DNA of 64,000 bases from Diphasiastrum complanatum (lineage: Eukaryota; Streptophyta; Lycopodiopsida; Lycopodiales; Lycopodiaceae): NCBI GenBank assembly GCA_029204225.1, contig CM055108.1:8616601-8680600 (forward strand), written 5' to 3'. This document shows, in pieces, positions 1 to 64,000 of this stretch. The position numbers were made by a program, and so were the translations under genes. The first letter of the stretch is position 1; the number at the start of each line of letters is the position of its first letter. A model generated the notes under the pieces. That model made no database searches. It saw only the letters and a list, made by a program, of their open reading frames with translations, and was not told the origin of the DNA.

Positions 1-552
1 CAAGATATGTAATACCCGCTCTAAGACATCTATCTAATTCATCTTTAACTAACAAGTAATACTTGGGACTTAATCTATATTGGCATTGTCTAACATGTAT
101 TGTTCCCTGAAGATCTATCCTATGTTCTCTCCATTTAAGTGGTATTACTGTTAAATCGTCCATTGACCAAGCAAATACGTTTTGATATTTCTAAAGAAGT
201 AATATATACACATTACGTTCCTGGTCTAATTGGTGTCTATAAAAATTCAAAATTTTATCTTTATTAATTAATTTCTATTTCTACATAATCTTTTTTATCT
301 ACCATCTCTTCGATCAGGCTTGCTCTGGTTTCACCCAGAACTTCAATCGACTCGGATGTTGTTGGAATTTCCTCATCCTCTTCAATCTCATAGCATTCTA
401 TGAAATTGATCCAGGAATCAGAGGGTCGGCTAACTCCTCTCCCCTTCCTTAATCCTTACGGACTGAGCTCGTTCATCCTCCAAAGTATAGCTCGAGGATG
501 ATGTAGGTGTCTCACCTTCGTACTTATCCTTTTCCCAGGATACCGTAATTCT
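1..552 (-). pseudogene. Ty3/gypsy reverse transcriptase, N-terminal part (outer element A)
   Basis: Read on the minus strand, the last ~230 bases translate to a typical start of a Ty3-type RT: a KYQNVFAWS-like motif, then YRLSPKYYLLVKDELDRCL and AGITYL, which resemble the conserved 'Y.DVFAWS ... YRL.P.y...VK.ELDKLL.AG.I' block. Nearer position 550 there is an acidic Ser/Thr/Glu-rich spacer with several stops and frame changes. This continues the protease remnant at 553-1583 and runs off the left edge, so the polymerase active site is not in view. The reading is from conserved words only, and the frame is broken. Confidence 0.6.
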
Positions 553-1583
553 TTAATGACTTTTCCCCGTCGGTGTCTCCATCTGATCTCTGAAGGTAAT
601 CTCCTTCTTCTTCCAGTGGGTTATGACATCGGCTTGGTAGAGCCATGGGTGTCCTAATAATACCTTATACGACGATTCTCTCGTAGTTCTTAATATAATA
701 AAATCCATTAGAAACTTATGGTCTCCAATGTAGACTGTAACTTGTGACAATTTTCCTATCGGTGCTCTTCTAGTTGCACGGTCTTGGTTCGCTTTGCTCT
801 CCAAGTGGGCTTTCGGTCCCAAAGGTTGCCGGATCCAAGGACCAAGGTTGCCAACCAAATTTATCCCTGCGCAACAACTTCTAATGTTAATCAATAATGT
901 TCGATGATTGATCGCCACCTCCACCAAAATTTGATGTAATCAGGAGAAAAGGGATTCGAACCCTTAACCTGTGGTTTTGGAGACCATTGTTCACGGCTGA
1001 AATGTCTAAAGTGAGAATAGGGTGAACTATGTTTCTCTAGGAGCCTCGACGTTGCAACGAATTGAAGCAGCAATAATGGTGCCTCCGGCCTCGCCATTGC
1101 TGGGTATGGGTCCAGCCTCGCCGTGGATGCTATTCTATGGTGAATGCCTAACTTGTATGCTATTTCTTCAGTCATTATGTTTACGCTAGATCCAGAATGT
1201 ATGGGCTTACTATCTAAAATGCAGCCATTAATTATTACCTGAATCTTGGGTTGACCCTTATCACCATAATTAACTAGTCCTACATTGACTAATGGTAATT
1301 TCGCTTTTTTCTTTTTTCTTTTTTCTTTGCAAAAATTGCTTAATTTCTTTCTTATAATACTGATTATCGTCTAATAACTATTTAAAAGTTATATTAGGCA
1401 TTCTAGAGACAAGGTCTTCTACTATATCATATGAACGAGTTCTAAGTGACGACAAATCTCTAGATATCTTGCTTATAACTAGATCTGAGAATGTTACTTT
1501 TTTAACTTTTCTAGTTTCTTCGGCTAAAAGCTTTTTAGATTCCAAACTAATATCAACATTATAATGTTTTTCAGTAGGTCTAT
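553..1583 (-). pseudogene. Retropepsin region of outer Ty3 element A, degenerate
   Basis: The minus strand continues the outer Gag frame that was interrupted at 6329-6333 by the nested element. Around 1180-1290 it reads QPKIQVIINGCILDSKPI followed by HSGSSVNIM, the shape of a retroviral aspartic protease. The catalytic Asp of the usual D-S/T-G is replaced by His. The protease end, YKVLLGHPWLYQADVITHW, lies at 600-690 in an open stretch (553-927). Between them (about 940-1140) is unrelated sequence including a tRNA-like arm. An in-frame stop also lies near 1378. The known role of the family is Gag-Pol cleavage; this copy cannot be active. Confidence 0.65.
942..1003 (-). tRNA. tRNA-Trp(CCA)-like remnant, 3' part well preserved
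   Basis: On the minus strand a seven-base anticodon loop CTCCAAA (anticodon CCA) is closed by TGGT/ACCA. It is followed by a variable segment and a perfect five-pair T arm AAGGG-TTCGAAT-CCCTT, then a TTCTCCT acceptor-like end at 942-948. Upstream, TTCA/TGAA can form a short D stem with a four-base loop. No matching 5' acceptor strand (AGGAGAA expected) is visible. So this is a tRNA-derived fragment: an organelle-type trnW remnant or the head of a SINE. It splits the protease coding region of the outer retroelement. It is probably not functional. Confidence 0.5.
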
Positions 1584-1940
1584 TGTAATAGATCCTAACA
1601 CCATAGTAGGGCAAACACTAACTGATCCACCCAACCTTGCCTACTCCCTGATATAGAGTAAGCCCCTCCTAGCCCAGTGTGAGGACTGGTAGCATGCTAC
1701 TGCCAAGTGTCGGCCACGTGGCACTGACGTGGCCGACTGCACGTCGAGACCCAACTGGGGCCCTATCCTGCTGACAGGGTCCCTAGGCTGTGTTAGGCCC
1801 GCCATGGCTATGGACCGTGCTGGGGCACACTACTCACACTGTCTTGCCCTGTTGGTCATGTACGCTGGACACGACCCTGACTGTGGTATCTGACCTATCT
1901 GTGTTCTCTAGGGTTCGGCACTGGTTACGAGCTCGTAACA
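1584..1940 (-). repeat. 3' LTR of nested chromovirus
   Basis: 357 bp. On the minus strand it starts TGTTACGAG and ends CTATTACA, and it is preceded by a polypurine tract. It differs from the 5' LTR at three bases and by one G. The TSD copy TCTAT lies at 1579-1583. Confidence 0.95.
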
Positions 1941-1951
1941 CTCCCTCCCCC
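1941..1951 (-). other. Polypurine tract of nested chromovirus
   Basis: The minus strand reads GGGGGAGGGAG directly against the 3' LTR and directly after the pol stop codon at 1952-1954. This is the expected plus-strand primer site for reverse transcription. Confidence 0.85.
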
Positions 1952-3515
1952 TTAAGAACTGTCTTGGTCCTCTAAGACAAAGTCTGAAAAAATCTTGCGA
2001 AGGACGCTGCCTCTTTCCCAAGTGGCATTCTCAACAGGCTGATCATTCCACTTAACCAGATATTCTCGGTATAGAGTATGACGAGTCTACGTCTCTCTAC
2101 TATCAAGAATCTCCTCTGGTTCATGTGGAGGTTGTTGAGGATCCAATGGGAGAACTAGAACACTGTCCCCTACCAGATTATCTGATCTGGTTAAGGCTTT
2201 TCGTAACTGACTTACATGAAAGACTGGAAAAACCTTACTACTGTGTGGGAGTTCTAGTTCATAGGTGACCTCACCTAGTCTCCTACTGATGGTAAAGGGA
2301 CCACAATACCTTGGAGACAACTTAGCACACACTCCTGATTTGAGGGTTTTAGAGTCAACTGGGACTCTCAAGTAGACTTTCTCACCAGTGGAGAACTGCA
2401 CATCCCGTCTGTGTGGATCTGCATAATGCCTGGCTCGATCCTGGGATTGTCTAATGCTACGCTTAGCATGTTCTATCATCTGGTTTAGGTCTTCTAAAAA
2501 GTTTCTGGCTGCTTCAACTTTTTCTTGTTTAAACCCTACAGCTGTGGGTGAGCGTGGCTGAAAACCGTACATCAGCATAAATGGGACTGTATCCCGTAGC
2601 TGAATGTTTGGTACTGTTGTAAGCAAACTCTAATATCGAGAGATACTCCTCCCAATTAGTCTGCCTCTTGCTGACGTATGCACGAAGCATATCCTCCAGC
2701 ACTTGATTTACCCTTTCTGTTTGACCGTCCGTCTGTGGATGGTCTGTGGTACTCATATTAAGTTTAGTATGGAGATGATGGAATACTGCCTTCCAAAAAT
2801 TTCCAGTAAACTTACTGTCCCGGTCGCTGACTATGCCGGAAGGTAGACCGTACAATTTAAATAGCCCGTCTACAAACAACCTCGCTAACTCTGGAGCTCT
2901 AACGGTTGTTTTGGTCGGAATAAAATGAGCCATTTTGGTCAGACGGTCAACTGTGACCCATATAGCGTCATTACCCTTTTGGGTTTTAGGCAGGCCTACT
3001 ATAAAATCCATGGAGATACTCTCCCATTTACCAGCTGGTATTTCTAAGGGATGCAACAACCCTCCTGCCTTTAAACGCTCTGCTTTATTTACTTGACATT
3101 TCTGGCAACTGGTTACATACTGGTGGACGTCCTTTTTCATACTGGGCCAGAAAAATTGCCTACGAAGAAGCTCATAGGTCTTCTGTATGCCTGGGTGTCC
3201 CGCGCTAGGATTGTCATGACATTCATATAGGACTTGCTGCCTATAATCCTCTGAATTGGGGACACATACTCTATCTCTATAGAGCAAGTACTCATCCTGA
3301 ATGGAATACTGTTTCCATTTGAATCCTTGAGTCAACTGACCCTCAACCACTGGGGTTTGCTTGGATAATACAGGCTCAGAATCCTCAACGTCATCTGATG
3401 ACGTATACTCGGACTCATCATCATCCTCAACGGAAGCTGCCGTATTCTTGGATGAACTGGCACCAGCCCTGGGAACTGGTTCTGGAGTCTGTAACTGTCT
3501 GTTCTGGACCGAGTT
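1952..3515 (-). pseudogene. Integrase and chromodomain-like tail of nested chromovirus
   Basis: The first part (3350 down to ~2580) carries the H-H-C-C zinc-binding N-terminus (HDNPSAGH ... CQKC) and the DDE core: MDFIVGLP, SDRDSKF, and the E in GQTERVNQVLE, all present. A one-base frameshift near 2575-2580 moves the frame to FMLMYGFQPRSP and the GPY/F-like region (RYCGPFTISRR). An in-frame TAG lies at 2087-2089. Beyond it the same frame stays open to a TAA at 1952-1954 and contains YLVKWNDQPVENATWE, a chromodomain-like motif known in plant chromoviruses. The family role is cDNA integration, with chromatin targeting by the chromodomain. An acidic linker (about 3350-3515) separates RNase H from IN. 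Confidence 0.85.
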
Positions 3516-4150
3516 CTAGATAATAGAGAAGAATGCATCATGCTGGCATTTCCCTCTCAAGGACTCGAGTAACTCATTACGAATCTGAGTAAAACTCAGC
3601 TCGTTTATCATAGGCATTCTGCTAAGGGCATCTGCTACTGTATTGAATTTTCCCCGTCTATATCTGATAGACATGTCAAACTCTTGCATCAACTCTGCCC
3701 AACGAGCTTTCCAACCTCTAAGCTCAGGTTGATTGCAAAGGTATCTGAGACTCTCATGGTCTGTCAGGACCTCAAAGTTGGCACCATACAAATAATGCCT
3801 CCAAGTCTTAAGGGCATGGACTATAGAAAAGAGTTCCTTTTCATAGGCACTGTACCTAGTCTAAGCTGGCTCGAGTTTTTTACTCTCGAACGCAACTGGT
3901 CGTTCACCCTGAGTTAGCACAGCACCTACTGCAAAGTCGCTAGCATCTGTTTCGACCACAAATGGCTGATTGGGGTCGACGACTTTTAAAACTGGTGCTG
4001 TAGCTAAGGCTGTTTTGAGAGCATCAAAGCTCTCCTGTTGTGCGGACTCCCAAATGAACTCCTTTCCCTTCCCCTTAAGGAGATTTGTCATAGGGACTGC
4101 TATCTGAGCATATTCCTTGACAAATCGTCTGTAATATCCCTGCCAGACCA
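3516..4150 (-). pseudogene. RNase H domain of nested chromovirus
   Basis: The minus strand carries the RNase H-type domain that follows the Ty3 RT: VVETDASDFAVGAVLTQ (first catalytic Asp), SAYEKELFSIVHALKTWRHY (Glu), LTDHESLRYL and YRRGKFNTVADALSR. TAG stops interrupt the frame at 3861-3863 and at 3516-3518, and a frameshift near 4150 separates it from RT. The domain normally degrades the RNA of the RNA-DNA hybrid. Motif residues are kept, but the frame is broken. Confidence 0.85.
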
Positions 4151-5060
4151 AGAAAGATTTGAAGTTCCAAAATATTCTGAGGTCTCAGCCATCTGAGTAT
4201 GGCTTTAACCTTATTTGGGTCCATCTTAATCCCATCTGAAGAGATAATGTGACCCAAATATGCTACTTCTTCAATGAAGAATTCACACTTGGATTGTTTA
4301 GCATAAAGCTTATGCTTTCTGAGCAGTCGAAACACCTTTATGAGGTGTTTTAGATGCTCCTTCCTCGTTTTGTTGTAGACGAGGATGTCATCTAAAAATA
4401 CGACTACAAACTTACCCAAGTATGGTCTGAGGACACTGTTCATCAAGGTCATAAAGGTAGCTGGAGCATTTGTGAGCCCAAATGGCATCACCTTAAACTC
4501 ATAATGACCGTGACGAGTCCTAAAAGCTGTTTTTGAGACATCTTCCGATTTTATACGGACTTGATGATATCCCGATCTGAGGTCTATTTTGCTGAAAAAC
4601 TTAGCCCCGTCGAGTTGATCAAACAACTCGTCTGCCCGAGGCATAGGGTATTTATTCTTAATTGTGACTTTATTGAGGGCTCTGTAATCTACGCAAAGAC
4701 GCATAGACCCCTCTTTCTTTTTCACCAATAGGACTGGTGAGGCCCATGGTGAACTACTGGTCTGAATTTGGCCTTTCCCAAGATAGTCTGTTAACTGCCT
4801 AGTTATTTCTTCATCCTCTGTTCGGCTGACCCGATACAGAGGTTTAGAAACAGGTGCTGTACCTGATACTAGGTTTATTACATGATCTACCTCTCTGCTA
4901 GGTGGTAAACCATGTGGCAAATCTTCAGAAAAACATCTTTAAATTTAGACAATAAAGTTTCTAATTTACTGATTTTCTGCTGAATAGAACTGGAAATAGA
5001 AACTTCATGAATAAACTGAAAGTCACATAAGAATACCTGATGGTCTTCGTCTCCGATTAG
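4151..5060 (-). pseudogene. Reverse transcriptase of nested chromovirus
   Basis: A long open stretch (4075-4920) holds all Ty3-type RT blocks: [48 protein letters not shown] and the catalytic FLDDILVY, then [17 protein letters not shown] frameshift near 4925 separates it from the upstream part of the frame ([15 protein letters not shown]), and another near 4150 separates it from RNase H. The active-site aspartates are intact. It lies between the protease remnant and RNase H. Confidence 0.9.
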
Positions 5061-5606
5061 CTAACAGAGCTCTGAACTGCAGACCATAGGGCTGTTGGGA
5101 ACATCATGCTCCCCATGCAACTGGATCTCTCGGCCTTTATACTGAAAGCTGAGGGTGTTCTCCTGATAGTTTCTGTGGAGGGAAGGTCCTAAACTGTAGA
5201 GCCAATCTCTCCCGAGAACAATGTCTGTTCGATCCAGGTGCATTATCTGAAAGTTTATTTCATCTTGGTACCCCTGAATACCAAGATTTAACTTACTTAC
5301 CATAGTTTCTCATATTTTTTTATCTTCACCCTTAGCTAATGAAACTATGTACCTATGCTGACTAGGTACTTCTGGTAGTTTAAGCTTTTTAACCAGGGTG
5401 TGGTTGATGAAATTATGGGTTTCCCCATCATCAACCATGACTCTTACTGACTGGTTACCAACTTTCCCATGCATACGTACTAGGTCATGCGGCCCAAAGC
5501 TGAAGGGTCTCGCTAGCATTGCAGAGGTGAGCTGGCAACAGTGTTCATGATCTTCATGATACACTTTGATCTCGGAAGCTGCTGAGTTACTGGGGAAACA
5601 TACAGT
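5061..5606 (-). pseudogene. Retropepsin of nested chromovirus
   Basis: The region resembles a Ty3 aspartic protease: flap-like NLGIQGYQDEINF, then DIVLGRDWLYSLGP. The catalytic loop, usually D-S-G-A-T, reads DDGETHNFI (codons about 5418-5432), so the Ser/Thr and Ala after the catalytic Asp are both replaced by acidic residues. Stops interrupt the frame at 5607-5609 (TAG), 5310-5312 (TGA) and 5061-5063 (TAG). The altered loop makes activity doubtful even before the stops are considered. Confidence 0.8.
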
Positions 5607-5970
5607 CTAAACAAGATGAACTTGTTTTTTATCTTTTTTAGTGAAAGGCCCCTTGGGACACTGTCTGACTGTGTGTCCCTTGCCCATACACACAAAGCAC
5701 AAACGTTCTTGTTTGGCTTTCTCAAAATCATCTGGTTTTAAGGGCTGTATGAGTGAAGGGCGTTTCTGAGGAGCTTCACCTTTAAATTTATCTTCTTTCT
5801 TTCTTTTTAAAAATTTCTTTTTAAATTGAAAGTCTTTCTGAGGAAGCTGCTCAGAAAGTGGTTGCTGTCTCGCTCTCTTCCTACCCACTGAATCATCATA
5901 GATTTGAGCATATCTGAGAGCTTGCTCAAGGGTAGTAGGCGAGTTTCTCTGGACCTCTACTTTATACCAG
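5607..5970 (-). pseudogene. Gag C-terminal remnant with zinc knuckle, fused to the LTR
   Basis: The minus-strand frame is open from the very edge of the 5' LTR (WYKVEVQRNSPTTLEQALRY) through a Lys/Arg-rich stretch to the nucleocapsid knuckle CFVCMGKGHTVRQC, a CCHC motif. It ends at a TAG at 5607-5609. A normal element has a primer-binding site, a leader and some 200 or more Gag codons here. All are missing, so the coding sequence begins directly next to the LTR. A stretch resembling an initiator-Met PBS (TGGTATAAAG) is part of the Gag codons and is more likely chance. Confidence 0.85.
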
Positions 5971-6328
5971 TGTAATAGATCCTAACACCACAGTAGGGCA
6001 AACACTAACTGATCCACCCAACCTTGCCTACTCCCTGATATAGAGTAAGCCCCTCCTAGCCCAGTGTGAGGACTGGTAGCATGCTACTGCCAAGTGTCGG
6101 CCACGTGGCACTGACGTGGCCGACTGCACGTCGGGACCCAACTGGGGGCCCTATCCTGCTGACAGGGTCCCTAGGCTGTGTTAGGCCCGCCATGGCTATG
6201 GACCGTGCTGGGGCACACTACTCACACTGTCTTGCCCTGTTGGTCATGTACACTGGACACGACCCTGACTGTGGTATCTGACCTATCTGTGTTCTCTAGG
6301 GTTCGGCACTGGTTACGAGCTCGTAACA
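5971..6328 (-). repeat. 5' LTR of nested chromovirus
   Basis: 358 bp, nearly identical to 1584-1940. The TSD TCTAT follows at 6329-6333. The outer Gag frame is cut at this point and resumes at 1583. Confidence 0.95.
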
Positions 6329-6333
6329 TCTAT

Positions 6334-8206
6334 CAAGGTCTAATTCTTTATTATTAGAAACTATTGGCTGTTCTGCGACTTTCGCTTTTTCTGTCACATT
6401 TCTCGCATTTTTGGCTTTCTTAATTTTCTTCTTATCTTTAAAAATTGAAACATCTTTACTACTTCTAGTAGTTACTTTATTTGTTCCTATATCTAAATCA
6501 GGCCATTGATGGTCTTGATCTTGTAATTCAGACTCTACTTCTATCCTCTGAACTATCATGTCAGTGTTAGTCTTAGATGGCCGAAGCTCATCTTCTCTAG
6601 GCAAATTTACAAACCTCGGTTTAGACTACAGTTGTTGTGGTTGAGGACATTCGGCAGTGACATGCCCTTCACCTTTGCAGTTAGCATAGAGTGGCACATA
6701 TCCTACTGACCTCTTGGGTTTAGGGCAATTAGGCGAATAGTGATCTGGGGCTCCACAATTGTAGCACGACCACCTTACTCTGGGTGGAGGAGTGGAATCT
6801 CTTGTCTCCCCTCTACGCAAAACATTGTACTGTTGACCAGTACGTGGTTTTGTTATAATGTTCTTTTGGTTAGTAGGAGTTGCAGTATAAGCTACCTCCT
6901 CATGATTATTAATCAGACAGAGGAATACTTCATCCTTTAAATAGTTAGTCTGTAAATTGGGACAATTGGTCTTAGAATGACTTTCCTTCCCACAAGCGGT
7001 ACACCAAACACTGGTGTTAAGCTTTGCTTTCTTCCATTTGGCTTTAACGTCAGGCATTTGGACTTTTAAGTTACTCATTTCTTTTGCTAATATCTCAACA
7101 CTTTTCCTTAATGGATCAATCTTTTCGGATTTCGCCATTCTTTTCTTTTTATCTGAATTTCTACTCTTGGATTTCCTATAAGAAGATTCTTCTTCTGATG
7201 AAGAAGAATAAGATGAATACCCTAAAGACTCTTCCTCATCAACTGAATCAAATTCTGATTCAGACTTAGTAGATGATTCATATTCTTCTATACGTTTCGA
7301 TTTATGTTTTTTTATTATTCTATCATTCCTCCGTCTACGAGGAAACCGTTTTGTAATTTTCGGGAGAGGCAATGACATCCTACAAAGAAGTCACCAATCC
7401 CTGTCTACAATAACAATCCATTTTCTTAAACAAACCGCCCAAGTACCATTCATTTTGCATAGGAACCAGATACTGGGCTCCTAATTTTTCTATTAAATTC
7501 TTAACTCTACGAGTATACTCTCTAAGCGATTCCTTTGGCTTTTTCTCAACAGAAGTCGAGCCAACAATCTAGTGGAGTATCCTATCTCCCTAAACTGCTT
7601 AAGGAATGCTTCTTTTAAAGCGTTCCAAGTATTAACCGTTTTTGGTATTAATTAACTGTACCAAATCCTAGCCTGCTTCTGCTAAAGACCTGACAAAATT
7701 CTAACTTTGTCCTCATCTGTATATTCTTTATTTGCTATAGTGATAGATTTAAATTGAGACAAATAACCGTCCGCATCTCTAGACGATGATCTCTTAAAAA
7801 AATCATATTTGATTTTTGTAGATGTGGATGGCGATGGGTTCGCCATATTATCAGACGGTGAACTAGAAGGACTAGGAGGACTAGGAGGATCTAAGCTACG
7901 CTCAGATAATGGTTCTGATGAAGAAGATTTTGATTCTGAACTTGGTTCGAAAGTGGAATCAGACGAATCTGATTCTGATGAATATGTAAAACTTGGTGTT
8001 TTAATGGTCCTTTCCTCTAATGAATCTACAAATGCTGTAGTAGCGTTTGGAAGATCGTTAAACGCTTAAGGTGTTAATCCTCCTCTAACTGGTGAATTAC
8101 GCAAATTCTGCAAATACAAATCTCTAAATTTCTTATATGTTTCTAATCGTTGTGATCGCTCTAAACGTTTCTGTTCAATAGTTGCTTGAGAGTGTATTCT
8201 TGGCAT
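6334..8206 (-). pseudogene. Gag of outer Ty3 element, copy A (three zinc knuckles)
   Basis: The likely start is the ATG at 8204-8206 (MPRIHSQATIEQKRLERSQR). It is followed by a Ser/Asp/Glu-rich stretch, a second Met at 7844-7846 (MANPSPSTSTKIKYDF), a Gag capsid-like region (RDADGYLSQFKSITIANKEY), a Lys/Arg and acidic-Ser region, then knuckles CTACGKESHSKTNC and CYNCGAPDHYSPNC. A third knuckle, YANCKGEGHVTAEC, has its first Cys replaced by Tyr. Breaks: an in-frame TAA about 46 codons in, several stops around 7390-7690, and a TAG at 6626-6628. The family function is packaging of element RNA. Downstream coding is interrupted at 6333 by the nested chromovirus. Copy B at 8868-10608 is a close duplicate. 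Confidence 0.8.
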
Positions 8207-8270
8207 GCGTTACATGAGGAAGATTTGTAGATGTAATACACTTAAGAATATTGCAAAAGGTGAAATTCAT

Positions 8271-8289
8271 CTCCCCAGCAATGGCGCCA
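8271..8289 (-). other. Primer-binding site, tRNA-Asp type (copy A)
   Basis: The minus strand reads TGGCGCCATTGCTGGGGAG, starting five bases inside the LTR end. It closely resembles the TGGCGCC...GGGGA primer site of plant Tat/Athila-type Ty3 elements, which is complementary to the 3' end of a tRNA-Asp. Confidence 0.75.
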
Positions 8290-8294
8290 AATTA

Positions 8295-8867
8295 TGTGGT
8301 GGTCTAGTCGTTATAGATTTTCACAAAATCAATGAATTATGTAGTATAAAAGGTTTGATCGTTCCCCAAGAGAGAGAATAATCTCATCTTTTGCATGGTA
8401 AATGTATGTATGATGATAAACAGACTAGAGTGTATAAAGTTCACAATGAATACTACAGCGAAATAACTGGTTATCCAAAGATATTTGGGTAAATTGGCAT
8501 CCAGGATTATGTGGTAGCCTAGTCGTTATGAATGATCAATGAATTAAACAGTATAAAGGGTTTGATCGTTCTCCAAGAGAGAGAATAATCTCTTCTTTTG
8601 TATGATAAGTGTGTGTAAGTGGTGAATGGATTGTGATGTGTAATATTCACAATGAAAACTACAGCGACATATTTGGTTATCCAAAGATATTTGGGTAAAT
8701 TGGCATCCATAAACAACAATGGTGAAACAATTTGGTCTTGGATTTCATTTTGCCTTTTCTTGAGAAGTTTTCCTTCTCATCTCCATCATGTAGCTTCAAG
8801 GAACCAATCCTTTGTCTCACATGTAGGATCCTACTCTCCTCGACCACAAGCACACAATGGAGCTACA
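8295..8867 (-). repeat. LTR of outer Ty3 element, copy A
   Basis: On the plus strand it begins TGTGGTGGTC next to the PBS. Homology to copy B (10697-11274) runs to 8864, and a CA-type end is possible at 8867. It contains an internal direct duplication: 8295-8509 and 8510-8709 are similar units with a 215-bp period (each with 'AGTCGTTAT', 'AGAGAGAGAATAATCTC', 'TGGTTATCCAAAGATATTTG'). Right after it, sequence homologous to internal Gag positions ~6460 begins abruptly. Confidence 0.7.
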
Positions 8868-10608
8868 TCTTTACTACTTCTAGTAGTTACTTTATTTATT
8901 CCTATATCTAAATCAGGCCATTGATGGTCTTGATCTTGTAATTCAGACTCTACTTCTATCCTCTGAACTATCATGTCAGTGTTAGTCTTAGATGGCCGAA
9001 GCTCATCTTCTCTAGGCAAATTTACAAACCTTGGTTTAGATTACAGTTGTTGTGGTTGAGGACATTCGGCAGTGACATGCCCTTCACCTTTGCAGTTAGC
9101 ATAGAGTGGCACATATCCTACTGACCTCTTGGGTTTAGGGCAATTAGGCGAATAGTGATCTGGGGCTCCACAATTGTAGCACGACCACCTTACTCTGGGT
9201 GGAGGAGTGGAATCTCTTGTCTCCCCTCTACACAAAACAGTGTACCATTGACCAGTACGTGGTTTTGTTATAATATTCTTTTGGTTAGTAGGAGTTGCAG
9301 TATAAGCTACCTCCTCATGATTATTAATCGGATAGAGGAATACTTCATCCTTTAAATAGTTAGTCTGTAAATTGGGACAATTGGTCTTAGAATGACTTTC
9401 CTTCCCACAAGCGGTACACCAAACATTGGTGTTAAGCTTTGCTTTCTTCCATTTGGCTTTAACGTCAGACATTTGGACTTTTAAATTACTCATTTCTTTT
9501 GCTAATATCTCAATACTTTTCCTTAATGGATCCATCTTTTCGGATTTCGCCATTCTTTTCTTTTTATCTGAATTTCTACTCTTGGATTTCCTATAAGAAG
9601 ATTCTTCTTAAGATGAAGAAGAATAAGATGAATACCCTGAAGACTCTTCCTCATCAACTGAATCAGATTCTGATTCAGACTCAGTAGATGATTCAGATTC
9701 TTCTATATGTTTCGTTTTATGTTTTTTTACTATTCTATCATTCCTCCGTCTACTTCTTTGGCAGAGGCAATGACATCTTCCAAAGAAGCCACCAATCCCT
9801 GTCGACAATAACGATCCATTTTCTTAAACAAACCGCCCAAGTACCATTCATTTTGCATAGGAACCAGATATTGGGCTCCTAATTTTTCTATTAAATTCTT
9901 AACTCTACGAGTATACTCTCTAAGCGATTCTTTCGACTTTTTCTTAACAGAATTAAGTTGAGCCAACAATCTAGTGGAGTATCCTATCTCCCTAAACTAC
10001 TTAAGGAATGCTTCTTTTAAAGCGTTCCAAGTATTAACCGTTTTCGGTACTAATTGACTGTACCAAATCCTAGCCTGCTTCTGCAGAAGACCTGACAAAA
10101 TTCTAACTTTGTCCTCATCTGTATATTCTTTATTTGCTATAGTAATAGATTTAAACTGAGATAAATAATTGTCCGCATCTCTAGACGATGATCTCTTAAG
10201 AAAATCGTATTTGATTTTTGTAGATGTGGATGGCGCTGGGTTCGCCATATTATCAGATGGTGAACTAGAAGGACTAGGAGGACTAGGAGGATCTAAACTA
10301 CGCTCAGATAATGGTTCTGATGAAGAAGATTTTGATTCTGAACTTGGTTCGAAAGTGGAATCAGACGAATCTGATTCTGATGAATATGTAAAACTTGGTG
10401 TTTTAATGGTCCTTTCCTCTAATGAATCTACAAATGCTGTAGTAGCGTTTGGAAGATCGTTAAACGCTTAAGGTGTTAATCCTCCTCTAACTGGTGAATT
10501 ACGCAAATTCTGCAAATACAAATCTCTAAATTTCTTATATGTTTCTAATCGTTGTGAACGCTCTAAACGTTTCTGTTCAATAGTTGCTTGAGAGTGTATT
10601 CTTGGCAT
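8868..10608 (-). pseudogene. Gag of outer Ty3 element, copy B (5' portion duplicate)
   Basis: A close duplicate of 6460-8206 in the same orientation. The start ATG is at 10606-10608 and the second Met at 10246-10248 (MANPAPS). The capsid-like region (10248 down to 9730) is better preserved than in copy A: LLQKQARIWYSQLVPKTVNTW and LREYTRRVKNLIEKLGAQY are both intact. The same two good knuckles and one Tyr-substituted knuckle lie at 9041-9553. A TAA near 10470 is at the same codon as in copy A. The Gag sequence ends at ~8868, where LTR A begins. It lacks any pol downstream in this window. Confidence 0.8.
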
Positions 10609-10672
10609 GCGTTACATGAGGAAGATTTGTAGATGTAATACACTTAAGAATATTGCAAAAGGTGAAATTCAT

Positions 10673-10691
10673 CTCCCCAGCAATGGCGCCA
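10673..10691 (-). other. Primer-binding site, tRNA-Asp type (copy B)
   Basis: Same sequence and spacing as the copy A site: minus strand TGGCGCCATTGCTGGGGAG, five bases from the LTR edge. Confidence 0.75.
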
Positions 10692-10696
10692 AATTA

Positions 10697-11274
10697 TGTG
10701 GTGGTCTAGTCGTTATAGATTTTCACAAAATCAATGAATTATGTAGTATAAAAGGTTTGATCATTCCCCAAGAGAGAGAATAATCTCATCTTTTGCATGG
10801 TAAATGTATGTATGATGATAAACAGACTAGAGTGTATAAAGTTCACAATGAATACTACAGCGAAATAACTGGTTATCCAAAGATATTTGGGTAGATTGGC
10901 ATCCAGGATTATGTGGTAGCCTAGTCGTTATGAATGTCCACAAAATCAACGAATTAAACAGTATAAAGGGTTTGATCGTTCTCCAAGAGAGAGAATAATC
11001 TCTTCTTTTGTATGATAAGTGTGTGTAAGTGGTGAATGGATTGTGATGTGTAATATTCACAATGAAAACTACAGTGACATATTTGGTTATCCAAAGATAT
11101 TTGGGTAAATTGGCATCCATAAACAACAATGGTGAAACAATTTGGTCTTGGATTTCATTTTGCGTTTTCTTGAGAAGTTTTCCTTCTCATCTCCATCATG
11201 TAGCTTCAAGGAACCAATCCTTTGTCTCACATGTAGGATCCTACTCTCCTAGGCCACAAGCACACAATGGAGCT
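10697..11274 (-). repeat. LTR of outer Ty3 element, copy B
   Basis: Homologous to 8295-8864 with a few substitutions and a short indel near 10935. It has the same 215-bp internal duplication (units start at 10697 and 10912). It ends at 11274 without a clear TG/CA end, so its outer edge is probably truncated. Positions 11275-11389 show nothing recognisable. Confidence 0.7.
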
Positions 11275-11389
11275 TTTCAATAGAAGGTAGGATTCAACTG
11301 AAAAATCTAGATCCAATGTCATCTACATAGTTATACTTTATAGATTTCCTATTTTTTCAAAAGAAATTCATAAAAGATGGCGAAATCAA

Positions 11390-11869
11390 ATTAGAACCAG
11401 AGATTCAGGAACCCCAACCCCGTCCTATCATCAGGCAAACTCCTCATTTAGAGTTGCCAAAATAAAATGGACATACAGATCAAGTCAAATTTGTTAAGAT
11501 CTTTAAGGAATCTTGTAAAGTCTATGGTGAAGTTAACCCAAAAGATAAACATAAACTTTTCCCTATGTCCTTGACTAGTGTTATGCAAGATTGGTTTTGT
11601 AATCAAGACTTAATAGAATGATCTAATTGGGAAGTAGTTAAAGCTAGACTGGTTACAAGGTTTAAGCCTTGGAAGTTCTTGGAAGATCCTTTCTGTTATG
11701 AAATAAAATCAAAATGGGAAATAAAGAGATGGTGTGTGATTACATTGAACGTAAAAAGGTTTCGCTCAAAATGTGAACCGGATCTTTTAAAAATCTAATC
11801 AATCTTGATCAAGAATCAATGAAGTAAAAAATGAGGCCTTAATCAGTTTAAAAGGGCTCTAATGGATGT
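11390..11869 (+). pseudogene. Degenerate retroelement Gag fragment
   Basis: The plus-strand frame contains NGHTDQVKFVKIFKESCKVY, HKLFPMSLTSVMQDWF and VKARLVTRFKPWKFLEDPF, the order and spacing of a Ty3-type Gag capsid domain. Stops lie before and within it. The last part (FKRALMDVK) continues after the copia insertion at 18026. A related copy, inverted, lies at 56148-56308. No partner LTR is seen. Confidence 0.5.
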
Positions 11870-11873
11870 AAAA

Positions 11874-12611
11874 CGTGAAGAATTGAAAAAGATTATCTAT
11901 GTTAGATATAGGGGTCTTATGTTTTTTTACATCAACCATCTAGGTGTAGGATGTTGATAGGAATAAATTTGGCATAGATGGCAAATTATGCATTTCCACT
12001 TGTAATGCCACTATTGAGCCAAAATAGAGTAAGAGGCTAAACACGTGCCAATTAGAGTGTAGACAAGTGTAAAGCTTTTGTTTGATGAATTCCAAGAGGT
12101 CCAATAGGATTTAGAGGTGGAACCTTGTGAGGTCCAATAGGAAATTGAGGTGTGCTTGAATATAGTCCAATAGAATTAAGAGGTGCATGGATCAATGGTC
12201 CAATAGGATCAAGAGGTGACAAAGTATGGTCCAATCATAGTTAAGCATAGTGGTAGCTCGTGGATCTACTAGTATCATTGTACTCCTCATTCTGGATCTA
12301 ATTGATTTGGTGATTTCATGGATTTTGTGTGTTATTGAATTTCTAGCTTTCTCTCTCTACCCGAGAGCTCATGATGTTTTCTCTCTCTCTACCCGAGGAG
12401 AGCAGCTTGTTTTTACTTAGATTAGTTTTTGAATACTTCCCATACGTGTGAGTGAGAGTTGGAAGTGATTGAATGCATGTAGTAGTGTGTTTTTGCCATA
12501 GAATCAAAGATAGATCTTGAATCTCAATCTAGTCTTGATCTTGGTGCATCTACACACCTTAGGAGATCACAAGTACATGTAGTGGACAATCCACATGTGT
12601 GAAATTCAACA
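11874..12611 (+). repeat. 5' LTR of copia element 1
   Basis: 738 bp. It starts CGTGAAGAATTG where the 3' LTR has TGCGAAGAATTG, so the canonical TG has changed by two transitions. It ends AAATTCAACA directly before the PBS. It carries CTCTCTCTACCCGAG repeats. Confidence 0.9.
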
Positions 12612-12623
12612 TGGTATTGGAGC
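12612..12623 (+). other. Primer-binding site, initiator tRNA-Met
   Basis: TGGTATTGGAGC directly follows the 5' LTR and matches the usual TGGTATCAGAGC at 10 of 12 positions. Positions 12624-13375 are untranslated leader with no other feature seen. Confidence 0.85.
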
Positions 12624-13375
12624 CTACCTAAGGTTACCATGCATTTTGATTCATCTAAGTGATAAATTTTCATCAATCTTGAGCTAGAAGCTGTCAAGGC
12701 CCATTTTCCTAGCTATCTTGTTCAATCTTGGATCAAAAGAGATCAAAAGGACATTGATTGGGTCTGACCTGGTACTGTACGGAATCAGGTGCTCAGACAT
12801 GTGTGAGGAACATCCAATTTCAGTTTGGAAGTTCTCTCTCATGCTTGATCCATTTATCTTGCTTGATAGCTTCTTTTGAAGCTATTTTTGTTTAGTTTCT
12901 GATGCAATCAGTTTCATTCCATTTGGTTGAGCCAATCAAAAGTTATAAGCTTTTGAAGAGGGTTAGGTAGGGCACTAGACCTGGATGGACACATTTGTTT
13001 TGGTCAAGAGATTGCTTGGTTGATCCAAAATCACAGTTGTATGCTTGCCAATCTCATCTATATGTGATCTAGACACTGTTTTGAGATCTTAGCCATTTTG
13101 TTTCATGCAATATCATTGTATTTGAGTCAAATTTGGTTTCTTAGAGTACTTTACACGTGCTAAGAGTGTTTGATCCTAACTTTGCCTATACTCCATCATT
13201 TGGTGTGAAAAAGATCTTGTTTTAGAGAGATTTGTGTAGCTAGTGAGAATCAATTCACAAATAGTTGCAAGATCTTTCATAGGAGGAGATAGTACTCTCT
13301 TATTGGATCCTATTGAGAGTGTGTAGCAACATTTATTGTTCATCATTTGAGTTTTTTTCACTTCAAATGTCTTAA

Positions 13376-14815
13376 ATGGGTTCATCCTTGTTGGAATCAA
13401 GTGAAAGATTGACCACTTCAAACTATTCAATTTGGAAAATGAGGATGGAGTCCATCTTGATCCTTCAAGACATGATGGACATAGTTCTTGGCCTTGAAGA
13501 AGAACCACAAGTTCTTCAAGAGGTTCAAAAATACAAAAAGAGAGCTAGGATGGCTCTCTACTACATTAAGATGAATGTCTCTAATGAGATATTGAGGGAG
13601 ATAGGTACTTGTACAACAACCAAAGAAGCTTGGGATTGTCTCAAGACTATCTATGAGGCTAAGAATACCTCTAGGCTTCTCACTCTTAGGAATCAAATCT
13701 TTCAAAGTACCCAAAAGAGTGATGAGAGTGCATCTAGTTATGTTTTGAGAGTAAAAGATATTCATAGAGAACTTGCTTGTATTGGTGATTCCATCAATCA
13801 AAATGAGCTAGTTCAAGTCATTCTCAATGGCTTGAGAAGTGAATTTGATAACCTTGTCCAATCCTATGCCATTAAGGAGGAGCTACCAAGTTTGGAGGCT
13901 CTCCAAAGTGTAATAATTTCAGAAGAATCAAGACAAGAGTACAAGCTCTTGAGGATGGACAAGCTTTCTCTCACTCATAATGATGGCAAAGCTCTCTTTG
14001 CCAAGGATAAGCACAAAGGGAGGAGCAAGAACCAACATCAACAATCCTCAAGCAAGGGCAAAGTCAAATCCAAAGACAAAGATGAGGAGGAAGATGATTC
14101 CTCTAATGCTTCATCATCCAAGCTCAAGAAGATAAAGTGCTTTTATTGTGGCAAGAAAGGTCATTATGCCACCAATTGCTTCAAGAAGAAGAATAAACTC
14201 AAGCAAGCCAACATTACCAATGAGAAGGAAGACACTATTGCAAGTGATGGAGAGGGATCTCTTATGGTCTCTAGTTTCTCATCTACTCCTTTCAAGAAGG
14301 ACAGCCTATGGTATATTGATAGTGGAGCCTCTTCACATATGTGTAGCTCCAAGGACTCTATCTCTTCTATTGCACCTTATGATGGAGTCAAAAAATCAAT
14401 ATACACTGCAAATGATTTTGAATGTCCTATTGAAGGCATAGGGAACATTCCCTTGAAGCTTGCATCCTCTAAAGTTCTTTCTCTCTCTAAAGTTCTTTAT
14501 GTATCTAAGCTTACCAATAATCTTATTAGTGTTGGCCAATTGCTTGATAATGGCCTTGATGTAAAATTCAATGTTGATACTTGCACTATCAAGAAGAATG
14601 ATGAGATACTTGCATTAGGATCTAGATTTGGTGGCATCTATAAACTAGATCCAAATGAGTATGTGAATGCTTGTAATGTTGCTCTTGTGAACAAGCTCTC
14701 TATGGAGGAATTATGGCAAAGGAGGTTGGGACATCCCGACTACAAATCCATGCTCTCTATGATCAAAGAAGCCAAAGCTATTGGCATGCCAAAGTCACTC
14801 TCCAAGAAGAAGTGA
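13376..14815 (+). CDS. Copia Gag and protease (element 1), frameshifted at the end
   Basis: 479 codons from the ATG at 13376. Gag begins MGSSLLESSERLTTSNYSIW and continues through the UBN2-type domain (WDCLKTIYEAKNTSRLLTLR) to a CCHC knuckle CFYCGKKGHYATNC at about residue 260. The copia protease follows, with LWYIDSGASSHMC (D-S-G-A intact) near residue 315. The last part is the GAG pre-integrase region (LWQRRLGHPDYKSMLSMI). A frameshift at about 14808 ends the frame at a TGA, and the expected CEACAIAKSHKKPF continues in the next frame. Product roles: particle formation and polyprotein cleavage. This is the best-preserved gag of the window apart from element 4's pol. Confidence 0.9.
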   Translation: MGSSLLESSERLTTSNYSIWKMRMESILILQDMMDIVLGLEEEPQVLQEVQKYKKRARMALYYIKMNVSNEILREIGTCTTTKEAWDCLKTIYEAKNTSRLLTLRNQIFQSTQKSDESASSYVLRVKDIHRELACIGDSINQNELVQVILNGLRSEFDNLVQSYAIKEELPSLEALQSVIISEESRQEYKLLRMDKLSLTHNDGKALFAKDKHKGRSKNQHQQSSSKGKVKSKDKDEEEDDSSNASSSKLKKIKCFYCGKKGHYATNCFKKKNKLKQANITNEKEDTIASDGEGSLMVSSFSSTPFKKDSLWYIDSGASSHMCSSKDSISSIAPYDGVKKSIYTANDFECPIEGIGNIPLKLASSKVLSLSKVLYVSKLTNNLISVGQLLDNGLDVKFNVDTCTIKKNDEILALGSRFGGIYKLDPNEYVNACNVALVNKLSMEELWQRRLGHPDYKSMLSMIKEAKAIGMPKSLSKKK

Positions 14816-15598
14816 GGCTTGTGCTATTGCTAAATCTCACAAAAAGCCATTTACAAGATCTTCTATCAAAAGCAAGCATCCTTTGGAGTTAATCCACTCG
14901 GATGTGCATTTCTCATCAACTACAAGCAAGGGAGGAGCCACTTGTTTTGTTACTTTCATTGATGATTACACAAGATTCACTTGGATATATCTTCTTGCTT
15001 CTAAATCTATGGTGTTTGATCATTTCCTTATTTTCAAAGCTTATGTAGAGAAGCAATTCTCATTCAAGATTAAAGCTCTTAGAAGTGATGGAGGTGGTGA
15101 ATATATCTCCAATAAATTTCAAGATATTTGTGAGTTTGAAGGCATTAAAAGAGAGTTTTCTTGTGCCTACTCTCCATCTCAAAATGGAGTGGCCGAGAGA
15201 AAGAATAGATCTCTATGTGAATGTGCAAAATCTATGAGAATTGAGGCATCTTTGCCAAAAGATTTTTGGGGAGAAGCCATTAATTGTGCAAATTATCTTT
15301 GCAATAGGCTCCCACATATAGCTCTTGGAGGAAAGTCACCATATGAAATCTTATTTTTTAAGAAGCCTAAGGTTGATCACCTTAGAGTTTTTGGATGCTT
15401 ATGCTTTGTCCATATTCCCTTGGAAACACGTAAGAAGGAAGATCCTAGTGCATGCAAAGGGATCATGGTTGGATACTCATCCACCAAGAAGGCCTATAGA
15501 TCTTTATACTCTCTACTTCTCAAGTTATTGAAAGTAGAGATGTTCTCTTTCATGAAGATCAACACTCATCTTTTGAAGAGGCCGAGATCAAGAAATCT
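14816..15598 (+). pseudogene. Copia integrase (element 1)
   Basis: This continues from the frameshift at ~14808: the zinc-binding end EACAIAKSHKKPF, then the DDE core HSDVHFSSTTSKGG, LRSDGGGEYIS and NGVAERKNRSLCECAKSM, all three acidic residues present. Next come the conserved FWGEAINCANYLCNRLP and RVFGCLCFVHIP. A frameshift between 15495 and 15520 sends the frame into nonsense, and the correct reading (VIESRDVLFHEDQHS) resumes in the frame used from 15599. Role: insertion of the cDNA. Confidence 0.85.
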
Positions 15599-16418
15599 AT
15601 GGATGCATCATCAATTATTGATTTTGAAGACAATCATGATGTGATGGGGTCGAGATTTGAAGAAGACTCTCCTCGGATTTTCTCACCAAGAAGATCCATG
15701 AGAGATAGATCCGAGCCTAAGAGGCTCTCATATGTTGACAAAGGCAAACAAGTGGATCTTGATTCCACTAATTATGTTTTTTATGTCTCTCATGAAGAGC
15801 CAAAGAATGTACAAGAGGCACTCAATACCAAGGAGTGGTATAATGCCATGAAGCAAGAGTATAATGCATTGATCACCAACAATACTTGGGAGCTTGTGGA
15901 TCCTCCATCCAACAAGCATGTGATTGGTTGCAAGTGGGTATTTCGGATCAAGTTCAATCATGATGGAACCATCAACAAGCATAAAGCAAGATTATGTGCC
16001 AAAGGATTTGCTCAAATCCATGGTCTTGATTATGAGGAGACCTTTGCACCCGTTGCAAAGATGGTGACAATAAGAATTCTCATTTCTCTTGCTTGTTTTT
16101 TCAAGTGGAAGGTGTTCCAATTAGATGTATCCAATGCTTTTCTAAATGGTTATCTTGAGGAGGAGATCTATATGGAACAACCTCAAGGATTCATCAAGGA
16201 TGAGTCCAAAGTGTGCTTGCTCTTCAAAAGTCTTTATGGACTCAAGCAAGCACCAAGATCATGGTATTCAAGACTTAATTCTTTTCTTATCTCACTAGGA
16301 TTTACTCTTAGTGACTATAGCAATATTGTCATTCTTCTAATTTATGTTGATGACATTATTCTTTGTGGAAGTTGTATCAAGCTAGTTGATGAAGCCAAGC
16401 TAGCACTTGGATGTTAGT
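15599..16418 (+). pseudogene. Copia reverse transcriptase (element 1), short deletion before YVDD
   Basis: The frame holds VQEALNTKEWYNAMKQEYNA, TWELVDPPSNKHVIGCKWVF, KARLCAKGFAQIHGLDYEET, FAPVAKMVTIRILISLA, QLDVSNAFLNGYLEEEIYM, SLYGLKQAPRSWYSRL and the active site LLIYVDDIILCGS. Compared with copia element 4, about a dozen residues are missing just before the active site (TLSDYSN runs straight into IVILLIYVDD). The deletion is in frame. The frame ends at a TAG (16416-16418), which falls inside the domain. Confidence 0.85.
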
Positions 16419-17275
16419 TTAAAATGCAAGATCTAGGAGAGATGCATTACATCCTAGGCCTAGAAATTGATTTTTATGAAAATCATGTCTTTATATGCCA
16501 ATCTAGATATGCTCACTCTATGTTGAAAAAATTCCATATGGAATATTCTAAGAGCATAGATACTCCAATGGAGCAAATTGTAAAAGATCCTAATAAAGGT
16601 CATGAAAGATCCTTTGAGGACATCACACTTTTTAGGAGTCTTGTAGGCTCCTTGATTTGGCTTACCATTACTAGGCCCGATCTAAGTTTTTGTGTGCACA
16701 AATTGAGTCAATTTATGCAAGATCCTAATATCAATCATTGGAAGATGGCCAAGAGGATTCTAAGATATGTATATTCATCTTGTGATTATGGTCTACTCTA
16801 TAAAAGTGAAGATCTATCCATTATTGGCTACTCGGATTCGGACTTTGCAAGTGACAAGATGGATCGAAAGTCTATTAGTGCATACACTATCTTTCTTGGA
16901 GGCAATCTAATATCTTGGCTTTCCAAAAAGCAAGATACTATATCTCTCTCTTCATGTGAGGCCGAGTACAAAGCACTCACTACAACTACCAAAGAAGTGC
17001 TTTGGATCAAGAGGTTATTAATGGAGCTAAAGTGCATCAAGGAGGATGATCTACCAATGATCAAGTGTGATAACATCTCGGCCCAAGCTCTTGCCAATAA
17101 TCCCATATTTCATGCAAGAAGCAAGCACATAGAAGTGGCACACCATTTTGTGGAGCATGTCAACTCGTCCTCTTGTATTGCCGATCTACTCACCAAGCCT
17201 TTGAGCAAAAGTGCTTTCATCAAGCATAGATCTAATCTTGGAGTTATATCAAGATCAATGCTCAAATCTTCATAG
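16419..17275 (+). pseudogene. Copia RT end and RNase H (element 1)
   Basis: Same frame as the RT after the TAG: FKMQDLGEMHYILGLEI, YAHSMLKKFHMEYSKSIDTP, then RNase H with GYSDSDFASDKMDRKSISAY, SWLSKKQDTISLSSCEAEYK and IFHARSKHIEVAHHFV, and the typical end IADLLTKPLSKSAF. It stops at 17273-17275. The acidic RNase H residues are present. A purine tract (17281-17293, ending AGGAGGAG) and the 3' LTR follow. Confidence 0.9.
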
Positions 17276-17280
17276 ATAAT

Positions 17281-17293
17281 TTTTTAGGAGGAG
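17281..17293 (+). other. Polypurine tract of copia element 1
   Basis: TTTTTAGGAGGAG directly before the 3' LTR TG. Confidence 0.8.
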
Positions 17294-18020
17294 TGCGAAG
17301 AATTGAAAAAGATTATCTATGTTAGATATAGGGGTCTTATGTTTTTTAACATCAAGCATCTAGGTGTAGGATGTTGATAGGAATAAATTTGGCATAGATG
17401 GCAAATTATGCATTTCCACTTGTAATGCCACTATTGAGCCAAAATAGAGTAAGAGGCTAAAAACATGCCAATTAGAGTGTAGACAAGTGTAAAACTTTTG
17501 TTTGATGAATTCCAAGAGGTCCAAAAGGATTTAGAGGTGGAACCTTGTGAGGTCCAATAGGAAATTGAGGTGTGCTGAATATAGTCCAATAGAATTAAGA
17601 GGGGCATGGATCAATGGTCCAATAGGATCAAGAGGTGACAAAGTATGGTCCAATCATAGTTAAGCATAGTGGTAGCTCGTGGATCTACTAGTGTCATTGT
17701 ACTCCTCATTTTGGATCTGATTGATTTGGTGATTTCATGGATTTTGTGTGTTATTGAATTTCTAGCTTTCTCTCTCTACCCGAGAGCTCATGATGTTTTT
17801 TCTCTCTCTACCCGAGGAGAGCAGCTTGTTTTTACTTAGATTAGTTTTTGAATACTTCCCATACGTGTGAGTGAGAGTTGGAAGTGATTGAATGCATGTA
17901 GTAGTGTGTTTTTGCCATAGAATCAAAGATAGATCTTGAATCTCAATCTAGTCTTGATCTTGGTGCATCTACACACCTTAGGAGATCACAAGTACATGTA
18001 GTGGACAATGAAATTCAACA
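17294..18020 (+). repeat. 3' LTR of copia element 1
   Basis: 727 bp, TGCGAAGAATTG...AAATTCAACA. It lacks 10 bp (CCACATGTGT) present near the end of the 5' LTR. The TSD TAAAA follows at 18021-18025. Confidence 0.95.
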
Positions 18021-18103
18021 TAAAATTGTTCTGGTTATTCAATGTCACAATTTCTTTTGCTTCCACATTTGTTAGCCTATTTGACCACTAAATTTGGGCT
18101 AAT

Positions 18104-20400
18104 TGTATGCTTGCCAAACTTGCTTGCATTTCCAAAGATATCGAATCTTACGTGAGTATATAGGCTCACCACAATGATTAAAAAAGACAAATGTTTTTCT
18201 CGTGTGTTCAACACTCTAAGCATATTAATTTTGTATATCAATTGTGATAGAAGAATGCTAATTATGTCTTGGATTGAATTACAAGATTATTTAATACCAG
18301 TAACTACTAATAGCAGGTCTGTGGTTAGCTATAGCTATAATACTAACATGTCTATGGTTAACTACTACTAGCAGGTCTATGGTTAGATATAGTACTATGG
18401 TTAGCTATAGTACTATGTTAGGTTTGTGTTACGAATCTCATGTTTTTGTTTTCAATCTTTGACTTTTATATTTAAGTATCATTCTGAGAGGATGACCTCA
18501 TATTCTAGTTTTCATTATCAACATGTGGCATCATATAAATGTATGGATAATGAGTGAATATATCACCAAAGCTTTGACTTAAAGCCAAACCAATGAAATT
18601 GAGTACATATCACTTTCTAAGTGCAAAAATGGGCTGCATTTTCGAAGAGAATCTTGCTAACTCACTAGGCCACCACAATCTTTCAAAGAAAATACACATT
18701 GTCTTCCTCGTTAATTTGAGTCTCTAACCGTATTGGCATACTTTTATTCTATACATAGTGCGAAGGGAAAAGGTGTCGACATTATTGTTGTATGTTAAGA
18801 AGGAGAACTTCAAAATTGGACTTTTTCAAGTTACTTTTAAAAGATATGGGCAATTTTTAATTTTGCCTTTCAGTTGATAGTTTGTTGAGTATTTTGCTTT
18901 TCTATAAACCGAAAATGGCCTGAATTCATGAAAACCTCAATGTTTGCCAAACTGACAAATGGAATAGATATTGTATGCTTGCCAAACTTGCTTGCATTTC
19001 CAAAGATCTTACGTGAGTATCTAGGCTCACCACGATGATTAAAAAAGACAAATGTTTTTCTCATGTGTTCAAGACTTTGAGCGTATTAATTTTGTATATT
19101 AATACTCTGAGTGATTGTGATAGAAGAACGCTAATTATGTCTTGGATTGAATTACAAGATTACTTAATACCAGTAACTACTAATAACAGGTCTGTGGTTA
19201 GCTATAGCTATAATACTAACATGTCTATGGTTAACTACTACTAGCAGGTCTGTGGTTAGCTATAGTACTAAGAGGTCTATGGTTAGCTATAGTACTATGT
19301 TAGGTTTGTGTTACGAATCTCATGTTTCTGTTTTCAATCTTTGACTTTTATATTTAAGTATCACTCTAAGAGGATGACCTCAGTTATTATCAACATGTGG
19401 CATCATATAAATTTATGGATAGTGAGTGAATATATCATCAAAGCTTTGACTTAAAGCCAAACCAATGAACTTGAGTACATATCACTTTCTAAGTGCAAAA
19501 ATGGGCTGCATTTTCAAAGAGAATCTTGCTGACTCACTAGGCCACCACAATCTTTCAAAGAAAATACACATTGTCTTCTTTGTTAATTTGAGTCTCTAAC
19601 CATATTGGCATAATTTTATTGTATACATAGTGTGAAGGGAGAAAGTGTCAATATTATTGTTGTATGTTAAGAAGAAAAACTTCAAAATTTTGAACTTGCT
19701 CAAAATTGGACGTTTTCAAGTTACTTTTTAAAGAGATGGGCAATTTTTAATTTTGCCTTTCAATTGATAGTTTGTTGAGTGTTTTGCTTTTTAATAAAGG
19801 CAAAATGGCATGAAAACCTCAATGTTTGCCAAACCGACAAATGGAATAGATATTGTATGCTTGCCAAAACTTGGTTGCATTTCCAAAGATATCGAATCTT
19901 ACGTGAGTATCTAGGCTCACCACAATGATTAAAAAGGACAAATGTTTTTCTCGTGTGTTCACCACTATGAGAGTATTGATTTTGTATATTTCAACTGTAA
20001 AGCTACAAAGCAAGGCATTGTAGATTTGAGTTGTATTCCTAGCCTACTTCAAAGCAAGGCATTGTATATTTTAGTTGTATTCATTAAAGCAAGGCATTTA
20101 TATTTTGCTTGTATACCTACTGCAACAACACATTGTATATTTCAATTGTATATCTACTTTAAGGCAAGACAAAGGCAAACACTATTATAATTTTTGCCAT
20201 TGCTTTCCACAAAAAAAAGTTTCTTTCTAAATTCATCAAAATTCGACTTATTATAGTATGTCGAATTGCAACATATTGGATTTTTGTTTAAAACCTATTG
20301 AAATCCAAGGTCAACTTTGTATGTTTTGTTGTTGTGTTTTATGTATTTCATATGCTAGATTTTCACCTATTTCCATGTTAATTAAGAGACTGAAAGATCC
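18104..20400 (+). repeat. Tandem array of about 870-bp units (two complete, one partial)
   Basis: Units start with TGTATGCTTGCCAAACTTGC at about 18104, 18973 and 19854 (periods 868 and 881). Units 1 and 2 are alike along their whole length. Unit 3 diverges after about 130 bp into a set of shorter 'aaagcaaggcattgtatat' repeats. Inside each unit is a mini-repeat of about 24 bp (AGGTCTGTGGTTAGCTATAG, 18318-18415 and 19187-19300). No ORF of note is present. Part of the unit recurs at 55455-55985. It may be LTR or non-coding retroelement sequence; the family is unknown. Confidence 0.75.
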
Positions 20401-20615
20401 TAAATCATTGACATTAATAGATCATAAAAGATAGGACCTGCTAGGATTGACCGACCCTTGCCAATATTCTATAAGCTCCTACTCCAAGGCCTCGAAATTC
20501 TTAATTCTTATTAATAGTCTTTTATGGAAGACTAAGACCCTTTAACATAGGTTGTTTTGGCCATATGAAAGGTGACTTAATCATTACAATTGAATATATT
20601 TTGAGATAAAGTGTC
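20401..20615 (+). repeat. Dispersed repeat segment shared with 55985-56130
   Basis: The stretch with GGCCTCGAAATTCTTA, ATTAATAGTCTTTTATGGAA and CCCTTTAACATAGGTTGTTTT matches 55985-56130 in the same orientation. It marks the end of the repeat unit array. Confidence 0.6.
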
Positions 20616-21130
20616 TATTAATGACACAAAGTGTGATTTCGTAAGATGTTGTGATTGCACATAGATCACACAGATTGAAAACCAAGATCTATTCCATCAA
20701 TCTAATGCAAGAGCACATTACTACATGCATAAATCATCAAGACAAGTACTTTCACACGTGTGGAGGCTTGTGAAAAGAAAATACAAGTGAATTTCAGCCT
20801 TGCTCTTAGGTAGAGAGAGAATGTACTATCAAGAACTCGAGTAGAGAGAGAAACTAATTTCACTCCAAATAGTGTAAAAATCTCATAACTCCAAAAACTT
20901 ACAATACAAATGGATTGATGCTCCTATATATAGCTACTCAAGGGAGAGGGGAGTGAAACATCATTGGACCCCTTCTTATCCTCATCAAAATTTCTATTGG
21001 TTGACTAATATATGAGCACTAATGGTCACTAATTCTCATGCCAACACATGGAGACACATCACACACCAAACCTAAACTTGACAAATGTCATAAGCCTAAC
21101 TTGGCTCAAGCTACATCACAAGCTACTTTT
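20612..21130 (-). repeat. Probable solo LTR of a copia family
   Basis: The composition resembles the copia LTRs elsewhere in the window, read in reverse: TTTCACACGTGTGG (20750-20763), TAGAGAGAGAAAC blocks matching the inverted CTCTCTCTACCCGAG words of copia 1, and an AT-rich promoter-like CTATATATAGC at 20931-20942. The ends are not fixed: the left is at 20612 or 20640, the right near 21130. No clear target duplication was found. Confidence 0.45.
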
Positions 21131-21133
21131 GGC

Positions 21134-21530
21134 CTAATCACAACTACAAATATGGGCCCATTGCCACACCCATAGCCACACACATAAGACGGGGAACAGA
21201 TTTGACCCGTTGGCCCTCGTGTGGCAATGTCCGTGGCAATCACGTGGCAAATTGCATGGCAATGAACGCGTGGCACTACCACGCCGTATAAAGATTCCGT
21301 CATCGGCCGTTCCTCCAAACAGATTTGGGGGGAGAGGTGGGGGGACTGAGGCAAATTCAAATGTCAAATCTACACAGCAAGATCCAGTGTGCCATGCATG
21401 GCAAAATGCTATAAATGTTTTTTTTTAGAATTTTGCCACACATGGCAATTTTTCCCTGAGAGCTCCCTCCTACTAGGCGTAGCAAATGTTTTGAATTTTT
21501 TTTTTAATGGCGTGGCACTTCCTTGAGGTA
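21134..21530. promoter_or_regulatory. Cluster of TGGCA/TGCCA words, partly as ACGTGGCA
   Basis: About eleven TGGC-type words in both orientations lie within 400 bp (for example GTGTGGCAAT, CCGTGGCAAT, CACGTGGCAA, GCATGGCAAT, GCGTGGCACT, TGCCATGCATGGCA, TTGCCACACATGGCA). The segment is more GC-rich than its surroundings and has runs of G and T. Short ORFs through it show no family. Such clustered short words are typical of transposon subterminal regions or dense promoters. Which applies here is unclear. Confidence 0.4.
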
Positions 21531-21612
21531 TGTTATGCATTCTAAATCTTGCTAGATTACATTTGAGTCACAAAGTGCATTTCATAGTATCTTCAACACG
21601 GTGAGATTGATG

Positions 21613-21765
21613 TAACAATGATTAATGATTTGTAATCTAACAATCATTCTTTGATTTGTAATCTAACAATGATTTTTTGATTTGTATTCTAACACTTATC
21701 ATTTTGTTGATTGATTTGTAATCCAACAATGATTCTTTGATTTGTAATCTAACAATGATTTGGTT
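21613..21765 (+). repeat. Minisatellite, about 26-27-bp unit
   Basis: About five to six imperfect copies of TTGATTTGTAATCTAACAAT separated by GATTCT-like spacers. No coding potential. Positions 21766-22122 show nothing recognisable. Confidence 0.7.
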
Positions 21766-22122
21766 TTCATTGTTTGCTTTTGTAGAGAGAAAAAGAGATG
21801 CACCTTAGAAGGAATTAAAGATCATCCAAACAATAGATGAGGTATGTTTTTTCATCTTAAATTGATGTTTTTGTTTGTTTTTCATTGTTTGTATATGTTT
21901 ACAGCAAATTTATACAAGATGAAATAGAAAAACATAAACAAAAAACAATTCTTTCATAGATAATGAGATAGAAATGATCAAATACAAAAGTTTATATTCA
22001 TAATCCAAAAAAGTGTACATATTCGCATCTAATTCTTAATAAGGGCTTTGATACTAATACTCTTTTTTCTACTTTTGCAAATAATAAAAATACATCAAAT
22101 CTAAGCAGTAATAATAGGCTTC

Positions 22123-22263
22123 TTAGTCTTTGCTCTCTTCTCCCTCATCGTCGTCCGAAGCCGAATCTTGTCCTTCGTCTTCGCCTTCATCCCCTTCATC
22201 TTTATTCCCTTCTTCTCCTTGGTTTCCTCCCATACTTTCTTCCACAAAGGAAGCGGATGCCCT
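22123..22263 (-). CDS. Acidic C-terminal exon-like sequence, gene unknown
   Basis: After a good 3' splice site on the minus strand (GAATGTGTATGTAG, boundary at 22263/22264), the frame reads through EESMGGNQGEEGNKDEGDEG and SASDDDEGEESKD to a TAA at 22123-22125. About 46 residues, more than half Asp/Glu/Ser. No upstream exon was identified, and low-complexity acidic tails occur in many proteins (including transposases and chromatin proteins), so the identity is open. Confidence 0.3.
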   Translation of the reverse strand, partial: RASASFVEESMGGNQGEEGNKDEGDEGEDEGQDSASDDDEGEESKD

Positions 22264-22392
22264 CTACATACACATTCACAAAATAAATTAATGATTATTA
22301 GACAAACACATGTCATAAAAATGAAATGAAATGAAAATTATGTATCAAAAATATGAGAAATACAAATTATGTAGCAAAAATTTACCCTTGGA

Positions 22393-23035
22393 TGTCAGAA
22401 ATTGTGAACTCCTGCAACTTTGTCGCGAAGGTGACAAAGCGAAACGAAGCGAAGGTCGAAGATCAAACATACCCCGAAGGTCGAAAGAAAAGTATTCGAG
22501 ACTCGACCCTGACATCCACGAAACAAAACAAAGAGACACGAAACGAAAGAAAGCAATTTCAGCCGCCAACTGGCAGCTCGACGAGCATGGAATCTTGTAC
22601 CTCATGCTTAGCTAAAAGAGTTAGCGACAATAGAGAATAACTAACTAGCTGATTAGGGTTGACTTGTCTTGTAATTCCCTATTTAACTGTCTTGTAAACT
22701 CCACACAGTGGAGATAAATACACATTTTTGGATCAACACAAATGAGACGATAGAGAGACAAAAACAGTGAGAATAGCTGTGCATGAAAGTCTGCCAACGA
22801 GTAAAACACAACGATAGAAGTGAGTGTCAGGCCGCCAACGAGCAAGACATTGACCAACTCACTCGTAACTCAAAAATAGATAATACAATTGCTCTCTTCT
22901 CCACCTTATTGTTCTTGTCATCTTGATTGCTCGAATCTTTTATGTTCTGTGATCTGTAGTCACTTTCTTAGGATCCTGAAACTTTTGCCTAAAAGAAAAC
23001 CAAATGAACGCAAACAAAAAACCAGTTTCGCTACA
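22393..23035 (+). repeat. 5' LTR of copia element 2
   Basis: 643 bp, TGTCAGAAATTG...TTTCGCTACA, directly followed by the PBS. The left edge is inferred from the TG and from its position, because the partner LTR is absent. Confidence 0.65.
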
Positions 23036-23048
23036 TGGTATCAGGGAA
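23036..23048 (+). other. Primer-binding site, initiator tRNA-Met (copia 2)
   Basis: TGGTATCAGGGAA directly after the LTR; the first eight bases equal the standard site. Confidence 0.8.
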
Positions 23049-23100
23049 TTGAGGTTATCACTACATGATATCCAAGCTGTGATTCTCTAGGCAATACGAT

Positions 23101-25850
23101 ATGGCAACAACGATCCAGACGAGAATATCAATTAGTCCTGATGGCAAAAACTATAGAGTATGGAAATTCAAAATCAAAACACTTCTAAAAGGTGAAAGCA
23201 TCTAGTCGGTGACTGAACTCACAGAGGTGCAGCCTCCAGAGGGAGACCCAAGGAGAGCTTCATGGATCAGAAAAGATGAACGTGCAATGGCGATCATCGT
23301 TTCATCCATCAACGAAGAAATACTCATGCAGATTGAGGACTGTGAGAGTAGCTATGAAGCATGAGAAAGATTAAATCAGAAGTACGAAGTGAGGACTACC
23401 GCTTCGGTGATGCATCTTCACAATCAGCTGCAATCTATGCGATGGGATGGCAACCAGTTGGATTAGCATGTTGAAAAGATCAGAACGATCTTTGCTCAAC
23501 TCACTGCATCATGACGGGAACACCAGGTCCCAGCAGCACAACAACTGATATACTTCACTAAATCTCTATCTGCATCCTATCAGCCATTGAGAATGCTCAT
23601 ATTGAGTCTACTGGATATGACATTCGAGAGAGCAATCAGTCTTGTTACTGATGAGAGACTGATGAGGGATGAAGGAGAAGGAAGCAGTGATCAAGAGAAA
23701 GCCCTTTCCATGAAGGAAAAGAAGAAGAACAAACCAAGGCCCAGATTTGACAAGGCGAATACAAAGTCTTCAAGTAGAGGCAACGAAAGCCAACAATCTT
23801 CTTCACTATCACAAACCAGGACACACAGCCGATAGATATTAGTTCAATCCTACGATACCTTGCATGCATTGCAAGAAGAAGGACATTCTGCATACGATTG
23901 CAGATTCAACCCAAAAAGAAAAAACAAAGATGACAAAGCAAATGTTCCAGATTTGTCCAAGGATGCAAACAAAGGTGATGAAGCTTTCACGATTTTCGTT
24001 GAAGCTTCAACAAGCTACACTGAACAAGACTACGATGTAGTCATTGATTCAGGAGCGATCTCACACATCACCTGCAACAAAAGAATCTTGATCGACTAAA
24101 GAGAGCTCAAGAACAACAAAGTAGTGATTCTAGGAGATGGGAGCCGACATGATGTCAAGGGCATTGGGACTCTACAGCTACGAACAATGTCAGGTCAAGC
24201 AGAGCTGTCAGAAGCACTCCACATACCTTCACTAAGAAGAGACCTACTATCAGTCTCCAAGATGGCAAATCTTGGAATTCGAGTTCTATTTGATGGCAAT
24301 ATATGCCGGATGATCGAGAAAACAACAAACAAGTTGTTGATAGTTGGATGCAGAGAAGGTAATCTCTACCGAGCCAAGATAATCAACAATTCTAATAGCA
24401 TACTAAATGCATCAGAAAATGAAGATCAGCTCTGGCACAGAAGAATGTATCATCTAGTCTATGACATGAGCAGAAAAGACATAGTCACAAGTTTGAAAAT
24501 ATTCAGACCCGATAATGAGTTTTGCAAAACTTGTCAAAAAGGCAAGCAACATCGGAATCCATTCTTACACGAGGAAAGAAGAGCACAATAAGTTCTTGAG
24601 CTCGTCCACTTAGATGTCTCTGAACCAATGAAACTTGATTCGCTCTTAAGATTGAGGTATTTCTTGATGTTTATTGATGATTACAGCCGGATGACAATGA
24701 TCTACTACTTTTAAAAAAAAATCTGAAGTGTTTGACTCTTTCAAAAAGCTCGTGGCATTCGCAAAGAGACACACCTCAAAGAAGATTTAGATCATCAGGT
24801 CTGATAATGGAGGTGAGTACAAGAGTACAGAATTTTTTAAATTCTATCAAGAACAAGGGATAGAGCATCAATTCACTCCTGCATACACCCCCAAATATAA
24901 TGGTGTCACAAAAAGAAGAAACAGGATGCTAGTCGAAGGAGCCAGATGCATGATGGCACAGGCTCGATTGCCGAGTCAATTTTGGTCTGAGGCAATAGCT
25001 GCAGCAATACACCTGTAGAATAGATCAACAATGACAGCCCTGGAAACAAAACACCGTACGAAATGTGGACATGTAGAAAGCCTGATCTGTCATACATGCG
25101 TGTATTCGGATGTGCAACATACAAGCACATACTAAAAGAACAAAGAAACAAGCTTGATGAAAAATTAGAGCAGACAATCATGGTCGAATACTCGAACGGA
25201 TCACAAGTGTATAGACTCTACAACCCAACCATGAAGAAAGTCGTGTCGAGTAGAGATGTGAAGTTCGATGAGTCCACATTCCCTGGATTGAAGGGCGAAA
25301 GAGGCCATGAGATCTTCACATTATTGCCAATTCAAGAGGGAGATCGAGGACAAACATCAAATTAGAATATTGAGTCCCAGACTCTAGAGCAGTAGGAAGT
25401 CGAATATCAACCCACCGAAGAAGAAACATTCAAACAGCGACGAATCGAACCCAGAAGGTCGACAAGACAAAGAAGACCTCCAAATCGATGCACTGACAAT
25501 CTTCAATGGAGCGAAGAAACAGAGTTCAATTACTGCAACTTCACTGAAGAGCCAACTACATATTTAGAAGCTATCCAGAGTCCAGAAGGAGAATTCTGGA
25601 AGCAAGCAATGTTAGAGAAAATCGAATCAATGAGGCAAAACGAGGCATGGACACTAGAGCCACAACCCGAAGATAAAAAGATCGTCGATTGCAAGTGGGT
25701 CTACAAAAGGAAAATCAAATCAGACGGCACTGTCAGATGCTACAAAGCAAGGCTTGTCGCAAAGGGCTACACACAAAGGTACGGTGTTGATTATTTTGAC
25801 ACGTATTTGCCAATGGTCAAAATGACAAGCATTCGACTTATAAGGGAAGC
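23101..25850 (+). pseudogene. Copia gag-pol (element 2), decayed and truncated in RT
   Basis: Gag starts MATTIQTRISISPDGKNYRV (ATG 23101). The zinc-knuckle region near 23840-23900 is damaged. Protease DYDVVIDSGAISHITCNK (24030-24080) keeps D-S-G-A. Pre-integrase is LWHRRMYHL with CKTCQKGKQHRNPF. IN starts VHLDVSEP and FLMFIDDYSR, then loses frame around 24710-25030. Later parts are readable: PYEMWTCRKPDLSYMRVFGC, VVSSRDVKFDES, and RT up to CKWVYKRKIKSDGTVRCYKA, GYTQRYGVDYFDTYLPMVKM and TSIRLI. RT ends there, before the active site. At least eight in-frame stops. Confidence 0.85.
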
Positions 25851-25854
25851 TCCT

Positions 25855-26196
25855 TAGATCCTGCTTACAAATCACAAACACAATGGATAACACACTATAG
25901 ATAAACCACCCAACCAAGTAGAAGCATCCAATGAATCTCTAGAAGCTTCACCCCCAAGCCAAGGAACAAGAAGCATGAATGTATAATGAGAGCCTGGCAA
26001 TGAATCCACAACCATAATGAGGAGTAGGGCAATTTTGGACCCAATATATAGAGCCAAAAGCATCTTGGGAACATAGCCATGCATAGCCCTAAGTTCCCTA
26101 TACATAGATTCACCTAGAATAGAGTCCTAAGCATGGACCAACTATTCACAGAAATGCTATTGATAACTCTACACATGCATACACTATCTCATACCT
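25855..26196 (-). repeat. Ty3 LTR fragment, homologous to 60285-60509
   Basis: The minus strand matches the LTR that follows the Ty3 remnant at 59179-60095 almost base for base (GTATGAGATAGTGTATGCAT, GGACTCTATTCTAGGTGAAT, CTCTATATATTGGGTCCAAA). It extends past the point where that copy is cut by copia 4, so it shows what the missing LTR end looks like. The first ~160 bp of the LTR are absent here. Confidence 0.8.
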
Positions 26197-26333
26197 TCAT
26201 CTTCATCTTCAATCAAGAACTCATAAAGGTCTTGGAGCACCAAGAGTGACTCCATCCTTACCTTCCAACTAGCATAATTTGTAGAATTCAACCTCTCACT
26301 AGCTTCTAGAAGGTATGCTCCAGCAGATCCCAT
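26197..26333 (-). pseudogene. Copia Gag N-terminus (element 3)
   Basis: ATG at 26331-26333: MGSAGAYLLEASERLNSTNY, ASWKVRMESLLVLQDLYEFL, IEDEDEG, then the junction. It closely resembles the Gag start of copia 1 (LESSERLTTSNYSIWKMRMES) and of the fragment at 53100-53444. It is truncated to about 45 residues. Confidence 0.8.
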
Positions 26334-26339
26334 CTTACT

Positions 26340-27125
26340 AGTGACTTCTACAAACAAGAAATAGATTTGATTGACTTGAAACTCACAAAGGTCTAACACT
26401 TGCAGTGTTTCACTCAAATTTGATTTCTATTCCAACAAATGGACTTATAATCACAGTTCTATCACTCCCTCACAAAGTTGGATGGAAGATCAGATGAAGT
26501 GAAAACTACTTTCAAACAAATCTTGCCAAAAAATGGATTTGATTGTCTCTAGAAACTCACTAAGGTCTCTTTTTTGTAGTGTTTCACACAAATTAGATTT
26601 CTAATCCAACAAATGGACTCATAATCTCAGTTCTAGCACTCCCTCACAAAGTTGGAATGAAGATAAGATGATGTGAAATCTACTTACAATCAAATCTTGC
26701 CAATTTTGGCTATTTTTGGACAAAAAAATGACTTAATCTCCTTCACACTTTTTGATGTACTTTCAAGACCTGTAAAAAAAGTTTAGAGTACCTAATTTCA
26801 GCCTAGATTAATTAGATATCATGACCCTAAGTCAAATCTAATCAATGGCACTCAATCTTGGTAGCTTATCCTAAGATTTCCACCAAAAATTATATCAAAA
26901 GCTCACAAATTGAATTTATTTAGATCAAATGAATACCATGCATTAAATGCAGGTTCAGAGGTGCCCACACATGTGGATAGTACGGATTTTGACCCCTACC
27001 AAGTTTGGGATCAAGTCTCCTCACCAAAATCAAGATTCTAGCTTGCCCTCTCAATACTAGTTTTTAGCACCAAAACTTGCTAAAAATGGATTTGCATTAG
27101 ATCAATGGCTTATGCTCTTGTACTT
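26340..27125 (-). other. Leader of copia 3 with a direct duplication
   Basis: Two similar stretches of about 170 bp (from about 26365 and about 26540) both contain AACTCAC.AAGGTCT, GTGTTTCAC.CAAATT.GATTTCT, CCAACAAATGGACT.ATAATC and CACTCCCTCACAAAGTTGGA. No coding frame. The rest is leader sequence with nothing else recognised. Confidence 0.6.
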
Positions 27126-27138
27126 GGCTCTGATACCA
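27126..27138 (-). other. Primer-binding site, initiator tRNA-Met (copia 3)
   Basis: The minus strand TGGTATCAGAGCC is a perfect match to the canonical site, directly after the LTR end CTTTCACA. Confidence 0.9.
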
Positions 27139-27832
27139 TGTGAAAGTACTATACTTTAGGACCATAAATGGATCTACAAAAGATCCACAAGAGTGATTGG
27201 ATGCTTGCTTAACAATCTATCAAAAAACTAGTCATCAAAAAATTGATCTAGATTGGCAATTTGACAAACAACAAGCATTAACAATCAAAAACATTGATCA
27301 ACATTGAAATCTGAGACCACACGTGTGTACTACAGGCTGCCTTCAGCCTGAGAAACAAGTAGAAATTGATTTGGTTGCATTTGGATCACAAAAACTCAAT
27401 GTACATAGTGAACTAGCTTGAGATTGCCAATGAGCTCCAAAAATTTTCTATCTTCTCACTATAGAGAGAGGGAATACATAGCAAATTCGACTTCCTTCTT
27501 GAAGTTAGGTGGATTTCTAGCATGTAATAAGGAAGTTAACTCACTCTCCTTGACCTAAAATGAAACCCTAGTCTATTTCCTAGAGTCATGCTTGGTAGAT
27601 AGCTAGTTGGTCAAATTTTCACCTTAAATCTAGGATTTAGGTCCTATAAACTAGGAATCACTACCAAAATGACATGACCAACCCTATGGACTTGACCTAA
27701 CCTACATTAGGAGTGGGTTGCCACGTGGCATCTTGGCCTCACATGTGTGGAATCCACTTATGTATAAAATTTACATTATACTACGTGGTTTTTGATCAAG
27801 CTAGATTTGCCAATTTTTGGCAATTCTTCACA
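27139..27832 (-). repeat. 5' LTR of copia element 3
   Basis: 694 bp; minus strand TGTGAAGAATTGCC...GTACTTTCACA. The start is nearly the same as that of copia 1 (TGCGAAGAATTG). It contains a CACACGTGTG palindrome at 27318-27327. Confidence 0.8.
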
Positions 27833-28554
27833 ATTAAATCCATCAGCAACGATTAATATGTCTCGATTTGAATAATGTGGTCCAACTTCAATCACTGTAA
27901 CTGCCACTATTTCTACCAATGCAGACTCGTTTCTTCCAAGATTTTGTTGTATGATATTTTTGCACTATTCATAAAATTTCAGAAGACTAATCTCAGGAAA
28001 AAACTCCAAGCAAGTGCTAAATTGTGTTAGTTTTCTAATCATTGTAGATGGTTGCAAAGCGAGACTATAAGTTGAGCTTTCTCCTTCACCCCTTGAATTT
28101 TTTTTTACGACTGCAAAATCTCTTATTGCAACACAGTAAAAAACTAGCAAATCTGTATATTTGTGATAATTATCATCAATAGACAATGTGATTGTGCCGT
28201 CCCCTCTTTCGTCGGTCAAATCAAATTTTAAATATTTTCCGTACGTGGTTGTACGGTTCCAATTCCCATACTTTGCCCAAATTTGACCAACAAACAAACC
28301 ACCTCTTGTGTTGGGATGAATGTCATATACTTGAATTGCTGGATCTTGAAATGAATGAGTTGCACTATTATCAATCGTCTGTTGTGGGATTTGAGATTGT
28401 ATCAAAGTCAATTTGTTACTTTCATTAGATTTTCTGGAAAATTTATTCTTTTTCTTTGAATTTGTCGACGAAGAAGGCCTTTTTAAGATCTTATTGGTTG
28501 TGCCACTCAAAAGTTTTTTTTCTTCGCACGCCAAATCACTGTCTGTATTCAAAT
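27833..28554 (-). pseudogene. RPA1-like OB-fold protein fragment
   Basis: A minus-strand exon begins after a 3' splice site (ATTGTTTTGTAG, boundary 28554/28555). A Ser/Lys-rich stretch leads to a region resembling an RPA 70-kDa OB-fold: RGGLFVGQIWAKYGNWNRTT, YGKYLKFDLTDERGDGTITL, VFYCVAIRDFAVVKKN and YSLALQPSTMIRKL. A TAG at 27965-27967 interrupts it. The same frame then continues (NESALVEIVAVTVIEVGPHY, SNRDILIVADGFN) until copia 3 cuts it at 27832. Known RPA1 relatives bind single-stranded DNA in replication and also occur in Helitron-type transposons. Here it could be a host gene remnant or a transposon gene. The fold assignment is by eye. Confidence 0.5.
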
Positions 28555-28783
28555 CTACAAAACAATTTTACCACAAGTAACGAAGATTAGCAAGCAAGTC
28601 AATTTTGAATAATCACGTTTTAACAATAATAATTTGTATCTACGAAAGTTTATATTAATCACAATTATGTTGTAGAATATTATAGTATTTAAGAATATTC
28701 AAAATCAATATTCACAACATGTATTCACAATATTCACGTATCTCATAATATATGTTTCTCAATATTCACAATTTCACATCAGT

Positions 28784-29331
28784 TGTCATGTGCTGTATGT
28801 AATTGGCCCATGAGCTTATTAATGAGTTACCAAAATAGCCATGGAGCTAAACTAGACTAGTCATTGGAATTGTTAATAAAAAGGTGCAAACAACCACACC
28901 ACATTTGTATTGGCGAGAATTATAATAATGGCTGTAAGGCTCAAATTAAGGTAATAAGGTCCCAAATGTTAATTAGAGGCACTAAAGACCCACTATAAAT
29001 AGAGGAGATCGTGCTGATTTGGAGGCTATTCTACTTTATGATTTTGAACTTTTGGTGATCTTGAAGCTTTTCTTTGAGAGCTTTCTTGATAGTATTGATG
29101 GTTCAGGTGCCTACAATCACATGAGAGCTATGATCATGCTCTAGTTTCAGGCCTAATCTTGTGAATGATCAATAATAATGAATAATGGATTCTATCTTTA
29201 CCCATTTTGGTGAAGTTTGGCTACATTTAGTTAGTTTCTTGAATTTTGACTAGTTTCTTGATTCCTTGCATTGTCATGATATTTTGATGTTTAATAAATG
29301 GATTAGATGCTTGAATGCTAAGATTGGCACA
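28784..29331 (+). repeat. 5' LTR of Ty3 element 2 (left edge uncertain)
   Basis: It ends ATTGGCACA shortly before a perfect initiator-Met PBS. It contains a promoter-like CACTATAAATAGAGG at 28981-28995 and a polyadenylation-like AATAATGAATAATGG. The TG start at 28784 is a guess because no partner LTR is present. 28555-28783 is AT-rich with nothing recognised. Confidence 0.55.
28981..28995 (+). promoter_or_regulatory. TATA box of Ty3 element 2 LTR
   Basis: CACTATAAATAGAGG is a classical plant TATA context. The same word CACTATAAATAG recurs at 51188-51200. Confidence 0.55.
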
Positions 29332-29340
29332 TGAAAATTT

Positions 29341-29352
29341 TGGTATCAGAGC
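29341..29352 (+). other. Primer-binding site, initiator tRNA-Met (Ty3 element 2)
   Basis: TGGTATCAGAGC, a perfect match, nine bases after the LTR end. Confidence 0.85.
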
Positions 29353-29889
29353 ATTAGATCCTTTCCCTATCAGATTTAGTGGTTCTTGTTAAATTTGGTG
29401 GAGTTTCTTGTTCTAGTTTTCTTGATTTTTCAATATTCAGCAAGATTTGATTCAATTTTTGACCATTTACTATTTTTTTTTGTGTGAGTTCATATTGTAG
29501 ATCAGTAGATCTTTTGTTTAGCTTTTTGGAGGTACTGAGATTTTTTGATTTGGAGCAATAATGGCCAAGTTATGGCCATTTTTGTGTTTTCCTTTCACTT
29601 TTAGTTAGTGGTAGTTTTTGCAGTCTGTTTTTCTTCATTTTTGGCTGCACTTTTGGCCGAATTTTATGACTGTATTTTTATAGGATTGTAGATCTCACTC
29701 TCAGCTTGAATTTGAGCCAATTTGCAGCCAATTTGGTTAAAAATTGATAGAGATATGACAATTCTTGTGAAGGAGGTCTAATTCTAGCTTTGGTAGAAAA
29801 TTTGGGAGAGAATCACTTCAATTCTTCATTTTAACTGCTCCTTTGTAAATTTTTAAAAGTTTTTTCATTTTAAAGTTTAAAAAAACAAA

Positions 29890-30130
29890 AACAAGACATA
29901 AACCTAACACCCGTGCCCTAAACCTAATATGCCCTAAACCTAACCCCACAAGCCGGCATCAGCTCAGCTTTCGACCGAGACGGCGACCTCCTCTTCACGA
30001 GCCCTTCCTGAGCACATACCTACAAGACGACGACCTCCCGAGCATGTTACCTTTGCGGGGACTTCCTCTTCACAAGCACGTGCCTCAGCTCCAACGCGAC
30101 CGCCAGCGCCCGCGCCCACAATGACGGCTG
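29890..30130. other. GC-rich insert in the leader, with CCCTAAACCTAA words
   Basis: In an AT-rich leader, this block is clearly richer in GC. It starts with GCCCTAAACCTAATATGCCC and CTAAACCTAACCCC, resembling degenerate plant telomere repeats (CCCTAAA). Two related copies of CGACCTCC...CTTCACGAGC / CTTCACAAGCACG follow. No frame or family is recognised. The rest of 29353-30690 is leader with no feature seen. Confidence 0.4.
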
Positions 30131-30691
30131 CACAAAGAATATTTCATAAAGAATATTCTGAGAAGATTCCATTCCTATTCCCCATTAACGTGCCCGAAGA
30201 AAAAAAATTACCGTCAATTTTCATAATTTTTCACGGTTCTTACTTATCTGTTACAAGCGCACCAATGTTTCATGGAATCCAAATGTTATAGGATTCAATT
30301 TGTAAATATTTTAATAGGCCTTCTATCTAAGTTTGTCTATTTTACATTTTTTTTGAAACTCTACATCTTTTTCATTTGAAGTCAGAATTCAGTGATATAA
30401 AAACGAAAATTGTTCAGTTCACTGCGGAGAGCACAATGATCATCAATTTGTCATCATTACTTGTTATTTTTATTTTTTTTAATAGGACCTCTTATTTCTT
30501 AACTTGTTTCCATTTTATACTACATTCTTTTAAAATTTTTCATATCACTTACATGTGACATCATATTTCAACGTTGTAAAAGGAAAAAGTGATCATTACG
30601 TTGAGTTCAATTAAATGGCATCGAAAAGAACGAGTTTGGAACAGAGTAAATATTAACCAAAGTTTTAACTGCTATACAAGACACCACCGAA

Positions 30692-32199
30692 GTGAATAAA
30701 CAAACATGGCAACAGATGCAGGAAAGCTCGGAGCGACGTTGGGAGAAAATGTTAGAGTTGATGATGTCACGTTTTGAAAATGTGATGAGTGCTACTCTAC
30801 AAAAACAAGATGTTCATCAAGGTCAAAGTCCTTCATCATTTCTGAATGCTTCAACATCCGAAATTCTGGGTCAAGGTAGTAATGATCATCTAGAGACATT
30901 GCGAAACAACAAGGGAAAACAACAAGTATGTGATGATCAACCAATTTGGTTGCAACCAACTGCTCCAACACCAAACGATTTTCCACTTCAAGCTTTTTAA
31001 CTTCTTCCTGTTGGTATGGCTGCTCAAGATCCACAACAATGGGTACTACAAAAGCTCGAGTCATGCAACAAATTGCCACCTCATTATCGGAGTGCTGTAA
31101 ATTTTAATATGCACATGAGTATTATGGATCGCACTCAAAAGAATCAAGGGTTTAAGAAAGATGGTAATGATTTTAAAGATAAAATCTTCATGCCCAACTT
31201 CAGTGAAACACCGATACTATAGATGTGGAAGAATGGCTACACAAATTGGATAAATATTTCCACAGGCTGATCAAGCAAAGATTTCTTATGCTTCACTACA
31301 CTTCGAGGGTCTAGCTTATGTTGGGTGGAAGAAAGTTGAGATTGATCCACATGTTCAACCAACGATCTACAATTGGCTGCAGTTCAAGCAATTGTGTACT
31401 AAGGTTTTCTTGAATCCATTTCAGGAGGAAATATTCTTTCAGCGTTGGTGTTCAGTTCAGCAAACGGGCTCAGTCCAATTGACACATAAGGTCAAATTGG
31501 ACGAAAGTGCACATTTACACTGATATATCCATGGGTTACAACCTCAAATTGGAGCTGATGTGAAAGCAACCAGATGTACAAGTTTGGATTCAGCAATGCA
31601 ATTAGCTTTGATCCATGAACAAAAATACCCTTCAACGACAAAAATGTACCAAAAACAAGAGACGACTGCAATCAACACATCTTATAATACGTTTGGGGCA
31701 CCAAAGTCTCAGTCTGATACTAGTCAGTTTTATAAGTCAAACATCTCGACTGGAATCTTCAAGGATAACAAAAGTAACAATAATACCAAGAAGGGTACTA
31801 TTGTCATTATCCAACACTCAAAGTTGGCGACAAACTGGGAACTAAAGTTGCTGGGAAGGGAACGATATCTACAATGACAAGCAATCAAAAGCCAAGACCT
31901 GTTCAAAGACTATCGGATGACCAAGAGAGAAAACTTAGAGCATTGGGGCTTTGCTTCAAATGCCAGGAGAAATATGACAAGGATCATTGGAAGGTATGTA
32001 AATTTCGTAAACAAGAGATTCGATTAATGACCATGAGTGGAAATCCCAATGAGGAAAATCAACTAGGCAAAGAGGAAGTTGAAAATATATTGAGTGAAGA
32101 TGATATTCAAATGCTGAAGAACGTCAATGTGACTCAATTGAAGATGAAGAGTTGCAGATTGATAATGGGGGATGACAAAAATGCGTCGATAGGAAGGAC
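30692..32199 (+). pseudogene. Gag of Ty3 element 2
   Basis: Broken frames. Gag starts about NKQTWQQMQESSERRWEKML. The capsid-like part at 31230-31560 reads WLHKLDKYFPQADQAKISYA, SLHFEGLAYVGWKKVEID and FLNPFQEEIFFQRW. A linker follows, then a CCHC-like knuckle CFKCQEKYDKDHWKVC near 31955. Stops lie at 31000, 31220 and others. Role as for other Ty3 Gags; inactive. Confidence 0.75.
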
Positions 32200-32705
32200 A
32201 TGGATGCATCACTCATGTTCATGTCCTTAAACGCATTTAATGGTTCTTATTCTGCTAAGACTTTCCGTATTAAAGCAAAAATTAATGGTAGAGAGATTTA
32301 TATTTTAGTTGATAGTAGAAGTATGCATAACTTTTTCAATAGTTGTTCAATCAGGAATTGTAAAATAGCTACTATGAAGATTTTGAAGCCATTGAGAGTA
32401 TAGATTGCTGATGGAAATTTCATCAATTGTGATAGAATCACAATAGAATCCAAGATTCACATGGGTAACTATGAGTTTAAATCAAAATTCCATTGGTCGA
32501 CATGGGTCCTATTGACATGATACTTGGTGTCGAGTGGTTACAAATGTTGGGCGACGTTACCTTTAATTTCGAGCAGGGAACAATGCATTTCGCATAGTCA
32601 GAAAAAACTTTTGGAATTCATAGCTGCAGGAAAGAAGAATCAGGTTCCAATTTACACCCGATTACTAACGCACAAGCTCGACGCATAACTCGAAAGCATG
32701 TAGAT
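32200..32705 (+). pseudogene. Retropepsin of Ty3 element 2
   Basis: AFNGSYSAKTFRIKAKINGR then EIYILVDSRSMHNFFNS: the usual D-S-G-A-T-H-N-F has become DSRSMHNF, losing the glycine. Several stops follow (32401, 32519 and on). Confidence 0.7.
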
Positions 32706-33589
32706 ATGTTCCTATTGAAAGTGGAAATGGATGAGGGAAAAATTAAAGAAGTTGATGCAAAGTTTATGAATACAAGGATACAACAAGTTTTAGACAAGTA
32801 TAAAGATGTGTTTCCAAACACATTACCAAAAGGGGATCCTCTAACCAGATTCGTGGACCATGTCATAGAACTTGAACCTGGTTCAAAGCCAGTCAATATT
32901 TGTCCTTACAGGTTATCACAACTAGAAAGGGAAGAAGTTCAAAAACAAGTTAAGGAATCACTTGATCAAGAGTTCATTAGTCTGAACAAATTACCCTTCG
33001 CCTCACTTGTTCTTCTCATTAAAAAAAAAAATGGTACATTTCGAATGTGCATAGATTATCGTGCACTCAATAAGATTATCATCAAGAATAGATTTTCAAT
33101 TCCTCGGGTTGATGACTTATTAGATGCCCTTAAAAGAGCACAAGTGTTTTCAAAGATTGACCTCCATTCTGGGTATCATCAAATCAAGGTAAGTGAGGAG
33201 GATTAACACAAGAGTGATTTTCGTACAGACATGGGGCATTATCAATTCAAAGTTATGCCTTTTGGTTTAACCAATGCACCGCTACCTTCCAAGCATTGAT
33301 GAATCGAATATTTGGGCCATACTTGTACAAATTCATCTTGGTGTTCTTTGATGACATATTGAGTTATAGCCAAAACTTAAAAGAACATGCTTAGCACATG
33401 GACGTGGTTTTGGAATTGTTGCGGGAATACAAGTTGTTCGCCAAGATGTCAAAATGTGAGTTCACCCAACAAGAGATTGAGTATTTGGGGCATATGGTGA
33501 CTAAAGATGGCATTAAGCTGGATCAACGTAAGGTTGAAGTGGTTAAAAATTGGAAGAGCCCTAAAACTTTGTGACATTTAAGAGGATTT
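32706..33589 (+). pseudogene. Reverse transcriptase of Ty3 element 2
   Basis: Open from 32706 to 33206 with ASLVLLIKKKNGTFRMCIDY, NKIIIKNRFSIPRVDDLLDA and KIDLHSGYHQIKV. After a TAA it continues [30 protein letters not shown] (catalytic DD kept) and KCEFTQQEIEYLGHMVTKDG with small frameshifts near 33280 and stops at 33392 and 33572. Confidence 0.85.
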
Positions 33590-34134
33590 TTGAGATTTGC
33601 ATCTTATTATCGACAATTCATATTCAATTTTTTAAGGATAGCAATAGCACTCACACACTTGTTGCAGAAAGGAAAATTCGAATGGAGTGAAGATGCTCAG
33701 AGAAGCTTCGATCAATTAAAGGAGGCCTTGGTGAATGCTCCTATTTTGGTACAACCAGCAGACTTCAGTTTACCTTTCAAGGTGACTGTTGATGCAAGTA
33801 GAAGTGGATTAGGAGCCATACTAAGTCATAAAGATGGTGTGATTGTGTATGAGAGTCAAAAATTGACTGACAAGGAGATGTCATATCCTACGCATGACAA
33901 GGAGATGTTAGCTATAGTTCATGCCTTGAAAAAATGGCGACACTACCTTTATGGGTCAAAATTCATCATTAAAATTGATCACCATAGCCTTAAGTATTTC
34001 TTAAGTCAGAAGTAGCTTAGGGACAAAGAAAAGAGATGGTTGGCACAAGTTCAAGCATATAACTTTGTTATTGAATATCTCAAGGGCAAGGAAAATCAAG
34101 CTATTGATGCTTTATCAAGATTGTGGCGAATGTA
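33590..34134 (+). pseudogene. RNase H of Ty3 element 2
   Basis: The first part, RFASYYRQFIFNFLRIAIAL, is the RT thumb/connection. Then VTVDASRSGLGAILSHKDG, THDKEMLAIVHALKKWRHYL, IDHHSLKYFLSQK and, after a TAG at 34013-34015, LAQVQAYNFVIEYLKGKENQ and AIDALSRL. The Asp and Glu motifs are present. Confidence 0.85.
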
Positions 34135-34306
34135 AATGTGTGATATAGGCGAATATTTAGAGGAGTATATAATTGTTCTCCAAGATGCAGAGGAGAATTG
34201 CATGTCTACAAAACAAGATCAAGCCTCACAAGGGTTATGTCGCATGATAGAAAAATGCATACGAAATCCCCTCATTTCTTTGGAAAATGACTAGAAGTCC
34301 ATCATC

Positions 34307-35600
34307 TTGGATGAGTATACTAAGGATGTAACTGTGACACAACCGAAAAGCTTATTGGATCCCAAAGTTGGAGAACAATTTTGTCACCAACTTAAAGACA
34401 GAATTTTAGTATACGACAATAAAAGAATAGTCCTAGTGCCAAATTCAAAGTTGGTACCTCAGATTTTTTATGAACTACATTCATCTCCTAGTGCTGATCA
34501 CTCAGGAATACTAAATACCTATCAAAAATTTAAAAGCCTTTTCAAGTGGCAAGGAATGAAGCAAGATATCTACAAGTTGGTCAGAAAATGCACCTACTGC
34601 CAGATCCATAAATCAGAACATGTAGGAAACCTGAGTTGTTACACCCACTATTGGTTCCTTCTCAACGATGGGAAAGCATTAGTATGGATTTCATCCCATC
34701 TCTTCCAACAACATTGAGAGGATTCAATGGAATTTATGTGGTGGTGGACCGGCTGACGAAATATGCCCATTTCATCCCCTACAAAACTACTTATGGTGCA
34801 GCACAGGTGGCACAATTATTTTTTAAAAATATTTTTAAATTGCATGGACTACCAAAGGAAAAATTGTGTGATAGAGATCCAAGATTTGCTAAACAGTTTT
34901 AAAAGGAGATGATGGAAAAGTTAAAGACCAAACTATGTTTGAGCACTGCATTCCACCCATAGATTGATGGAAGGGTAAATCAATGTTGGAATGTTACTTG
35001 AGGCATTTTGTGGCAGACCAACAAACAAAATGGATTGATTGGTTGAATTTGACAGAGTTCAGTTACAAACACCGTTTTATGCATTGTATGGATGTGAACC
35101 TACAACGCCAATTGACATTGAGTTAGTGGACGTAACAATGGCGGCAGTAGCAGATGAACCGTAGAACATGCAAAACATCCTTAAGGCGAATCGAGATCAT
35201 ATGCGAGAGGCTCAACAAAAGATGAACTATTATGCGGACAAGCTTCTATCATTCAGGGAATTCCACGAAGGGGATTATGTGTACTTATGATTATAGCCCT
35301 ATCACCAATCAATATTAAAGAAAACCAAGAGTGAGAAGCTATCTCCACGATTCTATGGGCCATATCAAATCCTCAAAAGTGTGGGTGAACTAGCATACGA
35401 ACTGGATTTACCAACCATAACAAAAATGTATAACGTGTTCTATGTCATCTTGTTGAAGAAACATATCGAAAAAAATATTCAAACAGTGGCTGAACTACCA
35501 CCAATCAATGAAGAGGGGAATTTGGAAGTGGAACCAAAGGTAGTGGTTGTTTATTGAGATAAAGAGTTACGAAATGGGAAGCGAATACAACAATACCTGA
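34307..35600 (+). pseudogene. Integrase of Ty3 element 2, with weak C-terminal part
   Basis: HHCC zinc domain ELHSSPSADHSGILNTYQKF ... CTYCQIHK, then the core SISMDFIPSLPTTLRGFNGI and KLCDRDPRFAKQF. The third block, usually TDGQTERVN, reads IDGRVNQ, so the catalytic Glu is lost. A GPY/F-like region PRFYGPYQILKSVGELAYEL is at about 35340-35410. The end (VVVYXDKELRNGKRIQQYLI) looks like the start of a chromodomain-type tail that is cut at ~35600 by a simple repeat. No 3' LTR or polypurine tract was found. Confidence 0.8.
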
Positions 35601-35775
35601 TTTTTCAATTTCTCAGAATCTTAGTTTCTCAGAATCTCAGTTCGTCATAATCTCAATTTCTTAGTTTCTCAGTTTCTCAAAATCTCAATTTCTCAGAATC
35701 TCAGTTTTTCAACTTCTCAAAATCTTAGTTTCTCAGAATCTCAATTTCTCGAAATCTCAGTTTCTCAATATTCAG
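35598..35775 (+). repeat. Minisatellite of TTTCTCAGAATCTCAG-type units
   Basis: About a dozen imperfect copies of a 15-16-bp unit. It adjoins the truncated 3' end of Ty3 element 2. Confidence 0.8.
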
Positions 35776-38700
35776 ATTTTCAAAGAATACAAACCATCAA
35801 GAAAGTAATCTTCAGGACACATCTATGAAAATTCAATCATTTCTTCATCCAATATGGAAGACATCGTCTATATATCCTACAAAACAAAACACAATCCCAA
35901 AATTATAATTTGATAGAGATCAATTCTTATTGGTGAAAACTTATTGATGAATTATTCATGAAATAAATTTCTCACAAAAGGTGAAATATCTACAATTTCA
36001 TAGCTCAAGTAAAAACAAAACACAATATTTGTGCATTGACCATATTTGATACTATTTAAAACAACACCCACTTAATATTCTTTAACTTGCACTTTGTAGA
36101 AAGTGAGGTACATAATAGCAATAGTAGAAACTAGCATAAAGAGAGCCAACTCGCGAGCACGAGGAAGAAGCAGAATACCTGCACCTCTTCTTATTCGTAA
36201 GTTAATCTTAGCTTTTGCTTTTGCTTTTTGAGCATTATGGATCTTCAGTTACTTGCATGGGCCATTCATTTTTTATGCTTTTACTATTCAAGCCATATAT
36301 AAGCCATATATATCGTTCATTGTTTGCATGTTGGATGAAAACATGCATTCATTTTTTTTCACTTATAAGGGGTTTTAAGATTTTGCTCTAAACCATGCAT
36401 TCGGTTTTTTCCTTACTTATGCCTCATGCAAATAAGGGTTACTAGCCTTTTATAATCCTAAAAAGCTTTTTGCCTTAAAATATAAAGTCACAACCACACA
36501 ATATTATTTAATGTCAACGTTTTACAAACTCCATTGACCGACCTCACCACATAGTATTGCCTTTGCAATACAAGGCCAAAAACAAAACAAAACACAATAT
36601 TTGACCTTTAACCATACTTGATACTATTTAAGACAACAACCACATAATGTGCTTTAACTTTCACTTTGTTACAAACTCCATTGACCAACCTAAACACATA
36701 GTATTGCCTTTCCAAGGCAAGGCCAAAAATTTAAATTTAAATGTAATTCATTCGGGAACTAGTATGGAACTTAGCCTCATAAAGTCACTCATAAAGTCAC
36801 TTGCTGGGGGTGTACTTTGCATGTCCATTCACTAAAGCTGCCTTTAGAATATAATGCTATAATGCTAGACATGGCTCAACTGAGCACAGACGAGGATTTA
36901 TGCTCTAACCTATGAGATGAAAACTTTCGTGACCTGTAGCCGAAAGTTTGAGAATGTGCACTGTGCACCTATGCTAATTAGTCTGTGAAATAACTGAATT
37001 CATTTCTCTGATGCTTCGTTTTCATGAAGTTCCACAGAAAAGAGGGTCAAGTAAATTATCAAAACACGCGAGCAAGTTTTTGTTGCAAAGAATAGCTGTT
37101 CCGATTTTTGGAGAGAGATATATGCTTAACACAGGCACGAAGCTTGCATGGCATCTGTTGAAGGGACTACGTCCATAGAAATTTTACACCAGAGATATGG
37201 TTGTCAGTACTTTTGTACCTATTTGAGAAGACAGTGCTTCTGCTCTAGTCAGGGCTCAGAGATAACCACTTCATGCAGCCAAAACACTCAGATAACCACT
37301 TCATGCAGCCAAACACTCAATTACTTTGTTGTGTGAGTGCATTTAGAAATAGCTATTGATATCGTACATTTAAATTTTATTCAAGTTCTTTATAAGGTTG
37401 CTTAAGGTCAATGATTTGTGTTGCGGTAGCGGAAAGATGTCAACCTCTCGCACCTAGAGAACATGCAATGAGTCCTGACATTCTTCGTGTAATAGATGAC
37501 AAGGTAATATTTTCAACCTAATCTCATAACTTATGAGTCCAAGGTCGAATTTCATATCTGCATTATCTGTTTTGTAATAAGATGTTTATTGACAAACTTG
37601 TGTTGGATCTAGATGTTTCAAAGGTTTCGATTATGCAAAAGATATTAACTTTTGCTTTTGCTTTTTACTCTTGCAAACAAACATGCAATAAAGCTGCTAC
37701 AACTCAAAAAATTTGATATTGATTGTGGAGTTTATCGATTAGATCAAGACAGCTCTGGGAGCCTACCACCGTTGGATTTTATCAGTATGGTTTACATTTC
37801 TTATTTTTTCACATAAAAGCGGAGGCATGCATGAATTAACTGACATCAAATAGTTAGGAATGAGAAGGACAAAGAAACGATCAATCACACTTGGCTTGCA
37901 AACTTCGACTGAATTGCTTCAGATTTTTGTTGTGCTACAACGTTTGAGCTGGACTTCACACCGGTCTGGTCCCAAACACCGGTCTGGTCCCGAGACTGCC
38001 GATACTAAGTAATGAGAAGGCTGGAAAACGACGAATCACACCTGCCTCACAACCGGACTCTGCACCAAAGTATGCTTTAATTGCTTCAGATTTGTGTGGA
38101 GAGCCACTGACATCCGCAACTCCAGATCTAATTTTTCTAAACAGCGTTTGTAACGTTCGGAACCTGGTTAGAATGCTTTGATCTGTTGATTGCTTGAGTT
38201 ACAAACTTGGATCTGTGAAATAGGTGTGGCTGCCTATTGAATCACGAGCAGAGCATGAATCCAACGGTAGAAGACAAAAAATTTGCTCCAAAAAAGTGCG
38301 TGAAGATAAGTGAAAATTCTTGCCTTCACATATTTAATTTGTGTCGCCTAACTGCTTTTCAAAAGGCTGAAAAGCTCTATGTGTTGTTAAATTAATGTTA
38401 ATAATGTGACCCATTGCACACATTGGTTCCTATCATGGGACTCCTTTCTGGCATGTTGAAAAGCTTTTCATATCTATGTGCTCTAAATTTAACGCTGCTC
38501 ATGTCATCCATGGCATGCATTGGTTTCTGTGATTCACATGTAAACATTAGGGAAAATATGGGCTCAAAATGGGCCCTTTAAGAAATTTTACTTTAGAGAG
38601 AGGTTACGTAGAGAGAGAATGCAACCCGGTAACTTCTGGTCGCCGTTTTCCGAGTTTTCGACCTTGCCCGACGTTTAACTAGTATGGTTAACTTCAGACA

Positions 38701-38951
38701 ATAGTTAGTTTAGCATGAGATGTAATAACTTCTCTTCATGCTCGTTCCCAAATTCGGGACTAGAGCTTTAAGACTGAAAATATTGGTGTGCTCAATGCAA
38801 AAACTGAAGCGGGAGAGGCAAAACTTTTGAAATCGCTGTATGCTTATAATGAAATATGAGGCGGGACGATTTTTCAATGTGACATAAACATTACAAAAGT
38901 AAGAAATACTAGATCTATTCATATTGATTTACTGTAGGTAGATTCATTTAC
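35776..38951. other. Gene-free stretch with a few dispersed duplications
   Basis: No convincing gene on either strand. Two similar blocks (36012-36098 and 36588-36670, with AACAAAACACAATATT and ATACTATTTAA.ACAACA) and two more (36523-36585, 36668-36730, TTACAAACTCCATTGACC) form an interleaved duplication. A short direct repeat GATAACCACTTCATGCAGCC is at 37261-37312, and CACCGGTCTGGTCCC occurs twice near 37960-37990. The last ~300 bp are likely the 5' flank of the transposase-like gene. Confidence 0.5.
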
Positions 38952-41735
38952 ATGATTGTAGTTTTAACAATGGCAATGTTCCATTTGCATGTTGCTCTTC
39001 CGATGGAATGCACTCCAATTATTAAGAAAAATGCGAAAGTTGTAGAGAATGCTGCAGCAATAGTTAGAGAATTGAGAATGAATAATCATATGAATATAGA
39101 TTTGTGGGTGGATGGATCAATTTATCCTAATGATCCAGCTACCAATTTGTATCCAGATTTTAAGTCTGTAACTCATCTTCTCAGATATGTATGTGAAGGA
39201 AATAGTGGATTACTTGAATACTGTCAAAGGTTGCGAGATATTGGAATGCATAGCATATCTTGTCTGAATCAACAATTACAGTTTGCTAATCAACAATTGC
39301 AACGTGCAAATCAACAATTGCTTCATTATGTGCAACACACTAGTGCTGAAAACAATGCACTCAAGAATGCTATGTCAGAGTTGAATGCTACTGTCACTAC
39401 TCTTCGAGGATCAAACCAAGAAATGTTAGAATCCATGGAAAAGTTGCGCTCCGAGAGTTTAAAATATGCTGTTGATCTAAAAGTTATCAATAAGGCAATG
39501 ATGAAGAGGAAAAGAAAGAGAGTACCAATGAAGAATATTGATGACCTATCTACACATAGCAGCAATCAGAAAAAAAGAATCCGAGCATTCAAGTATGTTG
39601 TCATCTAAACTGTTTATTTGATTTGTATATGTTAAGTTTGATTTTGCACTTGATAACATGGATTATTTATTTATTAAACATAATTTGAGTTTCATATGTT
39701 TGTTGCAGATCATGTTTGGTGGCAAATAACTATTTAACAGATCATTCATGCATTGGATCATCTTTAAGTCATGTTTTACCAAGAAAGTCAGCAAAGGAAA
39801 TGATAAAAAATGCTCGGTTTGAAAAAATGAAAAATGAAATTGTAGAGACTGTTTTGATTAAGGATCAATTATACTTGGATGCGAATGTGATACAAGTTGC
39901 ATGTGATGTATCTGGAATTAGCATAAATGCTTATTCTATTTTTTTTAGAATAGTTCAAGAAGCTTTTTCCCAAGTGATGGTGAAGAAAATTAATGTTCCG
40001 CATCCATATTGGGTAAGATTAGCAAGAAATTTTTATAATGACGGAATGTTCAAAGTAGTTGGCCAACCACTTCATATAACTGAATTATACAAATCGAAAT
40101 ATGGTGAGCTCAATTACAACGATTGCGATAATATTTTCCTTGATATTGAAAATGTTCTAAAATACATTATTCGATTCTATCAACTAGACGAACATCAAGT
40201 AAATGAAAAGATCATTATTGTAATAAAATTGGATGAATCTGAAATCATCAAGGGTCAGAAGTTGGAACGTGTGAGTGTCACTTTGATGAATAAAATTTCA
40301 GATACTGATGATCGAACGTTTAGTGTTCAATCGGAAAATCACATATAGTGGTTGGCGGCATTCCAGGTATACATTTCAATTTTCATTTAGAATATCTATA
40401 TTAACAATTCATACCTTGCCAGTTTTTATTGACATGTGATGCATTACTTGTTTCTTTACAGGTCTTGAAAGAGGACCATAAAATACGATCATGGATATTT
40501 TCAAGAACAAACTATGGCGAGATTATAAAGAGACATTTGGAGGGTGAGAAATTTACAGTCGAAAACCATGGAAGTTTTCAAATTCAATGGCATCTTGCAG
40601 GGGATTTGAAAACATTAAAATGTATGTATAATGTCTCTCATGGGACAACATCAAAACATCCATGTCTTTATTGTATGAAGGATTGCTACAATATGAATTT
40701 GGGACGATCAACAAACATTGGCCCAACACGAGAAGCTGAAGATCCAAATTAAAAAAGTGTTTTGCCAATTCCATTAAAATATGTTCACATATGCACATTG
40801 CATGCTGAGGTTCATATTATTGAAAAACTAATTTACCTGCATATTCTACTAGCATGGAATCATAAACCAGAGTCAGTGGCTAAAGCAGCAATTAGGAGGT
40901 TGGAAATAGTTCTGTCAAATGTAAGACTACATAAAGGGAATGTCACAATTGAAAAAAGTGACAGACTCTAAGAGAAAAAAGAAAACGTTCCTAATAAGCC
41001 ATCAATTGGAGGTGCTAAAGCAAGCAGATTTTTATCCAATCACACATGCAAAGAATCAAGTGTCAGATACAAAATTTGGAGAGAAATTGTTTAAGCCACA
41101 CAAACATTGGAAGGAAGTAATCAAGTGGAAAAGGGACAAGTGTGGACCAACTTAGACAAACTCATAGGTGTTATCAGGAAAGAAAACCTATCATCAGAAG
41201 ATATGAGGACTTTGCAAAATCATTGCACCACATTTGTAAAATCTGGACATGATTGTTGGGGAAAAGACAACGTTACTCATTACATGGTGCTAATGTATAT
41301 CATCATCTGGTACTTTTCTCATTCAGGCTTATATTTTTTTCTACTGATGTAACTAATCAAAACTATTGTTTGCAGCACATCTTTCTTCATCATGCAACTT
41401 ATTTTGCAAAGGAATATGAGAGCTTAAGTATCTGGTCATCACAAGACATGAAAAAATTTCATTGGCAAGCAAGGGGAGCATTTCATAGAGCAACAAATCA
41501 TGGAGGACACAATTCAAGAAATAAATATTTAGTTCAACTTTTTCAGTGGTTTTACAGAAGAGCACAATTTAGATATCAAGCTAAAACTCGTCAAGTATCA
41601 CAATATTTCGAAAGGCATTCAAATTCATTACAAAAGAGAGATCTTTGTAATATATCAAAAATCTATTACAGAAAATTATTTAATTATCATCATCATCCTC
41701 TTCAAGATTCAGATGGATGGTATTGTCATGAATGA
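38952..41735 (+). pseudogene. Four-exon transposase-like gene (RNase H-fold type suspected), damaged
   Basis: Exons by splice sites and frame: 38952-39592, 39709-40366, 40462-41309, 41376-41735; all three introns are GT-AG. Exon 1 has a Gln/Asn-rich coiled coil (NQQLQFANQQLQRANQQLL) and a basic KRKRKRVP patch. Exon 2 ends with IIIVIKLDESEIIKGQKLER, resembling a first catalytic Asp strand. Exon 3 has HLAGDLKTLKCMYNVSHGTT, SKHPCLYC (CxxC) and HICTLHAEVHIIEKLIY. Exon 4 has SIWSSQDMKKFHWQARGAFH and RATNHGG. This order (D, then GD...K.L...HPC.YC, then H..aR.a..R.T.HGG) matches, from memory, a poorly named transposon-protein family. Breaks: TAG 40346-40348, TAA near 40750, 40969 and 41090, and a frameshift near 41281. 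The third acidic residue is not evident. It ends 48 bp from the convergent gene. Confidence 0.55.
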
Positions 41736-41783
41736 ATAATCTCCTTTCATATGGATCCAAAAATTCTAAATTTTTCCGCTTGC

Positions 41784-43242
41784 TCATATCAATGTAGCCC
41801 GAATAAAGGGCCATTGTAGATGATCTTTGGTAGTCTCATTGGGAGTATAACCCAATATCTTGATAGCCAAATCTCTCTTCACAAAAATTATTTTATATGT
41901 TCCTCTTGCGTACTTATGGCCTCCTAAACAAACTGATAATGATTTGATAGTCATAATAACAGTGGTTGCATATGGATTATAAGATGAATGATCTATACAA
42001 ATCTCATTATTTTGAAAGTTTTTCAAATAATGAGATAGAGAAACATCTTTTCTCCCGGCTGATACACCTCGGACGCTTCCATGTCTCTTACCAAAGGCAT
42101 CTATTTCAATAGCATCCTATAAACGAGAAAAGAAAAGAAATTTAGAATGATACATAACACTGCAAACTCAATAAGAAAACTGAACAATATCAATACTAAT
42201 AAGAAATAAGAAAACTGAACAATGTCAATACCAATATAATATCTACTTACCAGATCATAATCATCGTAATCAATGACATTTGCTATGCTGATGTCATGTC
42301 CTCCAATGGCCTCTACATTTCCAGAGGAGATATATCTAGCCCTAGGGGTATATCTTTTTTGAAATTCCGAAAATTTCTCCTCTATAGGCAAAGTCTTTTG
42401 ATAGGCTTCAGATTTTTCAATCATGGCCTCCAAGGCCTCATTGCCAGATTTTCAATTGCCATCTTTATCATAATCTATTTCACTTTCAAGGTCATCATAT
42501 GAGTAATCAACAATGTCAGAAAATTTTGATAAATTTTGAGCAAAAATTGAGAGGACTTCATCCTCTTTCAGATTCAATACATCTTCTATATCATTAAATG
42601 AAATATAACATTCATTATTTATAAAATATAAAGGAACATCAAGTAGAGTTAATTGATTAACAAAAGATGCAGATGGAAGAGAATCAGAGAGGATTATAGA
42701 ACGAGGGAGAGTTTTTTTATAATCTAAAGCCATAGAAGCTTCAGCTTCAACCCCTATATCAGTATCTGCATCATTTACATCAACTGGAGCAGGTGCAGAT
42801 GCTTCGATCAATGGAACAGTTGAAGATTCAATAGACTCATCATCTGGAATTTCAGCAGATATGTAGAACACAAAAGCCATTCCTTTGATTAGAAGGCGAC
42901 ATATTCTTTTGTGGATATCAGAGTATATATTTGTTTTGAAATGGTCATGCAAGTTAGAGTACTTTTTATTGTGTTTATGCTTAGAGGATGGTTGGGAATG
43001 TACAAGGTCCTGAAAATGAACGAAACAAAAATTATCTATATCCATGACAGGAGTACTAATAATCTGAGAAAAATTATCAAGATAAGAAATTAAATTATAA
43101 CGATTCTCATAAACTAGCTTATCGATATCGAAGGGAGCAAAAAAAAATACTAGCAAAATACTCTAATTTGTCAGATGGAATGTCACTTGCATTAAAAAAA
43201 ATCCATAAGTTTGTCATCTGAGGCCATGGAGGAACTAGCCAT
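41784..43242 (-). pseudogene. Unknown two-exon gene, convergent with the transposase-like gene
   Basis: Probable ATG at 43240-43242 (MASSSMASDDKLMDFF). Frameshifts in T-runs near 43190 and 43150 separate this from the main frame (43156-42455), which contains DIDKLVYENRYNLISYLDNF, an acidic Ser/Glu/Asp middle (EIPDDESIESSTVPLIEASA) and FNDIEDVLNLKEDEVLSIFA. A TGA at 42452-42454 is followed in frame by SGNEALEAMIEKSEAYQKTL and IANVIDYDDYDL. A GT-AG intron (42117-42250) leads to the last exon (DAIEIDAFGKRHGSVRGVSA ... WPFIRATLI). I recognise no family. Its position, and the motif copies just upstream, link it to the H3-like gene on the other side. Confidence 0.5.
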
Positions 43243-43584
43243 ATTGAATCCAATATCGGTTCAATGCGACAGATAAATATCGGTAGAAGAATAAAGCAAA
43301 CTGCACGCGCTGATCCGATATAGTAAAATGCCGAGAATGAAATTTTTCAAGAAGAACTGGTCGGCAGGGGCTGATATCGATTCAGCGCGCCAGAATGAAT
43401 ACGAGCATGCACAACAAGGGTTGGCGCACGTCGATTCGATATCGGAAGAATGAAGAAAAACAAGAAGGCTAGAGAGTTTAGAATACAAGATTACGGAATC
43501 GAAATAAGGCAAGTGGTGCACATATTTGTAGCCAATTCCCGTTGATCACAGCCATACATCTGTCAAATAACGAACTGTGATTTA

Positions 43585-43612
43585 CAGCCTATATTTATCC
43601 ACCAATCATAAT
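43585..43612 (-). promoter_or_regulatory. Possible promoter of the unknown minus-strand gene
   Basis: The minus strand has ATTGGTGGATAAATATAGGC: a CCAAT-type box on the opposite strand next to an ATAAATATA TATA-like word, about 350 bp upstream of the ATG at 43242. Confidence 0.35.
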
Positions 43613-44475
43613 TTGTACCTAAGCTAAAATACATTGACTAGTCTAGTACTAGATTCAACTAATCATTATTAGCCCTGACCTTAGAATCTGTACCTGCGCC
43701 GGAATGCATTAAATAAAAAATCACTGGCCTCCTAGAATAATCAGTAAAAAAATTATAAACAATTGATTAATGGATATAATTGAAAAACATGAATGAGGAG
43801 ATTTATTACAATCTTTCGTCCTATTTAAGCACCGTAAAGACAAAATTTTTCCTTTTGAAATAATGTTCATTCAAAACATTTTCATAAGTCTTTCATTATG
43901 CGTTCCAGTAATATTTTTCTGCATATGGGATATCGGATCAGCACGCCTAGCAGACAATGTATTAGCTGCATTTGGACCTCGCGCGTCGAATCGCTATTCC
44001 AGAAAAAAATATTGTCAAAAATTTTGAAACTTTTGAATCCTATATGCATGATCAAAGCTTGATTTGAAAGACTCTTCATAATAGCCAAAGTTATGCAGAA
44101 TCTATCGAATCAAGCTCTGATCATTCTTATTGCGTCCAATATTGGATGAGCGTATGAGAATACATACTATGGTTGTCAAATGCTTTATATACGCGTTGAT
44201 TAGCTATCGAGTGAAAATCTGGCTTTTGGTATTTTCAAAAAGTATAATTATTGGATATAAAAAAGCTTTTATATTTAAAGCTTAACGTTGTCAAATTCAG
44301 CATTAAATGGTAGAAGTGTGATATTATACTTTTGTAGTATTAATTGTAGATGTGACCATACTTTATTTGAAATTAAATTTGTTTAATTCGATATGGACTA
44401 ATCATTTTGAAGACTGATGGATATTTAGATTGATTTGATTGACAAGCCTCTAAGTAATCATCATCGTAATATGAG

Positions 44476-44530
44476 CCACCACGTTTGCAAACCACCACGT
44501 TTGCAATCATTTCTGATTTTCTCTATATAT
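44476..44530 (+). promoter_or_regulatory. Possible core promoter of the H3-protease gene
   Basis: Two exact 15-bp copies of CCACCACGTTTGCAA (44476-44490, 44492-44506), then a CTATATAT box at 44523-44530, about 225 bp upstream of the ACG at the start of the H3-like frame. Confidence 0.45.
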
Positions 44531-45444
44531 ACTGATCGACGACGTTGAAATTTTTTTGCTTATAGTTAATTGCATCCATGCGATATCGATTCAGCGCGCT
44601 CAAAACCAACTTCCTTCAATCTGTTACTACTCGCGCGCGCCCATCCGCTATCAGCTTACGTAATTGTTGAGTTTTGGTATCGCTTCGACGCGTCCGACCT
44701 GAGGTCTGATCTTGTAATCAACATTATCGCGTGCTGATCCGCTACTACACATTAACGGCGCGGACCAAGCAGATAGCACATGGGCATTCAGGTGGAATAC
44801 CAATTTCAGGTGCGGGTCAGGAAAATCCACAACCGCCACCTCCTCCTAGGCCAAGGGGCAGAAGAAGAGACCCTCCATGGATCAAGGATATTCGGAAGCT
44901 TCAGAAGACAAATAATCTTCTGATTTCGAAATCTCACATACAGAGGTCCATCAGGCAGGTGACAAGAAATCTATCTGCAGATGTGAGATGGACAGTAACG
45001 GCAATTGAGGCGCTGCACACAACATATGAGGATTTCCAGGTGAAATTTTTTTCTAATACCCATGCCAAGAGGGTGACCATCATGCCCAAGGATTTCAACA
45101 TAGTGTTCAGGTTTCGGGACACATATGACAAGTTTGCTGAATACATTAGACCTGCTCCCTCCTCTCCTCCAGAACGAGATTCAGAGAGGAGAAAACGCAA
45201 GCAATCTCAACCAACCCAGCTTGTTATTCGTACACAGAGCGAGAGTGTTTCAAAGAAGAGGAGGTCTCTTGACCCTCCATCTAAAGCGAGGGATTTTTCC
45301 AAGCCAAATCCTCTAAATACTATTCTTTCTTCTATTCATTCCCCTCCTAATTCTCCTTCTTCTCCTCCTAAGTCTCCTTCTTTTCCTTCCACTCCATCTT
45401 TAACTTCTCCTGCTAAATCTTCCTCTCCTAATAAATCTCCACCT

Positions 45445-46293
45445 TGTTAAGATTGGCAAAAGCTAACTTGATCATATCTTGTGAATACCATTATGAGTAA
45501 TACATATCATCATAAGACATGTGTGGAGCCTATTCCCACGTGTGAAATGAATGCATTTATCATTTAGATAAGTCATATAGGTTGTACATACCATTTCATT
45601 TGAGATCTAGTGGCTAAAATGGCCAAAATCTAGTTTTTAGGCTATATGCCACTTGGCATCATTTTATTGGTAAGAAAAGCTATTTCACATGGATAGGAGT
45701 GATCTCACACGTTCCAAGGACTGCTCACATGTGTGAAAACATCAGTAGTAGGTGAGATCCAACTTGTAGTAGATATTTGTGCAAGTCCCTATAAATTAGG
45801 AAAATTGCCTAAAATCAAAGGAGGTGGCTATAAGTTAGGAAACTTGGTCCATGTGCCATATTGATGCTTATTGGTGGATCCTTTGATGAGTAGGCACTCT
45901 CATGCGTGCCAAATCAGCTGAGTAAGCATCAGCTCTTTGTATATATAGTAGCTCATTTGGCCATAATTGACATGGAAGCTAAATCTTGGTTTTGGAGCAA
46001 TTCTAGTGTTTTCTCTCTATTTGTCTTGTGTTTTTATGCATTGATTGGGTTCTAAGCTTAGTATACTTTATTCTCAGCCTAATGTCCGTACTCTGACAGG
46101 TTTTCACACGTGTGAAACTAGCAAGTACAAGTTTTGATCAATAATGATTGTTCTTGTTAGATTTATTCATCTAGATTTGATCTAAATGCTATTTAATCTT
46201 GTGTAGATTGATAGGTTGATCTAATCTAACATCCAATCACACTTGTGGATCTGATTCAGATATATTCTTGGTCCATTTTGCTGTACTTTGACA
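45445..46293 (+). mobile_element. Solo LTR inserted in the linker of the H3-protease gene
   Basis: 849 bp, TGTTAAGATTGG...CTTTGACA, flanked by CACCT (45440-45444) and CACTT (46294-46298), a 5-bp target duplication with one C/T change. It contains TTTTCACACGTGTGAAAC (46101-46118), as in the copia LTRs of this window, and a TATATATAG word near 45940. Without it the Pro/Ser-rich frame is continuous. Confidence 0.85.
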
Positions 46294-47078
46294 CACTTCC
46301 TAAATCTCCTCCTCCTCCTAAACCCGTAAATATTAGTTCCCCTCCTTCTGTTGTTGGAAGCGATTTAGATGATTTTGTTAGTGTAAAGGTAGAATCAATT
46401 TTGAATGACAATTCTTTATGTGGTTTATCTGTGTTACTTCCGGCACCCCCTACACTTGCCTTTGCAAATAGTCCTCAATATGTACAGTATGACCAATTGT
46501 TAAATACGTATCTTAAAGGTTTAGGTCCTCGATACAGTTTTAGGATGCCGAAGACCAATGTTGGTCTCCCCCTTTCTAGTTTAGATACTACTGAATTAGA
46601 AAGTAGGGATAAAATGCTAGGGGACAATGTAGGAGGTGGGGCCATTCAGTACTAGATGGAGTTCTTCCAGACCCCATTGTTTATAGATGTTGCATTGTTT
46701 CCCCTTCAATTCATGGCAGCATTTGATTTCCCTGATTTCAAAAGTCTGCACAGACTGGGGACTCCAATTCTTGTGCTGCCATACATAACAAAGTAAGTGA
46801 CTATTTTTTAGATTTTATTTTATTGAATTTTTCATATGAATTTCGATTTCATATTGATTCTCATAAATTTCTTGTTTTCTGATTTCAGTGATCATTGCAG
46901 CTTATATGTGTTGTCCCTGTATGTCCATGATGAGGGTGTGTGTAATTCAGTTTGTTTGAAGATGAACTCTATTACACACATACACAAAATTGCCAGGACC
47001 CATGCACAGAAAATATTGGAACTATTTCCAGCACCAAATGCAAAAGCATACTCGAAGCTGAAAATGGTTGATGCAGAG

Positions 47079-47334
47079 GTATAAATTTTTTATCGGTTCG
47101 ACGTGCCCTTGTAGTTATTGAATGGTTTATTTTTCCAACGTGTGCGCTGATCCGATCTTCAATCAAAATTTTTGATATCGGATCGACACGCGCTTGTTTC
47201 CATTGTAGATTTTATTCTCTTCAATCAAAATTTTTGATATCGGATCGACACGCGCTTGTTTCCATTGTAGATTTTATTCTTACATCCTGCGCGTTGATCC
47301 GATATCTCGTAATGTTCAAATTTTAATTCTGCAG
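47079..47334 (+). promoter_or_regulatory. Intron 2 of the H3-protease gene with five motif copies
   Basis: A GT-AG intron (GTATAAAT...TTAATTCTGCAG). The motif lies at 47091-47108, 47140-47158, 47174-47193, 47236-47255 and 47288-47308. Two of these come from a 62-bp tandem duplication (about 47157-47218 and 47219-47280). The intron is otherwise AT-rich, so the motif density is not explained by composition. Confidence 0.8.
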
Positions 47335-47564
47335 TCCTCCCAGCAGGTTGATTCTGTCAATTGTGGCTGGTATACCGTATGCAATGCCAAACACTTTTTT
47401 AATTGGCTTGCATTACAAGATGGACTTCCAAATCTGGAAGAGATAATATTCGATTAATTACTTTTAATTGTGTTTTTATTTTTTTCATATACAAACTCCT
47501 ATTAGCTAATCTTTGATTAACTACATTTAACTGTGTTTATGTTTTTTTTTTTTCAATTTAAATG

Positions 47565-48255
47565 CCCGAAGGTCTCCCCAATGGAGATAATGCACTTTAG
47601 GCAGGAGACCATAAAGATTGTGATCGAAAATTCATATCCAATTCTAGTGGCCGAGTGTTCTCCACCCTAGCTACCTCCAACTAGAAAAATGGATTTAGAG
47701 ATCATAGATAGTTGATCATGTTTAAATATTCGTCTCACTTTATGTGGATGAGACACATGTACAAATTTTTTTAATAGAAATATACTTACAGTTTTTGTTC
47801 TTACATGTTTTTTTTCCTCTTATCAATTCAGGTTATGATTCATTCATCTTCAATTTCTACTGTTTTTTGACATGTTTGTGTTTCATAGCCTTGGTCTGCC
47901 TTGCCTTTACCATGGTCTTTTTTTGGATAAGTTCAGAATGATGATCTAATCGAACCTTTGCCACAACCAATCCAAACATGCGACATTAGTTCACTTAGAT
48001 TTGTCGCAGCAAAGCTTTGATCAGATCATCATCTGAATATATCCAAATATGCCAAGACAAGGACAATACTAACCAAGACAATGAAGACTAAAAACAAAAC
48101 CGATATATACAAGACTTCAACAAGGGCAAGCGATCAACTGGAGTTCAAGTGACTGAAGATCTCCCCAATGGAGATAGTGCATTTCCTGCAGGAGACAGTG
48201 AATCTTCCTATCGAAAACTCATATTATCCAGTTGCAATTACATTGTGTTTTGCAC
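47565..48255 (+). repeat. Direct duplication flanking a gene-free stretch
   Basis: 47565-47665 and 48155-48255 share GGTCTCCCCAATGGAGATA (GAT for GGT in the second), TGCA...CAGGAGAC and TATCGAAAACTCATAT-type words, 590 bp apart. Short ORFs across them show no family. 47458-47564 and 47666-48154 hold nothing else recognised. Confidence 0.5.
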
Positions 48256-48639
48256 CATGGAAATGGAGATCATAGAAATGAATGAGCCTCATAAAAAAAG
48301 TGGTTCATATATATTCTTAAATGATGTATACAAAAAATTGTATTACATAATACAAAATTTCATAGTTCATAATCTATGGATCTTCAATTTTGGTGGATGT
48401 TCCAATGTCTTTGCATGTAGGATTTTCCATTCAAGCACGATCACTTAAATGTGGGGTAGGTGGGCCTTAACCACCATTGTAGTTTGCTAATTTCCATGCA
48501 TGCATGATCACTTACATGTGGGGTAGTTGGGACCTTAACCAAGGTCCAAGCCTAAAATGTCGAGACCATCTTCACTTTTTATCCTTTAACATTGACTTTC
48601 TCCTAAACTCCAAGACTAATGCAGAGAAGAAAGAGATGT

Positions 48640-49060
48640 GCAAATACCCATATCAATCGATAGTTGGATCGATCATGTATGCCATGGTCTGCACATGCTT
48701 GATCTTGCATATACAATTAGCACCTTGTTGCAGTATATGTCGAATCCAGGTCTACCTCACTAGAAGGCTCTTCAAAGAACATTAAGGTACATTCAAGCCA
48801 CAAAGTACTTGCTTTGTGCTATAATGGAAATACAAAGGATGCATTAACTCTCAACGCCTATTTAGATTCAGATTGGGCTGGAGATGTGGATACTTGAAAA
48901 TTCACCTTTGGCTATATATGCTTTCTTGTAGCACCTATTTCATGGAACAGTCGAAAGCAAAAATGCATTTCTCTGTCCTCCAACGAATCTGAATACGTAG
49001 TATCCACTCTGCAGTGAAGGAGATCAAATGGCTTATAAGGTTAACTGCTCTTCTAGTAGC
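48640..49060 (+). pseudogene. Copia RNase H remnant
   Basis: Readable with frame changes: YPYQSIVGSIMYAMVCT, LQYMSNPG, ALQRTLRYIQATKYL, then LNAYLDSDWAGDVDT, FTFGYMLL and SWNSRKQKCISLSSNESEY. This is the order of the copia RT end and RNase H. Several stops. No LTR adjoining. Confidence 0.75.
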
Positions 49061-49258
49061 GATCATGATAGTGAATATGCTCTTGCAACTTAAAACATTA
49101 AAAAAAGACAAATCAATCATCATGATAAGCTACTGATGATACTTACCTCTTTAGCAAAATGCTAATAAATGCACTTGTTTGAATGGCTTTGAAAAATAAA
49201 GAGAAAATTTTACTAGATAATTTTTCTTTTTCAAATTTCATCATTATGGCAAGGCATT

Positions 49259-49276
49259 TATGGTATAATACCACAA

Positions 49277-49320
<44 letters not shown>

Positions 49321-49550
49321 GCATGAAAAGGGAGGACATTCAAGCTCTTGCATTAACAAATGAGATTTGAGTACATGAAATACAAATGTTTTGGCCACGT
49401 TAGAGTGGCACAAGATTTTTGGCACATTTCTAATCTTGGAAGTCTGAGTTAACTTTCTTTTATTCATTTTCACAAGTAGCTTGACTTTTACAATGTTTTT
49501 AGTATTCAGGTTGTGTCGTTTTATTTTCTAGTTGTGCTTTGAGGCACGTT
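49259..49550 (-). repeat. Repeat arm with a (CT)n tract, inverted relative to 50700-50930
   Basis: A (CT)18-type microsatellite at 49281-49317, followed by sequence whose reverse complement (CATGTACTCAAATCTCA.TTGTTAAT, CAAGAGCTTGAAT) matches 50725-50805. The outer part (49440-49550) is inverted with respect to 57395-57515 (CACAAGTAGCTTGACTTTTA). Confidence 0.7.
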
Positions 49551-49676
49551 TTCTAATCAGTTAAATTGATTAACATATGTACAAGAAAAAAATTATTCTA
49601 TTAGTCGATAGAATCAAGTTCTGTGAGAAGCTTCTGATATCAAGCGGTTGAGGTCAGATGTAGGAATCAGATAACC

Positions 49677-49980
49677 AGTGGCTCTAATACCATGTTGGGG
49701 TTGGCAAGGATTCGAAAGTTTGATTCGATGATTGCTCAAATCGACCATTTGAGCACCTGTTGGTAGGACGATAGTTTGACTCTTTCGACTCCTTCAATAG
49801 TTTGACTCTCTTCAATAGTTTGACTATTGCAAAGATGCTTGTCTTTAAATCTCATGTATTTCTATAGATTGTGTGACAATGCAAGTAAAAATGCAACAAT
49901 ATGAATGAATCTAGATTAACAATGGGATTTAGGGAGAGAAGGAATAAATCCAACAATCTTTTGAGCCATAGTGTCTTTTT
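49677..49980 (-). repeat. LTR-like end with an initiator-Met PBS
   Basis: The minus strand TGGTATTAGAGCCACTGG (49675-49692) directly follows CAACCCCAACA, so an LTR should extend to the right from 49693 (plus strand TGTTGGGGTTGGCAAGG). The far end is not found. Its internal sequence would lie left of 49675, but the copia remnant there is in the other orientation, so the element is broken. 49980-50700 shows no gene. Confidence 0.45.
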
Positions 49981-50699
49981 GCATGATGGTTTTAAAGTTT
50001 TTAGCCTCAATGGATGCTAAAGAAAACTATGACTCAACTCCGTTTCCCAAGAAGAATGCCTATCCACTAGTTGAAATTTAATCTATTGGATCCCCTAAAT
50101 AAATTGAAATTTAAAGTCTTCCTTTAAATTGATTTGTCATCTTCCATATTCAATGCTAAAATCTCTAAGTGTCCAAATGTATCTCAAAGACTCTTACTAT
50201 CATACTCAAATGCTTTATGCTATGATTTTGCACGAATTGACTTAGCTTGCCAACACAAACGTTAAGATTAATCTAGTAATACTTCACTAGATTAGGCTCC
50301 AATTGAATATCTACGAAGAATAATGTCCTCAAAGGGTGCTGCATTATCTCCCTTATCAAATATACAATTCACCTTTATGGATGTTGCTATGGACTTACAA
50401 TTATCCATCTTAAACTCTTATGTATAGAACATACACAAGAAAGTAGTAGTATGGTTCCTCCCAAATTCTATCGCTAAGATGTAATAAAAAAATAAAAAAT
50501 CCTTCATTTCAAACTCCTAAGTAAGCTCATGGTTAGCTTAATCAATTTATATCTCACTATTTCCTATGAGTATGATATCATCAACATAGAGAAAAAGACA
50601 ATGATACGATTTCCATTAAACTTGTAGTTGAGAGAATGATCATGCTCACTCACCAAGGACCTTTTAGAGTGAGTAGATGATTATTTAGCCTTGCACACT

Positions 50700-50930
<231 letters not shown>

Positions 50931-50999
50931 TTGCGAATATAAAGGCAACCCTAATTAGATTATTCATTTATTAGCAGTTAATAAGTGAGAGGGATTTGG

Positions 51000-52500
51000 C
51001 ACCCTGTGTGTTTAAGTCCAACCCGATGATCACATAGTTATTTGATTAATTAGAAATTAATAAAGAGACTTTAGGCCAAATTGAAATGTCATAGGGCTGA
51101 AGAGAGTTCCCTCCCAATTTTCAAATTTGAATAATAAGGGAGACCTAAATTGGCCAATAGGAATTGAGGCCAAGAGCCCTAGAATCCACTATAAATAGCG
51201 GTGATTTGTAATTCATTTCTCATGTTCAATCAAGAAGGTGGAACCTCTACCAAATGGATTTGGATGTCCTTGCTCATCTTTCTTGGTCCATCTCTTTCTG
51301 CAAAAATATCAGTTTTCTAAGAGGAACCTTCGCTTGAACCTTCCTCAATGTCATCGGTCAGTCCGTCATACTATTTTGGTAATCAATCTAATATCGATCT
51401 TCAACCTTCCCCAGTCTCCTTGAGGTTTTCAAATTTAGTAGTCCATCATTTTTGAGTTCGGTGAAGGTTAGTTCCATTTGAATTGTTGAAACATCCATTT
51501 TAACCCTTGCCAAGCTGCAAAAGTCTCATCCTTCGCCAATTCTACCATCTATATATTTTGTCAGATCTATCTCCAGTTAGACGTGCAAAGGTTAGTTTTT
51601 TCAGATTTGTCAGAAACAACAATTTAAGTAATTTTTTACTCACAATAGTAGTAGAGAACCTCACCGAGTTAACCTTCACCTACGGAACCTTTGCCAATAC
51701 CGTTTTTGAGTTTTCATCTACCAGATCTAGCTACTGTCAAATTTGTAAAAAAATTGAGTTAATTACTCTTGCTTATTTAAGAGACTCCCTCTTTGAGAAG
51801 AGGAGCTTTTTGTAAAATGTACCTACTCCATGTTGAAATGAGAAGAGCCTCCACAAGTTTTGGTGCATCCATTGAGCTCTTTGATCATGCTTGTTTCTCG
51901 AGTGAATGTATTCATGATCTTGCCCTTCCCTCCTTTGTGTGTAGTTGTGGATAGTAGAGTGGATTAGTTTTCTTGCTTTCCTAGAGTGGATTAGATTTCA
52001 TTTCTTGTTTGTGGATTAATGTAGGAATCAGCATTCAGGTAAACTAAATAGACTGGGTTGTGATGTAATTTTTGCATATCCTTTTACAACCCTGTTCTTG
52101 ATGTTCTTGGGATGTCCAAGATTCCAAAGACTAGTTGGTTTCTTGATTCTTGGACTTCTAAAATGCTGTCTAGTTAAATTTCTTGTTTTTGTTTTGTGGA
52201 ATGCAGATATAGCTTAGTTTTCATATTTAGGATCTGATTGTATCTCGTTTATGTAGTAGTAGAGTAGGATTTCATGGCATTGAAATATTTCTTCATGCCA
52301 ATTTCTTGGTTGAATGCTTGACCTGCATGTTTGGTAGATGAACATGTGATTTCAGTTCAAGAGTGACTGCCTTGAGTTGTCCTTTGATAGGAAGGACAAT
52401 ATACTACCATGATAACCAATCATTTCTGTCTAATTCTGGGCATTATAGTAACAAGAAAACATCACGAAATGTCCAAGAAGCCTGATAACAGACAGAGCTA
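51000..52500 (+). other. LTR- or promoter-like region without a recognised gene
   Basis: GAATCCACTATAAATAGCGG at 51183-51202 is a good TATA context, similar to the Ty3 LTR at 28981. Downstream sequence is T-rich leader-like with frequent stops. It could be the LTR and leader of another Ty3 or TRIM-type element, but no PBS or partner was found. Confidence 0.35.
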
Positions 52501-53099
52501 TTCTTGAAACCAGAAGCAAGTGATAAGAGAAAAAGACATGCGGTAAGCACTCAAGCATGCAAGATTGTCAAGCTGCTGGGAGCTCTCCAATTTTGAGAAT
52601 GTCAACCACTTGCAGCAATAAGACATTCTGGTTAAATTGCGGCAAGTTGCGGAAGCAGTTTTTGATAAAGACCGGCAACAATAAACACTTGGTTTTATGC
52701 AAGCGAACGAGGATCTACGCTTTTCCAAGTGACAATTGAAAATGCCAATGCAAAACATAGCAACATCATTCAATATGAGTTGCAGTGGGTCCTGCAACAC
52801 ATTAGAGGTGGGACGATGTTGGTTGATTCTGACGAATCCCCAAGATGCTTGGCCAGAGCTACCCAAGAGCACCTCTCACCTTAGACCGAGGAGGTCTCTG
52901 AGAAGATGAGACGACCGAAGACTGAGAGCCGAGTATGAGAGTCGAGAAATGCTAGTTAGGAATGACAAGCAAGAACTATGTAAGCCTCATGGTGAATCCC
53001 GGAAGATGGAATGACCATGTAGGAACTAGTATTTCCAGGCAAAGTAATAAATGCAAGTAGCTCTCAAAATAAAAGTATTTGGACTTTTTTTGTTATTTG
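52501..53099. other. Unassigned sequence with weak coding signal
   Basis: A 124-codon open frame on the minus strand (52498-52872) and short plus-strand pieces such as LVKLRQVAEAVFDKDRQQ do not resemble known families. Composition is less AT-rich than the flanks. I see no supported gene. Confidence 0.3.
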
Positions 53100-53444
53100 C
53101 AAACAAGAAAAGATTTGTTTTATTAGAGTCAACACTCTAGAAGTAGACTTGGATTCATAAAGCTTCTTCAATGAATTCCAAACGTCCTTTGATGAAGTAC
53201 TCTTACCAACTTCCTAGAGAAGCTCATTGGTAACATTCATCTTTATCATGTGTAGAGCCCTTTTGGCCCTCTTGTCATACCTCACTTGATGTTGTTGTGT
53301 TGCTGGTCTCTCCTCCAAACCTACAACAATATCCAAAACATCATTCATCTCAAGAAGTGATTCCATCCTCACTTTCCACAATGAATAGTTACTTGAGGTA
53401 AGCCTATCATTGGCTTCCAACATGACTCCACTTGATGTAGCCAT
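53100..53444 (-). pseudogene. Copia Gag N-terminal fragment
   Basis: Start ATG at 53442-53444: MATSSGVMLEANDRLTSSNY, SLWKVRMESLLEMNDVLDIV, then a TAG at 53214-53216 and the continuation VGKSTSSKDVWNSLKKLYES, KSTSRVLTLIKQIF. The UBN2-type Gag domain is truncated at about 53100. 53445-54455 is leader-like AT-rich sequence in which no LTR or PBS was found. Confidence 0.75.
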
Positions 53445-54455
53445 GTAACAATGACCTGATTCTCTTTTTCAACCTGTTTCAATGCACAAAGGACTCCTTT
53501 GAACAACAACAAATATTTTCAAAAGGAAATTACAAATTGCCTTAGGCCTAACAACTTGCACAAAATATACAATATTAAGGAGATGTTGTTGATCACAAAG
53601 AAAGTGGCACAAGAGATTTGAGGTAATTGTGAAAAGGTACCCAAGAGCTCATGCAAGGCTATCAATCCAAAAGGCACTTCCTAGGCCATATGCAATTTTT
53701 CCTCCAACAAAGTCTCAAATTTGTCTCACAAAAGCCACATAAATTGTAATATGCTTACTTCAACTTTGACCTTACATATTCACGAAAACACTTTTGCTAC
53801 TACACTAATCCTGGACTTGAAACATCATATGGAACATTGAATTTATGTGTTGAATTTCAACTGGCTACACAAATGGAATTGATGTTAATCAAAAATCAAA
53901 GAGAAAATGCTCATCGAGTCTAAAAGGGCCTAAATGTTTTGTGAGTTTAGTAGAGCTTGAGCCTTTCAGAAAGCTTCAATTGATATCAAGAATGATAGGA
54001 GAAGAAAATACGAATGCGAAAGATGAAATTTCAACCTCAGAAAGTAATATGTTTAATATCAGTATGTTTGAATGAGTTCAAAAAGTAACTAGACAAAAAA
54101 AATGCAAAATAGACTACAACAAACATGGGAACTTTATAAAATCCCAATACTCTTCAATGTTGAAAACAGTGAAACAATACATCTACATAAATATGAGATT
54201 TGCTTTTTCACTTAAAAAACTAGGAACTTGGTGAAATGCCAATTTCAGCAAAGACTTCATTTATTCACAACAACATTGAAGCACTATGAGTGATCATTAG
54301 AATGTGGAGCCTGCATAATCAGAACGGCTCACACTCCAAGACACAACAACCACTTATATGATGCTTGCTGCATGCTCTCACTTTTGAAGATCACATTATT
54401 TGTAGTTTGTCTTCACAACGTTTACAATCGTGGCTACACAGATCCAGTATCTTAA

Positions 54456-54845
54456 TTAACACGCGCGTTGTTTATCAGTAAACATATCGTTGAGAACAGT
54501 CACTGCACAGTTGTTGGCTGATGTTATAGTAGTTATATAATGAACTGTTCCTGGTGTGCTAGTAAGATGTCCTGCACAAATAGCACCTTCATATGGATCT
54601 AGTTGGCAGTCTTGTTGCACCCACTCTTTTATAATTGTGCAAAATTGGTCCTGAATGACATTAGAATTCACTCCATCCCAAGTGATACTATAAACATACG
54701 CATTCACACCTCCCCCCGAGTAATCTCCTGAACAGGTGACAGAATTCAGGACGTAACTGAGATTGGCCTTGGCCACATTCAGAAGAAGTACCAACGTCAA
54801 CATAAAAAATGGCAATACGCCACTCATCTTCGCATTTCTACCCAT
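54456..54845 (-). CDS. Small secreted six-cysteine protein, family unknown
   Basis: 129 codons, intact. ATG at 54843-54845; a second Met at codon 7. Residues 8-27 form a signal peptide (LPFFMLTLVLLLNVAKA, cleavage likely after Ala27). The mature part of about 102 residues has Cys at 38, 69, 80, 90, 113 and 129, enough for three disulfides, and an Asp/Asn/Thr-rich composition. I recognise no family. Secreted defence-type or extracellular signalling proteins look like this, but that is only a guess from form. It is the only intact host-like gene of the window. The region around its start is tandemly duplicated upstream. Microsatellites occupy its 5' flank at 55109-55312. Confidence 0.7.
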   Translation of the reverse strand: MGRNAKMSGVLPFFMLTLVLLLNVAKANLSYVLNSVTCSGDYSGGGVNAYVYSITWDGVNSNVIQDQFCTIIKEWVQQDCQLDPYEGAICAGHLTSTPGTVHYITTITSANNCAVTVLNDMFTDKQRAC

Positions 54846-54948
54846 TGTGAAACTTCTAACTACTTAGCTCAACCACAATGTCAACATAAAAAATGGCAAT
54901 ACGCCACTCATCTTCGCATTTCTACCCATTGTGAAACTTCTAACTACT
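54796..54948 (-). repeat. 84-bp tandem duplication of the gene start
   Basis: 54796-54864 and 54880-54948 are nearly identical (period 84). The upstream copy contains its own ATG and the same first 18 codons (MGRNAKMSGVLPFFMLTL), then WLS and a stop. Because 84 is a multiple of three, it is in frame with the gene but ends before it. The result is an upstream ORF of about 21 codons encoding a truncated signal peptide. Confidence 0.85.
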
Positions 54949-55054
54949 CAGATGGTAATTAGAGCTGGTGGTTGAAAAGCTACAGCAAGTGCACTCAAAG
55001 CTCCACAGAAAAGACTAGATTAGACCATAAAGCTGAACATGTCTATAATGTGAA

Positions 55055-55105
55055 CTCTGATAAGAGCTCTAGATAGGCCTAATTAAACAATGAATTGGTG
55101 GGCTA

Positions 55106-55168
<63 letters not shown>

Positions 55169-55251
55169 GGACACACAACTTATATGTCTCTACTATGAAG
55201 AGTCTGATAAGAGCTCTCTGATAGGCCTGATTAAACAATGCAGTGGTGGGC

Positions 55252-55317
<66 letters not shown>

Positions 55318-55335
55318 AATTGGACAAACAACTTA
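55055..55335. repeat. Duplication (period ~147 bp) with GA and TA microsatellites
   Basis: TCTGATAAGAGCTCT, ATAGGCCT.ATTAAACAATG, GTGGGCTATAT and GAATTGGACA.ACAACTTAT occur twice. The copies enclose (GA)n at 55109-55165, (TA)n at 55251-55279 and (GA)n at 55284-55312. Lies upstream of the secreted-protein gene. Confidence 0.8.
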
Positions 55336-55454
55336 TGTGTAGTATGTACATAGCTGGCTATACTCCAGCTCTTTCCTACTTTTGAGACCTATAAGACAAA
55401 GCTCTTTCTTAACTTTAACCACCTATAATACACAAATACAGTCAAAGTCGTGAG

Positions 55455-56130
55455 CTATCAACGCCAATCTATGTTCTTGTTTTCGATCTTTGACTTTTGT
55501 ATTTAAGTATCACTCCGAGAGGATCGGATTCTACTTGTCTAATCAACATATGGCATCATAGAAATGTATGGATAAGGAGTTAAATTTGAATATATCAACA
55601 AAGCTTTGACTAAAAGCCAAACCAATGCAATTGAGTACATGTCTCTTTCTAAGTGCAAAAATGGGCTGTATTTTGGAAGAGAATCTTGCTGACTCACTAG
55701 GCCACCACAATCTTTCAAAGAGAATACACATTGTCTTTCTCTTTAATTCGGTTCTCTAATCGTTATTGGTATAATCTTATTCTTTACCTAGTGCGAAGGA
55801 AGAAAGTTTCGATATTATTGTTGTATGTTAAGAAGGAAAACTTCAAAATTTCAAACTTGCTCAAAATTGGACTTTTTCAAGGTACCTTTCAAAGAAATGG
55901 GCAATTTTTAATTCTGCCTTTCAATTGATTGCTTGTTGAGTGCTTTGCTTTTCTTTAAAAGGCAAAATGGCCTTGAACATATTACTCTAGAGGCCAACTC
56001 TGAGGCCTCAAAATTCTTAGTTTTTATTGATAGTCTTTTACGAAAAACTAGGACCCTTTAACATAGGCTGTTTTGCCAAATGAAAGACAACTTAATTATT
56101 ACAATTGAATATTTTTTGAAATAAAGTGTT
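55455..56130 (+). repeat. Further copy of the 870-bp repeat unit and its tail
   Basis: 55455-55985 matches the second half of the units at 18443-18920 and 19320-19800 (CTTTGACTTTT.TATTTAAGTATCA, CTAGGCCACCACAATCTTTC, GATATTATTGTTGTATGTTA). 55985-56130 matches 20401-20615. No ORF of note. Confidence 0.75.
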
Positions 56131-56147
56131 TAATTAGCTTTAATTAG

Positions 56148-56308
56148 CCCAAATTTTGTGGTAAAAATAGGCTAACAAATGTGGAAGCAAAAGAAATTGT
56201 GACATTGAATAACCACGGCAATTTTGCATCCTTTAAAGCCCTTTTAAACTCATGAAGGTCTCATTTTTTACTTCATTGGTTACATGATCAAGATTTATTA
56301 AATTAATC
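56148..56308 (-). repeat. Inverted copy of the copia 1 target site, unoccupied
   Basis: The reverse complement matches sequence on both sides of copia 1 (left GAAGTAAAAAATGAG, TTTAAAAGGGCT; right GGTTATTCAATGTCACAATT). At the insertion point it reads GGATGCAAAATTG without element or duplication. It also carries the Gag-like end FKRALKDAKLPWLF. 56309-57080 holds no recognised gene. Confidence 0.75.
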
Positions 56309-57088
56309 ATCATTCCTATGTGGCACTCGACTCATGCTTACAACATGGGTTAAGCTTCTTTGAGCTCAAGTTAGCATCTATAATTAGTAGGGTAATATGA
56401 AGGTTGGCCCTTAGGTCAAATGTAATTGCATTTAGTAAGCCCAAAATCAAATTCAAAAGCCAAATTTGCCCACAATTTCCTTTGCAAGGCAAATGAAATA
56501 CTAAAATTTAGAATCTTAAAAGAAACACAACAAATCCCTTAAATCTGAAGAATTTTTTCCCCCAATTTTCAACTTGAAATGGGATGTGCATGCTTTGAAA
56601 AACGAAAAACTATTCAAGTTGCATCTTCATACTTGCAAATTGATAGGTGAGGGCTTTGCTTAAAAACAAATGATATTGAATCAACTTAATATAAGGTATA
56701 TGGGGGCGTCTAAAAACCATATGTAGAACCAAAAGAGAAAGGGCCCTTGTGCCCCCTACACAAGGGCCACATGTCCTACATGGGGCCACTACGCTAGGCT
56801 TTCAGTGGTCTCTTGCTTGTTTTCTCAGAAAGTGGTCTCCTGCTTTTGTTTTCTCACATGGTTTTCATCAATAGCTCTCAGAAGGCCTATCATTGAGGTG
56901 ATGTATTCTATCTCATCTTTATGAGTTTTTGTCACCTACCCCAATAGTTCGACTTACGTGATACAAACAAGAAGATGCAAATAATATAAGAAATATACCT
57001 TGCCATTTGCCCAAAAGGATCCACATGTTGTAGTCCTTTTCTATTGCACCGAATCAGCTCAAAATGTAGTTTGTTGTTTAAATAGAAA

Positions 57089-57111
57089 TGTGTGTGTGTG
57101 TGTGTGTGTGT
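57089..57111 (+). repeat. (TG)n microsatellite
   Basis: About eleven TG units. The surrounding short ORFs are products of the repeat. Confidence 0.9.
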
Positions 57112-57394
57112 CATGTCCAAAATATCAATGTCATATATCTGCAAAGTCAAGAAAAAAACCTAAAACAATTACACTACTCGTCATCAACATCAATAGATGT
57201 CACAACTTTCAACCTGACAAGCTACACATGTCGATGTTGGGCATTTTCAGAATTATTCAACTGCCCATCTGAGACTAATTTTGAATAAATAATGAAGGCT
57301 TCCACAATCTTGATTTTGAAATTGTAAATTGTGTACATAAGTAAGGCAAACACTTCATAATAGTGTGAGATATTAATCAATTTAATTGATAAGC

Positions 57395-57515
57395 AAATGT
57401 GCCTCAAAGCACAACTAGTAAAGAAAATGATGCAACCTGAATAGAAATATAAAATATTGTAAAAGTCAAGGTACTTGTGAAAATGAATAAAAGCAGTTGA
57501 CTCATTCTTCTAAGA
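57395..57515 (+). repeat. Inverted copy of 49440-49550
   Basis: TGCCTCAAAGCACAACTAG and TAAAAGTCAAGGTACTTGTG pair with the reverse complement of 49440-49550. It is part of a short dispersed repeat of unknown type. 57516-57962 is leader-like with no gene seen. Confidence 0.6.
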
Positions 57516-57962
57516 TTGTGAGCTTTGTTTTTAAACTAAAAATTTTTGATTCGGACATCAGTAGAAAAACTTATTAGTTTTTAGTTCGGAGAACCTCAAT
57601 ATGCATTTAGGACAGCTTATACCTTTCTATTAGAAATGTCGATTTTAAGAGTTCTAAGTGACTTGGAACTGTCCTAAGTTTAGAACTGAAGTTTCGTCAT
57701 TTCAAAACTTGCAAATTGAAGTGCAGTTGCTACTTAATTATTGAAGTTTTGCAATGAAGGGGAGATATATATAGGGTCTAAATTTCTTACTGAAGTTGAT
57801 ATTAGGCAAATTCCATTGAGAAATTAAGCTTCTTTATTCAATTTTTCTCGACAATTTTCAAAAATAAATTTTACTCTCTAAATAACTAGTATTCCTAGTC
57901 GAGGTGACATCTTATGCCCTCTCCCTCGGTTATGCATAAATACTAATTATTTAGCTACGTAA

Positions 57963-58729
57963 AATGGCTGATCATATGCTAAGAGATACAATGTCCATCA
58001 AAAAATTGAATGGAGAGAATTTTTCGATATGGAAATTGAAATTGCAGGTATTCTTGTGGGAAATGATCTATGGCCAATTGTTATTGGTGAGATTGAACCC
58101 AGTGAAGGTGAAGCTGCTAAAGTTTGGATAAAACAACATAATAAAGCTAGTGCACTAATTCAGTTGAGCTTATCAAATAATTTGCTTCTTCAAATTAGTA
58201 AATTTATTCATGTCTAACAAACTATACTTGAAGAGGAAATTGATGCAATTAAAGATGAATGAAGGTGATTCACTCACAAGTCATCTTTCTTCAGTACAAG
58301 CTCTTCTTGATCAATTAGCTGCTTTTGGAGTTGAGACAAATGCTGATGAAGCAGTAATGACTATCCTTGGTAGCTTACCTCTTATTACACTCCCATTGTT
58401 TCAAGTCTAGTATCTAGATTAATTGTAACAAGTGTATCGGCATTACTCATCCAAGAGGAGCTAAGAAGAGGCAAATCTAAAGATAATGTTCCATCTGAAG
58501 CTGCTTTGTTCACTAAGGATAAGAGTAAGCACAAATTCAAAGGTAAATCAGCAAATACAGATGATCGAGTTAAAGCTAAGAACAAGGAAAAATGTACTTA
58601 TTGTCAAAAACTTGGTCATGTTGTTTACAATGCTGGAGAAAGGCCTATGATGATAATGTGAAAGGGCAATCTTCATTAAGTCAGGAGACTGAATTGTTTG
58701 CTCAATTTGAGGAGGATGTACCTTTCTAA
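57963..58729 (+). pseudogene. Copia Gag (element 5), no pol
   Basis: Starts at the ATG at 57964 (MADHMLRDTMSIKKLNGENF, SIWKLKL), then, after a one-base shift near 58045, VGNDLWPIVIGEIEPSEGEA and IKQHNKASALIQLSLSNNLL. After another shift near 58210: MQLKMNEGDSLTSHLSSVQA, LLDQLAAFGVETNADEAVMT, and a CCHC knuckle CTYCQKLGHVVYN-C (one frameshift inside). It ends with ETELFAQFEEDVPF and a stop at about 58729. The pol part is missing. 58730-59178 shows nothing certain. Confidence 0.8.
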
Positions 58730-59264
58730 TTGCTTACTAAAATAACATGTCTCTAATGTACACTTGCAAGTATCTTGGATGTATAACATAGTAGGATAGA
58801 TTTACATGGTAGGACAATTGATTTTAATCATTGTATGTAATTGACATATATTGAACACAATAAAAGGAGTAGATTGATTCAGCATGTAGCATGTACAAAC
58901 AGATGATGATGAGCACAAAACAATTGCAGATAGAAACCACATACTCTAAGCTACCTCTGAGTAACTGAAAACCTTGTCTGATGCACTTTTGCTGATAAGC
59001 AGTAAGCAGAGTAGCAATACTCTAATGAACTCTGAAAGAAAAGCTAAGCTAGAAAGCTGATCAAGAGTTATAGTTGTGTTTGATGATCAGCTATTTATAC
59101 TAAGCAATTAACGCACGTCTAGTAGGACAACTAGTAGGTTGCAGATCGCAATAGCCAGATTGAAAGTGTCGTGTTGTTCTTACACGACAAAGCATCATCG
59201 TGGTGGCGAGATTTACCGATGAAGCCAACTACTTGGGATGCATTTGCGGAAGTTTTCAGGTCAC

Positions 59265-60095
59265 TTTTGGTCAGCAATATTCCATAAACTTGAAACTTCT
59301 TTGAGTTTAAGTTCTTTTGATCATCCTGAATCAGATGACCAGACAAAAAGGACTAATCAGACTATGGAAGATATTTTGAGGACATATGTTTCTCACAGGC
59401 AATCTCATTAGGAAGACTATCTCCCACTGGTTGAGTTTGCATATAATAGTAGAAAATATTCTGCTACAAGTTACAGTCTTTTTATGCTTATGTATGATTT
59501 TCAACCTAGATCTCCAGTAAATGTTGAGATGAAGTCTGTTAAGATCCAAAAGGTTGTTGATTTTTTGCATGATATGCAAGAAATGTTGCAAGTGGCCAAG
59601 GATAGTATCCGAAGTGCTCAGGATAGAGCTAAACACTATACCGATCTTAAGAGATATCCAAGAGATTTTAAAGTTGCTGACTGGGTATATCTTAGGATTT
59701 CAAAAGATTCTAAGACGTTACGTACAAGGAAGCATTATAAGTCGTCTACCCGTTATTGTGGACCTTTCAGGATTGTACGTAGAATTGCTTCTTTGGCATA
59801 TGAACTCGATCTTCAAGGAAAATCGATTGCACACCCAATATTTCATGTAAGTCATTTGAAACTAAGTTTACATGATGGTGATACAATTGGATTGGATGAG
59901 GATTTATCCCATTTGAAAGATTTGTCGCTTATTGTACCTTTGGAACCTCAAAAAGTGTTCAGAACTAGAGATAAACAATTGAGAAATCGTTCTATCTCTA
60001 AGTGCTTAATTCGGTGGAAGGGTCGTATTGAGGATTCTGATTCGTGGGAGAGAGTTGATAGCATAAAGAAGAATTTTCCCAAGTTTAGTTTCTAA
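59265..60095 (+). pseudogene. Integrase C-terminal part and chromodomain (Ty3 element 3)
   Basis: Remnant of the third DDE block (HPESDDQTKRTNQTMEDILR), a TAG near 59409, then an open frame (59484-60095) with FMLMYDFQPRSPVNVEMKS, SAQDRAKHYTDLKRYPRDFK, the GPY/F motif RYCGPFRIVRRIASLAYELD, and a C-terminal chromodomain-like end KCLIRWKGRIEDSDSWERVD. It resembles the same region of the nested chromovirus at 1952-2626 but is a different family member. It stops at 60093-60095. Confidence 0.85.
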
Positions 60096-60110
60096 GGATA
60101 GAAACAGTTT

Positions 60111-60123
60111 AAGGAGGGAAGAA
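60111..60123 (+). other. Polypurine tract of Ty3 element 3
   Basis: AAGGAGGGAAGAA directly before the LTR start TGTTATGTCC. Confidence 0.8.
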
Positions 60124-60509
60124 TGTTATGTCCATGGCCAATACATAGGATACAGTATACTCCTAGTCTTGGATACATGGTACTCCAATGAAACAAGTTG
60201 TTAGTTATGCCACGTCATACTGAACGTGACCCGAACGTAACTAATATCCTTGTGAGGCCCAAAGCACACTAATGGAGTTTAGACAAGGTATGAGATAGTG
60301 TATGCATGTGTAGACTTATCAATAGCAATTATGTGAATAGTTGGTCCATGCTTAGGACTCTATTCTAGGTGAATCTATGTATAGGGAACTTAGGGCTATG
60401 CATGGCTATGTGCCCAAGATGCTTTTGGCTCTATATATTGGGTCCAAAATTGTCCTACTCCTCATTATGGTTGTGGATTCATTGCCAGGCTCTCATTATA
60501 CATTCATGC
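60124..60509 (+). repeat. 3' LTR of Ty3 element 3, interrupted by copia 4
   Basis: Starts TGTTATGTCCATGG. The last ~225 bp match 25978-26196 inverted. At 60509/60510 the LTR of copia 4 begins. The missing end is seen in the fragment at 25855-25978. Confidence 0.8.
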
Positions 60510-61191
60510 TGTAAAAATTACAGCAAATAAGGATCCTAAAACACTTGAAATGATGAGGAAAACAATAGATTATGATTTCATAAGATTAGCACAAGTTGAA
60601 CCATCAAAATCCATCAAAAACCTATGCTTGAACCTCACTAAATGGCCCAAATCCTTGAAGAAGGCTTCACACGTGTGAAAGTACGGCCTCCCACAGTCTG
60701 AGTACTGTACACCAGACCTACATTCAATCCTATAATCATTAGTAATCACAAGTACTCAAACAATTATGAACATAGAGAGCAATTGCACCATTATGAGAGA
60801 AAAAACATGAAATTGCTTGATTTATTTTGGTGAGATATCATCACCTATATATACATGATCCATCACGGTTTTGGGCAGGTATGAGTAGCCCTAAACCTAT
60901 CCCTAATGCTAATTTTGGTGGATCTTTCATCCCTACCAAGTTAGGGTTGGAATCTTGGAGATCCCTCAACAATGCAAAAATTACCAAAAATAGCTCCTAT
61001 TTTTTCTCCCTTGTATCTAAGCATAATTTGGACTCATTCCAAAGGTTCTAACACTTAGGTCTACTTGAGAACATCCTTATGAATGGAATCCTATGCTATT
61101 TGGCACGTGTGACAAGCCACATCATGACCATCTAACTATTTACAAGTCATATGACCAAAACTAGTCAAGCTAGAATTGTGAATTTTTAACA
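60510..61191 (-). repeat. 3' LTR of copia element 4
   Basis: 682 bp; minus strand TGTTAAAAATTCAC...GCTGTAATTTTTACA. It contains TTCACACGTGTGAAAG (60666-60681) and a CTATATATAC box (60843-60852). Confidence 0.85.
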
Positions 61192-61202
61192 CTCCTCCTC
61201 AC
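61192..61202 (-). other. Polypurine tract of copia element 4
   Basis: The minus strand GTGAGGAGGAG lies directly before the 3' LTR and next to the pol stop at 61206-61208. Confidence 0.85.
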
Positions 61203-61205
61203 TAT

Positions 61206-64000
61206 CTAGCTTGGTTCAATCATTGCTTTACTAATCACTCCAAGTGATGATCTGAACTTCATAAAAGGTGTCTTTTGAAGTGGTTTAGTAAGTAGATCAG
61301 CTACACATTCATTGCTTGGAACATGCTCCAAAGCAATCTCCTTGGCTTGCACCATTTCTCTCACAAAGTGATGGCATATCTCAATGTGCTTAGATCTTGC
61401 ATGGAAGATTGGGTTAGATGCAAGGTGTTGGGCTGATATATTGTCATTGTAGATGATTGGTGCCTCCTCTGAATCCATGATCTTTAGTTCCACCAATAAT
61501 CTCTTGATCCAAAGTACCTCCTCTGTAGTGGTTGTCAAAGCTTTGTACTCGGCCTCGGTTGAAGATAGAGATATAGTTTCTTGCTTTTTTGAAAGCCATG
61601 AAACCACACCTTCTCCTATGAAAGTTGAATAGGCACTTGTTGATTTCCTATCCCTTTTGTCCCCTGCAAAATCTGAATCACTAAATGCATGAAGGTTAAT
61701 CACATCTCCTCTATATAGAATCCCAAAATCCAATGTACCCGAGATGTATCTTAGAATCCTCTTAGCCTTTTTCCAATGGATATTCAATGGCTTTTGCATG
61801 GATTGGCTCAACCTACATACACTAAAGCTAAGATCTGGTCTACTTATAGTGATCCACATTAAGGAACCTATAAGTTGCCTAAACAAAGTGATGTCCAGGA
61901 TCTTTCATCATCTTCATTTGGCACTTTTACATCTTGCTCCATTGGTGTGTCAACACTTTTGCATACTTCCATCTTAAACTTCTTCAAAAGACTTTGAGCA
62001 TAGTTTACTTGACTTATAAAGATAAAATCAGACCCTCTAAGTACTTCTATGCCTAAGATGAAGTGAAGACACCCTAGATCTACCATCTTGAACTCTAAGG
62101 ATAGATCTATCTTGATTTTTTCAATACCATCAACACTATTTCCACTAATGATGATGTCATCTACATAAATGAGTAAAAGTACAATACCAACATCATCAAA
62201 CGTAATGTAAAGAGTGGGATCATATTCACTTTGAACAAAAGAAAGTGAAATAAGATAGCAATGTAGTCTTGAATTCCAAGATCTCGAGGCTTGCTTCAAG
62301 CCATAGATGCTTCTTTGGAGATGGCATACTTTGTTCTCCATTCCATGCTTGATGAACCCTTGTGGATGCTCCATATAGATATCCTCCTCCAAAAAACCAT
62401 TCAAGAAAGCATTAGAGACATCCATTTGACATAGAATCCATCCAAAATGTGATGCAAGTGCAATGATTAGTCTTATTGTGACCATCTTGGCCACGGGTGC
62501 AAAAGTTTCCTCATAGTCTATCCCTCTCTCTTGAGCATAACCTTTTGCAACTAATCTTGCTTTATGTTTGTTAACACTCCCATGTGCATTAAACTTAAGC
62601 TTGAAGACCCACTTGCATCCTATTACATTCCTTTGAGGTCTCTCAACAAGCAACCAAGTTTCATTCTCAATCAAGGCATCATACTCATCCAACATAGCTT
62701 TATACCATTCTTTGGAGTTCAATGCATCTTCAACATTAGACGGTTCTTCAAAACTAGATAAAGCATAAGAAGTGGATGAGATACCCTCAACTTGCTGTCC
62801 TTTGCCTTGATATGTGAGCCTTGATGGCTCCACTTTTTCCCTTGAAGATCTCCTTGGTGTGATAGGTGGGTTTGGTGCTTGCTCCTCCATGAGCTCCTCC
62901 TCAAAACCAAGATCTTGCTCCTCGGCCATCTTCTTCTTGATTGTTGGAGCACTTGAGCCTTCTTCAAGCATATGCATATGATGTTCATCAAAGATGACAT
63001 CCCTTGAAACAACAAATTTGTTCAAGGATGGGAGATAGACTTTGTAGCCCTTGCTTGAGCTTGCATATCCAAGCATGATCCCTCTTGTGGAAGATGGATC
63101 CTCCTTGGTTCTTGTTTCCAATGGCACATGCACATAACATATACACCCAAAAACTTTCAAGTGATTAAGATTGGGTTTCTTTCCATACAACATCTCATAA
63201 GGAGTTTTGCCTTTAATTGCTTTCCAAGACACCCTATTCATCAAGTAGTTTGCACATACAAGAGACTCACCCCAAAAGGATTTGGGCAAACAAGCATCTA
63301 ATCTTAAAGCCTTAGAACATTCACATAATGTTCTATTCCTTCTTTCAGCAACTCCATTTTGTTGAGGAGTGTAAGGACAAGAAGTCTCTTTCTTGATCCC
63401 TTCCTCCTCACAAAAGGCCTTGAACTCATTGGAGATGAATTCTCCACCATTGTCACTTCTAAGAATCTTGATGCTATGATTATGATGCTTTTCCACAAAC
63501 AACTTGAACTTTACAAAAGTATCAAATACTTGAGACTTGAAGGAAAGTAAGAACACCCAACAATATCTTGAGTAGTCATCAATGAAGGTTAAAAACATGG
63601 ATGAACCTCCATTAGATTTGGTGCTAGCAATGTGCACATCCGAGTGTATGAGTTCAAGAGGATGAGATGACTTTGTGATGGAGTTAGGAAACACCTTCTT
63701 ATGTGCCTTGGATAAGGCACAAGCTTCACAAACCTTGTCTTCCTTCCCAACAAATGCATCCAACTTATAAAGTTTGCCAAGTCTAGTGCCCTTAGCCACT
63801 ATCTTACCCTTCTTCTTGATGAAACATTCATTTGAAGCAAAGTCAACATTGAAACCATTGTCTACCATTTGGCCAACACTTAGTAGATTCTTTGTTATTG
63901 TAGGAATGTACAAAACACCTTCTATGTTGATCTTTTTGGAAGATCCTAAGCAAAGGGTAATGCTATCAACTCCTTCAATCTTACAAGCTTCATCATTTGC
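61206..64000 (-). CDS. Copia Pol (element 4): IN, RT and RNase H, one frameshift
   Basis: Open from the right edge to about 61870, then one frameshift (near 61890), then open to TAG at 61206-61208. Order: pre-integrase (ITKNLLSVGQMVDNGFNVDF; CEACALSKAHKKVFPNS), IN core with HSDVHIASTKSNGG, LRSDNGGEFISNEF and NGVAERRNRTLCECSKALRL, then FWGESLVCANYLMNRV. RT: GCKWVFKLKFNAHGSVNKHK, YEETFAPVAKMVTIRLIIAL, QMDVSNAFLNGFLEEDIYME, SIYGLKQASRSW, LLLIYVDDIIISG. RNase H: FSDSDFAGDKRDRKSTSAY, SLSSTEAEYKALTTTTEEVL, HARSKHIEICHHFV, CVADLLTKPLQKTPF. All catalytic residues are present. Apart from the frameshift this is the best-preserved pol here; gag is outside the window. Confidence 0.93.

Follow-up and report, generated by a model that had tools for sequence, protein, structure and literature searches.

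The locus examined here raises the question of whether a core histone domain and a Ulp1-type protease-like domain can be parts of one transposon protein and, if so, what such a protein would do for its element. Ulp1 proteases (PMC13317346, PMC2836005) and TET/JBP DNA demethylation enzymes (PMC12730594) are known transposon cargo, according to the available parts of these sources; further background is found in PMC8355894 and PMC3985635, insofar as their accessible portions cover the topic. The stretch of DNA analysed (64 kb, hereafter the window) contains a gene, gene C, for which an initial annotation from the letters alone had proposed such a fusion.

In order to find relatives of this gene, we searched the window's own genome (1.74 Gb) with the H3 frame, scored the best 150 of 8160 candidates, and compared the 20 kb around ten of the matches (copies c1 to c10) with the window. 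Because c1 and c2 share about 99% of their sequence, they were counted as one. Several copies resemble haplotype duplicates (c1/c2; equal match scores), so that numbers of matches are not numbers of insertions.

A histone H3-like domain in gene C

The initial annotation had read an H3-like fold with an H3-identical HAKRVTIMPKD behind an ARTKQ tail, and the searches bear this out. The domain scores 58.4 bits with the histone profile PF00125, whose cut-off is 26.4 (E 1.1e-15), and H3 chains from the PDB align with it from ARTKQ to its last helix (E 4.9e-14). Its identity to canonical H3 is about 34% over about 131 residues, and a protein database search with the gene C read returned only histone proteins. 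Of four aligned copies, three have HAKRVTIMPKD identical to H3; all four keep K4, and none has a lysine at the places of K9, K14, K18, K23, K27 and K36. Across eleven copies, the window included, K4 of the tail is always present. The exact ARTKQ tail occurs in four of them (c1, c6, c8 and the window), and the remaining seven read AQTKQ or AWTKQ, with Gln or Trp at position 2.

An AlphaFold model of the H3 part agrees in having four helices in the order of H3 and falls short in its low confidence (pLDDT 54.7); fold searches with this model were set aside because it was too weak. An origin from CENH3 is less likely, since HAKRVTIMPKD matches canonical H3. With PF00125 above its cut-off, HAKRVTIMPKD and an ARTKQ-like tail, the domain belongs by sequence with histone H3, and we regard it as practically certain that it is real.

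One gene in the copies, a decayed gene in the window

Homology among the copies is mostly 89-95%, and the stretches of genes A, B and C are joined in them with common ends. In c1 (411 codons), c2 (411) and c3 (410, starting with ATG), a single exon stays open from the position of ARTKQ, across the linker and on into the protease part. The gene C start position holds ATG in eight of the ten other copies (c3 to c10), ACA in c1 and ACG in c2. Both introns are GT-AG in the eight other copies checked, the second donor having decayed in c7 and c9.

Additionally, we queried the genome with the protease part, merged the best 150 of 329 matches into 140 loci, and compared these with the best 150 H3 matches. 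At least 23 of the 140 loci are preceded by an H3 in the same orientation, no more than 3 kb away. The distance from H3 to protease is 566-650 bases in 20 of these 23; for the other three it was measured from another exon or across an LTR. Among the matches listed, H3 lies upstream on the opposite strand at none of the 140 loci and on the downstream side at one. Because both lists hold only the best matches, the 117 protease loci without a listed H3 are not proven to be free of it; when six of them were read upstream, five had the H3 domain and the sixth had lost part of its first exon.

Other genomic copies thus join the two domains, both in the open exons of c1 to c3 and in the paired loci, which supports the earlier proposal of a single product. 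Therefore, we conclude with high confidence that the H3-like domain and the second domain belong to one gene, and the copies show gene C to encode one predicted protein: H3-like domain, Pro/Ser linker, C48-like domain.

The window copy of this gene is broken. Its H3-like domain sits in an open frame (44710-45450) in which the codon preceding ARTKQ is ACG and no in-frame ATG occurs upstream. An in-frame TAG at 46653-46655 interrupts the gene where all eight other copies checked have TGG, and the terminator is a TAA at 47455-47457. In comparison with the other copies, the window lacks VVAAV (5 codons, present in the ten other copies) before HAKRV, DDMLQYV (7 codons) in the protease part, and 5 codons of the Pro-rich stretch. 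It has about 850 extra bases relative to c1, c2, c4, c6 and c7 at a solo LTR of 849 bp, whose flanks, CACCT and CACTT, are alike in four of five positions. Intron 2 has 256 bases in the window and 196-199 in eight other copies.

The initial annotation had correctly read the ARTKQ tail, which begins at 44758, and two GT-AG introns, which recur in the eight other copies checked. Its view that the openness exceeds chance also holds: among 2000 dinucleotide shuffles, only 1, 1 and 2 were as open as the H3 piece (230 codons), the piece after the insert (117 codons) and the joined protease exons (149 codons), respectively. The claimed exact closure of a 498-codon frame fails, given the TAG and the lack of an ATG. 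Since the other copies checked have TGG at the TAG site, mostly DHW in the His motif, VVAAV and largely kept introns, the joined gene is real, and what the window carries is a decayed, dead descendant of it.

Table 1. Features of the element in the window.
Feature	Position	Strand	Basis
Left TIR (CATTAGGG...CTCAAAATGGGCCCTTT)	38545-38579	+	sharp left end common to c4, c5, c6, c9 and window
Gene A, RAG1/Transib (CMCT) kind of transposase, broken by stops here	38979-41735	+	relatives, P0016 model, motifs
Gene B, unclassified protein, broken here; start approximate	41787-43240	-	open in c5
Palindromic unit 1: 17-bp arms, 35-bp spacer	43253-43321	.	motif matrix, copies
Palindromic unit 2	43374-43442	.	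motif matrix, copies
Palindromic unit 3, 34-bp spacer	43930-43997	.	motif matrix, copies
Palindromic unit 4; its left arm has decayed in the window (score 8.3)	44139-44207	.	motif matrix
Palindromic unit 5	44583-44651	.	motif matrix, copies
Palindromic unit 6	44677-44745	.	motif matrix, copies
Gene C, whole span: H3-like domain, Pro/Ser linker, C48-like domain	44755-47457	+	
Gene C first part: start codon position, H3-like domain, linker start	44755-45444	+	PF00125, PDB, copies
H3-like domain	44758-45204	+	PF00125, PDB H3
Solo LTR TGTTAAG..TTTGACA inside gene C	45445-46293	.	sequence and copy comparison
Gene C first-exon remainder: linker and N-terminal protease-like part	46294-46792	+	reading frame, copies
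Gene C intron 1 (GT-AG)	46793-46888	+	sequence, copies
Gene C exon 2: His motif and Asn at catalytic Asp position	46889-47078	+	sequence, copies
Gene C intron 2 (GT-AG), holding palindromic units 7 and 8 and a tandem duplication of 62 bp	47079-47334	+	sequence, copies
Palindromic unit 7, in intron 2	47090-47158	.	motif matrix, copies
Palindromic unit 8, in intron 2	47237-47305	.	motif matrix, copies
Gene C exon 3: QQVDSVNCGWYTVCN, with the Gln and the Cys of the C48-like core	47335-47457	+	SENP8 alignment, copies
Element sequence 3' of gene C	47458-48416	.	copy comparison

The protease-like domain

A Pfam search with the protease part of the window and of three copies gave no match, PF02902 (Ulp1) included, so that the HMM check suggested at the outset succeeded for the histone and failed for the protease. 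In four PDB searches with the protease part SENP8 was the top match each time, with weak E values of 0.049, 0.013, 0.27 and 0.16 (unrelated FGFR2 chains scoring about as well in the last, at 0.17), and in each of the four the stretch QQ.DSV.CGWYTVCN was placed on SENP8 QQNSYDCGMYVICN. The catalytic residues named in the initial annotation stand in part: Gln and Cys are present, in exon 3, whereas the His motif reads DHC in the window against DHW in seven of the nine other copies that show it. His, Gln and Cys of the catalytic set are present in most copies, and the position of the catalytic Asp reads Asn in the copies that show it. The full set His-Asp-(Gln)-Cys in order was accordingly not found, and for this reason we call the domain C48-like and not C48, an assignment that we consider probable.

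The surrounding transposon

Comparison of the copies places gene C within a repeated, multi-gene DNA transposon with terminal inverted repeats (TIRs). The left end of the element reads CATTAGGG(G/A)AAATATGGGCTCAAAATGGGCCCTTT, and the right end is its imperfect inverse; most element ends read carry terminal CATTAGGG..CCCTAATG, with variation at single ends. The TIR core of 17 bases has 846 + 833 exact matches in the genome, and a reversed control has 0. A single-copy search for terminal repeats and TSDs had given nothing above shuffles, and the ends emerged from the comparison of copies. The window copy starts at 38545 and its homology to the other copies stops at about 48416; the window shows neither the right part of the element nor its right TIR. 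The right end is seen in c3, c4 and c7. In c4 both ends flank genes A, B and C, and an additional insertion of some 4.4 kb is present; a TIR pair on C1 (16973144-16981372) encloses an H3 match. We estimate the full length of the element at about 10 to 11 kb, from the left end in the window, the right ends in c3 and c7, and one TIR pair. Eight end pairs, six of them matched up by distance only, have no consistent direct repeat outside CA..TG; one has TTG on both sides. A duplication of AT inside a CATG target is possible.

Gene A has relatives P0015-P0029 with E values down to 3.2e-106, among them P0029 of the fern Adiantum nelumboides, which is 59% identical along 18% of the gene A query. Together with the retrotransposons observed, this match would point to a plant host, perhaps a fern. 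A structure model of P0016 matches RAG1 and Transib, well above other transposases, and its motif residues are D411, D508, C528, C531, H761, H766 and E785. A transposase family profile run against PDB sequences yielded nothing real, and only the fold comparison succeeded; no RAG1 match was found among the Pfam families listed. Gene A is matched in c4, c5, c6, c9 and the window; c7 and c10 have only pieces of it, and in c1, c2, c3 and c8 no match was obtained. The first and second catalytic D are present in c4, c5, c9 and the window, the C(2)C motif in c5, c6, c9 and the window (lost in c4), and H(4)H in c4, c5, c10 and the window. The last catalytic Glu is found in c4, c5, c6 and c10 and is Lys in the window. 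Relatives, motifs and model show gene A to encode a DDE transposase, its relative P0016 having a predicted RAG1/Transib fold. The available part of PMC12730594 describes the CMCT clade by a RAG1-like transposase, C(2)C and H(3-4)H motifs and CA..TG termini, and the element is very probably a member of this clade. The initial annotation had named MULE and CACTA elements in connection with Ulp1-like proteases; more precisely, the transposase here is of the RAG1/Transib (CMCT) kind.

Gene B lies tail-to-tail with gene A and is open for 351 + 145 codons in c5. It has no Pfam match above the cut-off, and searches of Pfam, PHROGs and the PDB gave nothing convincing; a weak PHROG match of unknown function (E 0.00076) falls on a stretch that includes an intron. 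A KilA/MSV199-like viral identity for gene B was dropped, having rested on a reading of motifs and a DUF3627 match of E 0.073. A further minus-strand frame 3' of gene C is open for 271 codons in c3 and has no Pfam match above the cut-off.

Palindromic units near gene C

The window has eight palindromic units of about 69 bp, six in the stretch that separates genes B and C and two in intron 2 of gene C. Each is an inverted pair of the 17-bp motif ATATCGGATCRRCGCGC, with starts 52 bases apart (51 in one), and 9 bases separate unit 6 from the start codon position of gene C. Arms score 16.2 to 27.9, except for the left arm of unit 4, both arms of which are found in c4, c5, c7, c9 and c10, and no other site in the 64 kb scores above 11.2. 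Since 14 arms chosen by hand in the window served to make the matrix, the scores of those arms are circular; the pairing at one spacing is free of this circularity, as is a pattern search that gave 5 matches against 0 in 100 shuffles. All eight pairs are present in c5, c9 and c10 and fewer in the other copies, which are relatives and hence no independent test of the units. Mean likeness is 71% among arms and 28% among the 35-bp spacers. A spacer of fixed length and free sequence points to a rigid complex that would hold two sites on one face of the helix.

Proposed role of the fusion protein and its alternatives

We propose that gene C acts on chromatin on behalf of the element, in an anti-silencing or other chromatin role, and put the probability of this reading at about one half. 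The H3-C48 protein would be the element's chromatin factor: its H3 domain may pair with host H4 or H3 chaperones, or be read by H3K4 readers, and would thereby bring the protein to nucleosomes. There the protease-like domain could remove SUMO or NEDD8 from silencing or repair proteins or, if the Asn makes it inactive, might bind SUMO or NEDD8 instead. Specificity for the element's own DNA would come from an element protein sitting as a dimer on the palindromic units. The net effect could be anti-silencing, as for VANC/KIU of VANDAL, or a chromatin state proficient for transposition; we favour anti-silencing because of the analogy to the KIU genes of VANDAL and to CMCT transposons that carry TET/JBP. 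Several results count against this proposal: the pN/pS of 1.00 for the H3 domain, the Gln or Trp at tail position 2 in seven of eleven copies, the Asn in place of the catalytic Asp, the missing Pfam match of the protease part and the FGFR2 chains that rival SENP8 in one search, the low confidence of the H3 model, the protein database search that yielded histones only, and the failure to find gene A in four of the copies.

The main rival places the protein in transposition itself, where it would serve the transposase complex as a subunit for DNA wrapping or for targeting, its H3 domain holding the paired 17-bp arms or targeting nucleosomes and its protease maturing or freeing the complex. Inverted arms 52 bp apart (about five helical turns) around a spacer of fixed length and free sequence suggest a rigid paired complex. 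The gene next door encodes a RAG1-like transposase, and RAG2, the vertebrate companion, reads H3K4me3. Additionally, Ulp1 is part of the transposase protein in Ginger1, according to the available text of PMC2836005. However, a cleavage complex would sit at the ends of the element, and the units are found elsewhere, in the interval from gene B to gene C and within an intron. We consider this role rather unlikely.

A bolder form of the chromatin proposal, which we hold to be doubtful, has the H3-C48 protein pair with host H4 and be deposited on the element's DNA, where the paired arms 52 bp apart would position a sub-nucleosomal particle. Chromatin of the element might then take K4 marks and not the silencing marks of K9 or K27, and the fused protease could strip SUMO or NEDD8 from silencing factors. 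On this reading the transposon would supply a histone of its own and be self-chromatinising.

It is improbable, in our view, that the H3 part is a captured and functionless passenger, a transduplicated host H3 that stays in frame by accident. Plant transposons are known to capture genes (PMC13317346, in its available portion), and pN/pS of the H3 part is 1.00 (45 pairs among ten mostly dead copies), which shows no constraint. The linker has 0.77 (45 pairs) and the three protease exon pieces have 0.48, 0.53 and 0.47 (36 pairs each), in a sample of ten copies (window included, c2 left out) that mixes in the neutral decay of dead copies. Judged by these ratios, the protease part shows past constraint, and the H3 part in the sampled copies does not. 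The ratio of dead copies, however, drifts towards 1 whatever their past. A passenger long without constraint should be broken, yet the exon of c3 is open for 410 codons. Identity to H3 is only about 34%, and still the copies retain the frame, the K4 tail and, for the most part, HAKRVTIMPKD. Furthermore, H3 accompanied the protease in five of the six loci read, the sixth being without that part of the upstream exon.

Slightly more improbable still is a second domain of some other fold, in which the QxxxxxC and HW motifs would have arisen by chance. Such a fold would fit the missing Pfam match and the PDB values of only 0.013 to 0.27, where in one search FGFR2 chains follow SENP8 directly (0.17 beside 0.16); the PF02902 profile, for its part, finds three places in the genome, none of them in the listed matches of the gene C protease family. 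On the other hand, SENP8 led all four PDB searches with the Gln-Cys stretch aligned, and the canonical HW that the window lacks is shown by other copies. Finally, histone folds and adenain-like C48 proteases do occur in viruses, but the reading of the region as an integrated virus, of giant-virus or Maverick-like kind, in place of a plain DNA transposon deserves hardly any credence, as ten ORFs matched no virus structural family in Pfam, transposase and TIRs account for mobility, and neither the H3 frame, the gene A and gene B pieces and P0016 nor the palindromic unit pattern has relatives or matches in viral contigs.

Significance and comparison with known systems

In our literature and protein searches no core histone domain turned up in a transposon protein, and the literature search, mostly limited to open-access papers, found no H3-Ulp1 fusion. 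By title and abstract, none of the literature matches listed reports a RAG1/Transib-fold transposase in a land plant. Judging by the H3-C48 gene, the element may well supply a tool of its own for handling the packaging of host DNA. A histone mimic that keeps K4 and lacks the silencing lysines would be a direct and testable anti-silencing device, the land-plant RAG1/Transib-fold transposase and its fern relative bear on the spread of the RAG1 lineage, and the palindromes of fixed spacing are a ready substrate for a binding assay.

Gene C shares with canonical H3 an ARTKQT-like tail, HAKRVTIMPKD and, in the weak model, the helix order; it differs in a tail without lysines other than K4, a Pro-rich insert after the tail, a C-terminal linker and the protease-like domain. 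With the C48 deNEDDylase SENP8/NEDP1/DEN1, its best PDB match, it shares QQ..S..CG.Y..CN around the Cys, and it departs from this enzyme in the Asn for the catalytic Asp, the weak E values and the fused H3-like domain. Transib-type ends are CACWATG, with a 5-bp TSD. The element is not a Transib proper, since its ends read CATTAGGG and eight end pairs show no 5-bp TSD; its transposase also has a long coiled-coil N-terminus, unlike Transib/RAG1.

Ginger1 is likewise a DNA transposon with a Ulp1 domain, which lies there inside a Gypsy-integrase-like transposase, and the word histone is absent from the main text of PMC2836005. The KIU (Kaonashi) genes of VANDAL MULEs come closer: as described in the available part of PMC13317346, their VANC-Ulp1 proteins recognise non-coding motifs of their own elements, and they share with our element an accessory Ulp1 gene, element-specific short non-coding motifs and a multi-gene organisation. 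Here, in contrast, gene A is RAG1/Transib-like and not of the MULE kind, the Ulp1-like protein has an N-terminal H3-like domain as its partner, the motifs are 69-bp palindromes, and TIRs are present, whereas the KIU carriers are described as non-TIR MULEs. The fungal, TET/JBP-carrying ESTA elements of the CMCT clade, as presented in the available part of PMC12730594, differ in that our element shows no TA or other TSD outside its CA..TG ends, and they share with it a RAG1-like transposase, CA..TG termini and an accessory epigenetic gene, which in this plant host is H3-C48 and not TET/JBP.

Repeated sequences of the element and its surroundings

The palindromic units are built on 17-bp arms whose starts lie at a fixed distance of 52 bp, while the spacers are variable. 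The window copy also carries an exact tandem duplication in intron 2 of gene C (the H3-like and C48-like protease fusion), which results in one additional motif arm; this intron is longer in the window copy, by about 60 bases, than in the eight other copies measured.

Features located in the window
Feature	Position	Strand	Remark
Gene A, transposase	38979-41735	plus	predicted RAG1/Transib fold, in a plant genome
Gene B	41787-43240	minus	conserved among copies
Eight palindromic units	43253-44745 and 47090-47305		about 69 bp each
62-bp tandem duplication	47156-47279		inside intron 2, window copy
Two related 81-base stretches	47557-47637 and 48144-48224		587 apart, 77% alike
Inverted 112-bp arms	49280-49391 and 50733-50844		95% complementary, 1341 bp between

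Two other sets of repeats were observed in the window. Both 81-base stretches can be read as (V/I)SPMEI(M/V)HF(R/L)QET.. in one frame; they are possibly duplicated terminal exons. The inverted 112-bp arms contain much TC/GA microsatellite. Separately, a protein of 416 amino acids (P0013) was seen to combine a MARTKQTAWKTSGGK tail with a canonical H3 fold, with a long insert between the two.

Genes accompanying the fusion gene

The open frame of gene B in copy c5 comprises 351 + 145 codons, and a family search with this gene gave no convincing match to any family. The sequence of another copy, c3 (L013/L014), suggests a possible further minus-strand gene close to the right end of the element, placed at 4149 down to approximately 2950 when counted from the start of the H3 frame and with 271 open codons; its comparison with Pfam returned nothing above the cut-off. 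This putative gene was not detected in the window copy, where homology stops short of that region.

None of 17 members of the gene A transposase family scored above the cut-off in a Pfam scan; the RAG1/Transib assignment comes from the predicted structure of a relative, P0016. Relatives of gene A are present in ENA contigs, in Logan contigs and in one fern, Adiantum nelumboides (P0029).
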